Positions 1-64,000 of a stretch of 64,000 bases of DNA are shown piece after piece. This stretch comes from Gossypium raimondii (Eukaryota > Streptophyta > Magnoliopsida > Malvales > Malvaceae): contig NC_068569.1 in assembly GCF_025698545.1 (NCBI RefSeq), forward strand, positions 9,424,001 through 9,488,000. The letters are read 5' to 3'. Each line of letters begins with the position of its first letter. The stretch's first letter is position 1. A program made the translations under genes and the position numbers. The notes below the pieces were generated by a model. It had not been told where the DNA came from. It did not search any database and worked only from the letters and a program-made list of their open reading frames with translations.

Positions 1-1
1 G

Positions 2-112
2 GCGTGGATGGATCTGCAGGAAGTTGACCTATTGAGTGTTAATGCACATGCATTACTTACTGCACTTTCAGTGTGTGCGAGACAAAATGATGAACATTGC
101 CCACTCAATTAG
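2..112 (+). CDS. possible 3' end of an unidentified coding exon
   Basis: Frame 2 is open from the window edge to a TAG at 110-112 and encodes 36 residues ending in CARQNDEHCPLN. The amino-acid mix (leucine, alanine and acidic residues, few lysine or asparagine runs) looks coding, unlike the AT-rich DNA after the stop. It could be the last exon of a gene lying to the left. I do not recognise the protein, and 36 codons can stay open by chance, so the call is weak. Confidence 0.3.
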   Translation, partial: AWMDLQEVDLLSVNAHALLTALSVCARQNDEHCPLN

Positions 113-397
113 TTAGATTGCCTCACCGAGTTTAAAACCCCCCACAAGCTAGAGAAAAAACTTTTTATTTAAATATTTATGAAATGTTATACATTTATTA
201 GTTGCAGGGCAGAACTCAAATATTTTTTTAGAGATTAAAATGGAATTTTATTATTTATTTATTTTTATTTTTATTTTTTTGAAAGGTCAAATAAAAATTT
301 GTTAAAGTGTTTTCTTTTATCATGGATTGATTTATAATTTTATTATTTTTAAAGAGATTACTGAAAATTTTCATTTTTAATAACCAAGGCCCTTGCT
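113..397. other. AT-rich spacer, nothing recognised
   Basis: Low-complexity A/T runs, including a T-rich stretch near 245-285. I see no gene or element. Confidence 0.5.
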
Positions 398-1000
398 AAT
401 CCCGTTGTTATTAAATCATTAGCACCGCATAAAAACATTCCTCCTAAAGTAGTTGTTAATACGAATAACAGAAACTCTGCTATAGTCATTTCTGTACATT
501 CAATGTACTCTACGGATGGAGGAATACATAGAGTTGGACTTAGTAAAATAAGAAATTGAAAGATTTTGCTGAAATTGTTCATTTGGAAATTTCCTGAAAA
601 GCTAATCATAGGTTCTTCTCTCTATCGGAACAATAGGCCCGTTATGCTCATTATTAAACCTGTTGAAGAGATGAAATATAACCAAGGTATATCCTTTTGA
701 TCAGAGGTTGAATCGATCATCATCAGAAGAATTAGGCCAAAAATTAGCATTCTGGGAAAATAAAACTTCCATCAAAGAGAAGCAAATGAAAGGCTTTCAT
801 AAAAATTCTCGTAGAATCGAGAATGAAGTTTTCATTCTATACATGATAGATCATTAATTAGTAACTGCATCCAATCTCCAAAAAAAATCTCACTTGTTTC
901 GAACTTTCTATTTTTGGAATGAGAATATTTACAGAATTCCCATGAATAGGATCAAACCTTATTCCATGGTATTTACCTTATTGATCAAACCTTGAACATA
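398..1000 (-). pseudogene. ndhB: plastid ndhB fragment in nuclear DNA (NUPT), decayed
   Basis: Read on the minus strand, this matches the start of plastid ndhB (NAD(P)H-quinone oxidoreductase subunit 2) and its upstream spacer. The start codon is at 854-852. The stretch from 609 to about 400 stays open and gives recognisable NdhB, for example [20 protein letters not shown]. Nearer the start the frame is broken: codon 6 is TAG where plastid ndhB has CAG (a C-to-T change), and a few bases are missing near 750, which puts stops in the N-terminal part. Homology to the plastid spacer upstream of the start seems to continue to about 1000. It stops at about 400 in the middle of the exon, so only a piece was inserted. 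No function is expected. The outer limits are approximate. Confidence 0.88.
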
Positions 1001-2212
1001 AAACATAAATTGGATATGAAAATAAAATAAAATATAAAAATTAAAACTTTAATTCGTCAATTTTGTAAATCACTAACTAAACTTTTTACATTTCATATGA
1101 TCACTTTGATTGAATCCAGCTGCCACCACTTTCAACCTTTATAGATAGAGATTAAATAAAATTTTAGTCAATCTTTATATATATATATAATCCCAATTAT
1201 TCATTGATCTTGAGGATGTGGTTAGTACCTTTCATCAATAAACCAAATGCCGGGATTGAATTAATTTTCAATTTTTTAAAAATCTCACGACAATCATTTT
1301 CTTAAATCATGGTTTCAACTGAAAAAAGAAGGGTGTTTAGGCATGTTAAACTTTTTCAATGAGTAAAAGCTTTGCCCTCTGATATGTGAGTCCCATTCTT
1401 TTTAATTTATATTGTTAATAAATCTTTAATTTTATAACCCTCATCTAATTTACACACTTAAGTAAAATATTAATCCTTAATACTCTCCAACTAATGACTA
1501 GCATCGATTGGCCACCTCCGAACTAAAACATAACGAAGTGCTAAAAATCCTATTCGAAAACTATACATATGTCTTGTTAGGAGGAGATTTGCTTTGAAAC
1601 ATATTATCTCTCAAAAATTACTATTAATGATGCTTCCAAGTTTCAGATGGTATAAATCCCATTCCCTTGTAGTATAACGCAAACATTAAGGATGAAGGTG
1701 GTGTGTCTTGAAAAAGACAGCCAATAGAACGAAAAAAAGAATGCAAAGATCACTAGACCAGAAAGAAAGGAGAGGGAACCCAAATTAAAGGCGGAGGAGG
1801 TGCTGCTGCTAAGCTAAGAAAGCAAATGGACTGACCATCCATAATAAATAATGGAAGAAACAAAGAATTTATGCCGCCTATTAATATTCTTCATTAAACT
1901 CTCAGTTTTGGGGGGGTGGCATTTCTTATTGTTCCACCTACGATTTGATGTTCCACTTTGTCTTCAAGTTGTTCTCATCACACACGTTAATCTTCCTCCT
2001 TATTCTTTACTGCCATACAAACTATTCCTATATATGTTGCTTACCTTTTTTCTCCATCCCTTCATTTATCACTTCCATTTCGATTCTTGTTTTCATTCTC
2101 ACCAATCCGCCATTTCCTTATTTTGACAAGTTTAAAAAAATTCAGAGGCTGATATTTAAAGTTTTAAGGCTCCCTAAACGCCACTTATTTGAATAAAGGG
2201 TTAAATCATATT
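1001..2212. other. AT-rich intergenic DNA
   Basis: A short TA run lies near 1177-1190 and a purine-rich stretch near 1700-1790. Short open frames at 1851-2196 look like chance and resemble no family I know. Confidence 0.45.
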
Positions 2213-2560
2213 CTAGGACTTAAACTTGGTAATTTTTTTTCATATCAGGGTTTGATTTTTTTTTGTTGTCTAAATTAGACCTTGAACTTGGTAAATATTC
2301 TCATATTGGGACTTCAACTTTTTTTATCCAAGTTAATCCTTAAAACCCCTAAAATTCAAGCCTTAATGTGGGAACAGTTGTCAAGTTCAGGCCCTGATGT
2401 GGAAACAATTATCAAGTTTAAGGCTTAACTTAGACAAAAATAAATTTAGACCCCAATGTGGGAACAATTACCAAGTTTAGTACCTAAACAAAAAAAAAGT
2501 TTAGACCCCAATCTGAGAAAAGTTATCAAATTCAGACCCCAAATAATAATTTAAACCTTG
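2213..2560. repeat. head-to-head array of degenerate units
   Basis: Two units reading AACTTGGTAA plus a T run plus CATATTGGG (about 2223 and 2286) are followed by four reverse-complement units built on GTGGGAACAATTACCAAG (about 2367, 2399, 2458, 2513). The units are imperfect with irregular spacing of about 30-60 bp. The two groups face each other, so the region can fold back on itself. It is probably a dispersed foldback or MITE-like repeat. No coding potential. Confidence 0.5.
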
Positions 2561-2687
2561 AATGAATTACACGAGTTAAAACTTTCCCCTTTTTTTTAAA
2601 AGAATATTTTATTTTTTTACTAGTTTTGGGAAAGAACATTTGAAGATTTATAATTATCAGATTATGACTTGTGATTTTTGTATATGG

Positions 2688-3051
2688 GTTAAAACATGTT
2701 AATCTCTATCCTTTGATAAAATTTGAGATTTAGTTTCTATACCTTTGAAGTTAAAAATTAAGTCCTTTAACTTTTTCATTTCAAAATCTCATTCAAACCA
2801 TTAACATTGTTAGTAGTTGTTTCCATAAAAGTTTATCAACTTGGCACGTTGATTAGGTTGTCTTCATATGATGTCACATGTGATTAAAAGCAAATAGACA
2901 TATTAAATTGACAAATTTTATGGAAATTGCCAATAACAATGATTATTAGACTAAGATTTTAAATTGAAAATTAAATTTTAACTCTTAAAGTACAAGAACT
3001 AAATCATTAATTTTATCAAAATACGAGGACTAATAACATATTTTAACCTTT
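2688..3051. repeat. small foldback (MITE-like) element
   Basis: The left end starts GGTTAAAACATGTTAATC and the right end finishes with the inverse, ACATATTTTAACC. The two arms pair imperfectly over about 100 bp, around TTTGATAAAATT and its complement. The core is non-coding. No clear target duplication was found, so the superfamily is left open. Confidence 0.55.
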
Positions 3052-3916
3052 AATATATTTACCACTTCTACTATTTATCCAATACTTTATAATTTACTCT
3101 ATCAAATAGGAGCTTGCAAGATTTCTTGTTTCACATCGAGTTCAAAAGGAGTGAAGATCAATTAGGTATAAAAACATAGAAATTGAATGAACCATATAGC
3201 CAATGAAAAAGAATAAAAACAGTTTCGTGCTCACATCCATATCCTGAAAAGGAAACACCATGCCATGCCAAAAGAATGATGCTTAGTGCTTCTTCTTTCT
3301 TTCCCACAAAAATAATTCATAGCTTAAGATAGAATGATTGGGGATTTTAGATTTGTAAGCTGGATGCCATTTTTAAAAGGTAATCAAAAGAACCACCAGA
3401 ACTCTAAATTTACCAAATCAACTAAACTTACAACTTGCCTTTCGCATTCCATACTTCCTGCTCAAAGATATGGGAAATCCCATGCTCTACTCGTGCATTT
3501 CCAAACATTTTCTTCTTCTTCTTTTTTTGAAAAAGGACTTTTACCAATTCCTCTCACCGCACCATATCGACACATAGATCAGGTCAGAGCCTGGGACTGA
3601 TCTTTTACAGTGAAGAACATATTCCAATATCATGTCATGCATGCATGGTTATATGTTTAACCCTTTCCTTCTCTGTATTTTATTCTTCTTCTTATTTTTC
3701 TCAAAAGAAGAAACAATTTACAGCCTTAACATTTCTCAAAGCTGTTACGGTATCAGTCAATAATAAAGAACGAAAGGAACTTGTTCCTTTCTTTTTTTTC
3801 TTTTGATCGAAATGCACATGCATGTTAATATTTTGTTTTCTGAATCTTTTGATTTAATATTGGTTTTCTATACATCTGTTCGAAACCGACCTGGAAGTAT
3901 TGCGGAAGCTTCATAG
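3052..3916. other. intergenic DNA, nothing recognised
   Basis: Pyrimidine- and A-rich spacer. An open frame at 3334-3600 has no recognisable domain. Confidence 0.4.
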
Positions 3917-3979
3917 TTTTTTTTTTTTTTTAAATAATTGTGATTTTATTACCTAAATAAAGCAGAAACAACAGAAACG
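3917..3979 (-). mobile_element. 3' end and poly(A) tail of a LINE, cut off by the MULE
   Basis: On the minus strand this reads as a retrotransposon 3' UTR: an AATAAAAT signal, then an A tract (T15 on the plus strand at 3917-3931). It abuts the left target duplication of the MULE. The coding part of a minus-strand LINE lies directly beyond the other target duplication at 11012-11620. I infer that the two pieces were one LINE tail before the MULE inserted. Confidence 0.65.
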
Positions 3980-3988
3980 GTAAAATGA
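3980..3988. repeat. left 9-bp target-site duplication of the MULE
   Basis: GTAAAATGA directly precedes the left terminus GGCTAATTTACC. The identical 9-mer follows the right terminus at 11003-11011. Nine bases is the classic Mutator-superfamily duplication length. Confidence 0.9.
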
Positions 3989-4246
3989 GGCTAATTTACC
4001 AAAAAAAGCCACTTTTTTAAAAAATTACCGAAATGGGCCAGTTTTTTAATTATTTACCAGAATGGGCCATTTTCTCGAATCGCGTCACGTAAAGCGCGAT
4101 GTCGAGTGCGTGATGAGACATCGCGTCCGCGTCGGTAGCGACTGCCGGCGTGGAGGGAAATCGCGTCCTTGAGGAAGCGATTTCCCTCCACGCCGCCAGT
4201 CGCTACCGACGTGGACGCTGATGTCCCGTCACGCACTCGACATCGC
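3989..4246. repeat. left terminal inverted repeat, with an internal palindrome
   Basis: It matches the reverse complement of 10765-11002 with small indels. Within it, about 4096-4163 and 4176-4246 are inverse copies of each other, both built on GCGATGTCGAGTGCGTGA and GGTAGCGACTG and GGAGGGAAATCGC. The TIR can therefore fold into a roughly 70-bp hairpin with a very short loop. Confidence 0.88.
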
Positions 4247-4364
4247 TACCGACGTGACACGATTTTGACGCTGATTTTACGTTTGGGTTTTATGGCTTTT
4301 AGGGTTTAGGGTGCAGGCTTTTTAGGGGTTAGGGGTGTCGAATTTTTTTTTTCGAGTTGACGTA

Positions 4365-4665
4365 TCTGGTCAAATAGTGGGAAATCGCTTCTACCAGGAT
4401 GCTATTTGAGAAAAAATTGTGAAATAGTGGCCTCGTGGACGCGATTTCGCTACAGTGGTCATGTAAGAAATAAATTTTTTTTTGACTTTTACTGAGCAAA
4501 TAGTATAAAATCGCTGATACCAGGATGCTATATGAGAAGAAATTGTGAAATCGCGCCGTCGTGGACGCGATATCGCTACAGTTGGTCATGTAGGAAATAA
4601 TTTTTTTTGACGTTTCTGAGCAAATAGTGTCAAATCGCGCCTCGTGGACGCGATTTTGCTCTGAT
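4365..4665 (+). repeat. subterminal tandem repeat, about 125-bp period
   Basis: About two and a half direct copies. CAAATAGT recurs near 4370, 4495 and 4620, and CAGGATGCTAT recurs at 4395 and 4521. Each unit carries a GTGGACGCGAT motif also found in the TIR. Subterminal repeats are common transposase-binding regions in DNA transposons; that role here is inference. Confidence 0.75.
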
Positions 4666-4764
4666 AACAAGTTTGAATGAGGCTATAAATTAGATGAAAA
4701 TGTTCTTAGAATGCATAACTCACAGTGAAACATTTTAGAGAGCTAAGAAAGTTAGAGTTTCAAA

Positions 4765-7613
4765 ATGAGTGAACGATATTAGTCTTTGTTATTTACTACG
4801 ATGGTGAGGTTTGCCACACCGAGAATGGTGTTGTTTTTTGTTGGAGAATACGGTGCGACTGTCATTTAGCCAAAACATAGATTTGACAGAACTCCGTAAA
4901 AGAATTAGGCGTAAAATCTTCGGAACCAAGCCAATGAAAGTTCAGTCAATGACGTATCGATTTTGTTCTTATGTTGATCCGGTGACATATGACTCGTTCG
5001 ACATAAAAGGTGCTCGTAGCTTGGAGGCAATGGTGCGACTCATCTTGCTAGCGAGCAACTTATATTGAGTTATATGTACAATTTACGCCGCCAACCGATG
5101 TACTTCCGTCCGTGTTCGAGATGTATACAAGACCCTGGCCGACACTCGGTTAGCGTGTTACAAAATACTGAACACCCATGTTCGATGGCGGTGTGAATGC
5201 ACATCCCCAAGACACTCTGTTGGTGGATGGGACATGTACGTCGGTGGCTCGACGCTTGACGCCGAAATACGAAATGGGAACCGCATCAAGTTCTCTTGGA
5301 TGGCAATCTACATCCAATTGGGGACGTTATCAAATGCCCAGAAGAAGGGATGACGTACTACCTACGACATCAACTGGTGAGGGGACGTCGTACGCTGCAG
5401 ATGATTGTGGGTTAGAAGGTGACTCCGATGTGGATCCACCTCGAGAGCCCGGGCCGGATGGTGCAGAGGTGGGATTATTTTCTGAACCAGAGCCTATTCC
5501 AACAGAAGGTGAAGATGGTGATATGAGTGCAGATGATGAAGAAAATCCACGATTCAGAGCATACTCACCTCCAGCCCACATGCATAATGTCGATCTGTCA
5601 GCAGATGATGCATTAGAGTTTCCAGATCTACCACACCGGGTGCGCGATCGTACAAGTTCGGGGGTAGATCTCGGTGAACTTGAAGTTGGTAATCAGTTTA
5701 CCAATAAGGATAGTTTTATTGGTGCTTTGAAACAGCATATCATCAAAAACAGAGTTAATTACCACGTCGTTAAATCAAAATCTGATAAGTTTGAGGCGAA
5801 GTGTGCGGTGCAAGACGGCACATGTTCATGGAAAATCGTCGCCTCGTTAAGGAAGAGGACAGGGTTGTGGGAGATCAAAAAGTACAAAGGTCCACATACA
5901 TGTGCTGCAGGTACATGATTGAATGTGTCGAATAATATTTTATTTTCCAATGTTGCATTACTTAATGTACTCCTCCTCCGTAGGTGTTTTGAAGATCATC
6001 CAAAATGGATTCACTATGTTGGCTAGCTTGATATCGCCTACGATAAAAGCGGATCCTCGGACTTCATCTTGGTGATAATTGCCAATATCCGTAGCCAAAT
6101 GGGGTACACGCCCTCTTCCGCAAGGCTTGGATAGCTAAGCAAAGGCATTGGAGAAGATGCATAGTGGGTGGGACGCCTCATATAATGAAATATGGCAATG
6201 GTGTCAAGTGCTAGAGAGATACGTCCAGTGCCATTACGGACCTTGAAATGCAGAACATCGTATTACAACGACCGATTGCTACGTGGATGCCAAGTGTTCA
6301 AACGCCTATTTTGGACTTTTAAGCAATGCCGAGACGCATTTCGCATCGCAAGCCGTTGGTACAAATTGATGGTACCTTCATGTTCGGTAGGTACACTCAT
6401 CGGCTATTGGTTGCGATGTACACGACTGACGGTGGAGAATTCTTCCAATTGCATATGCAATAACACCGGGGGAGTCGTCTGATGACTGGATTTCTTTCTC
6501 TCTAGGTTAAGGAGGCATGTGTGCCCCCAACTTGATATCTGTGTTATTTCAGATCGGGGCGCCGGTATACTAGCTGCATTTGATCGAGAGGGAAGCTTGT
6601 GGCAGTGTACACACCATAGATATTGCCTGAGACACGTTGCTTCTAACTACTACAAGCAATATCCATCTAAGACGGAACGACGACAAGTGACCAACATGGG
6701 TATTTACTGTATAACTGTATTATTTCGTTTGTCAAATTGAATTAGTTTTATTGGTAGAAGGGGTATAAAATATTCGCTATGTTCTTATAGTGGTAGGGTA
6801 TGAAATGAATAAAGATCGCTTTCACGAGATGTTGGCAATCTTGCGATCCCAAAATGGAGAAGGGGCGGACTACCTGTGCAACATACGTTTCGAACAGTGG
6901 GCACAAGCATACGATGGAGGCCTACGATATGGCCATATGACGTCGAACCTGGCAGAATGCATAAATTCTGTTCTTAAAGGAACGCGCCATCTACCAATAA
7001 CAATGGTTGTCGAGAGACATATTTCCGCTTACGGCGCTATTTCCAAAGCGGCGAAACTTATGCGAGGCGGATGCGGGGTGGGCATGTATGGTGCAGTAAG
7101 ATAGTTCAAGAAATTAACAAGGCGAAGGCGAGGGCAAATATCATGCACGCTGTGTGTCACGATCGAGACAATCTATGGTTTCGCGTGACGGAGTTCGACA
7201 TACCGCACCAAGGCATTGTTGGCGGGCAATATCGTGTACACTTGCGAAACAAGACTTGTGACTGTGGGAAGTTCGATGCACTTCGTTATTCATGCGCTCA
7301 TGTTATTGCAGCCTGTCAGAAACTCCGTCTGGATCCGCTGAGTTATGTGGACGAAGTGTACAAATTAGAAAACATGTACAACGTATGGAGACACGTTTTC
7401 CCACCGGTCCCAGATGAACGTAATCGCCACCGTGTCTGTTGCTCCTTTTAAGTCATTACGGATAGAGAATTGCGTGCATAGTCAAGGGTCGACCTTTCTC
7501 CACTAGAATACGGAACAATATGGATATCCAGAAACAACCAATCAATGAAGTTGTGCGGATGGTGTAGGAACCCGAGCCATACAAGTCGATCATGCCCTAA
7601 TCGCAATAGTTGA
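4765..7613 (+). pseudogene. MULE transposase (mudrA-type), frameshifted
   Basis: This is the remains of a MuDR-family transposase, which cuts and pastes the element. The N-terminal PB1-like part begins near the ATG at 4765 and reads GEVCHTENGVVF and NIDLTELRKRIRR. The MuDR N-terminal DNA-binding region lies at about 5680-5918 (GNQFTNKDSFIGALKQHI ... GPHTCAAG). The catalytic core keeps all three acidic residues: Asp at 6368-6370 (QIDGTF), Asp at 6552-6554 (ICVISDRG) and Glu at 6955-6957 (NLAECINSVLKG). The last two are joined by a plausible 97-bp GT-AG intron (6700-6796). A SWIM zinc finger (CDCGKFDALRYSCAHVIAAC) follows near 7258-7315, and a C-terminal CCHC knuckle (CGWCRNPSHTSRSC) precedes the TGA at 7611-7613. 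Frame breaks occur near 4775, 4840, 5060-5180, 6000-6350, 6440-6520, 7075 and 7430-7540, so no full protein can be made. Confidence 0.9.
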
Positions 7614-7825
7614 ATGTAATTATAGAAGAAATTACCTTTTATTCAATTATTAATTGATAATTGTATTAATTGTTGGTAAAATTATCAAATTACTACAATT
7701 TCTTAAATGTTACTACCAACAAAACATTTTACAAAATCTAACATTATGTAAAACTACAATTTCAAATGGTTAGTAAGATTGTCAAATCCATTGAATTATG
7801 TTGGTAAAATTATTACATTAATTCA

Positions 7826-8230
7826 AATAGGTTAGGGTTGGGGTTTTTAATTAAATTAGGTTAGCTTAGGGATTTCAATTAAGTTAGGTTAGGGTTTTAA
7901 TTAAATTAAGTTAGGTTAGGGTTTTAATTAAATTAGGTTAGGGTTTTAATTAAATTAGGTTAGGGTTAGGGTTTTAATTAAATTAAGTTAGGTTAGGGTT
8001 TTAATTAAATTAAGTTAGGTTAGGGTTTTAATTAAATTAAGTTAAGTTAGGGTTTTTAATTACATTAAGTTAGGTTATGGTTTTTAATTAAATTAGGTTA
8101 GGGTTAGGGTTTTTAATTAAATTAAATTGGGTTAGGGTTTTAATTAAATTAAGTTAGGTTAGGGTTTTTAATTAAATTAAGTTAGGTTAGGTTTTTAATT
8201 AAATTAGGTTAGGGTTAAGGTTTTAATCAA
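7826..8230 (+). repeat. telomere-like minisatellite inside the MULE
   Basis: About 13-14 imperfect copies of a unit of roughly 27-32 bp: AATTAAATTAAG followed by TTAGGTTAGGGTTTT. Some units carry a doubled TTAGGG. Each contains a telobox-like TTAGGGTTTTAA. Units differ in T-run length and by single bases, so this is an expanded minisatellite and not pure telomeric TTTAGGG repeat. It separates the 3' ends of the two convergent MULE genes. Confidence 0.85.
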
Positions 8231-8329
8231 ATAATGTCAAAATAACTCGGAAAAATTTCTATGTGTATTACATCGTCATAAACTTCTATTTCATTACATC
8301 AAAGGATAATTTTAATACGGTAATCAATG

Positions 8330-10436
8330 TCTATGACCGGGATTCGGTTCCACATGGCGGTAGTCGATTCTGTACTGGATTCCTCCTTCCTCTAGCTTCC
8401 TGGCGGTTGTTCTTCCTCGGGTGGTGATTGTTGTTCTTCCGGTTCGGCATCTGCTTGTCGGACTTGGGACGATGATCCACCTTCAAAGAATAGTGTATGT
8501 GGAGGTGTTTGCATCATGAACGGCGACGGAGTTTGAAAGCCATGCGTTGCTGACGATTGGTAAAAATGAGAGCTCCCCGACGGCCCCCTTGGGACCCTCC
8601 TGCGCCGATGGCCTACTTATCGGTGGTCCGCTCGGCATTACAGGAAATGGAGCTGATCCGGGCATTTGGCTCCAACCTGCCATAGGATTCGGAAAAGGAT
8701 ACATGTACGGGTTAGGGTACATATAAGGGCTAGGAAACATACATGGCATCATAGGGAAAGGTGAATGCGTGGGTATCATCTGTTGAATTGCTGCGTCGGT
8801 GCTCTCGTTGGGGACGGTGATTGCATAGCCGCTGATGATGAACCGGGTGAATGTCTGGGCCTCGTTGGGGGGCTGGCCTCGTGGTCTTGTCCCCTTGGAT
8901 TTAGAGGCCCGCGCCTTTCCCTTCCGACACGTAATTGCCGCTGCCTCTCCTCCGGCGTAAGTAAATACGGCTTCCCATTGGCCCTAAACCATGGCATGTA
9001 TTCTGGAACGCACGCTAACTCGGGAACGATGATTGGTTCCCGAGTAGGTAGATATTCATTACGATTTTCCCACATTTCCATGTACACTGACCAGTATCTA
9101 GGCCAATCCGTACCTAACAACCGAAGGTCGATTTTGTGGTGCTTGTCAAACTCCTCAGGGTCTGCAGGGATCGGTTGTCTACATCCAAACTGTCGTAGGA
9201 CTCTGTCTGTCTGGTGGGGCTCCACGGTTGCATAGTTGATCAACACCACTTTCACGTGCCAGCGTTGGATTTTGTAAAACTCTTCCGGATTCTTGCCTGG
9301 ATCACGGATCCTCGTATGGTGTCTATTGAAACTACATGAACATGATAGAAATATTACATATATACATAATACTAAATACTAAATATCAATCCACTAGCGA
9401 ATGGATGGAAATATCTATTTGCAATAATACTTACTACGCTTCCGACCGTTGCTCAATAGAAGTCATATCTTCAAGTTCATTCGGTAATCCACGATAACTT
9501 CCCGGATGGTTCCACCTAATTAAATAAATTTTTAGCATACTTTTATTCTTACAAAATCTACATAACAATTTCAAAATGTAATATAAAATTTACCTCGTTA
9601 CGAGTGGGAATGTATATGGGTGGTTCACTCGAGGACGTAGAAATGGAAAGCGAAACCGTGCCCATGATTGCAGTAGTGACAGGCAACCTCCGATTTTTGC
9701 TCTCCTCGGTTTGGTCGCCCACATATCCCGATATAATGTTGCCAAGACGGCAGACCCCAACTAAATTCACCGCTCTAAAATCAACGAGTTTTAGCACCAC
9801 CTTAGATGTACACGCTCTCGTGACGTGTCGGCCATGAGATAGCCTCCAATTATTTGAAGAATGTATGCTCGAGCATATCGGATTCTTTCAATTTCGGTTG
9901 AATTTTGATTCGCATCGGGAAGGTGGCACGTAACCACCCATCTCCACCTTACCTCCATTCATTTTATCCGAACGGCGCCAAAAGCTCGTAGCACACCGCC
10001 TCCCAATTGCTAGATTGGCGGAACCGATCCTTGGCCACGGCCCGTCCACCCAGAATCCCAAATGCAGATGGACATCTTCTAGAGTGATAGTGCACTCTCC
10101 ACATGGAAGATGAAATGTGTGCGTCTCGGTCTCCACCTCTCGATCAACGCACCGATCGGTTTGGCTCCAACTTGCATCACCGCCTACCATCGCCACGTGC
10201 AAAATCCCGCTTCCATAAGTAGTTCTCTACTAACGGTGATGGAGGAGCATGCATATTCAATATTGCATGTCAATACCCGATCTTGACCTTTTATAACAAA
10301 AAATAAATTAATAAATATCTAAAATACATAAATAAAAATATCTTAAATAAAATTTAAAATTTAAATTTAATACTTACCATGTTCATTTGCTCCACCGATA
10401 TGTGATTCCTATCAAGACGAATCAATGATCCGCCAT
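8330..10436 (-). pseudogene. plant mobile domain (MAIN-like) gene, frameshifted
   Basis: Minus-strand relic of a PMD protein, the family of MAIN and MAIL1 and of genes often annotated as long-form serine/threonine phosphatase 7 homologues. The start lies at 10436 and reads on to LIRLDRNHIS after a frame break, with a donor near 10377. The diagnostic core lies at 10060-10130 (THTFHLPCGECTITLEDV). Further exons carry WNHPGSYRGLPNELED near 9430-9520 and a long block at 8776-9310 (RIRDPGKNPEEFYKIQRW ... DLRLLGTDWPRYWSVYMEMW ... PIIVPELACVPEYMPWFR). A methionine- and proline-rich tail (PYMYPNPYMYPFPNP) follows at 8560-8779, and the end is near 8330. Several frameshifts and stops interrupt it. PMD genes are known passengers of plant transposons. 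Its role for the element, if any, is unknown. Confidence 0.85.
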
Positions 10437-10764
10437 TGTTGAAAATATTAAAATTTTAAAATTATTTTTAAAAAAATAAAAATTTTAAAATATTCTTAAA
10501 AATGAAATTTAATGGGAAAAAATTTAATATGGATTTGGAGATTTTTGAAGGAAATTGAGAGGATTTTGGAAGGAATTTGAGAGTTTGAGAGAATTTTGGA
10601 AGAAAATTGAGAGAATTTTGAAGGAATTGAGAGAATTTTTGAAGGAAATTGATATTGAATTTGTTTGTGAAAATAAAAGGGAGGGTGGGGGTTTATATAG
10701 TAAAAAAATTTAGCGTTAGGGGGCAACGGTCAATTTTTGACCGTTGAGCACTTTTCACTCATAC

Positions 10765-11002
10765 GACCACATCGCGTCCTGACGTCGAGCGACTGCCGAC
10801 GTGGAGGAAATCGCGTCCTTGAGGCGATTTCCCTCCACGTCGGCAGTCGCTACCGACGTGACGCGATGTCCTGTCACATATCCTGACATCGCGCTGACGT
10901 GGACGCGATTTCGGGGAAAATAACCCATTCCGGTAAATAATTAAAAAACCGGCCTATTTCGGTAATTTTTTAAAAAAAGTGGCTTTTTTTGGTAAATTAG
11001 CC
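10765..11002. repeat. right terminal inverted repeat, with an internal palindrome
   Basis: Reverse complement of the left TIR with scattered differences. It too contains inverse copies of GTCGGTAGCGACTGCC-type sequence (about 10775-10815 against 10838-10910) around a short centre, so both element ends are hairpin-capable. Confidence 0.88.
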
Positions 11003-11011
11003 GTAAAATGA
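11003..11011. repeat. right 9-bp target-site duplication of the MULE
   Basis: GTAAAATGA, identical to 3980-3988. Confidence 0.9.
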
Positions 11012-11620
11012 ACTAGTAATGACTATCATGTATACCCCAAGCTAAACACAATCTATTATTTGCACTTTCTTTTCTTCTAATATTAAAACCTCTGCCTCCG
11101 TCATTTGAACTGTTGTAAAGTGTTCATTATTTCGTTCCTTCCAGATCCCGTAAATACAATCATTCCATCCAAGCTTCAAAAGAATGGTTATCAATGCCTT
11201 CCCTTTTAATCTCCTCATTGCCCACATCAATTCATGCTGCCAATTTCCAGCTTGGTTTTTCAATTGACAAAGTGCCAAATTCCTTCCTAAATTACTTTAG
11301 AGAACCTGATGGTCCCTAGTTTCTTGCTCCTCGAAGCATAATTTGCATCTTCCATCAATATTTATCCCTCCCTGAATAAGCCTTACTTTTGTAGGAAGTC
11401 GATCCTGTATAGCTAGCCAAGATATCACAGAATGCTTTGGTATACGAAATGGGAACCAAAGCAATCTACTCCATGGGACCTTTTCACTTTTTTCCCTTAT
11501 CCCATACCAGATCCTACTAACCATTTGATTCTGCCCTGATTGGTCAATAAATTTGATTTCACTGATATTTGCATCAAGGACTCTCCTTTCAATTTGATCC
11601 AAATTTGATAGTGCTTTAAT
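11012..11620 (-). pseudogene. LINE relic: reverse-transcriptase zinc-binding domain
   Basis: On the minus strand 11602-11297 encodes a zf-RVT domain (WSRLLWFPFRIPKHSVISWL ... DGRCKLCFEEQETRDHQ), the C-terminal zinc-binding module of plant non-LTR retrotransposons. A second frame at 11278-11042 continues with LITILLKLGWNDCIYGIWKE and ends at a stop near 11040. The frame change between them and the absence of the upstream endonuclease and RT mark a 5'-truncated, decayed LINE. Its 3' UTR and A tail now lie beyond the MULE at 3917-3979. Confidence 0.85.
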
Positions 11621-12105
11621 TAAAAAAATGAAAAATCCACCGATGACGGTGAATATTTGAGCTGTCCATCTCCAAAGATTCTCGGTATCAAATTTATGTT
11701 ACTAAATTACAAGTATTTTAGTAGCTCTCTGCCAATTACCGTTGTTAATGAATCAAACCCAAGTTCTTATATTGCAAAAGAACAAATAAAGTTGTAGATA
11801 GTGGATTTTAAATCCGGTCCTAATGCCAAAGTGAGTGGGTAACTATAATTGCCCACTCCATTCCCATAATTGAATAAAGGCTTTGGAGTTTAAAAAATTT
11901 GCTGAATCGGGAAGATAGACAGGGAATTCATTATTGATGTCCCATGGTATAGGCCACTTTTTCCTACTATTTCATCTACTGCAAGAGACTTCTTCAATGT
12001 CCCACCCCTCCACTATTTCCAGAGCTTCCCAGTCTCAACCACTAATCTTTTTCTTTTTCTTTCTCTTATCTCTTGGGATTCTCCAAGTCAACTCTTTGCT
12101 TGTAC
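11621..12105. other. spacer and upstream region of the NIP gene
   Basis: No gene or repeat recognised. The last part is the presumed promoter of the aquaporin gene, with pyrimidine-rich DNA near 12030-12075. Confidence 0.4.
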
Positions 12106-12113
12106 TATAAATA
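12106..12113 (+). promoter_or_regulatory. TATA box of the NIP gene
   Basis: TATAAATA lies 158 bp upstream of the ATG. A transcription start about 30 bp downstream would give a leader of about 125 nt. Confidence 0.6.
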
Positions 12114-12145
12114 CCTGACATTAAGCTCATCAATAACATCCAAAA

Positions 12146-12154
12146 ATGAAATAA
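12146..12154 (+). promoter_or_regulatory. two-codon upstream ORF (ATG AAA TAA) in the NIP leader
   Basis: A minimal uORF lies just inside the predicted 5' leader, 110 bp before the main ATG. Arabidopsis NIP5;1 uses a minimal AUGUAA uORF for boron-dependent ribosome stalling and mRNA decay. This one has one extra lysine codon, so sharing that mechanism is only a hypothesis. Confidence 0.4.
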
Positions 12155-12263
12155 ACAACTAATCAAGTACAGAAACTTAAGCCTCTCTCTTCTCTTACTA
12201 CATAATTTATTACTTTAAACTTCCTTTCATAGTAATTTGTTCTGAATTATACAAGTGATATAT

Positions 12264-14296
12264 ATGGAGAATGAGGATGTTCCATCAGCTCCTTCCACCC
12301 CTGTAACACCGGGGACTCCTGGTGCTCCACTCTTTGGTGGGTTTAAGGGAGACCACAGAGGTGGGTTTAATAAAAAATCCCTTCTCAAAAGCTGCAAATG
12401 CTTCAGTGTGGAAGATTCCATGGAAGAAGGGAGATTACCCCCTGTTTCTTGCTCATTGCCACCTCCTCCTGTCTCACTCACAAGAAAGGTTATACAAGAG
12501 ATCCTAATGTCGAACACATGATTTGAGAATTATTAAGTTAAAAGTGAATCTCAAATCTTTAACTTTTTTGCCATTTTTTGTTGCAGGTGGGAGCTGAGTT
12601 CATAGGCACTTTTATACTAATCTTCGCTGGTACAGCCACTGCTATTGTGAACCAAAAGACCCAAGGCTCTGAAACTCTGATTGGCCTGGCCGCCTCAACT
12701 GGCCTTGCTGTCATGATTGTCATACTCTCCACTGGCCACATCTCGGGAGCACATCTCAATCCAGCCGTCACCATTGCCTTTGCTGCACTCAAACACTTTC
12801 CTAGGAAACATGTAGGGTTAATCCCACGATTTTCCTTTTTGTCTTTTGTAGATGTTTTAAATAACAATTTTTTGGGTTTCAATTTCTGGGCAGGTGCCGG
12901 TCTACATCGGAGCACAAGTAATGGCGTCATTGTGTGCTGCATTTGGGCTAAAAGGAGTGTTTCATCCGATGATGGGAGGGGGAGTGACAGTTCCTTCAGG
13001 GGGATTTGGTCAAGCTTTTGCTCTGGAATTTATCATTAGCTTCAATCTCATGTTCGTCGTCACTGCGGTTGCCACCGACACCAGAGCAGTAAGTATAAAA
13101 TTTCAAAATTAGTTGTATGCTAATTTCTTTTACAAACTTTTCAAGATTTCAAAAGACAAAAGTCAATGAAGATGGCTATTGGTTGGCAAGCTCAATCTCC
13201 AAGGAAAAAAACCAAAAGATAATAGTAATAAATACAAAGTTGCTCGCATCCATTGAATTCATGGTTCAATGTAAAGGTATACTATAAGATTTAACAACCA
13301 TCTTCATTTTCACTTTCACATTATTCTTCAATTTTTTTTCTTAAAAAAAAAGAAAGTAAAAACAATACATTAAATGCAAAAAGAAAAAAGTAACTTAGTA
13401 ATAGTAATCAGTAAGATTCTCTTTTATATCATCTCAAACGCATTTTACAAGCAGGCATATATATATATAATAGTAGCGATTAACAATCGGTCGATGATGA
13501 GCAGAGATTTAGAACAGTAAAATTGATGTTAAAGGGAATATTATATTGTGACTGTGAGGGATGAAATATGTGCAGGTGGGTGAGTTGGCGGGAATCGCGG
13601 TTGGAGCTACTGTCATGCTCAATATTCTCATCGCCGGGTATGTTCAACATTTTCTCAAGTATTGGTTTTAGTTCTCATTATATTATAAATACAAAAGCAA
13701 CTACTTAATGTAGAGATAACTTGAAGAACAAGCAAAGTCCTCCATGAGGCTGCAATTTAGGGATGGAAAAAGATGATGACAAATTCAGAAGTTGGATTAT
13801 TAGCCATCCATAACTTGTGGAACAACTAGCACTAGGGAGACAATGATCACATGTTTGGTTATTCAAGACCGCCGCCTTCATTGATCAAAGAATTAAATTT
13901 AATATCTTTTAGACCCATTTTTTTTCTCTTGAAATTTTGAATTAATCTAGGAAATATTTTAATCAGATGTTTCGATAATGATTTGTAGTTTATGCAATCA
14001 CTTCTCCTTTATTTTCTTTTTCTTCCCCTAGCTTTCAAAGATCACAAGTCCATGAGGATGATTGTTAAGAAACTCCCTTGTTTTTGTGGTGCGGAAACAG
14101 ACCAATTACAGGTGCTTCGATGAATCCAGTAAGAACATTGGGACCCGCCATAGCAGCAAATAACTACAAAGCTATATGGGTGTACTTCACAGCCCCCATC
14201 CTGGGAGCCCTTTGCGGTGCAGGAACCTATACTGCAGTGAAGCTGCCTGAGGAAGATGGTGAAAAGCCATCGACTGTGAGGAGCTTCAGGAGGTAA
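12264..14296 (+). CDS. NIP6;1: NIP6;1-type aquaporin (boric acid channel)
   Basis: Membrane channel of the Nodulin26-like intrinsic protein family. Arabidopsis NIP6;1 moves boric acid in nodes toward young leaves, in the plasma membrane. Five exons: 12264-12488, 12587-12811, 12894-13088, 13576-13637 and 14101-14296, all GT-AG, giving 300 residues (Arabidopsis about 305). The N-terminus ([20 protein letters not shown]) and CKCFSVEDS match NIP6;1 rather than NIP5;1, and TPG repeats in this tail are linked to polar localisation in NIP5;1. The first pore motif is NPA (133-135). The second is NPV (244-246), followed by Arg247 of the selectivity filter; the NPA/NPV pair is typical of boron-transporting NIPs. 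The C-terminus is RSFRR, as in the Arabidopsis protein. The start is the ATG at 12264; a GTG nine bases upstream is not used. The gene looks intact. Confidence 0.95.
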
Positions 14297-15732
14297 ATTA
14301 GCATCCATTCACGACCTCTATTATCACAACTTCTTGAGGAGACATTGCAGTTGCAGATGACCAGGGGAATCCACTCTTAATTTGTGTAACAACACATTGG
14401 CTTCTGGATATAAATAAGTGTAACTCTATGTATGTATCAATCACGTTACAGAATAGTCAAGTGTATATTGGGGGAAACAATTGAAATTAAGATGAGAAAT
14501 CGCACCTCTCCATATGTATATTGTTTGTTAGCTTGATACATATATGTAGGAGACACAACTTATATCCAACAACTAACAAGTTGTTCATCTTGAAGCTATT
14601 ACAAGGAAACCCGTTTCAGTTTGCAGATATAATATTGAAGAGACGGGTTATTTCATCCACGTTATAAGGGTGAGCATGGCCAAGTGGACAGTCTTGAAAC
14701 TAAGATTATGGATCACATCTCATTAAAAATTAGCTCAATAAAGAGGAAACAGATTGAAATAATAAAGCCGGGAGGTTAAAAGAGATTGCAAAACTCTACT
14801 GTCTGAAGATTATATGATTGAACATTGATTCAATAGGATGGTGAATCTTACCACATTCGTTAATAGTCATTGGATGAAGAGATCCTTCCTGATGAGATAT
14901 TACTATCATCCTTGGTTGAGCAAAATGGTTGGGTGATTTCCAGGTCTTCTTAATATACTTATTATAAGGTTTATTACCTATTTTTGACTATTATATGCTT
15001 GCTTCTAATTTTTAACCGAGGGGGATGAAAAAGCCTTCAAACACTAATCATAGCGAAACAAAACAAAAGAGGTTAGCGGATCCAATACACGAACCAAAAC
15101 CTTAAACCCAAACAAACAAGTAATAATATCTTAGGTTCTTACCTCAAATTACACTCATAGCCAATCATCTCTCTCTTTCATTATCTTTTGTCCAAAACAA
15201 CAATGATGCTAATGCCTTCTATTCTTCTATGTTCTTTTTTATAATTAATAAAGTAATTATATCTATCAATTCAATTAATCTGAATCTTGCAAGAAATAGA
15301 GTAGTTCATAATTTATTTTATACACAAAATTATCAAAATTTAGTTTTGATCGTCTAACATACTATCAACATATTAACCCAAATATTTTGTAAAGTTTTCA
15401 AAACATTTACATAAACTAACCTAAACTTCACAATACCATGCCTAACATAAAAGTCATACAATATGAACATAAATATACAAATGTTAATTAATTTGATGTA
15501 TAGTGAATTAACAAAAAAAGTTATTTTATAAATTTAATAATATATGGGACAGTTATATTTTTATAAAAATTATTCACTCTTGTAAACTAACTTTAAAAAC
15601 CTAATCAATCAGGTATTGGTATTTTCATATATATTTTCTAAGTTTTTCTTTTCTTTTCAAAATTCTATTCATGATATAATAATTTATAAAACATTAAATA
15701 ACATTTTTATATAAAAGATTAAGGGTAAATTA
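14297..15732. other. 3' flank of the NIP gene and AT-rich spacer
   Basis: The 3' UTR of the aquaporin presumably ends near 14420-14460. The rest is AT-rich with no gene I can support. Confidence 0.4.
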
Positions 15733-16752
15733 CATTTAATGTCACTAAACTATTAGTAAGTGTATGTTTTGATCACTTAACTTCAAAAAGTTATAAATTG
15801 ATCACTAAATTAATCAAAAGTTTTCATTTAAGTCACTCGGTTATTAAAATCATTGTTGCATGGCCTTCTTTGTTCACACCACCAGTAATGCCCCTAACCT
15901 GAATCCATTGCCGAAATAGGGTTACGAAACATTGCCGAAATTCTCAGATTAATTTTCATCCATTTCATTTCATCTAGCATTCATATTTGAAACCAACCAA
16001 AATCAAAATATTAATGAGCCAACGTTGGCCAAATTAACTTATACATGGCATTATAACCAGAATCAAATCATCCAAAATTACCGATAGAACCAATGGATAA
16101 TGTGATATATCTTTGACAAGCTTCCAACCTAATTGAACTTCTGATAATCTAAAAAGTAGAAGAAAGCAAATACATGAGAAATGAATGTTTAGTAAGCTCG
16201 TATAGACTTTAACCATATTAGTTCATTTCAAATATGAAATCTATACATATCAAGAATAATCACTATTAATACCACAATATTCATGCAACTATATTCAATA
16301 ACTCACAAGGTGAATAAATTCACAAGATCACTTATATATTATCTCAAGCTTAGTAGGATTTTATATAACTTTAACTCTTCATAATTTATTTATTTTCATT
16401 TGAATTTCTTTACTTTCCACGCTTATTCCATATGCGTGACACACAAGTCATAAACATATCATTCCCTTGTCGTTTCTTCATGGGCATATATCATTCATTT
16501 CATTATTTTGATATTTCCTATACCATCATTTTCATGAATTTAACGTACATACCAATAATAGTTCATTTCAAACTCATGTTATCTCACTTCAAAACTTTAC
16601 CTGTTATATCATTTAAATATCAATGGTTACATTTATTTCAGACCAATACCAATAATATTCTATAAATCTTTTAATTCAATCACATAAGTCTTTTACCATT
16701 TCTTTCTGAATCGAAGAACGACTTACGGATATGAGTACATCGTTCTTTGGTG

Positions 16753-16840
16753 CCATAGTCCAACTATGGTCTTGCACATATAAACACTGCCATGGTCCGA
16801 CCATGGTCTTACATTCATAGTGCAATAACCCAGTTATGGT
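16753..16840. repeat. short palindromes inside the LTR
   Basis: CCATAGTCCAACTATGG (16753-16769) and CCATGGTCCGACCATGG (16790-16806) are near-perfect palindromes, each followed by TCTT. A degenerate third copy lies near 16830. Confidence 0.7.
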
Positions 16841-17122
16841 CTTATCCGTCAATTCATCCTTTGCCACAGAACGATTGTACTCAATCCCGCGTTCAATCCA
16901 AATTGAGTATTAAATTCGATATTATATTTCCAATAATAATTCAATTCCATGTTTTCTATTACCCTTATTATTTTCCCATATTTATCCCGTTGAATTTCTC
17001 GAAAATTCGATGAATTTTCAAGGGTACACCTAAGTGTACAAATTCGGGTCCGTCAATTCATATTCATGTGCGCACATTTCCATTTCAGATAACACACTCT
17101 CGCGAACCTCATCCTTTCAGCG

Positions 17123-17357
17123 GGATTACCAGTCCAGGCTAAATCCCCTGTAATATAAACTCGTAGAGTATTGTCAGGATTACCAGTCCAGGCTAAATCC
17201 CCTGCAATGACAATTACTCTAATGAGCTCAGATCTGAATTACCAGTCCAGGCTAAATTCAGACCCTAATTTGGATTACCCATCCGGGCTAAATCCATTTT
17301 CCACATATTCTTCGGGAGGGCTATATCAGGATAGGATCACCCGTCCAGGCTAAATCC
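17123..17357. repeat. five spaced copies of a 24-bp partial palindrome in the LTR
   Basis: Units that begin GGATTACCAGTCCAGG and end CTAAATCC occur at about 17123, 17177, 17235, 17272 and 17334. Each begins and ends with inverse bases (GGATT/AATCC), so each can form a small hairpin. Spacing is irregular (37-62 bp). Confidence 0.8.
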
Positions 17358-19801
17358 TTTTTTTACCGTCAATTCCTTTTTAGAGATCCATCGAATTTTC
17401 CTTTCATTCAATCGAGATTTATTTTCCCTTTTTATCAAGAATATCAATACTTCATCAATTATCATACAATAAACATCCAAATCATATTCACATCAATAAA
17501 AATATATTTCAAGCATTTAAGAATATAATTCAAGTTACACAAACTTACAAGGCTAAATTGCAGAAATACCAAAATTCAGGGACATTTTGGTAATTTTTAT
17601 TTTCCTCAATTTCCACCCAATCTTGATATAAATTAATATTTCATTCAATTTATTAATTTAAATAATAAAACAATTAATTTCATGCAATTTGGTCACTTTT
17701 TGATATTTTTACAAATTTACCCTTAAAATATTACTTTTACTCAATTTAGTCATTGAACCTAAAACATGCAAATTAGCCATTTTAATGAAAACTCATGCTA
17801 TTTGAATAATCATATATTTTCCTCCTCCTCCTCTCCATTCCACATCCTTAATGTATATAACATGCTTATATGTAACATTATCTATAATTTTACTATTTAT
17901 TTATTTGTTCATTCAAAGTTATCCACTTGAGTCATAGTCACAAAATTATTTATATCTTGAGCTACATAACTCCGAATTGAGATCCGTTAATTTTATCTAA
18001 AACTAGACTCGCATACCTTCTTACTATAAAATTTTTAGAATTTTGGTTTAAACAATAAGTACATTTTATTCTTTAAAGTTTCCCTATTTTACTATTTGAC
18101 AGTTCACCCCTCTTCACTAAAATTAATTATCTCTTTGTACAGAATTTGGATGATGTCCCATTTATTTCTCTTGAAAAAGACTCATTAAGGATTTTAAAAT
18201 ATAAATTATAACCCATAATTATTTTTGAACAATTTTAATGATTTTTCCAATTCGAACAGGAAACCCGAATTCATTCTCGACATTGTCTCACAAAATTTAT
18301 TATATCTCATGATTTAAAATTCCATTACTTACACCGTTTCTTCTAAGAGAAACTAGACTCAATAAGATTTAATTTCATTTTTATTTATAATCTAATTCGA
18401 TTCCCACAATTTTTGGTGATTTTAAAATTTAGACTACTGTTCTTTGTTTAAAACTGTTTTAATGCAATATATTGATTTCTAAGTTTATAACTTCCTTATT
18501 CATTTTCTCTATGATATTTTCCATCACTTTCTCTTATTTCCTTCACTAATATCAAGAACATAATACTTTATTTAATAAAACTCTACTATAACATCATTTC
18601 CATGCTTTTTCAATAATAACAAACTTAAAAATATATTGAAATCTTGATATTCTTACCTTGTCCTATTGGTTTCAACCTTTAACTTGATTTTCTCTCTCCT
18701 CCAACTTCTATTACTTGAACCTAACTTGATATTCTAGCTCCCCATAGTCTTCTTGTTATCTTTCTCTCTTGATGGCTATGGAAATTCTTTTAATTTCTAG
18801 GTAAAAATGGTAAATTTTTTGGTGGAAGGACCAAATTGTAAAGAAAGCAAAATTTTCTTTCTTTCTTTCTCTCTTCTTCTCACGTTAATGCATGGGAAAA
18901 ATGGTGGAATGGTGGAATGGTGGCTTTTGATCTTTCTTTCCACATATATATATACTAAATAAAATAATAAAATAATAAAATATCATTAAAAAAATCAAAT
19001 TAAAATATTAATAAACTAATATTTATTTATTTAATCTAAAATATCTCCAACATATCATTATTTTCTAGATTTCTCTTTCTTCTAATTGACCATTTTGCCA
19101 TTTAGATCTTTTAAAATTCTATCCTTGAGTCATCACTTAATTTGATAAAATTATGATTTAGTCCCTCATAATTCTTCATCTATTCAATTTGTTCCTAATC
19201 CATCCATTTTTCTTAGTTTCTAGATCATTCCACCCTTAAAATATTTGCATTATTGATCCTTCAACTTTTTCATGTTTACACTTTAACCCCTCAAATTTTA
19301 AGTATTTACTCCTAGGCAACAAAACTTTTCTCACTTTTGCGAATTAGTCCTTTTTTGCATTAATATGTCATAATATGCTTCCCAATGTTTTCATAACTCA
19401 AAATTTCTCTTTTTGTCACTTTATTTCATTGTTTTACTATATCAGTGATACTATCTTACTTTCTTACTGTAGTAATTTTCGGGGTATTACACTACCTACA
19501 CCCATCGAAAGCTCTCTTTCCCCATCTCTCATGCAATTTATTTATTTATTAATGAAACAACTTTCAACGTTATAAATCTTCTAACCACAATCCAAATAAC
19601 TTTCTTTTTGATCCCTGAAATTGAGCGTCGGATTGACTTGGATCTAAGGTATGTTCTTCTACTCATCGATGGGTACTAATCCACCATGCTGATTGCCGAA
19701 CCGTCGCTTGGAGTCGCTAGTTGGACTTTAAAAAAAAACTTAATAACCAGTGAATTAAATAATTTTTTTTGAATAATTTAGTTACCATTTTATAACTTTT
19801 T

Positions 19802-21265
19802 TGTAATAGCCTGATTTTCCAATGGTGTATGAAACAGTGGTTCAGGCCACCAAATTCGGTGAGTAAGTTCGTAAATATTATTAATTAATATTTACGAGTC
19901 AAATATGGTTTTAAAAAGGGCTTTTGATTTGGAAATTTATGTTTTATAATGATTTATTAGGTCAAGTGGTTTTAGAAAGTGGGGTATCGGGACCTCGTTT
20001 CTATAAATCGAGCCGTAAATATTTTTATAAATATTTACAGAGTATCATGAAGGTGGTATTAAAGTTTCGTTAAAAAAATTTAACGTTTCAATAGTTAATT
20101 AATTAAAAGAACTAAATTAAAAAAATGCAAAACTTACTAATTATAATAATTAAGTAATTAAATGACTTGATTAGTAAATAATGAAGGACTTAAGTAACAA
20201 ATATACCTAAATTGATATAGTGAGGCGGCATAATAAGGAAAATAATAAAATAAAATGACGCAATGGTAAAATAGTAATTTTAATGAAATTAAAACAAACA
20301 AATAGAGAATTCTAAAAGTTTCTATGCAATTCATCTTCAATTTCGGCCTAAACAGCCATGGGAGGGAGAGCTGGTTTTTTATATTTTTGTTTTATGTGAG
20401 TTCAATTCTTACATGTTTCTTATAATTCAATCAATAATCTATTTAAATATTCTAGGTCTTCATACAACTTCTAATAAACTCAAATTCACTATCAAACCCT
20501 AATATTTTAACATTTTCATAATTTAAATCTAAAATCAATATTTAACAAAATCACTTTATAAAATCATTATACAACATAATCAAAGCTCTAAATCCATGTT
20601 ATTCATCAAAAACATCTAATATTATCAATGACAACTTCCAAAATTTTTAATAAAATAAAAAATAAAGGTACAGTTTAGTTGGACCTAATTGCAACAATTT
20701 CAAAAACATAAAAATTACAAGAAACGGGTAAGAATTGAACTCACATGAAGAAAAATATGAAAAACCAGCTTGAGCTCTCTCTCCTATGGGGCTGAAATTG
20801 AAGATGAATTGCATAGAAACTTTTAGAATTTTCTATTTGTTTGTTTTAATTTCATTAAAATTACCATTTTGCCATTCTATCATTTTATTTTATTATTTTC
20901 CCTTATTATGCTACCTCACTATATCAATTTAGGTATATTTATTACTTAAGCATCGTGTCCCAACCAGTGTCCATGCCCGTGTAACTCTCTGACCTGGCCA
21001 CACGGCCATGTGACCCCTGCAGCTTTAAATTTGTTCTACTTTTTTAAAAAAAAAATTTGAGTTTCTGATTTAGTCCCGACTTGTTTCTAATGTGTATTTA
21101 GGGCCTTGAGGGCTCGTACAAGGGACAATATTAATGATTTTGATTGGTTTATTATGAATATTGATATGTTATGAGACGTTTGAAATTTCTGTCTGTTTGA
21201 TCCGTAAACCCTGGTAATATTCTGTAACCCTATTTTGACGACGGATACGAGTTAGGGGTGTTACA
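19802..21265. mobile_element. 1.46-kb LTR-like unit
   Basis: It starts TGTAATAGCC and ends GGGGTGTTACA, flanked by TTTTT on both sides (19797-19801 and 21266-21270). The duplication is in a T run and therefore weak by itself. However, removing the unit rejoins the arm of the surrounding foldback exactly, which supports the limits. No retroelement protein is encoded. It carries a long internal inverted repeat. Confidence 0.65.
20189..20950. repeat. inverted repeat with 239-bp arms and 285-bp loop
   Basis: Arms at about 20189-20427 and 20713-20950 are inverse copies, close to 90% identical by eye; TATACCTAAATTGATATAGT and CTAAAAGTTTCTATGCAATT occur in one arm and their complements in the other. 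A transcript would fold into a long hairpin. Confidence 0.85.
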
Positions 21266-21325
21266 TTTTTGAAATTCATTAACCCAAACATTGAGTTATT
21301 AATAATTTAATGATAAGATGGTACA

Positions 21326-21879
21326 TAAATCTATTTAATTAAATAAAAAATTTCGGTTTTCCCTTTTTATACTATGTACTATAGAGAAATAAAACATGGG
21401 TCGAAACTTAAAATGATTACTTGCATATGTTACTGAAGTCATGATTTTTTATAAATAACATAATTCTTGATTAGAAATGCTTTAGTCAACGAAACATTAG
21501 TTTGTTAACTAATCCAAATGTGTTACGTCATTAAGTATCAAAATTCAAATTTCATCGTATCTAGTTATGATGTGTGGGTCTTGATTTCATCATATGCATA
21601 TATCATATGTAGATTTTGTCTAGATTTTATTGGTTCTTCATCCTTTATATTTAGTAATGATTTGATTCTATATTATAATAGATTGGACATATATTTATAC
21701 ATTTATTGTTCTTGTAAATGTTCTATATTTATAATGGTGAAACTTTTAAAAATAATGATTTAATTATGGGTCAAATATATAGAGAAACAAAATCAGAGCT
21801 TATATGTTAAATTTAACACATTATATACATTTTAAAAATTTATATTATTGTATTGTTATTTGTTTCTTTACAATATTTA
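21326..21879. other. AT-rich spacer
   Basis: No gene recognised. The open frame at 21518-21763 is rich in Tyr, Ile and Phe from AT composition and has no domain. Confidence 0.4.
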
Positions 21880-22911
21880 GCCACTTAAGTGTTAAATTTC
21901 TAACGGCGATTGACTGTATATGCCACGTCATGTTTATACTTTCATTTTGGTCACCCAAAATTTATCTTTTTTAAGTATTAATCGAGGTAAAAAGATTAAA
22001 GATTAAAGTGAAAAAACATAGAAACTAAAATAATGCATTAAAAATTTTGACAAACTGCCGAAAGTTCTAAATTTTTTTTTCAACGTTGAAATTTTAAACT
22101 TCAAAACATCCAAATCAATTAAATAAATTATTGAAATATTTTTATCCCTTGATTGTGTCAGACGAGTTGTTACTATAATATTGAAATTAATTAATATAAT
22201 CTCCTTATAAAATTTAAAATTTTATTTTGTGTTTCCAAATTAAAATAAACTCAAAAAACTCATTTCTAATATTTTTTACAAAGCTCAAATTCTTTTGGTT
22301 ATATAATTGAATCTTTCATGCTAAGCTAAAATTAAAGAAAAATCATTTAATTAATTTAATTAATTAATTTTACCGCTTTACCCAAACAAAGAACAAGCAA
22401 TTAATTTAATTAATTGTAATGATTTTCTTTTCTTTTCTTTTAGCTCGAATTGAAAATTCAAGATTATATAGTCAAAAGAAATTTGATTATCGCATGCAAT
22501 TATTAAATATAAGTTAACATAGTTGATTTCGTTAAGGATAAATTGGAAACATAAAATAAAATTTTAAAATTTAGAGGAGCTGGTTAAATTAATTTTAATA
22601 TTATAGTAACGAATCGATTGAAATTATAAAGGGATGCAAAAGATTTCAATCATTTATATAATTGATTTTGATGTTTTGGAATTTAAAATTTCAATATTGA
22701 TTTTTCTTTTAAATTTTGGCAATGAGATAAATAAGTACAAACCGAAAATTTTGAAATACACTATTTTAGTTTCTATCAATTTTTTAGATTAATTCTTAAT
22801 GTTTTGTACCTCACTCAAAGCTTAAAGAAAAATTAGTGGCAAAAATGAAAATGAAAACATGATGTGATATGTACAGTGAATCGCCGTTAAAAACTTAGCT
22901 ATTGAGTAACC
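21880..22911. repeat. 1.03-kb foldback element, arms about 490 bp
   Basis: Outer ends pair as AACGGCGATTGACTGTA (21902) against TACAGTGAATCGCCGTT (ending 22889). Pairing continues inward with indels to a centre near 22395, where AATTAATTTAATTAATT repeats meet; for example TTGGTTATATAATTGAATC near 22295 pairs with its inverse near 22460. There is no coding content. The shape fits a MITE or foldback DNA transposon; no target duplication could be fixed. Confidence 0.8.
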
Positions 22912-24522
22912 TACCGAATAGTTTGCCTTATATATAATAATGTTATTGTTGTTAATTTGTTTCTTCTATTGCAAGTTTTATTACTTTGGTTGTTTTTCCG
23001 GTAAGCATTCACCCAAGCTAGTTAGGGTTTGTGCGTAGGCAGATGAGCCCTAGAGAAAAAAAAAAAGGTGTGCTCTCTCTTTACTCTTTAAATTATTGAA
23101 AGCAACGAATAGAGAGCCTTATTGTAAAAAGTTTTGGGGTTGATTTGGATAGTTGAGGTAAATTTAAAAATGAAAATTTGATGATTGTTTCGAGTGTAGA
23201 AACTAAATAAAGTAATTTTGGTCGTGTTCTTAATTCAAACTTTGTTTTGATTTAAATATTTTGTTTGGGAAATAAATAATTTTGGTGATGCCGACACTAG
23301 TTAATCTTTTATTCTCACTTTCCTTTTTCATGAAAAAAGAGGAAAATAATAAAAGCAATAGGGACAAATAAAATGAAATTTTAGTTCTTACTTGTCTATC
23401 ATTAGTCAAATGATTATGCTCTAAGGAAATTGGGAGATGTGAGCGAATGAGAGAAATTTTGGATTAAACTCAACTCATTTGTATTTTAACCCTTTTTTGT
23501 GATTACAGGATAATTACTTGGCGAGAAGTGGAGGATATATAGTTTGCTATTTGCTAATAGCAAAACAATCATTTCATGGGGTGGTATTGGAATAGAATAA
23601 AACAGATTTGTTTGGGGTTTATTTGTATAAATAGAATTGATGTGATTGCCTTCTTTTCCATCTTTTCAAACGTTGCAACCTTACCTAACACTTTCTTTTT
23701 TTCTAAAAAAAACATTCAACTATTATCATCCACACACTCGATTCATACGTAGTCTTTTTCACTCCTACACTGGGTTCAATCCTTACCGACTCATACTTAA
23801 AATCTGACACATGTAATTATTCCAACTGCTGGGTAGTTATCAACCATTACAGTATTGTATGAACCAAAGTTGGAGTGTAATGGAATTATTGGCAGTACAA
23901 CAATTTACATAGAAAGTGGTAGTGTACTAAATATGGAGTCAGCATCACCCAAAAAAGGAGGATACCAACTTTGCTTCACCATTGGAATTCAACTTAAATA
24001 ACAATTTTGCTTCCTCTAAAGAACCAATGTGGTTTCAGTTTACTGTCAACTATTTGGCTTTAGGTTCCTTTGTTTGTTTGTAAACCATCAAAGAATATTC
24101 ATATATATTTTATATAAATTATCAGCATGTTATCTTCCAAATATATGTATCAATAAGATATTAATATATGCAGTTAAACCTCATATAATAAATGTTGCGT
24201 GTAGTGATATGTTATATTGTACTCCAAAGAAAAAAGTTATGTTTGAAACTTGACATTATTGAGAGGGACAACCACGAAACGTAAAATGAGTAATCTCCAT
24301 ATATCATTAGAGTAATATGAATAAGACATGAAAACAATTTCATCATATCGCTTTAATTATATATTGCTGTAACAATTTAAAATTAAATTTCTTCTAGTAG
24401 AATTAATTTAAAAAATAAATTGTATATTTTTGGCACATTAGATGTAACACCATTAAGCAATCGTAATTGTTTACCTTTAAGATATTAAACAAGCTTATAA
24501 ACCGTCCCATTTTGCAATATAA

Positions 24523-24549
24523 TATAATATAATATATATATATATATAT
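24523..24549. repeat. TA-rich microsatellite
   Basis: ATAATATAATATAA grading into a pure TA run. Confidence 0.8.
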
Positions 24550-25145
24550 GTCCAATGTTCAATCAGCATATATTACAGCTGATCTGCACTTGTTTGTTTC
24601 CTCAATATTGGTCATACAGCATCTGTCAACTGGTTTATTGGCCCGAATTCGAAGGGTCGATTTCCTTTTTTAAAGGCAAATTGAGTTTTCATATTAAAAA
24701 TTGTTGGTGCGGGTCAGAAGCAGGTTTAGTTTGCTCCGCCTTCACCCACCTTCTTTATGTATAAAAAAAATCAATCTATAATTTAATATATCTTATGAAT
24801 TTAAGAATACATTAAACTTATGCATACTTAAAATGCAGTTCACATAAAATAATATAACAAAATTATCATATTAATTTCAATATATTAAATCAAAATTTAG
24901 TATCAAAAATAGTGATCTAACATTATATAAAGTTCGAGTTTAATAATAATAATAACAAGCTGTCTTCACTTATATTAAGTAATTATTAGAATTTTTATTA
25001 AACATTCATTTGATACAAATTCAAATGGTATAATCTCATCCCGTACATTATAAGGTGATGAGTTTTAAATGTAGGATAAAACACACATCATGTTAATTAA
25101 CCTCTCTCCTCTTTTCCCTTTTCCTTACTTTTTTTTTTTTCCTCT

Positions 25146-25166
25146 GTCTCTCTCTCTCTCTCTCTC
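25146..25166. repeat. (TC)n microsatellite in the zinc finger gene upstream region
   Basis: About ten TC units, roughly 200 bp upstream of the ATG at 25374. CT tracts are common in plant leaders. Confidence 0.8.
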
Positions 25167-25373
25167 AATAGTGTTAGAGTATTAAGACCTTGCAACTGTA
25201 AAATGTATGATGCCACTTTAGGAAAAAAACCTTAAATATATTGCAGAGGTTTTGATTGCTGGGTAGCATTATATTATTACTAATAAGGAAAAAAACATCA
25301 ACAGTTAACCTCTCTAATTTCTATTAATTAAACCCTTTCCTTCCCTCAACCCCACGACCAACTTAATTCTGCA

Positions 25374-26189
25374 ATGAAGCCTCCAAAACCATCAGAGCCA
25401 TCTCTCTCTGAAACTTCCACCATCATCTCCGTCTCACCTGCTGCCACCCTCACAACCTCAGCACATGATAATACGACCCTCAAACAAGATAAACAACCGG
25501 CAGCAGAAGCAAAAGAAGAAGCAACCCACCACCAAGGTGTTGATGATGATCTCGTGTTGGATCTGCGCCTCTCCAATCGAGATCAATCCAACCCAGAGCT
25601 CAATTTCATCGACTGTTTCAAGGCGGACTTGTCGGGTGATCAAGATTCTTCGGAACTGCCTCCTCAAGGTAATGAAACTGAGCCTAGAGTATTTTCATGT
25701 AACTATTGCCAAAGAAAATTTTATAGTTCACAGGCTCTGGGAGGCCACCAAAATGCACATAAACGTGAAAGAACACTAGCCAAACGAGGGCAGCGGCTTG
25801 GCGGTGGGGCAGCAGCGGCCTCTCTTTCAGCCTTCGGTTACCCTAATACACACCCTAGTCGATATTCTAGCTTGGCTTCACTTCCTTTGTATGGCTCTTT
25901 CAATAAGGCACTTGGAATTCGCGAGCACTCCATGATCCACAAGCCATCTTTAGTTCCATCGGCGCATGTTTATGGGCACAATGGATGGTCTAGACGAGCT
26001 GTTGATCAAACAAGGGCAGTCGGGCATGTTTCCAATCTGCAGGGGATAAATGGTACTGCTAAATTCCAAGGTAGTGTAGGGAAGTTTGGTCCAGCCACGG
26101 AGGGAATGAATGGACATTGGTGGGATACAGTTAACCATTTCAACAATAAAAAAGATGAGTTGAAGCTTGACTTGTCTTTGAAGCTCTAA
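25374..26189 (+). CDS. single-C2H2 zinc finger protein with EAR motifs (ZFP4-like)
   Basis: An intronless gene of 271 residues. One plant-type C2H2 finger spans about 107-129 ([20 protein letters not shown]), with ligands Cys109, Cys112, His125 and His129 and the QALGGH DNA-contact helix. The finger and the following [12 protein letters not shown] match Arabidopsis ZFP1/ZFP3/ZFP4/ZFP7. LDLRL at 62-66 and LDLSL at 265-269 are EAR repression motifs (LxLxL), so the protein probably recruits TOPLESS-type co-repressors in the nucleus. In Arabidopsis this subgroup is tied to ABA and light responses and organ development; which role applies here is not visible. An acidic, Glu/Ala-rich N-terminal region precedes the finger. 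The ATG is the first in frame. Confidence 0.93.
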
Positions 26190-28988
26190 GTAGCTACTCT
26201 ACTTTCATTCTTCTTCTTCTTCTTCTTCCTAGATTATTTTTTCTTTGATTTTTAGCTGGATTTTTTGTAAATGCATTTTGGATATAGAAGGCTTGATGAG
26301 ATTATACCATTTCCAAATCTAAAAGTTGGAAAAAGAGAAAAAAAGCTTTCCCAATTATACAACTTAATTTAAGGCTTGAAATGAACTTCGATGTTGCCTT
26401 AAGCGCTATAATGTGCTAGCAAAACCATTTTAATATAAAGGTGATTCTTAGTTAACAAGTAAACGAGTTTACATATATATACATATAACTCCAAGACATC
26501 TTAATTTTAAAGAAAAGGAATGCAAATGATAGAATTGGAATCTATCATTGCTGCAAACATGTACATAAAATAACCGAGTCAAGCTAGTGCTTTATTATGT
26601 CAGGCGAGTATTGCTTTTACACGCTGTGCATTTGAACTAGATTCTCGTGTTTCCCTACTCCATGAAAATGATCCAAAATTTTATTTTGTTGTCAATTAGG
26701 GTTAATATAATTTATAGTAGCAATCCTTTTAATGTTCCTTCTTTCATACTAATTCGGAGTTCAAATTTGATGAACAATGCAATTAAGGGGGAAAGAAAAC
26801 AGAGGGTTTAAAAATCCATAATTAGGATTGCATAATCTATCATCAAGTCATTGATGCTTTGGGAAACATAATGGTCCAAAACATTGATTGTAAAAACTAT
26901 GTGTAGGATTACTTTTAGGTTGTCATTTTTAATATTATATTTATTACGGGCGGTTGTAATTGTCTCAAATGACAATATTTTTGACCCACTTGCAGTTGAA
27001 ATAATAGACCATCTCCGTTGGAGGGATTATTGGGGTGAAAAATGTAAGATGGCGCTATCAGGTTTAGCTAAGATTATAAGATACAAGTCAATTAAACGTT
27101 GTTATTATAATCATTAAAAAGATGTGTATTTATACCCAAAAAAAATGTAGTAGTAGTAAACTGTTTGGATCTAAATACAGTTATGCAAATCCAATCACAT
27201 CATGTTTCCAACATTAAATGATGGGTAAAATCTTATTTACCTAAGTGACCATATCATCATATCAAATTTGATATTGATGGGTAATCAATGATTTATTCTA
27301 CAAAACATGATTTTCCTAGAATCTTGTTGTAAACTAACTAGAAGACCTCACTGTTAATTGTGATGGGAAAACCTCGAAGTCGCATTAAGACGGGATTTCA
27401 TAAATTGACAAGCAGTTTAATCCCTAATTAATTATAAGTATTGAGAAAGGGAAAGCCCCTATTTCCGGAGCCACGTGGTGGAAATCGGATGGACTGTCAA
27501 ATCCTGGTGTTGGATTGCCTTTATCCTACTCACATAATTAACTGCCCACCTTTGAATTTTGCCTCTCAATTAAGAAACACTTTCAGATTTCTTTTGTTTG
27601 AAAGCGATGTATGAAAAACATGAAGCTATCATTTTAGCTTGAGATTAGGTGAAAATATTCAAGAAAAAGATATGCCAATAATTAAAGACAAATCCATTTT
27701 TGTTTTCCTCATTTTGATTAATTATACGTGCATGTGATATTTTGAGTTTTGTCCTTTACCTAGTAGCTTAGAATTTTTGGAATGGGAGCATGTAATTATG
27801 TCTTTCGTTATTATTATTATTTTTATGCAAATGGGGTTGTAATTTGGATGATAAACAATGATTATAAATGCTGGATTCTTGTTAGATAATGTTTTATACG
27901 GTGTGATGTGATCACTCCAATATCATCTTACTTCTCATCTTTGCTAAGCGTTAAACGATGTTACGCGGCGATAATTATGGTGTAAGAAAATTGATATGTG
28001 CATTAAATCTTTACTTACTATCAACATTATATTTATTTTATAGTATAATATATTTTCAGATTAAATTAATTTTGTTTACAATATTAATAGATTTATTTCT
28101 TTTTAACACAATACCCAAAACTATCCATATCCCCTCCCTAACCTATAAATATTTTAATGCATTCAAACCCCCATCCTCCTATATTGCCAATCGAACTAAG
28201 AATCAATCGACTTTACTTTTTAAAGTTAAAAGACATTGTAATCTTTAATTTTTCAGCAATCAATTATTATTCACCAAATATGGTAATTTTAAATCCCAAG
28301 TTATAAGATAATAAATAAATAAAATCACTACTTTACTAAGGTGCCATGATAGTATTAGCATTAATACTAAACATTACCTCACAAATATTTATATGAACTA
28401 TAACTGAACAAACCTTATCATGTTAACAAATATTTGATCTAATGCCTCAAATCCTTTCAAAGGTTATCATCCTAAGTGTGTTGGATATATATTATCTAAT
28501 TACATAAACGTTTTAAGTATTGGTTGATTAAAAAAACCATTAAACATGGACGAAAGTCGATACCTACTCAAAATCATGCACTACTATTCTTTCCATAATA
28601 ATAAAATAATCAAACACCGAATCTAAGCCAAATGATTTAACAATTTCGATCAACGTAGGTGACAAAATTTATCCACAAGGAGTTCATATAAAATAACAAT
28701 AAACCCTAAATCAATTTCTTAACACTTAGTGTGTATATAATATATATGATGTTCGCAACATCATAACTTATATCTGTAGTTTCATCCAACTTGAAAGGGG
28801 TAGCAACTAGTGGTCAGTTGGTCACCAAGTTTCCATTGCTTTTCAATGGGTGGGTTCATATTTGGCAAGTAATAGATTCATCAAGCTTTACACAAACACA
28901 ATTTCTTGTAATGGAGGCACAGATAGAATTGGTATAGCAAGTCATGATTTTGTTAACTAAAACAGCAACAAGTCAAAAAAAAACTGCT
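26190..28988. other. intergenic DNA between the zinc finger and MAM33 genes
   Basis: A (TTC)n run at 26207-26228 lies in the zinc finger 3' UTR. About 28095-28215 resembles 58310-58405 (a dispersed repeat: ATGCATT..AA, CATCCTCCTATATTG and TCGAACTAAGAATCAATC against their variants). The rest is AT-rich without recognisable genes. Confidence 0.45.
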
Positions 28989-30258
28989 CTATTTCTTCTC
29001 AATGTGAGATTTGACAGTTTGCAACCATCTAATGAACTCAGTTTTGTCTTTGTTTTTCATGTATTCATGCAAGAATATTGCAAGTCCATCATTTATACTC
29101 CTTTCCTCCAAGAACTCATAGAGTGAGTCCTGCAGTTGTTCATCCAATTCCCTGTAATGACCACAATGAAGACATAAACCAAATAAAGTCAGAAACAAAG
29201 CCAATAACCACCATTCCACTAGATGTTGAGGAAGAATGCAAAAGGAAAGCTGGTTTAACTCGAAATATAAAAAAGAAAAAAAAGGTAACGGAGGCAGGGG
29301 ACCTAAACTAACTATATGAAGCAAATAATTGTTTCATATTAGGATTGTGCAAGGTGTATTGCAGCTGTAACAGTTTTAAAGCAAACAAATAAAAAAACAT
29401 ACTTGAACTCTGGACCAGTGTAAGGATGATTCGCTGTCCTATTACACCCGCGAACATAAAATTTTTGGATATCTATGGTATTTGGCCAAGCTGAGCAGAC
29501 AATCTCCAAGACATCACTATCATCCCCCTTAGAGATGTTGACAATAAATGTTATATGAAGCTGCTCATCAGACTGTACTTGACCAGAATCAGGGACAGGA
29601 ACAGACCCGTCAAACATGGTTACATCAATTGTAATATCTTCCTTTTCTCTGAATTTTCTTTTCAATCTAATCCATTGCTCTCCTGATCGGTCATCAACGG
29701 TAAAAGAATTGAATCTGGTCGTGGGCTGCAATTAAAAGGTGAGAATTCAGAATGAGGAGTTACTTGGTTCAATTTTCCCAATATAACACTTTGAAACTTG
29801 AAATGTATTGCTTTTATTTTTAATTATTTTACGCAGAACGAAATCATATTAAGAGCCTGCTCGATTATATTCCTCGAATTACACAATAAAAGAAAGGTAA
29901 TTAAAAGTGACCATATTTTACAAGCATTGTTCTTTGAATATCAAATCAAACCCATTTTCAGCATCAAATTTCGATGTGCAATTTCTAACAAGGAACAATA
30001 CCAAAACGAAGCAATTAATAAAGAAACAAAAAAAAAAGCCAAATAAAATACTTGTTTTGGAGGGCAGTGATCGTGCTCGTATTGGATTTCTTTGCGAAGG
30101 AGCCTCAAAATGTTGTCTTGAAAAGCAGACTTACGCATATCGGAGATGTAGTCTCTGGAGTTGGAAAAGGAGGTGGAGTTTGGGTGTTGACGAAGGAGTG
30201 CGGTTCTAAGGGAAGGAGAAAAAAGGGTTCTTCTTAAGGGTCGGATTAGCCACGCCAT
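28989..30258 (-). CDS. mitochondrial glycoprotein family protein (MAM33/p32)
   Basis: Three exons on the minus strand: 30258-30052, 29725-29403 and 29151-28989, GT-AG borders, 230 residues. The N-terminus (MAWLIRPLRRTLFSPSLRTA) is Arg-rich without acidic residues, as expected of a mitochondrial presequence. The body matches the MAM33/p32 (gC1qR) family: an acidic-rich matrix protein that forms a doughnut-shaped trimer and supports mitochondrial translation and OXPHOS assembly. Typical features are VTMFDGSVPVPDSG, the acidic loop ISKGDDSDVLEIVCSAWPN, and the C-terminal YTGPEFKELDEQLQDSLYEF and FLHEYMKNKDKTEFIRWL. An in-frame ATG 90 bp upstream (30348) would add 30 residues; the downstream ATG is preferred because it gives a clean presequence. 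Confidence 0.92.
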
Positions 30259-33200
30259 TGATGCTGCCTGCCTGGAGCGCTGCTGCTTCTTTGGCGATGG
30301 ATTTTCGTTAGGGTTTAAGTTTAAGATGCCACTCTGAGGTTTAAGCATTTGGGTTTTTTTTTAAAAAAAGTATATTTATCCAGGCCCGATTCGGGAGCTC
30401 TTGAAGACGGGCTTTATTCTTTTGGTCCAATCCAGTAGTTATTCGTTTTATTATATTAGTTATTTTGAAATAAATAAATTATTTTTTCTCAATGAAAATT
30501 TTAAATTTTATTTTATTTTTATAATTGAAGGAAGTTCCTTTAATTTTATAGATAATGGATTCAAATTTCAAAAATCAAATACATTATTTTATGAAATTTT
30601 GATTTGCTAAATTTGAATATGAAATCTCCTAAGAATTATATTATTTAATTGGATTTGGATACAAATAATAATATTAGAATATTAAAAAAGGTAAAAGGAA
30701 ATACATACACAAAATTTAGATATCAGACTCTATATGAATCTCTAATCTCGAATCCAGCAATGAAGATGTTGAATTAGGATGTGTGGGGAAAGTTGTTGTC
30801 ATCATGTAATGTTGTGGTTTGATAGCTGAAACTTTAAGAATCTCGGCATAAAATTATTCACTGCAATATGAATAAAAGCAGTCATCATATTCCACACCCA
30901 AAGGGAAAAGAGGAAGAAGCTTTATGGACCCATTAGAGGGACCCTTCATTACTTTGCTCTAACTTGGGCTACCAACCCATAATTAGATTTTAGAACCTCT
31001 TTTTCCCTCCTAAACCTTTCTCTGCGCCATAAACAAGAACTTGTTTCAATTTTCACCAATTTGTCGGGTCCTACCTTCTTCTTATTTTCTTCTCTTTATT
31101 TTTCACAAGTGGATTTGGAGCTTCTCCTGAGAAGAAAACTACATTCCTCAACTTTATCCATCCAAATACTCAAGAATCTACCAGCCTGTGGAAATGAACA
31201 TCACATAAATAGCTATAATGATTTTTCATATAGAATATTTCAATGGTAAGAAATTTAAGAAACTTGCATGTCAATCGGACGACAAAATAAATATGCAGTT
31301 CCCAACAACATCCATCCCAATGACCTTCTTTTACTCTTTTTCTTTCTTCCCACATAAAATGCACATCATCCAACATTTTCAATTGGAAATGTCTTAAAAT
31401 CACTAAAAAACAGCTTCTGTAATGTTCGCAGTTTATATTGGGTTATCATATATTTCTATTTTCATTAATATTGTTTGTAAATTTAAATATTAGTGTGTAT
31501 ATATATATTTAGAAATGTTCTTCTTTTATTTTTCAAATTCTAAAATTGAAGTTTAGTGGTTGATAATTTAAAATCATTTTTAAAATTCAGATTCATTATA
31601 ATATTTGACTTCCATACAACTAAATGTTTATTTCTTATTTCAAAATGCCATACAAATAAATTTAACTGTATTAACAACTGAACTTTAATTTTTAATCTGA
31701 AAAATAAAATGATTAAGTTTTTAAAATAAAAGTACAAAATTAAATTCAAAGTAAAGAATATGATAAGATATTAATTTCGAGTTTGTTGTAGTATATAATT
31801 GTTGGTAGACTTGCTGGATGATGAAGTTATTTGTTGAATCTCGAAACAAGTATGAATCCGACTTGAAAAAACATACAAGACTTCAAAATTGAAATTTCAG
31901 ACAGTCTCGAACAATAATTTCTTTGGCTATGGATATTTTTTTTCTTATGTATTTATAAATTCATAAAAATAAATAAACAAAACATTAAACCCAAAGCTCA
32001 AACCCACTTACCCTTTAAAACTAAACAATGAAACCCAATCCAAATCTGACATTCCTCATCGGATGTTTTCTTCAGCTTCCCTGGAGCTGTGGGTCACTGG
32101 TTTACTCCACCATTTGGAGAAATCAAGATTGACCTGATATATATTAAATAGATTTTTTTTTTGATGAAGTTAAAAATAATTATAATACTCTTTATTTTTC
32201 AATTTAGAATTATTTCCACAAAACCAGATTTTCGAAGGAAATAATAAATAATTGTGTTTATTTTTAATGAATGTGTTTAAATTTTATTTATTACAACTAT
32301 TAAATTATTTACATAATTTCTTTTATATATTATATATTTAAATTTTTATTTTCTATTATTGATAATGGTGTTTAGTTAATTTCTAACACCAACTTCTTAA
32401 AAATATAAACAAAAGGGTTATGCACTGAATTGAATAATTTCAACCATAAATAAAACAATTAATAAAATGTGGAATGTCTCTGTTTTAAAATTGAAAACAT
32501 TGATTTAAAGTTTGAGGATAAATTTATCGAATTATTTAGAATTAGGATCAAGTTGATAGAATATGTAAGTGTTGAGGACTAAATATGTTATTATACTAAT
32601 TTAAAAAAGACGAATAACAAAAATAATTAATTCAAATTTAAATTTTTTTAAAGTTGAGTAGTGAGGATTTATATAATTTAGCTTGAAAATTATTTGGTTG
32701 CACATGTCATAATGATGCAACCAAATCACCATCATTCAAGGTTTACCTCTTAATTCTTAATGCGTATATGATTCTCTTAAGTATTCTTAATTCATTTGAT
32801 TGTATATTTTAATGTATTACACACGTATTTTAGGCATTAACTACTTATATAAAATCTAATAAATTGTGTTATGTAAATTTTAATACATTTATGTATTAAT
32901 ACCCCAAGTGAGGGCGCAAAAATCAAAATCTTTGGGGTCCTCCACATTTGACTTTAGAAACACAAATAATTCACCATAATAATCAAAGGTTTTATTTTTT
33001 TTTTCCTTATCCTTCCTATTTCTTTTCTCTCTCCACACCCCAAAATACAAGCATCACATCTCATTTATTTTTGGTTACAATCTATAACCATAAGACATCA
33101 CATGAGAGTTAAAGGTATAATAAACGTCACATTTATTTATATATTTAATTTTTCACTGCACTTTATAAAAGGTTATGCTCTAAATTCGTTTGTGAAATTT

Positions 33201-34101
33201 TAATACATATTAATTAAAAATAAAATCAAACTAATACAAAACACAAATAAATAAAGAATCGTAATATAACTAGACAAAATTCATCCATAATAATTGTACG
33301 TAATAAGATTGACTTTAAAACTACATATAACAACACTATAAATAGATAAAATAGCTTAACATAAATAATCAATAACAAAATTTATATCGAAAATTATCGA
33401 CTTTAAAAAACAAATTGATTGAACAAGAATTAAAGGCGGAGTGTTTGTTGTAAAAAATAATTTTAATAAAACTAAAAAAAATAAGCAAAGGGTATTTTGG
33501 AGCTCATTTATTAATTAACATTTAATTAATATCATCTCATCTTCCATACCTGTACCTAAAATGAAGATCATCAAATCATTTTATTTACTTGATAAATAAA
33601 ATTTATTGTAACCATTGCATCATAATGATTACCGTTACTTTCTCCATTTTTAAACAAAGTTTGGATTTTTTTCGTAAAATGGATTTAAAAATTAAGAAAA
33701 ATGGGATGCTTGTATTTTAAAAATATTATATAAAATGAGTTTGAAATTCAAAACTTAAATGTTATTGTTTCAAATGGTTTTTAAGTTATATGAAATAAAT
33801 TGTGTTATTAAAGTTTAAAATACATTGAAAAATATTTAACAAAGGAAGAAGAAGAAAAAGAAAAGGGCGGCACTATCTGCCGCCGATGCTGCCCATAATT
33901 AGAAGATTCTTATTCTCTACTTTACCACATTTCAAAATTTTTTAAAAATTAAAAAAAAAAAACCCAATTTGCTCTTTTTATAATATGTTACCATTCTTCT
34001 TCGTTAAACTAACGACTATCATTTTCATTAGGGAAAAAAAAAGAAAAAAGTCTCAGACTCAGTACTTGGATTAAATTTTTTTTTTTTCTGAGAACAAAAA
34101 A
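30259..34101. other. AT-rich intergenic DNA
   Basis: No gene recognised. A small GC-rich hairpin GGCGGCACTATCTGCCGCC lies at about 33867-33885 in otherwise AT-rich DNA. T-rich tracts at 34075-34090 precede the next gene. Confidence 0.45.
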
Positions 34102-35543
34102 ATGTTGTGTCGTAAAAATTCAAGCTGCGAGGAAACAGGATCTGTACCAGTGTATCTCAATGTGTATGATCTAACACCAATTAATGGGTATGCTTATTGG
34201 TTTGGACTTGGGGTTTATCATTCTGGTGTTCAAGGTTTGTTTTCTTATTACTTACTATTGTCAACTCTCCTTCTTTATATATGCCTTTCTGCTTCTAGTT
34301 TTGGATGGCAGATCTATGGTTCGGGTTTTAAATCTTTGAAACTGGGTGTTCTGTTAGATGCTGTTTTCCATTTTTAGATCCAAGAAAATAAAAAGTTGAA
34401 AAACCTTAGCTGAAGTGAAGTGAGGTTGAAGAAAATTGGTTTCTTATTTTTCTGGTATTTGTTTTATTGATAGTTTTATGAAGGAGCTGATTGTTGGGTT
34501 ATTTGGGTGGCAGTTCATGGGGTTGAATATGCGTTTGGAGCTCACGAATATCCAACAACAGGGATCTTTGAGGCAGAACCAAAGCAATGCGATGGGTTCA
34601 CTTTTAGGAAGTCGATTTTGATTGGGAAAACAGAGTTGGGGCCTGCAGATGTGAGGGGAGTGATGGAGGATTTAGCTGAGGAATACAAAGGAAATGCGTA
34701 CAATTTGATCACCAAAAATTGCAACCATTTCTGCAATGATGCTTGCATCAGGTTGACTGGGAATCCTATCCCAAGCTGGGTTAATCGCCTTGCTAGAATC
34801 GGTAACTCTGCTTTTTCAATTAATGATAAAATGGGTTCTTTTTTCATTCAATTTTGCTGTTATAAGTCGCCAAAGAAACCGATAAATCAATTGCCCTTCT
34901 GAATTCTTCTTTTTCTTCTTTTACGGAATATAATGGTTGAAAGTGTCAAGAAAGCAAGAACCAGAGTCAATGCTTTAGTCAGTTTTACGTTGTCCAGATT
35001 CATATTAAGTGACAAATATAGATATATATTTTTGAAACAGAGCATCCTATTCCATATCCTATGAATATATGCTTAGATATGAGTACTTCAAGGAAAAATT
35101 AAATCTAAATAACATTCTTTGGGTTTGATAAAATGATAAAAAAAACTGCTACTTGGTAACTTGGAAACTTTTGAATGTAACAACAGAAATAATTAAGTTT
35201 CTGGTTTTTATAAGATTCCCCCAATAATTTCTGTTTTCTGAATTTGATTTTAGAGGATAATGGGGTGTATAAAGAATGACATGTACTGGTGATTGTAGGG
35301 TTCTTCTGCAACTGTGTTCTTCCGGTGACTTTAAATGCAACCAAAGTGAGGCATCACAGAATTGAAGACAAATCCAGTGAAGGAGAAAAGAAGAAATTGA
35401 CGAACGAATCCAACAGATTCACATCATCTTCAAATTCTTCATCGAATTCATCGCCATCCATCACTCAAAGCAGGGGTAGAAGCCGAAGCAGACGCTCACT
35501 TCCCCCTTCTTCACCATTAGTTATTGCTCCTCCGTCATCTTGA
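34102..35543 (+). CDS. PPPDE/DeSI-type putative deubiquitinase or deSUMOylase
   Basis: Three exons: 34102-34234, 34514-34801 and 35299-35543, giving 221 residues. The PPPDE fold occupies about 15-145. His40 in GVYHSGVQ and Cys114 in ITKNCNHFCND are the expected catalytic pair of this permuted papain-like peptidase family, which cleaves SUMO or ubiquitin conjugates. The core YPTTGIFEAEP and WVNRLARIG match the plant DeSI-like proteins. The C-terminal tail (about 165-221) is Ser-rich with RGRSRSRRS, an RS-like basic cluster, and is likely disordered. Plant members are often annotated as DeSI-like At4g17486-type; the substrate here is unknown. All junctions keep the frame and the gene looks intact. 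Confidence 0.93.
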
Positions 35544-38221
35544 TTCATCATCCTCATTATTTGAACCAAATGCTCAAAACAAGAAAAGCAAAGCAAAGCA
35601 AATCATTGAGTTTTTTTTTTTTTTCATTTAAAATTCTTGGTGCATTTATGATTCTAACATTGTCTTGGGAAATTTTGCAGGCATGAAATCTGTACATTTG
35701 TAAGTTATCAATTAAATTTTTGGGGCTATGATTTGGATTGTGCATGCTTGTTTTGGTATTTGAAAATTCATCAATCATCCACCTCATTGTTATTTGATTT
35801 ATTTAGAGTTATAACAATATACGTATAGTAAGTCGATCTAAGGACTGAAGCCAGAAGTTTCCCATTTGACATATTTCAGAAAAAGAGAGATAAGATTCGA
35901 GATTCGACTTCTTTTCTTGAAACTTTTTCATATGTATAAAAAAACCACTAAAGTGTAATGATAATAAAGTCCATCTAATTTTCATTATACGTCAAGTTCA
36001 AGGTTTGCGAGCAAAAGCAGACTACCTAAACAGTGCCTCACTGCATACATTACATTTGGACCATAATCTAATTACATCATATACTTATTTTGGTTTAAGA
36101 TACATCCAAAATAAACTTTTAGATTGGGTTTTAACATATATAATCCTTCTTTTTTTAAAAAAAATTTCGGATTGCAATTTTTTTCAAATACTTGCATTTC
36201 AACTCTTGTGGTACCACTTAAGAAATATGATTGGGTATTTTATTTTGATTGACCATTTGTTCAATTATTAGCTGCACTGTTCATGCTTAAATACCCTAAA
36301 ACAGGGGAGCATCTAATCTCTCTTTTTTTTTTCAATCTGTTGCTGTCACTTTTTTCACTTTTTCTTTTCCTTTTGACCCCAAATCCAAAGCAAGGGCCAT
36401 CTTTACCAAAATTGAGTCCCACGACACATGTTCTATAACAAGAATGCAGTGATTTTAATTGCCTTGGGTGGGTGCTTGGCCACACCAGTCAAATTTTGTC
36501 ACCAAACACTGTTTTTCTTTAGAAAAAAAAATGGGAACTGGAAAATGATTTGAAGATTCTTTGCTTGCCAATCATGAAGTCGACACACTATTCACTCATT
36601 TCTTTATTTACTAAGGTCACTTCTGTTTTCCCTTGGAAGTGATTTTTTATCGATGTAATTCTATTACAAAATTCCGAAGAAAGGAAAGACCATGGAAGCA
36701 CACCAAATAACGACTTTAGTCCCACATCTCATTTTGTTGTCCTAAAGTACTGACATTAACCCTCTGATCGTGTGAATATCACATTTAATTATATTGTCTT
36801 TGAGACCTTCATACATTAATAAAAAAGTCGATTGCAATTTATTGCTAAAACTAACCTTATTATCATTTGGCTTTTAAAGTAAGATAACAAAAATATAAAT
36901 TTTATTAATTCATAGAGTTATTGACAACTTAAATCTCAAGATTTATAAGTCTTTCGTTATTCTTGTACTTTAACTTCTTTTGTATGTAATTTCCTCAAAA
37001 AAAAATGTATGTAATAATAATAATAATAATAATAATAACCACCTCAGACAAACATTTTTCTACATTATGCTTTTACTTGTACAGACTCCAATAATTGATG
37101 GATGTTATACTTTTAGTTAGCTGATTAATAACATTATCATTATAGCAACTCTTTTACTTCTGCACTACCCTTCATGAAAGCCGACATCAAAACCTTCCAC
37201 CTTGTTGATGCTATAACTTAAAGCATACATCTCTCTCTCTCCATATATATATATATAGAGAGAGATAATTATAGATACTCGACCAAGAAAAAAGCCATAT
37301 ATATACGTTTAGATAAAATTTAGGCTTAAATAAACTTCAAGAACACAAATTGATCCCAAGTAGCTAAGGATTTAGTGAATTTTTTTCAGTTGTCTGAGAG
37401 TAGGAAAAATTATTACAATCTCGATATCGATATTTTGAATGCCCACCTCTTAAGAGAAACTAAAAGAACCAACAGGACTAAATCATGGGTTATTATTACC
37501 TTACTTTTGTCACAGATAAGTTTGTGATTGATTTGTTTTGTTAGCTGTGTTAGATACAAAATTCCAACCACCCAAATCCTCCAAAAATAAATGTCCTCTT
37601 TCTTTTCAATTGAGCACCAAGCAGTTATCTGAAGCAAATGGCAAAACTTTACAGCACAAGGACACCATCAAAGTTTACTCCTATTGAGATGACCACACTT
37701 GTCTTTAAATAAATGGATACAAGCAGACATATGGGCACAAGGAAAACCATCCAATTTATGCATTATTTTTGCATTTGGTTAAAATCCAAATCATATGCTC
37801 CAAAAAGGGTTACCTCAAGTTTGATTACCCATGACAAATTTGAGGTCCTTTTCATAAGCATGATATGTTGCCATCAAGCATAAATCTTATCAAGGCATGA
37901 GCATGCGAGGCAGGCAGAGCTGTTTCTATACATGCAAACACTAGGAAAGGTACACTTCATGTACACACTACACTTACCAAACACGATGCCCAAAAGCTTG
38001 TTCGGAAGTGCCCTAAGGAAGTTTTCTAACTCATAATGCTGGTTGCTGATGGTTGTCCAATATAGGCACATAAATAGTAGTGATTTATGATATATACATA
38101 TATATACCTTAGACAATGAGGATGATCTTGACAGTGCTGTATGAAAGAAATATGACCAATTTCAATAGACTTTTTGAGTGGATGATGTGATAATCAGAAA
38201 AATGTTGCTACAATCCATTCT
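35544..38221. other. intergenic DNA between the DeSI-like and DCN1-like genes
   Basis: The 3' UTR of the DeSI-like gene probably covers the first 250 bp. A (TAA)n microsatellite is listed separately. No other gene found; open frames at 36005-36485 and 37413-38116 show no domains. Confidence 0.45.
37011..37038. repeat. (TAA)n microsatellite
   Basis: About nine TAA units. Confidence 0.85.
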
Positions 38222-38385
38222 TTAAGGATCATCCTCAAACCTCAACGGCTGCAGGTGTTTAGCATCATTAGCTTGCACGCCTACAATGAAGCCAATACCT
38301 GTCACAACAGACTGAGGAGACAGGGGAACCAATTGCAGGGAGATTTTGTCATGTAATAGCTTGTTGCTAGTTCCACCAAGATATT
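38222..38385 (-). other. orphan coding-like terminal exon, unidentified
   Basis: On the minus strand an acceptor (TTGCATAG at 38393-38386) opens a 164-nt frame that reads YLGGTSNKLLHDKISLQLVP, then PQSVVTGIGFIVGVQ, and ends LRFEDDP at a TAA (38224-38222). Codon use and amino-acid mix look like a genuine last exon, and the reading needs one base from an upstream exon (phase 1). I found no matching upstream exon in the 535 bp before the DCN1-like stop. It could be an alternative last exon of a transcript running through the DCN1-like gene, the end of a separate gene, or a relic. The protein is not recognised. Confidence 0.45.
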
Positions 38386-38920
38386 CTATGCAAGAATAAA
38401 ATTACCTTCTTGGGAAACGTAGCTGAATTTATATAAATGGGATAAATAAATAAATAAAAAATCAGACAAACCTAACATCTCTTTAATCACATAAATAATT
38501 TTGTTCATAATAAAACATCATAATCCAACAGTTTTGAATATGAAGACAGAAATACGATTCAACATATTAAGATTGTCTCCTGCATATTTGTAACACAAAG
38601 AAAGTAATTTTGGAAGGTAAGTTTTGGAGAAGACCTTCATGTTTTGATGTAAAAAGATATAAAAGATCAGCTGGATAGCATGGTTCTGCAATTCGGACAT
38701 TCCTGACAACAGATCATGCAGAATATTTTTTGATTAAATAATGGTAAGCTTAAATTCAAGTCAACTTTATTATGCCTCCAAAAACGAAGAAAATCATATA
38801 AGGCTCTAGAGAAAGGGACCAAAGAAAAGGAGGAGGTTTAAACTTTAAAAAAAAAAAAAAAACCTGCTTTAATACTGGAGTTTACAGCTGAGAATCAAGT
38901 TGACCAAAGCTAATAAGACA

Positions 38921-41900
38921 TTAGCTCTGTTTCGCCTGCATCCATTCTACAAAATTGTCCAGGACCAATGGCCAAGCAAGGTCTGGATCATAATTACTAA
39001 GGTCTGGGAAACTTATCTGCTAACATAAAATGGAAAATGTAAGAGCACTTGCACAATTATTGACATGAGGATCCCCAACAAATAATGGTGCAAGGATGCA
39101 AGTGGCAACTCAGTTTTCGTTGGAACTATAAGATTATATCCCCATGCATTTCTAGTTCCCTACCTATCTGATGATAAACAATAGAAAAATAGTAACACTA
39201 TTACATACATTTATGATTGAACTGCAATTTGCAACAACCCGTCATTTATAACATTTAACTGCAAAGATCAACAGTTTCCTACCATTTATTTTGTCTCAAT
39301 TTTTATGCCAAAGAGAGTTATTCTCTGTATTGATTTCCATGTTTGCAAGAAAAAGTAAACCAAGCAATTTAGAAATCAGTTCCAGCCCAAAATATATGTA
39401 CTTTTATCAATAAATGAAGAATAATTACAAAAAATGGATGAAAGAAAATGAAAAGAACGAAAAAGTGATAAATAAAACTCTCATGAGAAAGGATTTAATT
39501 TTAGCCACAACCTGCAGGATGAGAGGGAACCCTCTTTGGTCTTCTCTCTTATATTAGTCTATAAGTATGCCAAGGAGATTCTGCCACACACTACCAATTG
39601 ACATTATGTCTTCATATAACTAAGAACGTTATCTAAAAGATTTTAGTATAATTCAACAAGTTTATTCCAGGAAAAATTCTTATTTTTTTAATTAAAGTGA
39701 TATCTGTCTGAGCCTGACATGACATTTAAAGAATTATTTGCTGACCCTATTTTTTATGGTAGAGCATCTAAACATGGGGAGCACAATAAAAAGTTCCATA
39801 ACAAGGATAAACTGTGACGTACCTCATTGCAGAATCGAAAAAAGCCCATCCATTGATCCAAGTTTATGACCTTATAATCGCTCTGAATCTACATTAAGAA
39901 AACAAGCATGATATGAGGCATATTTTCTCTTCCTCTTTTTTTGAGGTTAGGATAGAAGGGTAAGTTCAGAATTATAGCATCACAATAACAACAGGCAACT
40001 TACTCCGTAATCTAGTTTATAGAGTTTTTAGATTCATTTCTACACCTTTTGATCTAAAAGATTAAACATTTAAATTAGAGGATTAATCCTATTTTCTGAA
40101 GAAACTTTTAAAGAGTCCATCTGTATAACAATGTTCCCCAATCTGATAACAGACTTAAAAGACTTTCTAACATATTCATATACATTTATACAATCCTAGA
40201 AGCTAAAACTGAAATGAACTCATCCCCCAAAATAACAGATAAAGTTGTGCCTGTATAAACAGCATCATAAAGGAAATGAAGAAAATAAAGTATAAACAGA
40301 TGCAATCCCAGAGGTCAAATGCAATAATTGTCACAACTCACCTTCAAATACTCAATAAAATAGTCAACCTGTGCACGGAATTGGGATCCTAAAACAAGAT
40401 CCAACAATTGACATATGCTTTCTATATCTATACTCTTTTGTTTCTCCTCTGCAGCAGTAAATTTGAGAAAGTAAGTAGGGGCTCAACCAGGAAAAAGGGA
40501 CAAAGTGTAAACATCTAAGCAACATGCCACATTATTACTATAATACCTGTCAGGCAATAGCAGAATGAATAGGAATAGAAATCCACAAAGTTTGATGGTC
40601 TCCTGACCTATTTATAATATGAAAAGAGAGCATCACCACTTTTGCAGAATTTTCCACCATAATAATCATACATATGTAACAAGTCAATTGACCTCAGGTA
40701 GCAAGCAGTTCAGAAATTTCTACCTCTTTTTCTAGCTCAGGGAGGGCCTTCCTTAATTTACTTACAGTATCAACCCTCAGTGCTTTTAATCCTCTTCGCC
40801 ATTCCTCCTATAAAGATAAAATTCAAATGTCATTTTCAACAGATAATTTAACTACAAAAATGTACAATAACATAAAAATACATAGAGAAAGATTGGGATC
40901 TAAGGAACAAGTATGTTGCTGGTTACACAGTACAATGAACCAGCCAACCTAAATCCAGGCTATCATGATACTCTTAATGAGGATCATAACTGTATTGAGA
41001 AGAAGAAACTCAACTCAACTCAACTTATATATTATTTAGTAAAAACTGAAGTATTTTCACAAGTCTTGGATATCATGATCAAATTACAGGTACTAGAACA
41101 TGATCAAAATGAATACAATAAAGATCCAAAATGACAATTAACAAAACAATAGATGAAAACAGAAATCCAGGCATCGCCATACAGCCTACATGCCAACGTC
41201 AACCTAAAATGGGAGACTGGAAACTTATAGCTATTAATATGACCACACCATGGTAAAGAAGAAAAATAAAAAGAGGGCACAGGAGCTGATAGAAATTTTA
41301 TGTTAAACAGTTAAATTATAAAAGTAAATGGAGAAGATAAACAAAAAAATTTACCAGGGTAAAGTATCCTTGTTTTTCGGCTTTCATTTTCCTGACACAT
41401 ACACACTAGTTTCAACAAAAAAGCTTAGAATAAAAGTTACAAATGAGTCACTGGACGAGTTTATATAACAGTTACCAAGCAAGCATCAAGATCCTAACAT
41501 CTGTGTGATCAACTTCCATGTCTGAACATAGAGTCTCAATCCCTTCTGGGCTGTTCAAATAGTGCATCATAACATTAGAATGCATGTCAAAATAGTCAAG
41601 AAGCACTTCAGTTTCATAATGGCGATACTAGTAAAAGCAGTAATTCAACATGCAGCTATCAGCATTCTTATTTTAGCTTTGCTTTGAAAATCTTTCCACG
41701 GTATTAAAAATTTGTAGAATAAAGATAACGATATTTTTGTGAATGACCTCAGAACTAATTCCATTATTATCTGGGTACTTATATTCTATGGTGCTCTAAC
41801 TTTTCAATTCCTAGAGTACCCACATTCAACACATGTAATATACATAAGTATGGAATTCCAACCTTCTAGGGGAAAACATAGAAAAGATGATCCCAATCCT

Positions 41901-44900
41901 TGTTGGGAAAATACCTATATCTGGCACTGACTACTGAGTCCAAGCAACATGAGCATTTGGCTAGTGAGAAAAACTAGTTAGCCAAACTTGTTACTTGTTA
42001 GCTATTGGGGTTGATCAATCATCCAATCTTTCTATAAACTGATACAAGAAAATTACCCTTTAAATTCTCTAATCAGAAAACCGGTAGTGTGTACCACAGA
42101 AAAATATACCCTACATTACAACTTCCTGTAGAGAAAATAAATCCCATAGTCATGACTAAAAGAAAGAATATTTGTCATGCTCCAAAGCTTACTTGTTTAT
42201 TTTTAGATTACCTTTCGTCAATATTGAAAATTTAAGAACTTAAACCTTCTGACAAATAATTTTGAAATTGGAACTTAATACCATATAAATTGAAAATCTA
42301 AATGGAAATTTATCAAACATATAAGCTATTGCTTATATGCACATAAAGTCCATTCAAGCAGTAATTTTGGAACAAGAAGGGATAAACTCAATCAGCATAT
42401 CAGTTATCTGATCTAAAAGATTTAAACTTCACAGCACATTGACACTTTCAGTCATCACAAGCTCACATATCAGACTGTGACTAGGATTGTGAACAACTAT
42501 ATGAAAGATAAGCGTGCAAAGTCTCACATGGATTGATCACTACTACACATAAATAACAAGATGAGATAATTATGCAGGTTGGATGACGTTTCCTCAAAAT
42601 TACAAAATTTTAAAATGAAAAATTATATTTGAAAAATATGGTTGGATCTAACATATTTATTTATGAAAAATCCATATAACTACGAAATTCTCCAAAATTA
42701 AACCCATTTCCCCTTACTCATTGTTAATATCCAAATTGCAAATTCACTTATTAAATTGGATATTCCACTGAGCACTTACTCAATCATACCAGAAGACCTA
42801 TTGGCAAAAGAATAAAATAGGTTGTCAATCCGCTCCATCTCTTTTGAAGATGCCTTACTTGAAGCTGAGAAATATGAAACACAGTTTCAAGTCATTAGTT
42901 AGAAAACCTTAGAACAGCTTTGCCAATACATTTGAAAAATAAATAACTTTAAAACATTCAAATTACATAGTCTACCATAGTGTCTAGTTTGATGAAAGAT
43001 TAGGGGGTTTACCTAATCTTTCAGGGTAAGCTTCAGTAAATATGTTAAAGGGAGACCAAGTGACACTGAAACCAAGATATGTGAAAACCCCAAAATCTCT
43101 AAATAAATAAATATTTAATCTCCTAAATCTCTAAGTTGAGCAAGTCCACAAGAGAACATGTTACTGATGTAAATACAGTAAAATAATTTATCCTACTACC
43201 TCTAATCAACTTGTGACTAGCATCAACTATGATGGTTGCTAAAGTTTAAAAGAAATATAAACTTCTAAAAACTAATTAAAAATTCGGTTCTACATGTTTT
43301 ATCTAACCAAATCTCTAAATAAATAAATATTTAATCTCCTAAATGAACTTCTAATTAAGATAAATTTCTAATTAAACTATCCCAATAAATAATAATTAAG
43401 TAGTTTTATTTACAATATATTTCTAATAATTAAATATAAAACTCCTTTAAATAATAGAAACCCTAAACTAAGATAAACCTCTAGATTCCTAATTAAACTT
43501 GTATCACCAAGTTAGAACCACAGTTAGGAGTATCTTGAGGACTAAGCATTAGGATTATCATCATCGGCATCTGGACTGGAATGCATGCATGGCATAGCAG
43601 ATTAGGTTTCTGAACTCAAAATTTTGTATAGTTTTAAAACGAACCCTTATTTATGACAGTTTTCTATCTTTTTTTGTTCTTTGACAATTCTTTACCGCAT
43701 GATTTTTTTAACAGTTAATTAAGCATTCAACTAAATGAGTAAGCTTTTTCATTTTTTAACAGTTCAGGTTTCATATCAGTCTCTATTTCTAACTTCAATT
43801 GAAAAAAAAATTACTAACGTGTTGTCTCATACTCCTACGAAGAACTGCTAATCCTATCTCCAGCTCCTTAATCAGAAAATCTGCAAGACATAAATCAAAG
43901 CTTGATAGAATCATCTTTGAAACTAATTTTGATCACTTCTCATCAAATCCTTATTGCTCATCTTTCCCTCCTAGTATATTTATCACTATTATCACTTTCC
44001 TGGGTTTTCGTTTTCATATATCACAACATAATCTATCAGCATCTTTTCAACTCAAACTTTAAATTGCTTGAACCTTTGCTGGGGCGCCCACCTTGCCAAC
44101 AGATAGTAGATATACCATAGATGCAGCACATACTGATAACAAGACAGAATTCTTTCTCAATTACGGCCAGTGATTTTGCAAAAATAAAAATTTTAACTTC
44201 TCATACTGGACCTGATTTTGAACAGGGTTTTAAGATTTAACTACCTTAAGAAGACTGCATTCACGCAAAATCTATCCTTAAGGATTTTGCTTCATTTTTC
44301 AGCGTCTCTAGCTAAACCTAATTTTCAAACTCGGTTTTATTAACTACCTTAAGAAGACTGCATTCAAGCTATAATCTACCCTTAAGATTGACATGTATTC
44401 TCTTTAAGGTTCTAAGGCGTTTGTTTTCACCTATCGTATCTAAAGATTTATTCTTTTAATTTCCCAATTTCGTACTCTTTAGAATCATGTCTTAGGAGAA
44501 CTAATTTCAAAATCAGACCTCAATCTCTTTACTCGGTTAACTTTTTTCCTGATAGCTCATCATTATCCACAAAATCCACTAGAACTACTTTCTCTCTCTC
44601 TCTCTCTTTTCTATTTAACAAGTTAACTTTCTTTCTTCTACAAACACGATCTTAGCTTATGCAAAATTGAATCGCTTTACAGAAATCAACCAGAGAAATA
44701 AAAGAAAAAATAAAATTTAACAATCTAACAAACAGTGAAAAATGTTTGAAACAAACAAAAAAAAAGACAAAGGAAAAAAGAAATCAAAAGCTGAATGTCC
44801 AACAAAATTTAGAATTAAAGAAAGAAGAGAAAGAGGGAAGTACCGGTGCGAAAGATATCGGAGGGAGAACAGGAAATCGGGTTGGTTGAATTGGGTTGAC

Positions 44901-44937
44901 CCGTTTTTTTGGATGCATAAGCAGAGCGACGCATCAT
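38921..44937 (-). CDS. DCN1-like protein (cullin neddylation co-E3)
   Basis: Nine exons on the minus strand: 44937-44844, 42864-42780, 41550-41476, 41391-41355, 40807-40724, 40607-40547, 40448-40342, 39888-39823 and 39016-38921, giving 234 residues. All junctions are GT-AG and all phases close. The N-terminus ([20 protein letters not shown]) is basic and short. The potentiating-neddylation (PONY) domain follows: [80 protein letters not shown], and the cullin-binding end [20 protein letters not shown], then QAKQS. DCN1 proteins recruit the NEDD8 E2 to cullins and so activate SCF-type ubiquitin ligases. Either of two adjacent ATGs could start it. Intron 1 is long (about 1.98 kb, 42865-44843) and holds small direct repeats. 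Confidence 0.93.
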
Positions 44938-46772
44938 AAGCACAAACCAAAGATTATCTAAGCTTCGTCGCTCAACAAAATTATAACTAAACAAGCGAAG
45001 CTTTGCCTTCACTAGTTTGTTGGTTGTTTTGATTGGTAGATTTTCTTTTTCTTTCTTTCTTTATTTATTATTTTTAAGGTTTCGAAGGTCCTCTGTCGAC
45101 TGAAATGTAATTTAGTCATTTTCTTTTTCCAAAGGAGATTACTTTTGACCCCTTTTTTTCGATTAAAATAAGTTGTCATTCGCTTGTTACCTTTGCCTGG
45201 CCGCTATATTTTTAATATGTCGGTAGTAGTTTAGTAATGCTTGAAATCCGTCCTAAGTCTCTACATCCTTCCTAATTTTAAAATTTTAATATTATTTTTA
45301 AGAATTTCTTTTTATTTTTCCAAATTTAAATTTAATTATTATTAAATTTTAAAATTTAACCTCAATTATTAATATCATTAAAATTATTTTGTTATATTCA
45401 TGTTTATTATAATATTATTTTTAATTATATGATTAATAAGTGAATTATTTTAAATTCAAAATATCATATTAACAAATTTAACAATGTTAATAATTAAACC
45501 TAAAATTTAAAATCTAAATAATAAATAGACTAAATTCATAAAAATTAAAAGTAGATGAAGAAAAATAAAAAATTAAAAGATTAAAAAGCTTGTGGTATAT
45601 TTAAAATAATTCGATAGTCTTAGGGTGGCTCTCGCTTACATTCAGATGAGTTTTAAATATCACTAAAGTTTGACTTAATTTTAATTATTTTATTTTGCAA
45701 ACCACATGTTACAATTTTACAACTGATATAAATAAAGAGAGTTTTGGGTGTTATTTTACCCTTTATTATACGTTAGCTTGTTTCTTTTTCTTGCTTTATA
45801 ATTCTGGTCTTGCGTCGATATTGTTTGGAGTTATCATTAATTTTATAACATCGATTAGATTCTAATTTTAGAGATTTGATTTTAAGTTGAAAACTGAAAA
45901 TAAAACTTTAAAGTTTCTGTTATACTAATATTAACTTACGTACCTATATGTATTTTTTAATTTAATGAAACTGATATATAGGGTCTTTAATCTTTTATCC
46001 AAACCCTCAATATTTATTCTTCACTACAACACCATACGTGGCAAGTTTGTATTTAAGCAGTATAAAAGTTAAAATATCATCATATTAATAATAATTAAAT
46101 TATTAAAATAGATTTTAAATAAAATTTCAATAGAAATTAATGTTAAATTTTATTTGTGGCAGTTACATTATATACGGTAAGTATAAGCCAACTCAATGAA
46201 CCATATTTTTCCGATAAGTGTCATATATAGTATAGATTATAAATTTTTAATTAATTAAAGATAAAAATACACCCAAGAAAATAACAATAAATTATGATGT
46301 AAAATAAATAAAATATTAATCTTCCGGGAGAAACATGAGTTTGGGCTTTAAAAAGTGCTATCAAAGATGTGGTCTAACTCAGGCCAGGCCCGATATCCAT
46401 AAAATATTGCAAGATGAAAGGGTTACAGACACGGTCATCTGGTGTGGCGTCCATCGAACGCAACGCGGCCTCTCCGTTAACCTACACCGCCTCGCACCCC
46501 AACCAGCGACTCTCGAGTCTTTCTCACAGATATATAGATATTTATACACACGCATATATATATATATATATTCCATCTACTCTTTCTACTTACTTTATCC
46601 AGTTTTCCCTCTCCTTTCAAAACCAAAATCTAAGTTTCTTTTTGTACAAGGTAAATTTTCTTTTTCTCCCCCGTCATATCTTCTCTGTTTTATTTTGCAA
46701 TGCAAAGATTCGAAGTTTATCACAATCGCATTTCTTTTTTGGTTTCTCTTTGATTATTTCTGCAGTTTCGTA
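44938..46772. other. divergent intergenic region, DCN1-like (-) and RAE1 (+)
   Basis: The region must hold both promoters. The RAE1 leader lies in about 46440-46772 and includes a TA microsatellite at 46553-46570. A pyrimidine-rich stretch ends in TCTGCAG just before the RAE1 ATG, possibly a leader-intron acceptor. No gene seen between. Confidence 0.5.
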
Positions 46773-49700
46773 ATGTCTACTTTTGGTGCCGCCGCTGCCA
46801 ATCATAACCCTAATAAATCGTTTGAGGTACACATTTTTTAATTCGTATTAAATACTTCATATGATTCACATTGTTCATTTTAATTTTAATTTGTTGATTA
46901 CGATTTTTTTAGCATAATTTTACCGTCGATGCTTTTACTATTGAGCTTTATCATTTCCTTTCTTTTTTTGTCTATAAGCTTGTAAGTAAAGAAATAAGTT
47001 TTTTCTTACTGTATTTTTTGTGATTTGGTTTTTTTTTTGATGTTACAGAGGAAAGAAAGAAAAAAAGCATAAATTTTATTCTTTGCTTTAGTTAAATAAT
47101 AGTTGACTAGAGATACTGCGTTAGGCTGATGCTTTGCTCCTTTTTTTTTCCCGAGTTTTTTTGAGATGAATATAGGCAAATATCAATGTTAGTGATTCAA
47201 AGAATGATACTCTTGTTGAAAAGAATAAAAGTAATTCGAGCTTGGTTGAACTTTTGGTACAACAAGGGGTTCTTACATGCAGTTTTTTATTGTAGGTTGC
47301 TCAACCACCCAGTGATTCTGTTTCAAGCCTTAGCTTCAGTCCCAAGGCCAATTTCTTGATTGCTACTTCATGGGATAATCAGGTCTACTCACTTTTCTTT
47401 GTTTCTGTTATTGATTATGCCATGTCTCAATTTTGTTCTTTTAGTAAGATGATGAATTATTGAAATTTAAGAAATGAAACTTCTTTCCTTGTTGTCTCCC
47501 CTTTATTTTGTTAAGGTTAGCTGAAGTTTGATCCCCTTTTCCCCTTTTGAATGATTATGCAGGTGAGATGTTGGGAAATTTCCCGGAATGGTACAGCTGT
47601 TGCTAGTACGCCAAAGGCATCAATTACTCATGATCAGCCGGTAATGAGTCAGAGTGTATTGTATTTAGAGACGTATTATTCTATTCTTCAAATTGTAGTT
47701 GTAATAAACTAATGCTGTTTTCTCCTTGCTCTTTTGAAAGGTTTTGTGCTCAACCTGGAAGGATGATGGGATGACAGTCTTTTCTGGAGGCTGTGACAAG
47801 CAGGTCAAAATGTGGCCTTTATTATCTGGTGGTCAACCAATGACAGTTGCCATGCATGATGCCCCTATTAAAGAAGTTGCTTGGATCCCAGAAATGAACC
47901 TGTTAGCTACAGGAAGCTGGGACAAGACATTAAAGTAATACTCTCACCTTTCCTCATTTTTGTACCATTGGGAAAATATGAAGTCTTGTTTTCTGGTATT
48001 GCATCCTAGTGATTAACATCATGTCAAGTAATGCATTTCATGTGAGGGCACTCTTGCCTTGCTAAGTAGTGCCTGCTTATTTGTAAGTTTCATGCTCAAT
48101 TCGTAGGAGGTATGATTATGTGGTAGTCACAAGGTGCTTGTCCAATAATTGTTCACATGGTGTAGTCATGTAGGAGGTGTTATTGCTTGTGTTTTAGACA
48201 TGTGTATAATTATGAGGTGATAAAAATATATATTTAGCTTGGATTTTAGGGCCACATGTAGGAGGTTTTTGGGACTGTGGAAATAATATTTAATTTTAGG
48301 AAGGGATCTCTCCACATTCAAAGTTGTACATTCTGAAGCATCAGTTTTAATGTTAAAGCTGAATATTTACGGGCAACATTAATTTTTGGTCTATTATTTA
48401 CATTACTTTTACATGTTTTTTGTGTTATTGGTCATTAACTAATGAGTTTTTCCATATTGCTTTTTCTTCATCTATCAATGTCAGCAATTTGATTCTTTTA
48501 TGTTACTGTGGCTTTTAACCAACTAGTGGTTTTTTACCTTTACCTTCAGATATTGGGATACAAGGCAGTCAAACCCAGTGCATACTCAACAACTTCCTGA
48601 TCGCTGCTATGCACTCACAGTGAAATATCCATTGATGGTTGTTGGTACTGCAGATAGGAATCTGATAGTTTTTAACTTGCAGAATCCTCAGGTAGTGTTT
48701 TCTTATAAATCAAGTTATAGATTAAGGTTCTTCACTATTTTCAAATCTCTTGTAACTAATGCTCCTCCAACCCCCCCCCCTTCCCCAAAAGCTTTGCCAC
48801 TGTGATTGACTTTATCTTGTTTGTCTCATTGTAGTTTTGATGTTATGCATAACTAGTATTGCATTTGGTTGTATGGAAGTTTATTATTTATAAACTGGTG
48901 GAAGTATTCTAGGAGTTACGAATAATAGCACTCATGCCTACTTTTTTCTTTCTATCTGTAATAGCCTAGTGTAAGTGGACTATGCTAATGTTTTTCCTAC
49001 TATGTGACTGGTTGGACAGATGTTAATAGAATTGTCGGCTAATGAATTGAGAAATTATTCATGTTATTTGTTTGCTTTTCTCTTGCATCATCATGTTAAA
49101 TAACATTGCTAAAATGCTAACAGAATGAATACAAGAGAGTCACCTCACCCCTCAAGTATCAGACAAGATGTGTTGCTGCCTTCCCTGACCAGCAAGGTTT
49201 TTTGGTATGCATATTCCTTCCTTTCATCTTTGGACTTCCAAAAATGTGATACTTGTAGTCATTTGGCCCATCATTTTGTCTATATGGAGAAACATCTTTG
49301 GAGGACATCATTTTTTTTTTTTAATTTTTTCAGTTCAATGTACTAGTTTGAGCGATTTATAGAAGTCAGTTTTCATAGTGGTTTAGTTTGTGCATTCTAC
49401 TTCAATCTGAGTTGTTTCCCCCTATCTCTGCATCATCTTTTAGATTCTAATGTTTCGTTCTGTAATCGTGGTTCCTTTTTCCTTTTGCCGTTCTTCTTTC
49501 TTTTTTTTTCAAGTCATCACTTGGCATTTGAGTTATATACATATAACTATATCTGTTTTTATACCTTTCGTGTTGGTTGATACCCAAGTGTTGTTACCAA
49601 CTTTAATTCTGAAACAGCCTGAGACAACTGCCTGCTTTTCTATATTTCTGCATATAATTCTTTTTCCATTTTTTGGTTGTAACTAATAATGGAAGAGTTT

Positions 49701-50896
49701 CATTGCTAGTATAAACTTTTATCATTTTTCTTTGCAGGTTGGTTCAATTGAGGGAAGGGTTGGTGTACACCACCTTGATGATGGACAACAGGGTAAAAAC
49801 TTTACTTTCAAATGCCACAGGGATGGCAGTGAGATATATTCTGTCAACTCATTAAACTTCCATCCTGTAAGTTTTTTTTTGCCTTGTACATCTTCATGTT
49901 GTTTTCTTCCTTGCTTGTTCATATTATCTATGCTAGGTAGATATTATTTTTAACCATTTTAGGGATGTAAATCTTCTTTGGCTTGTGATCGGATGTCGAT
50001 GTTTGTTCCTCTTTCAGATACATCACACTTTTGCCACTGCGGGGTCTGATGGTGCTTTCAATTTCTGGGACAAGGATAGCAAACAAAGACTAAAGGTATT
50101 CTTAGAATCCTTTGTCCATTTAATTTATGAGATAAACTGTTGTGTTTTTTTTTTTTTTTCTTTGGCAATTAGCCTTCTCTACTACTTGTACAATATGGTT
50201 TATAATTAGTTAAATTGCTGTCTTTCAAATACCAATATCATAGATAACAGTGAACCCGAGTTCCTATACAGTCTGATTGGTGTTTATTAGAAAGTAGAAA
50301 CCCTTAAATGCTTTCTATCTTTACAGAGATCAATTTTGCCAAATGAAAAGAGAATCACCATTAAATTGTTTGTCCTTTTTTAAATTAAATTGATGGTGGT
50401 CTGAACTTGGCAATTCTAACTATGGCAGCAAGATCATCTGTGCTGTATTCTGGTTGGTAATAAATGCTGTCTTTTGCTGATATGCAGGCAATGTCAAGGT
50501 GCAGTCAACCTATACCATGCAGTACTTTCAACAATGATGGATCAATATTCGCATATTCGGTAACTACTTTGCAAGAATGCTTATTTTCTATTTGAATTGA
50601 AAAATCATTCGTAAGGTGATTTTTACATTGAATTTGCTATAATAGGTTTGTTATGACTGGAGTAAGGGTGCTGAAAATCACAACCCATCAACAGCAAAAT
50701 CCTACATTTTCCTGCACTTGCCACAGGTACATTAAAATGAATTATCTCACACACTTGATCATTTATTTTATTCACTTAACTTTTATTCAAAAATGCCATT
50801 TTTAATAAGAAATTTTTACTAATGAATGTGTGTCGTGGAATACAGGAATCTGAAGTTAAAGGCAAGCCAAGAGTTGGAACAAGTGGTAGAAAGTGA
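46773..50896 (+). CDS. RAE1: RAE1 WD40 mRNA export factor / nucleoporin
   Basis: Eleven exons: 46773-46826, 47296-47382, 47563-47640, 47741-47934, 48550-48691, 49124-49204, 49738-49866, 50018-50095, 50488-50559, 50646-50726 and 50846-50896, giving 348 residues, the usual RAE1 length. All frames close. The WD40 beta-propeller is evident: SVSSLSFSPKANFLIATSWD, SGGCDKQVKMWPL, WIPEMNLLATGSWDKTLKYW, SIEGRVGVHHLDD, and FATAGSDGAFNFWDKDSKQR. The C-terminus is ESEVKGKPRVGTSGRK. RAE1 docks on the NUP98 GLEBS motif at the nuclear pore, supports mRNA export and helps spindle assembly; plant RAE1 is also reported in cullin-ligase interactions. Exon 6 is tiny in frame terms (27 codons) and starts after an AACAG acceptor. 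Confidence 0.96.
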
Positions 50897-52399
50897 GAAG
50901 GTTAGTTTGGATTAGAGAATGGCTGAACCCTAGAAGAAAAAGGATTTGCCACATTTTGTCTGGTTTGGTTTCTCGATGGGCCGTTGGTTCAAGTTGAGTC
51001 ACTAGGGTAGGAATGTGATGTGTACATCAGGAAATTTTTTCCCTTTGAATCATTTTATCCCTACTTTTATGTTCAGCGTTTTAGTTTAGAATCTAGAGTT
51101 GTTGCGAAGTTACAAACGTTAATCCGATCATTCTTTTCGCCCATTTCTGCTACTGAGAAATGCATTATCTGTGTAAAATCTAATTAGGAAACTTGTCACA
51201 TTATGCGATTTGTTGGTTATTTTGGATTTAGAGTCTAGAGAGTGGTTTATGCAATGGTTTACTTGTAGCTTCATCGTCTTGTTATTTTCCAAATAAGTTT
51301 TTTTTTAAATTGAACATAATCATCCATGGTAGTATCTTTTATTTTATTTTTTGGTATTTTTAAGCTGTAAGAATTAAGGTACAATAACCTCGGGTCAGAA
51401 CCTGAGAACATTTGGTCTCGGGATTTGCTACGAATTCTTTGCTGATGAGCTAATAAGCCCCTCCCCCTTCAAAAAGGGACAAAAAGGTGGGCATTGAAGT
51501 CGACCTGCAAATCTTTTGGGACATGGATTGCCTCATCCCACAACAAAGGAATATATGGGTCAATTATTGCAGCTCATACTCGTTCCATGGCTATATAATG
51601 GACAAATGTAATAATATCTTTATATTATGAAAGGATGGGGCTTGAAAATCACATGAAACGTGGTTTCTGTCCTTACCTTGTTCTATTGCATATGGGTAGG
51701 TTTCCTATGTATTTGTGAACATGATGTGAGCCATGTTACCTTTGTCTACTGACTACTACGACCAAACACAACCACCCTACCCTCTCATTTTTTTTAAAAC
51801 CAAAAGATTTGGCATTGGTTAGACGATGTTTCTTTTTTCTCGAAATGGACTTCGTTTTTAAAGAAAAAATTAGATAACATAATTTGATTCAGTGAAGCAT
51901 CACATGTGTATTATTTTAAAATTTATGACCTACATCATAAATTATGTCACTTGTAACGTAAATTTTAATATAAATTAGAAAATACCAGGATAAAAACATT
52001 CTTGCACATTGGATGTCTTTTCATAACTAATGATTGTAGGAACTGACCTACAATATGATAACTGTCTCCCGAATGAAGTCTATAACCAGAATTCCACTCA
52101 ACCTTTAGATAATCAATTCATTAAATACAGGGTGATTATTATTTCTTTATAGAAAGAAAACATCTACTATAAAATTACGTCTAAGTTCCTAATCCAAATT
52201 TCTAGCAACTTTCAGAACAAAACAAAAGAAAAAAAATCTCTAACAGCATTAAACGTTTGAAATCACATCTATGCCCTTTTATATATTATAAAAATTATCA
52301 AATGTATTTTATTAAGGTAAAACATTTAACTGAAATGATGTTACAAGTTATCTAGACAACAATTTAATAGAAAAACAACTTAAAAGTTTTTTCTTTTTC
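50897..52399. other. 3' flank of RAE1 and spacer
   Basis: The RAE1 3' UTR probably runs to about 51300. After that I see no gene or clear element. Confidence 0.45.
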
Positions 52400-52553
52400 A
52401 AGGTATTTATTAGAGTGAGTCCAGTAACTAATCATCCGCACTCTGTAAGCTCATTAAGGGAATAGATACTGGCTACGAATTTTAAAACTGCTCCATACTC
52501 GGGCGAGGATCGAACCCTCAACTACTGGTTAAGATAAGAGCTGAAAAGCCTTT
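52400..52553 (-). mobile_element. SINE-like element with tRNA-type box B
   Basis: On the minus strand the sequence contains a perfect polymerase III box B, GGTTCGATCC (52516-52507), preceded by TTAACCAGTAGTTGAGG, and then a non-tRNA body (CGTAGCCAGTATCTATTCCC, AGCTTACAGAGTGCGG) ending near 52400 before an A-rich stretch. That order fits a tRNA-derived SINE, and a similar sequence is common in cotton as I remember it. A full tRNA cloverleaf is not present. Confidence 0.55.
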
Positions 52554-52942
52554 TTTATTTTAAAAGAAAGGAATATTATTATAAAATATTTGTATTTTTT
52601 TACTTTTATATGAAATTTAATAAAAAATAAGTTAAACCCAAAATTAACCTACTTCAAACCTAAGAAATGAATATTCTAAAAATCAATTTGTACAATTCTT
52701 TACATAAATTTTTTAAAGAACTTTTTTATTGACATGAGTGTATTATAACTAATATATAATAAAGGGAGTTAAAAAAAATCGACCAACGAAAAAGTGGAAC
52801 AAAGAAAATATTTTGTTCCTCGTGTAAAAAGTAAAGGGGGGAGGAAAACGAAAAAAGAAACTACCCATTGTGGGTCCTATTATTCGTAAATTGGTCATTG
52901 ATAAGCAATCACACAGGTTCAGAATACGGCGATAGAAGCTTG

Positions 52943-52950
52943 TATATAAG
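52943..52950 (+). promoter_or_regulatory. TATA box of the ERF gene
   Basis: TATATAAG lies 127 bp upstream of the ATG at 53070, leaving a pyrimidine-rich leader of about 95 nt. Confidence 0.65.
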
Positions 52951-53069
52951 CCCCTCTTTTAAGCTTCCACACTCCCCTTTCTCCCCTTCCTTTCTCTGCT
53001 CATTTTGTTTTGCTTTTCTTCTCTCTCAGACATATCACAAACACTTACGTTTTCTCTTAAAAAACCACC

Positions 53070-53708
53070 ATGGGTAGACCACAGCAGCGATACCGTGGCG
53101 TCCGTCAAAGACATTGGGGTTCTTGGGTCTCTGAAATTCGACACCCCATCTTGTAATTTCCTTGAAACCATCTTTTCTTTCCCCTTTTATAATAGTTGAT
53201 TGTTTTTATTTATTTATTGATGAGGAAAACGTTTGTTGTGTTTTTCAGGAAGACTAGAATATGGCTAGGCACATTTGAAACGGCGGAAGATGCAGCAAGA
53301 GCATATGACGAGGCGGCAAGGCTTATGTGTGGGGCAAAAACACGAACCAATTTCCCATACAATCCCAATGACTCCCAATCTGCTTCATCAAAGCTTCTCT
53401 CGGCTACTTTGGCAGCTAAGTTACATAAATGTCACATGGCAGCACTGCAACTGGCTAAAAAAAATGCAGCAAAAGACCCTTCTGCAACACAATGTGGTCA
53501 CCCTTTGGCTGCTCCAAGCTACACCGTCACCGGAAGCAATATCGGGGAAATGGATTGCCGGCAGCATATTCCGGGGAAGAAATGGGATGGATATGAGGAA
53601 AGTCAAGTTGGGGGTGAACAACAGTTCGTCCCATTAGAAGATGATCATATAGAGCAGATGATAGAGGAATTGCTTGATTATGGATCTATTGAACTCTCTT
53701 CTAATTAG
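53070..53708 (+). CDS. ERF003: AP2/ERF transcription factor, ERF003-type (group V)
   Basis: Two exons, 53070-53152 and 53249-53708, giving 180 residues. The intron interrupts the AP2 domain, which is characteristic of group V (SHINE/WIN1 and ERF003). The AP2 domain spans about 7-64 ([19 protein letters not shown], then [20 protein letters not shown], then [14 protein letters not shown]). The opening [17 protein letters not shown] and the spacing match Arabidopsis ERF003 (At5g25190) better than SHN1, which starts MVQTKKFRGV. The C-terminal [19 protein letters not shown] resembles the conserved end motif of this group. It is a nuclear DNA-binding protein for GCC/DRE-type elements; SHINE relatives control cuticle lipids, while the role of the ERF003 branch is less clear. 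Confidence 0.93.
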
Positions 53709-55282
53709 TTCAACGTTAAAGGGCTAAACTGTAAGCATTTTCCATGTGTTAATGGAACTTGCTTCTTCTTCTTTTTCAATGGTTTAGTTTTTCTAGTTAT
53801 CGGTAATTTGTTTAGTTCATAAGATCAGATATGCTACATTATGCAAAGGTTGATTTGCATAAAGTAGTGTGAATACATTAATGGAATAAAGTATTTAACA
53901 TATCATCTGAACTACATAGAACATATTAAGGCACGAAGCCGCTTCTTCTTCCATCTTTCTTTCTCCCACTTTTATAAATATGAGCTTTCATGTGAACACC
54001 TGACCCAATAGCAAAGCTTTCTTACCCAAATAAATATTAAGAATTGGTATCCCAAGTTTGGGTCTAATTTATATTCATCTTCAATTTTGCAAATATGATC
54101 AATTTAGGTGGTTTATAAGTGTTTTTAAGATTATTTTGGTGATAAGTTTGATTTAGGAATTTTTAGAGAGTGCAAGTGTGAAGAGGAACCGAGGGTGTGA
54201 ATAAAGTTTATGTGAAATAATTTAACTGGGTACAAGATTTAACATTTTCCTTTATTTATAAGAAATAGGTAAAATCTTACTATTACTCCTTATATTATAT
54301 TATATGTAAGTTGTAGATTTAGTTTTAATTTTGGTATTTCTAACTCTGTATTTTCTGAATTTTAGAATTTTTATTTCTGACCCAAATAGTAACAATTAAT
54401 TGAATTAAGTTAAATTATTCTATTTTCAAAATTTTATGCTGCACTATCATGCAATTTACAAAATAGCGATTTTAATTTAGTTCATAATTTAATTAAGTAC
54501 TAAAATGATCAAATTGGAGAATAAGGATCAAGGGTCCGGACCTCTAAAAGAAAAAATTCATTTTGGCCCATTAAAATTTATAAAATTTTGATTTAATCTT
54601 TTAAAATTATAATAAAAAAACTTAAGATTTAGTCTATCTGATAACAAAATTTTATTTGAAAATTTAATTGCTATTTTTAGTCAAAGTTAAAATTTTAAAA
54701 TCTATAAAATGAAAAAGAAAAAATCAGATAATAAAAAATACATATGTAATAAGGTTAGAGAAAAGAAAAGGGCAGGAGGGAGAGAAATTCAGATAGATGC
54801 AAGATGTTCTACATTCATGTTAGTTGTTGATGTGAAAGAGGTTTGGGTTTCTTGGAGACGAGGATGAATGATGCATCCAATCCTTTGATTTCTGTAAAAG
54901 CAACCCCTTTTAAACTTCCTTAATTTTAATTCTTCCTTCCTTGTGCTGCTGATTTACTTATTGATTCCATATTCCCATTCCTACCATATCTAACTTTAAC
55001 AAAAATGTCAACACTCTCGTCCTTTTTCTAAAAAAGAAATTACCAGATCTTTTTCTAAGGAAAGATAACTAGATTTTAGGTATTTTTAAAACATTTTTGG
55101 AAATATACTTTAAAAAACTATTTTCCCAAGAAGAATTAAATTTTGTCTAGAGTCTAGCCCTAAGCCTAGGCAGCCGCCACCATATTTAGAAAAAGGTAAA
55201 TTTCAAAAAGAGTCATTTAACTATTAAAAATTCTCATTTTAGTTTTTTTTTTTTTTTACAATTTAAACACTCACATTAGTGA
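53709..55282. other. 3' flank of the ERF gene and AT-rich spacer
   Basis: 3' UTR to about 53900, then AT-rich DNA. The 54540-54640 stretch (TAAAATTTTGATTTAATC and similar) resembles 59060-59160 and may be a repeat relic. No gene. Confidence 0.4.
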
Positions 55283-55994
55283 GTTGATTCATTTTGGCCA
55301 CCAAGTTAAAAACTGTAAGGGAAAGCTGGCCCGGAAGTTTTGTTTTAATTTGATTTTCCACCTGATTATCGTTTTCCCATGTCATTTTGATTCTTTAAAA
55401 AATATTATCATTTTAATCACCCTTTAAATTAAATGAGGTAACCCTAAAAAAATGCAATGTTTTAGCCTCTGTCCTTACTTCCTTTCTAACGTAGCAGTGA
55501 AGACAAACAAGAAATGATAATAAAAACATGTACATGGTCTGTTTGCAGGAAAACCCAAACTCACAATAGCCCTAAACCCCTTAATAACCACACAGCTCTT
55601 AAAAACGAACATTATTAATATGAAATCGCAAGAACCCTGAGAATTTTTGATGAACCAACAAAACCCATAACGATGAAATTAAAAACACTTGTAACATATG
55701 TTAAAATTAACAATGTTTTGATGAAACAAATTAAAAAACCCATAACGATTACATGTTAATATTTGACTTACAAAAAATTGAAGTACTTTTTAATAGAAGA
55801 AGATTCCCCTCTTTTCGACCGTTTGTTTGATTATCGGTTCGCAACTTGAAACTCTCTATGTATCGAATCAAATTTTTTTACCCAGCAGCAGAGAAAATGA
55901 AACAATAAAAATATTATGTGTAATTTTAAATATTTCAGGTCAACTTTCCTTCACAGTTTTTAACTATGGTGGCCAAAATGAATGGACTTGCTAA
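55283..55994. repeat. 0.7-kb foldback with about 55-bp terminal inverted repeats
   Basis: TTCATTTTGGCCACC and AGTTAAAAACTGT in the left arm (about 55283-55336) are mirrored by ACAGTTTTTAACT and GGTGGCCAAAATGAA in the right arm (about 55934-55994). The core is non-coding and has a short direct repeat AAACCCATAACGAT near 55662 and 55737. Probably a MITE. Confidence 0.65.
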
Positions 55995-58900
55995 AAAATA
56001 TATTTGGTATAAAACTTATTTATTTTTTTAATATATTTGGATTTTTCTAAAAAAATATTCATGTATGAAATTTATTTATTTTTTTAAAGGATGAAATTTA
56101 TTTCTAATATATATTACAACATGGAAATAAAAGATATTTTCATGTTTATCTTAATGGGGCCACTTTTTGGAAGTGTTTGTGTGCATGGGAAAGGACGAAG
56201 AGTTTCCCAACAAAATTTGGACCCACATGTCTCACTGTCACAATGTTGGAGGCCCTTTTCATTGTCAAAATTTCATCACCGGGATTTGCTAGCTTCACAC
56301 TGCTTTAAACTTTTAAACTTTGGGATTGCAGAGCTAAAACTTATTTATTTATTTATTTGGTATAGTGTTTTTATCTTTTTTATGTTTAGAATTAATTTTG
56401 TTGGAGTTGGAGAAATCCGAATTTGGTTTAAATATTTGGAAAAAATATTTACTTTTTATTTTTAATTAATTTGAGGTGAGGTACAAAAATTTGGAAATAA
56501 AACCAAGAGGAGAGGTACAAATTTGAGGCGAGAAAAAGAAAATGGTTTCATCGCATCTGGTCATTCCTAATACAAATATTTTAAATATAATTAAGCAGAT
56601 GAGATTGAAGATTAAATATGGAATAGTGGAGGTTGAATTTATTAATGATCTTAAAAATGACAAACTCATGTAAGACGAATAGAATGTGAGGCAGCTTGTC
56701 TTTATCGTTACAAATCCATTAGTTAGTCAAAAGACTCGATCATAGCACATGAAAGGAGATCATTATGAGCCACTCAGCATGAATATCCTTTAATCATATT
56801 TATATCCTTTATCATTGGATTTGATTGATTTTAAATTTTATAAATAAGGTGGGTAGAATAGTTTTTTATTTTTAAAACATATTGAAAATATTAATTTTAA
56901 AATAAAATGTGATTGCTGAGGTTAGGAATCAGTAAGGGAGGAGGTATGGAGGAGGATCTGGTGGTGCTGGTGGAGGCCAATTCACCCAATTTAGGTGGAG
57001 AGCCAAAAGAGGAAAATGAGTAAAGGCAGTAAAGAGGCTTGAATACTTGAGGGTCTATCCCTTCTTTATTGCGTCGAAAGTATTTATAGGGGAGGTCCTA
57101 TGTTTGATGGCGTTGACATGGTGAACTTACTATCATGCCATCATTGCAAGACACATGATTGGATGTCTGTGATGGGACACATTCGTTATTCATTCTGAAC
57201 TATGGTGCAAAATGATTAAGCTCACATATAGTTTGGTGGCCTAAAGAGTCACATTTAAAAAAAAAAAAGCGGGTGCATAGTGAAAACCTTCAGTAGGCAA
57301 AACAAGTGGCTATATCACAGGGATGGCTAACCAAAATCCTCCCAGAAAGACAAAAGGTTAGCAAAAATCAGTCTTTCGGGTAATTGGTCTTCTAGCCACT
57401 GACTTATTGTGTTGCCATATGTCCTGAGACGAGAGGATATAATAATAATAGAATGAGTAAATATTGTAATTTATCTATTTTTCCCTATAATTTCTAATAT
57501 TACCATTACAATTTGATATATGATATGGATTAAATTCAATTGTATAAAATGTAGGGACAAGAATAGAACCAAAAATCTATCCATGAATACTTGTTTTCGC
57601 TGATCCTCATCCCTCCACGTGCACAAGCATGTTACCAAATAGTGTGCCCCATTTTCATGCATGTTAGCTTCCACATGGTTTTAGCCGCATCATGTATGAT
57701 GAAGGGCCAATATTACTCTCGCTCCCTCTCTCTTTAATCCGAGATTTCGGAATATTGCTAAAACATTGTTTTTATTTATTATTATCTATACTTTGGATTC
57801 GTTAATAATATATTTCATTTATTGACGAAAACGATTTTATCTTAAGTAAATTACTCTGAAAGTTTACAATATCTTTCTTTTACTTTGGATTTTTTTTTGA
57901 TGAAAATGAAAAGAATTATGATTAGGTGTATTTGGTACGTGTATCAGCTTGGATGTAGACTTTTCCCCTATTTTTCTGCCTTGTTTAGTCACTGATTTCG
58001 TCATTTTATAAGTTTTACTAATTAAGAAAAAAAGAAAATAACGTCTTAAAATTTATTTAAAATATTTCAAGTTAAGATTCAATCCAATTTTCTTCTATTT
58101 TTCTATATTTTTTATATTTGTAAAACTTTATGATTGTGTACAAAATAATTTTAAAAATGAAACCAAACTTCCTTACAAAGAGTTTGTATCCACGAGTTTA
58201 ATTTTTTTGTGTTGTGATAGAATTTATCTAAATTGATTTTGATAAAATTTAACTTCTCAAATTCTTTTTTTGATATTATGTCTACAATTACTCATAATTC
58301 CTCCCCAACTCATAAACAGGAAGATAATGCATTTTAACACACTCAAACACATGTTCTCTTATATTGACAACAATGCTCACATTAATCGAATTAAGACTCA
58401 ATCTGCTTAACTTCTCAAATTTTAAACTACCAAGAGGTGGATTTTGTATACGGAAATGTGGAAATAATGAATCTCTCTTTGCTTTTTTCTTTTTTATGCT
58501 TTTGATATTAATCTAATAATATATATTACAAGGTACAAAAGTAATTAAGAAAATAATCCTATGTGTTGGCCAGTAGCAACCCTTATTATGCAGGGCTGAA
58601 GGGAGGGGCAAGCAAGTGTCTAATTTTAGAGGAGAGTAAAATCCGATTCGATTTAAAAAATTCGATAAAAAAATTAAATTTTGAAAATCCAAATAAGAAA
58701 TAGCAAAACCACGTCGTTTTGATAAATATTTACCCATTAAGTTAAAAGGCAAAACCACGTCGTTTTGATAAATGTTTACCCATTAAGTTAAATTATCTTC
58801 TACTTTGTCTACTAGTTAAATAATTGGTCCATGTAAACGCAACATTGAGTATAAATAATAGGGTTCATTAACTCGACTTGACTTGACTCAAAATTTTTTT

Positions 58901-59964
58901 GACTCAATTTGATTCAATTTGAAAAAAAATTTAAATTGAGTTCGGTTGCTAAAATAGGATTCGTCAACTCAACTAACTCTATTTTTTTACTCGATTCGAC
59001 TCGACTCGATCAAATACTCACTACTAATTGGTTCCCCTAAAAATGGTGCTTTTAATCTTTAAAATTTTATAAAATTTTAAATAAATAAATGATAAAATTA
59101 TAGTTTGTTCTTTCAAAATAATAAAATTTTGATTTGTTCCTTTTAAAAATTTAAAAATATATACAAATACAATGGTGAAATTATATTTTAATTCTCATAA
59201 AATATATAACTCAATCTTGACCCCCAAAGAAAAAGTTTCGACTTTGCCCTGCTTTTATATGACACAACATCAAAATATTAATGTTAAATATGTGAGCCAT
59301 ATTTTTAATATACTTTGTTTTTATTAATTATTATTAATTTTTCTATTATTTTCTATTATTTTATGTTATTTTTAAATGCAATATTTCTATGTTACATAAT
59401 ATAATTTCAATGGTTTCAACAAATTTTATATATTACTACTATATTTATCACACGATATGTATGTGAAAACCATATATCTAGAATAGAGATATAGTGGTAA
59501 TAAAGTATGCATAATATAATTAAAATATAAATATTATGTTAAAATGAAGTTTTGGCTCAATAGTAAAGTTACAATTTTATTAATGTCAATAGCATTGATT
59601 CAAATCCAACCATATGTAATTTTTATTTTTTAAATTAAACGATTAAAATACTCTCAAATAATATGGTTTATTTCAATTACGGAATATCATTTTATAATTT
59701 CCTTAATTGTGCTGATAGTTGACTCGTAACACCAACTTAGACACATAAATAATAGTAAATATGGATATACAAATATACAATGAATATACTTATTAAAGTT
59801 TCATATAAAAACTATCAATAAGTGTTGAGTGTAATAGTAAAACACATTGTACTCTCAAAGAAAAAATATAGTTTAAACATTGAAGACGACATTATTAAGA
59901 GGGATAGTCATGAACCTCGGATTGACGCATAAAAAATACTGGACAAGTTTTTATTGATGTGGCG
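55995..59964. other. repeat-rich intergenic DNA
   Basis: No gene recognised. The block at about 56930-57440 is less AT-rich (GGAGGAGGTATGGAGGAGG, then a non-coding stretch) and may be an LTR relic, but no boundaries were found. About 58310-58405 and 59740-59925 are second copies of dispersed repeats also seen near 28095 and 24120. Confidence 0.4.
58703..58794 (+). repeat. 46-bp tandem duplication
   Basis: Two nearly identical copies, each starting GCAAAACCACGTCGTTTTG, itself a partial palindrome. They differ at about one base. Confidence 0.85.
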
Positions 59965-60243
59965 TGAAAATGGGGCTTTAAAAAGATAGTCGTCCAAAGT
60001 GATAGTGTTGAAGCCATTTGATTGTTAAATGGGGAGGAAGGTTTGCAAAGCCCCATTGCTTTGCTTCGGGACATTAAGGAGCTTGTAGGCCGGCAATGGG
60101 AAATGCAGTTATCTCACGTTTACAGATCAGCAACTATGGCTGCAGATTTCTTGGCAAATCCAATCTCCTCATGTCCTATGATTTGCAGATTCTTTTGGGT
60201 CCTCCATGGGGCATTTGGAGTATTTTGGCGCATGATGCTTTAG
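59965..60243 (+). pseudogene. LINE RNase H domain relic
   Basis: The frame gives FKKIVVQSDSVEAI, a stop, then LLNGEEGLQSPIALLRDIKE and LSHVYRSATMAADFLAN. This is the C-terminal half of the RNase H-like (RVT_3) domain found at the end of plant non-LTR polyproteins; the VQSD and HVYR...AD blocks are diagnostic. One TGA and missing upstream parts mark it as dead. A presumed 3' UTR with AATAAA follows near 60290. Confidence 0.8.
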
Positions 60244-60384
60244 ATAAAGGAGAGGAATATGTACTTGCTCCTTAGTTTACCCTTTGATTAATAAACTCTT
60301 TTCTATATATATATATAATCAAATGATTACTTTTTTTTTCAATAAACTAAAAAGAATTATCAATTACGAAATAACAATAGCAAC

Positions 60385-60685
60385 AACTGGGTGACAACAG
60401 AAAATGTGTATCTAACCGTATCCGATCAACAACCATTGAAGGAGCTTCATGAAAGACTCGGGTACCAAAATGCATACCTTTCATCAATCCAACCAAGATA
60501 TGACAAGCACAATTCGCCTCCCTTGGTATCTGCTTGATATCTACTCTCTATTCACGTCTACACAACTTTTGAATTTGTAACACCAAATCTCTATTTGAAT
60601 GCCCTCTGATGCCACCATGGATACCTTCAATAGCTATAGTATAGTCAGTTTCAACAATAACATTTTCCCAATTAGCATCTAAGGG
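60385..60685 (-). pseudogene. second RNase H-like relic, opposite strand
   Basis: The minus strand reads LDANWENVIVETDYTIAIEG, then DLVLQIQKLCRRE, a TAG stop, and VDIKQIPREANCACHILVG. ETD, the middle helix and the IPREAN block are RNase H (RVT_3) features. It lies tail to tail with the plus-strand relic at 59965-60243, yet the two sequences differ, so they come from different elements. Confidence 0.7.
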
Positions 60686-61891
60686 TTAGTATTTGCTACA
60701 CTTACCATGTATATTTTTATTTCACAAGTAGCCTTAAAAAATTGCCATGTGTTTCTTTTCTTAAAATATTTTCTTATATCCTTATAGAACATTTGTTAAT
60801 CCCTATCTTTATTTGTCCACTTACAATTTACAAAATATTTTCTTCATATATAATTATGAGTTAATTTTGATACATTGACAATAAAAATTTTTAACTCCTT
60901 TATCCTATCTAAATCGTTTCTATACATTTATCTATTTTATCAAATTCACTTTAATTAAAGTTTGATCATTCTTAAATTCATACAAGTATCTATGACTATT
61001 ATGGTTAGAAGATTTATTTTTTGAGTTTATCGATAAAGAGTGTGTAAATATTAATGTTAAATTTATTGAATTTTTAATTTTAGAATTAATTGATAGAATA
61101 TAAATATTGAAGGACTAAATTTATTATTAGGTCAATAAAAACTCATATTAGAGTTTTGTTGCTAAGTTAAAGGACAAGTATAAGAGAAGTGACTATAATA
61201 TTTAATTTCAAAAATTAATTTTTTAATAAAAATTAATAATTAGGTGAAAAAACATAATCAAGTATATAGATGAATATTATTCTTATAGCTTACCCTTTAA
61301 ATAATAATCCAAATTAATCTAATATGAAATATTTAAACTATCTTAAAATATCCCTTGGGTTTAGCTCAAGTGATAAGATAAATAAAAATTCAATTCAAAT
61401 GCATATATTTAAATATTTAGTTTAAAAAATTATTTCAAACGTAAAAATGGAAAATAAAGAAAATAAAGAAATAGCTGTAAAGTTAATTGTAGTTTTATTA
61501 AGGTTGATAAATACAAATTCAAATAGCCTCCAAAAAATTCTCCTATAGTTTATGACCCACATCCTGGTTGTAGCACTTTGATGTGTGTGTTTGAAACCTA
61601 CAATAATGCACTCACCGTATGAAACATCCCCTTTTGCGTTATGGTTCCACAAACAAAGGGAGTCGCGCTCCATCGTTCGTTTTGGTCCTTTGAATGAATA
61701 AAGCCCTCGAAATCAAAGCTTCGGTTATTTTTGGAAACATCGGATTGTATATATTTACTCATACTCTCACTTGAGTTTTTCATATACTGTGTTCTACTAT
61801 TTTACTAAATAACCAAACAAAATAAAATACAATACAATACTTAACCCCAATTATTCTTTTGGGAAACAGAAAGAAAAAGAGTCGTAATTGT
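60686..61891. other. AT-rich spacer and upstream region of the H+-ATPase gene
   Basis: No gene recognised; minus-strand open frames at 61422-61783 show no domain. Confidence 0.4.
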
Positions 61892-61899
61892 TATAAATA
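61892..61899 (+). promoter_or_regulatory. TATA box of the H+-ATPase gene
   Basis: TATAAATA lies 171 bp upstream of the ATG at 62063, giving a leader of about 140 nt. Confidence 0.55.
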
Positions 61900-62062
61900 A
61901 GACGTCAAAAGTGTAGCATCCTTTTGATGTAAACAACCCTACGGGGATTTACTGTGAACAAAGAAGAGCCACTGGAGATTAAGAAGAATACAAGAGGATA
62001 CAAAGGCTAATATAACTGTGTTGGGTTTTTTTTTCTTCGAGGAGGAAAAGAAAAGAGAAAAG

Positions 62063-64000
62063 ATGGTGGACATAGACGACACCTTGCAGGAGATCAAGAA
62101 CGAGAACGTCGATCTTGTAAGGAAAAAAAAAACACATGATTTTATCTTTGTTTTTTTCACTTTTTGTTTGATGGTTAGTTTGTGTTTTTTTATGTCTTAG
62201 GTTTTTAGGGTACATATTGAGATGACACGATTGTTATGTTAGCAGTCATTGCAATGCAAACACCAGATTCAATTTTACTTTTATGTTGCTTGGCCACCTA
62301 CTGAATTTGTTTGATAGCTGATACTTATTATATGAATCGTTTCCCAAGCTGACGATGGCTCCCTTTGCCAGTTTGAATGAAGCATTTTAAAAAAAATAAA
62401 ATTTAAAGATTGTTTGATTGTTTGATGATAGAATTGATAATTTTGGTGTGTGTGTGTGGGGGGGGGGTTGTAGGAGCGTATACCCGTTGAAGAAGTATTT
62501 CTGCAGTTGAAATGCACCAAGGAAGGGTTGACAACCGAGGAGGGGCTGAAGAGACTGCAAATCTTTGGCCCAAACAAACTCGAAGAGAAGAGTGTAAATA
62601 TTTGCTAATCTCACTCCCACTGTTTCCTCATTTTCTGTTATTATATATAACGAGGAGAGAAGCTGATTAGGGTTGAACGAATTTTAAACAGGAAAGCAAG
62701 GTTTTGAAGTTCTTGGGATTTATGTGGAATCCTTTATCATGGGTGATGGAGATTGCAGCAATTATGGCCATTGCTTTGGCCAATGGAGGAGTATTAATCC
62801 TTCTCTTTCATCACGCTTTCTTGCTATACTTGCATCGCAATTAGGTAAACCATTTTTTTTAACTGGATAAACCAAAATGCAGGGCAAGCCCCCAGATTGG
62901 CAAGATTTCGTTGGTATCACGGTTTTGCTTATTATCAACTCCACTATCAGTTTCATTGAAGAAAACAATGCAGGCAATGCAGCAGCGGCACTTATGGCCG
63001 GTCTTGCTCCCAAAACCAAGGTGCTTTATATGAGACATCAATAATTGGCCAACAGAAACAATACATGCATACGTGATAGTAGAAAACTGATGTTTCCTTT
63101 GCATGTTTGAATAATTGATTAATTAATAGGTCCTAAGAGATGGAAAATGGTGCGAGCAAGAAGCTGCGATTTTGGTACCAGGAGATATCATCAGCATCAA
63201 GTTGGGAGATATCATCCCAGCAGATGCACGTCTCCTAGAGGGCGATGCGCTCAAGGTTGATCAATCTGCCTTAACTGGTGAGTCTTTGCCGGTAAACAAG
63301 AACCCCGGTGATGGGGTTTACTCGGGTTCTACCGTCAAGCAAGGTGAGCTCGAGGCCGTTGTTATCGCTACTGGTGTTCACACCTTCTTTGGTAAAGCAG
63401 CTCACCTGGTCGATAGCACCAACAACGTAGGCCACTTCCAGAAGGTAATCTCACAAGCTTATGACAAGCATCATTTGTGGTATATTCTTAACTTGTATCT
63501 GATGTGTGCACTGGGATGGGAACTGATTGATCAGGTGCTGACCGCAATTGGGAACTTCTGCATATGCTCAATTGCAGTAGGCATGCTAGTTGAGATTGTG
63601 GTGATGTATCCGATCCAGCGTCGAAAGTATAGAGATGGAATTGATAATCTCTTGGTGCTTCTCATCGGAGGGATTCCTATCGCCATGCCAACAGTTTTGT
63701 CGGTGACAATGGCTATCGGGTCTCACCGGCTTTCTCAACAAGGAGCTATTACAAAGAGAATGACAGCCATCGAGGAAATGGCAGGAATGGATGTACTCTG
63801 CAGTGACAAGACTGGGACACTTACTCTAAACAAGCTTACTGTAGACAAGAGCATGGTTGAGGTTGGTCCATGAATTGGGTTCAACAGGCAGCCGTTAACA
63901 TACCTTCAACTATGAGAGTCAAATCGTGTATTGTAGAAACCATAACTCATTGATCATGCAACTGAAATTTCAGGTATTCACAAAGGATGTTGACAAGGAA
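62063..64000 (+). CDS. plasma-membrane H+-ATPase (AHA type), N-terminal part
   Basis: P3A-type proton pump that uses ATP to export H+ and energise the plasma membrane. Exons seen: 62063-62116, 62474-62593, 62692-62790, 62883-63020, 63130-63444, 63535-63861 and the start of another at 63974 that runs off the window. In frame this gives 360 residues of roughly 950. Landmarks: FGPNKLEEK and [14 protein letters not shown] before TM1, [20 protein letters not shown] in TM2, the actuator TGES at 186-189, the TM4 [12 protein letters not shown], and the phosphorylated Asp333 in [12 protein letters not shown]. The autoinhibitory C-terminus lies outside. The N-terminus ([18 protein letters not shown]) is specific to this paralogue; [13 protein letters not shown] recalls AHA4/AHA11. 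The exon 2 donor used here leaves KSESK where most AHAs have KKESK. A run of G's ends four bases before the TAG of the exon 2 acceptor. Confidence 0.95.

Follow-up and report, generated by a model that had tools for sequence, protein, structure and literature searches.

A decayed cotton MULE with convergent transposase and plant mobile domain genes, the latter predicted to share the fold of VANC21

A two-gene MULE in the Gossypium raimondii window

The window, a stretch of 64,000 nucleotides of Gossypium raimondii DNA, harbours a MULE at positions 3989-11002 that carries a MURA-like transposase gene with at least three coding pieces on the + strand and a plant mobile domain (PMD) gene on the - strand (Table 1). 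Each gene is read towards the interior of the element, the transposase gene from the left end and the PMD gene from the right, and TATA-like sequences precede both genes on the inner side of the respective end. Splice sites of both genes were placed from reading frames and GT/AG motifs, not from transcripts. The initial annotation had described a perfect 9-bp duplication and inverted ends of 240 bp. We found GTAAAATGA on both flanks with no mismatch, and ends of about 236 bp that match at 84% over 243 columns (E 6e-62). Target duplications within the 8-11 bp range of MULEs were also found in copies fetched from elsewhere in the genome: 12 of 20 have a perfect 9-bp duplication, one a perfect 10-bp duplication and two a 9-bp duplication with one mismatch, while the remaining five had ends shortened by alignment or by truncation of the element.

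Table 1. Features of the element and its target site, in window coordinates
Feature	Position	Strand	Remark
Target site duplication, left copy GTAAAATGA	3980..3988		perfect, 9 bp
Left terminal inverted repeat	3989..4224	+	pairs with 10769-11002
Subterminal 126-bp direct repeat, 2.3 units	4357..4638	+	present in 18 of 21 copies
TATAAA, candidate core promoter of transposase gene	4684..4689	+	position found; function putative
Transposase exon with DBD_Tnp_Mut	5276..5910	+	Pfam; end read from sequence, splice site putative; first exon placed, gene start lies upstream
Transposase exon with MULE catalytic domain	5984..6699	+	frameshifted in window copy; splice sites putative
Transposase last exon, SWIM	6797..7610	+	SWIM by Pfam
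27-bp repeat array, 15.4 units, telobox-like AAACCCTAA	7818..8232		lies between both genes
PMD gene exon 4	8437..9331	-	PMD profile 239-346, then proline-rich tail
PMD gene exon 3	9438..9514	-	
PMD gene exon 2	9596..10284	-	PMD profile 12-194 in L023; part used for folding
PMD gene exon 1	10378..10436	-	
TATATA, candidate core promoter of PMD gene	10694..10699	-	position found; function putative
Right terminal inverted repeat	10769..11002	-	pairs with 3989-4224
Target site duplication, right copy GTAAAATGA	11003..11011		perfect, 9 bp

On the + strand of the window copy, Pfam detected DBD_Tnp_Mut (E 1.3e-10) and SWIM (E 8.9e-7). The MULE catalytic domain stayed under the Pfam cut-off in the window piece (E 0.14) because the frame is broken there, and was clear in L023, the most open relative fetched (E 4.8e-9); taken together, the two copies contain the DNA-binding, MULE catalytic and SWIM domains of a MuDR-type transposase, in agreement with the mudrA-type gene originally proposed. 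By eye, we take the last transposase exon to hold the third catalytic residue and a CCHC knuckle. The PMD gene likewise proved to be present, with two Pfam PMD matches on the - strand (E 4.6e-10 and 1.4e-9) in a gene of four exons, and the two genes do face each other across the telobox-like 27-bp array. AAACCCTAA has 11 exact matches, on either strand, across the whole element. TRF and our filter detected the array in 17 of 21 copies, where its span varies from 174 to 982 bp.

Just outside the right end lies a zf-RVT fragment of a LINE-type reverse transcriptase (11300-11698, - strand, E 2e-17), and the MULE may sit beside or within an older retroelement relic. Elsewhere in the window we observed exons of host genes for an aquaporin (MIP; 12563-13036), a PPPDE peptidase (34474-34899) and a P-type ATPase (63130-63870), as well as an inverted repeat (20189-20427 and 20713-20950) whose arms match at 86.6% over 246 columns and stand 285 bp apart, possibly a small inverted-repeat element.

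Constancy and age of the convergent pair

The genome searched comprised 750,779,957 bases in 281 contigs; first-look candidates are not confirmed copies, and the scored lists contain the best-scoring places only. The left 321 bases of the element gave 1896 first-look candidates (best 40 scored), the transposase last exon 3621 (best 141 scored, 85-100% identical), the PMD exon-2 protein 5204 (best 150 scored, 80-100% identical) and the Pfam PMD profile 6035 (best 117 scored). Of the 40 left-end places, one is the window copy and three are far ends belonging to elements already listed; among the other 36, the 20 at the top of the list were fetched. All 20 retain PMD exon 2 at least in part, 16 retain all four PMD exons and nine all three transposase exons, and at six of the 16 unfetched places a PMD exon-2 match lies at the expected position, judged by eye from coordinates. 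The possibility that most copies with the same terminal inverted repeats lack PMD was thus not borne out among the fetched copies.

Searches from the transposase gave the same picture. A listed PMD place lies within 10 kb of 39 of the 141 scored transposase places, against a chance expectation of about 0.56, and all 39 pairs are convergent with starts 2.0-4.8 kb apart; 36 of them came from the best 150 exon-2 places and three were added by hand from the Pfam PMD list, after removal of two duplicate rows. From the other 102 places every fifth was taken, and 1.4 kb at the expected PMD site was read for the first 20 of the resulting 21: PMD was present in 19 of these 20, each time on the opposite strand. 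A Pack-MULE, meaning a captured host fragment without transposase, was considered and rejected, the transposase being present and PMD constant over the copies examined.

The arrangement recurs in a second, distant family. Among the best 150 places matching the Pfam MULE domain, 12 have a listed PMD within 10 kb, and a search with one second-family transposase gave 17 with PMD among its best 150, all convergent in both cases; together these searches delivered 20 distinct elements, with a chance expectation of about 0.47 per comparison. When six second-family elements were compared with 10 window-family copies, the transposase piece was 36-46% and PMD 40-51% identical. The transposase exon of both families closes with ATGG ahead of a putative GT donor, and GGGT at this putative donor is kept in 11 of 12 sequences of the second family. 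The end of PMD exon 2 falls at the same position in four displayed sequences of second-family type, two of them displayed together with a transposase. Given this divergence and the matching putative splice donors and exon ends, the two-gene unit looks old. In the places examined, PMD is near-constant and always convergent in the transposase lineage of the window element and recurs in a second distant lineage. One further PMD sequence (L054, G000:C1:4384400-4385600) is 58% identical to window-family exon 2 and groups with window-family PMD on a tree rooted on PMD-B.

A PMD gene facing the transposase is a type of arrangement already on record, because Dupeyron et al. 2019 list antisense PMD: the relevant passages (PMC6446971) describe PMD 'in most' members and 'sometimes' to 'often' antisense in several angiosperm MULE groups, with G. 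raimondii included in the MUDR group; for VANDAL they give 'PMD and/or DUF in half the members'. By their description, groups 47-50 (MULE-Monocots, MDR, MUDRAVI2 and MUDR) share with the window element the terminal inverted repeats, a SWIM transposase, an antisense PMD and, where given, the 9-bp duplication; PMD opposite the transposase in most members is likewise what we found, and the rows for these groups are without counts, a selection test, spacing or a fold. Inverted ends of 46-174 bp are given there for the VANDAL group, compared with about 236 bp here. The window element is ordinary in kind. PMD is also MULE-borne in the elements of grasses and Amborella covered in passages of Ikeda et al. 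2017 (PMC5418596), but as PMD-C transposase fusion proteins, whereas the PMD of the window element is a separate opposite-strand gene with its own start. If MULE PMDs count as PMD-C, their abundance in cotton misfits the statement, in part of Nicolau et al. 2020 (PMC7156037), that eudicots hold mainly genic PMD-C. Phased siRNAs from PMD genes, mentioned for tea in a section of PMC10673657, would suit a host response to PMD-bearing elements.

Decay of copies and constraint on PMD

The element had been called complete, which holds for its structure but not for its reading frames: relative to L023, which served as the reference for indel counts, the window copy carries 27 frame-changing indels in the four exons of PMD and another 25 in three exons of the transposase, the first of these three being free of them. 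The window copy is thus a decayed member of a DNA transposon that is numerous in cotton. Most of the copies examined are decayed too, and their movement, like that of the window copy, probably relied on proteins made elsewhere. Over five exons of L009-L028 and the window copy, one-base deletions relative to L023 occupy 163 distinct sites and one-base insertions 26, and many of the deletions are common to several copies. In two PMD exons, the four-gamete test failed for 57% and 48% of the pairs formed by shared deletions, compared with about 40% for ordinary substitutions; recombination between copies, the spread of broken lineages or repeat assembly error could produce this pattern.

Selection among young copies (the fetched left-end copies plus the window copy) was estimated as omega corrected for mutation spectrum, with poorly aligned rows dropped before counting (six copies for exon T2, three for T3 and one for P4). 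For the whole PMD gene omega was 0.97 for singletons and 0.94 for shared variants; the domain exons gave 0.75 (z 2.1, excess synonymous) and 0.94, and the last exon 1.35 and 0.96. The transposase gave 0.97 for singletons and 0.63 for shared variants (z 2.6), with 0.55 for shared variants in the catalytic and C-terminal exons. Without correction, pairwise ratios were 0.69 and 0.72 in the PMD parts and 0.85 and 0.50 in the transposase parts. When two subfamilies were compared, the differences fixed between them showed no significant departure from singletons at any of three tolerances (p 0.18, 0.69 and 0.36).

Deeper comparisons point to constraint. Among 23 stop-free PMD exon-2 sequences (L023, L022, L011 and 20 picked from stop-free exon-2 search rows), median pairwise dN/dS falls from 0.89 at dS<0.05 (15 pairs) to 0.35 at dS 0.25-0.30 (27 pairs), although these sequences were chosen for open frames and high protein scores, which counts against the selection result. 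PMD pairs of the second family gave dN/dS of 0.14-0.55 and its transposase a median of 0.22 over 66 pairs; six of seven comparisons of PMD with the more distant L056 were saturated and one gave 0.18. A dN/dS that falls with depth is the pattern expected if function is kept while an element is active and lost after insertion. Neutral evolution of PMD, which would have spoken against a functional role, is thus approached among young copies and departed from between older lineages. Its constancy together with the constraint in older lineages therefore supports the initial proposal of a working component over a one-off capture, and the PMD gene looks like a long-held working component of an element of which most copies examined are now decaying relics.

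Predicted fold and possible roles of the PMD protein

VANC21 is the anti-silencing protein of the Arabidopsis VANDAL MULEs. It provided the only clear fold match for the predicted structure of the PMD exon-2 domain; the matched structure was solved on target DNA, the sequence identity is 12%, and on its predicted fold the domain would belong to the VANC class. Like VANC21 in VANDAL21, PMD would then be a MULE-encoded accessory protein, with anti-silencing as a candidate role, and VANDAL21 and the window family both have changeable tandem arrays in non-coding DNA. At the sequence level, the match to DUF1985, a domain that marks VANC proteins, stayed under the curated cut-off (18.6 bits in L023 exon 2 against 35.1), and weak DUF1985 matches (E up to 0.1, best 9.5e-5) occur in 15 of 23 PMD rows. 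DUF7745 is weakly matched by seven of the 23 PMD sequences (best E 7.9e-5), a hint of a broader group of related plant domains. Nothing useful came from sequence searches of the PDB, searches of viral contigs with PMD, transposase and the start of the terminal inverted repeat found no relative, and an exact match to the DOWN motif of the MORC1 promoter, as given in part of PMC9899485, was absent from all three copies examined for it. In the literature searched, including passages of PMC8616336, PMC5735166, PMC10398659 and PMC6419827, we found no statement of a fold link between PMD and VANC; the paper of 9lnj may state it. The passages of the review PMC8616336 name both PMD and VANC as counter-silencing strategies and still term PMD a domain of unknown function.

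We consider the chances about even that the window element is a relic of an autonomous two-gene MULE whose PMD protein binds element DNA and counters silencing. PMD would bind short motifs in non-coding parts of the element itself, with the 27-bp array and the GTGGACGCGATTTCGC tracts repeated near the ends as candidate targets; once bound, it would counter host silencing, so that both genes could be expressed and the element could move.

PMD could instead stand in for mudrB as an accessory factor of transposition, aiding integration or complex assembly with no silencing role. Maize MuDR, compared here by layout alone and with mudrB where the window element has PMD, similarly has two convergent genes between long ends (about 215 bp and carrying promoters, according to part of PMC3440606), mudrB is apparently needed for integration (a passage of PMC6446971), and PMD is constantly present and convergent. 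However, mudrB is reported only in Zea in the relevant part of PMC3276141, and the only clear match of the predicted PMD fold is an anti-silencing DNA-binding protein, so we regard this explanation as unlikely.

It is similarly doubtful that PMD acts through its resemblance to MAIN and MAIL1, disturbing the PP7L complex and weakening host silencing in trans without binding element DNA. MAIN and MAIL1 are required for meristems and silencing. The element's PMD is 39% identical over 205 residues to a host-like PMD of the searched genome (L053), presumably a host MAIL gene, but the array and the predicted VANC fold would be left unexplained. That PMD is a passive passenger, a host gene captured and carried Pack-MULE style, is highly improbable: capture of PMD-C by MULEs has been inferred twice (part of PMC5418596), PMD evolves near-neutrally among young copies and a host-like MAIL sequence falls, with weak support, among transposon forms on the PMD tree, but the association is near-constant and always convergent in two distant families, dN/dS drops with depth and putative splice donors match between the families.

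Returning to a PMD protein that binds element DNA and counters silencing, we tentatively suggest that PMD and VANC form one superfamily of DNA-binding anti-silencing transposon proteins, in which MULE PMDs are the angiosperm-wide general form and MAIN and MAIL1 are derived or captured. The counter-silencing known to date from Arabidopsis VANDALs alone would then be one instance of a broader system, with MULE PMDs as its general form. The predicted VANC-type fold gives PMD a concrete and cheap test, namely whether it binds DNA and at which motif, and the structural link makes an old speculation testable. If MULE PMDs are anti-silencing proteins, much of the cotton PMD set (the best 117 scored among 6035 first-look candidates) would serve transposons as weapons, and the MAIN and MAIL1 of the host would be part of an arms race that is open to study from both sides.
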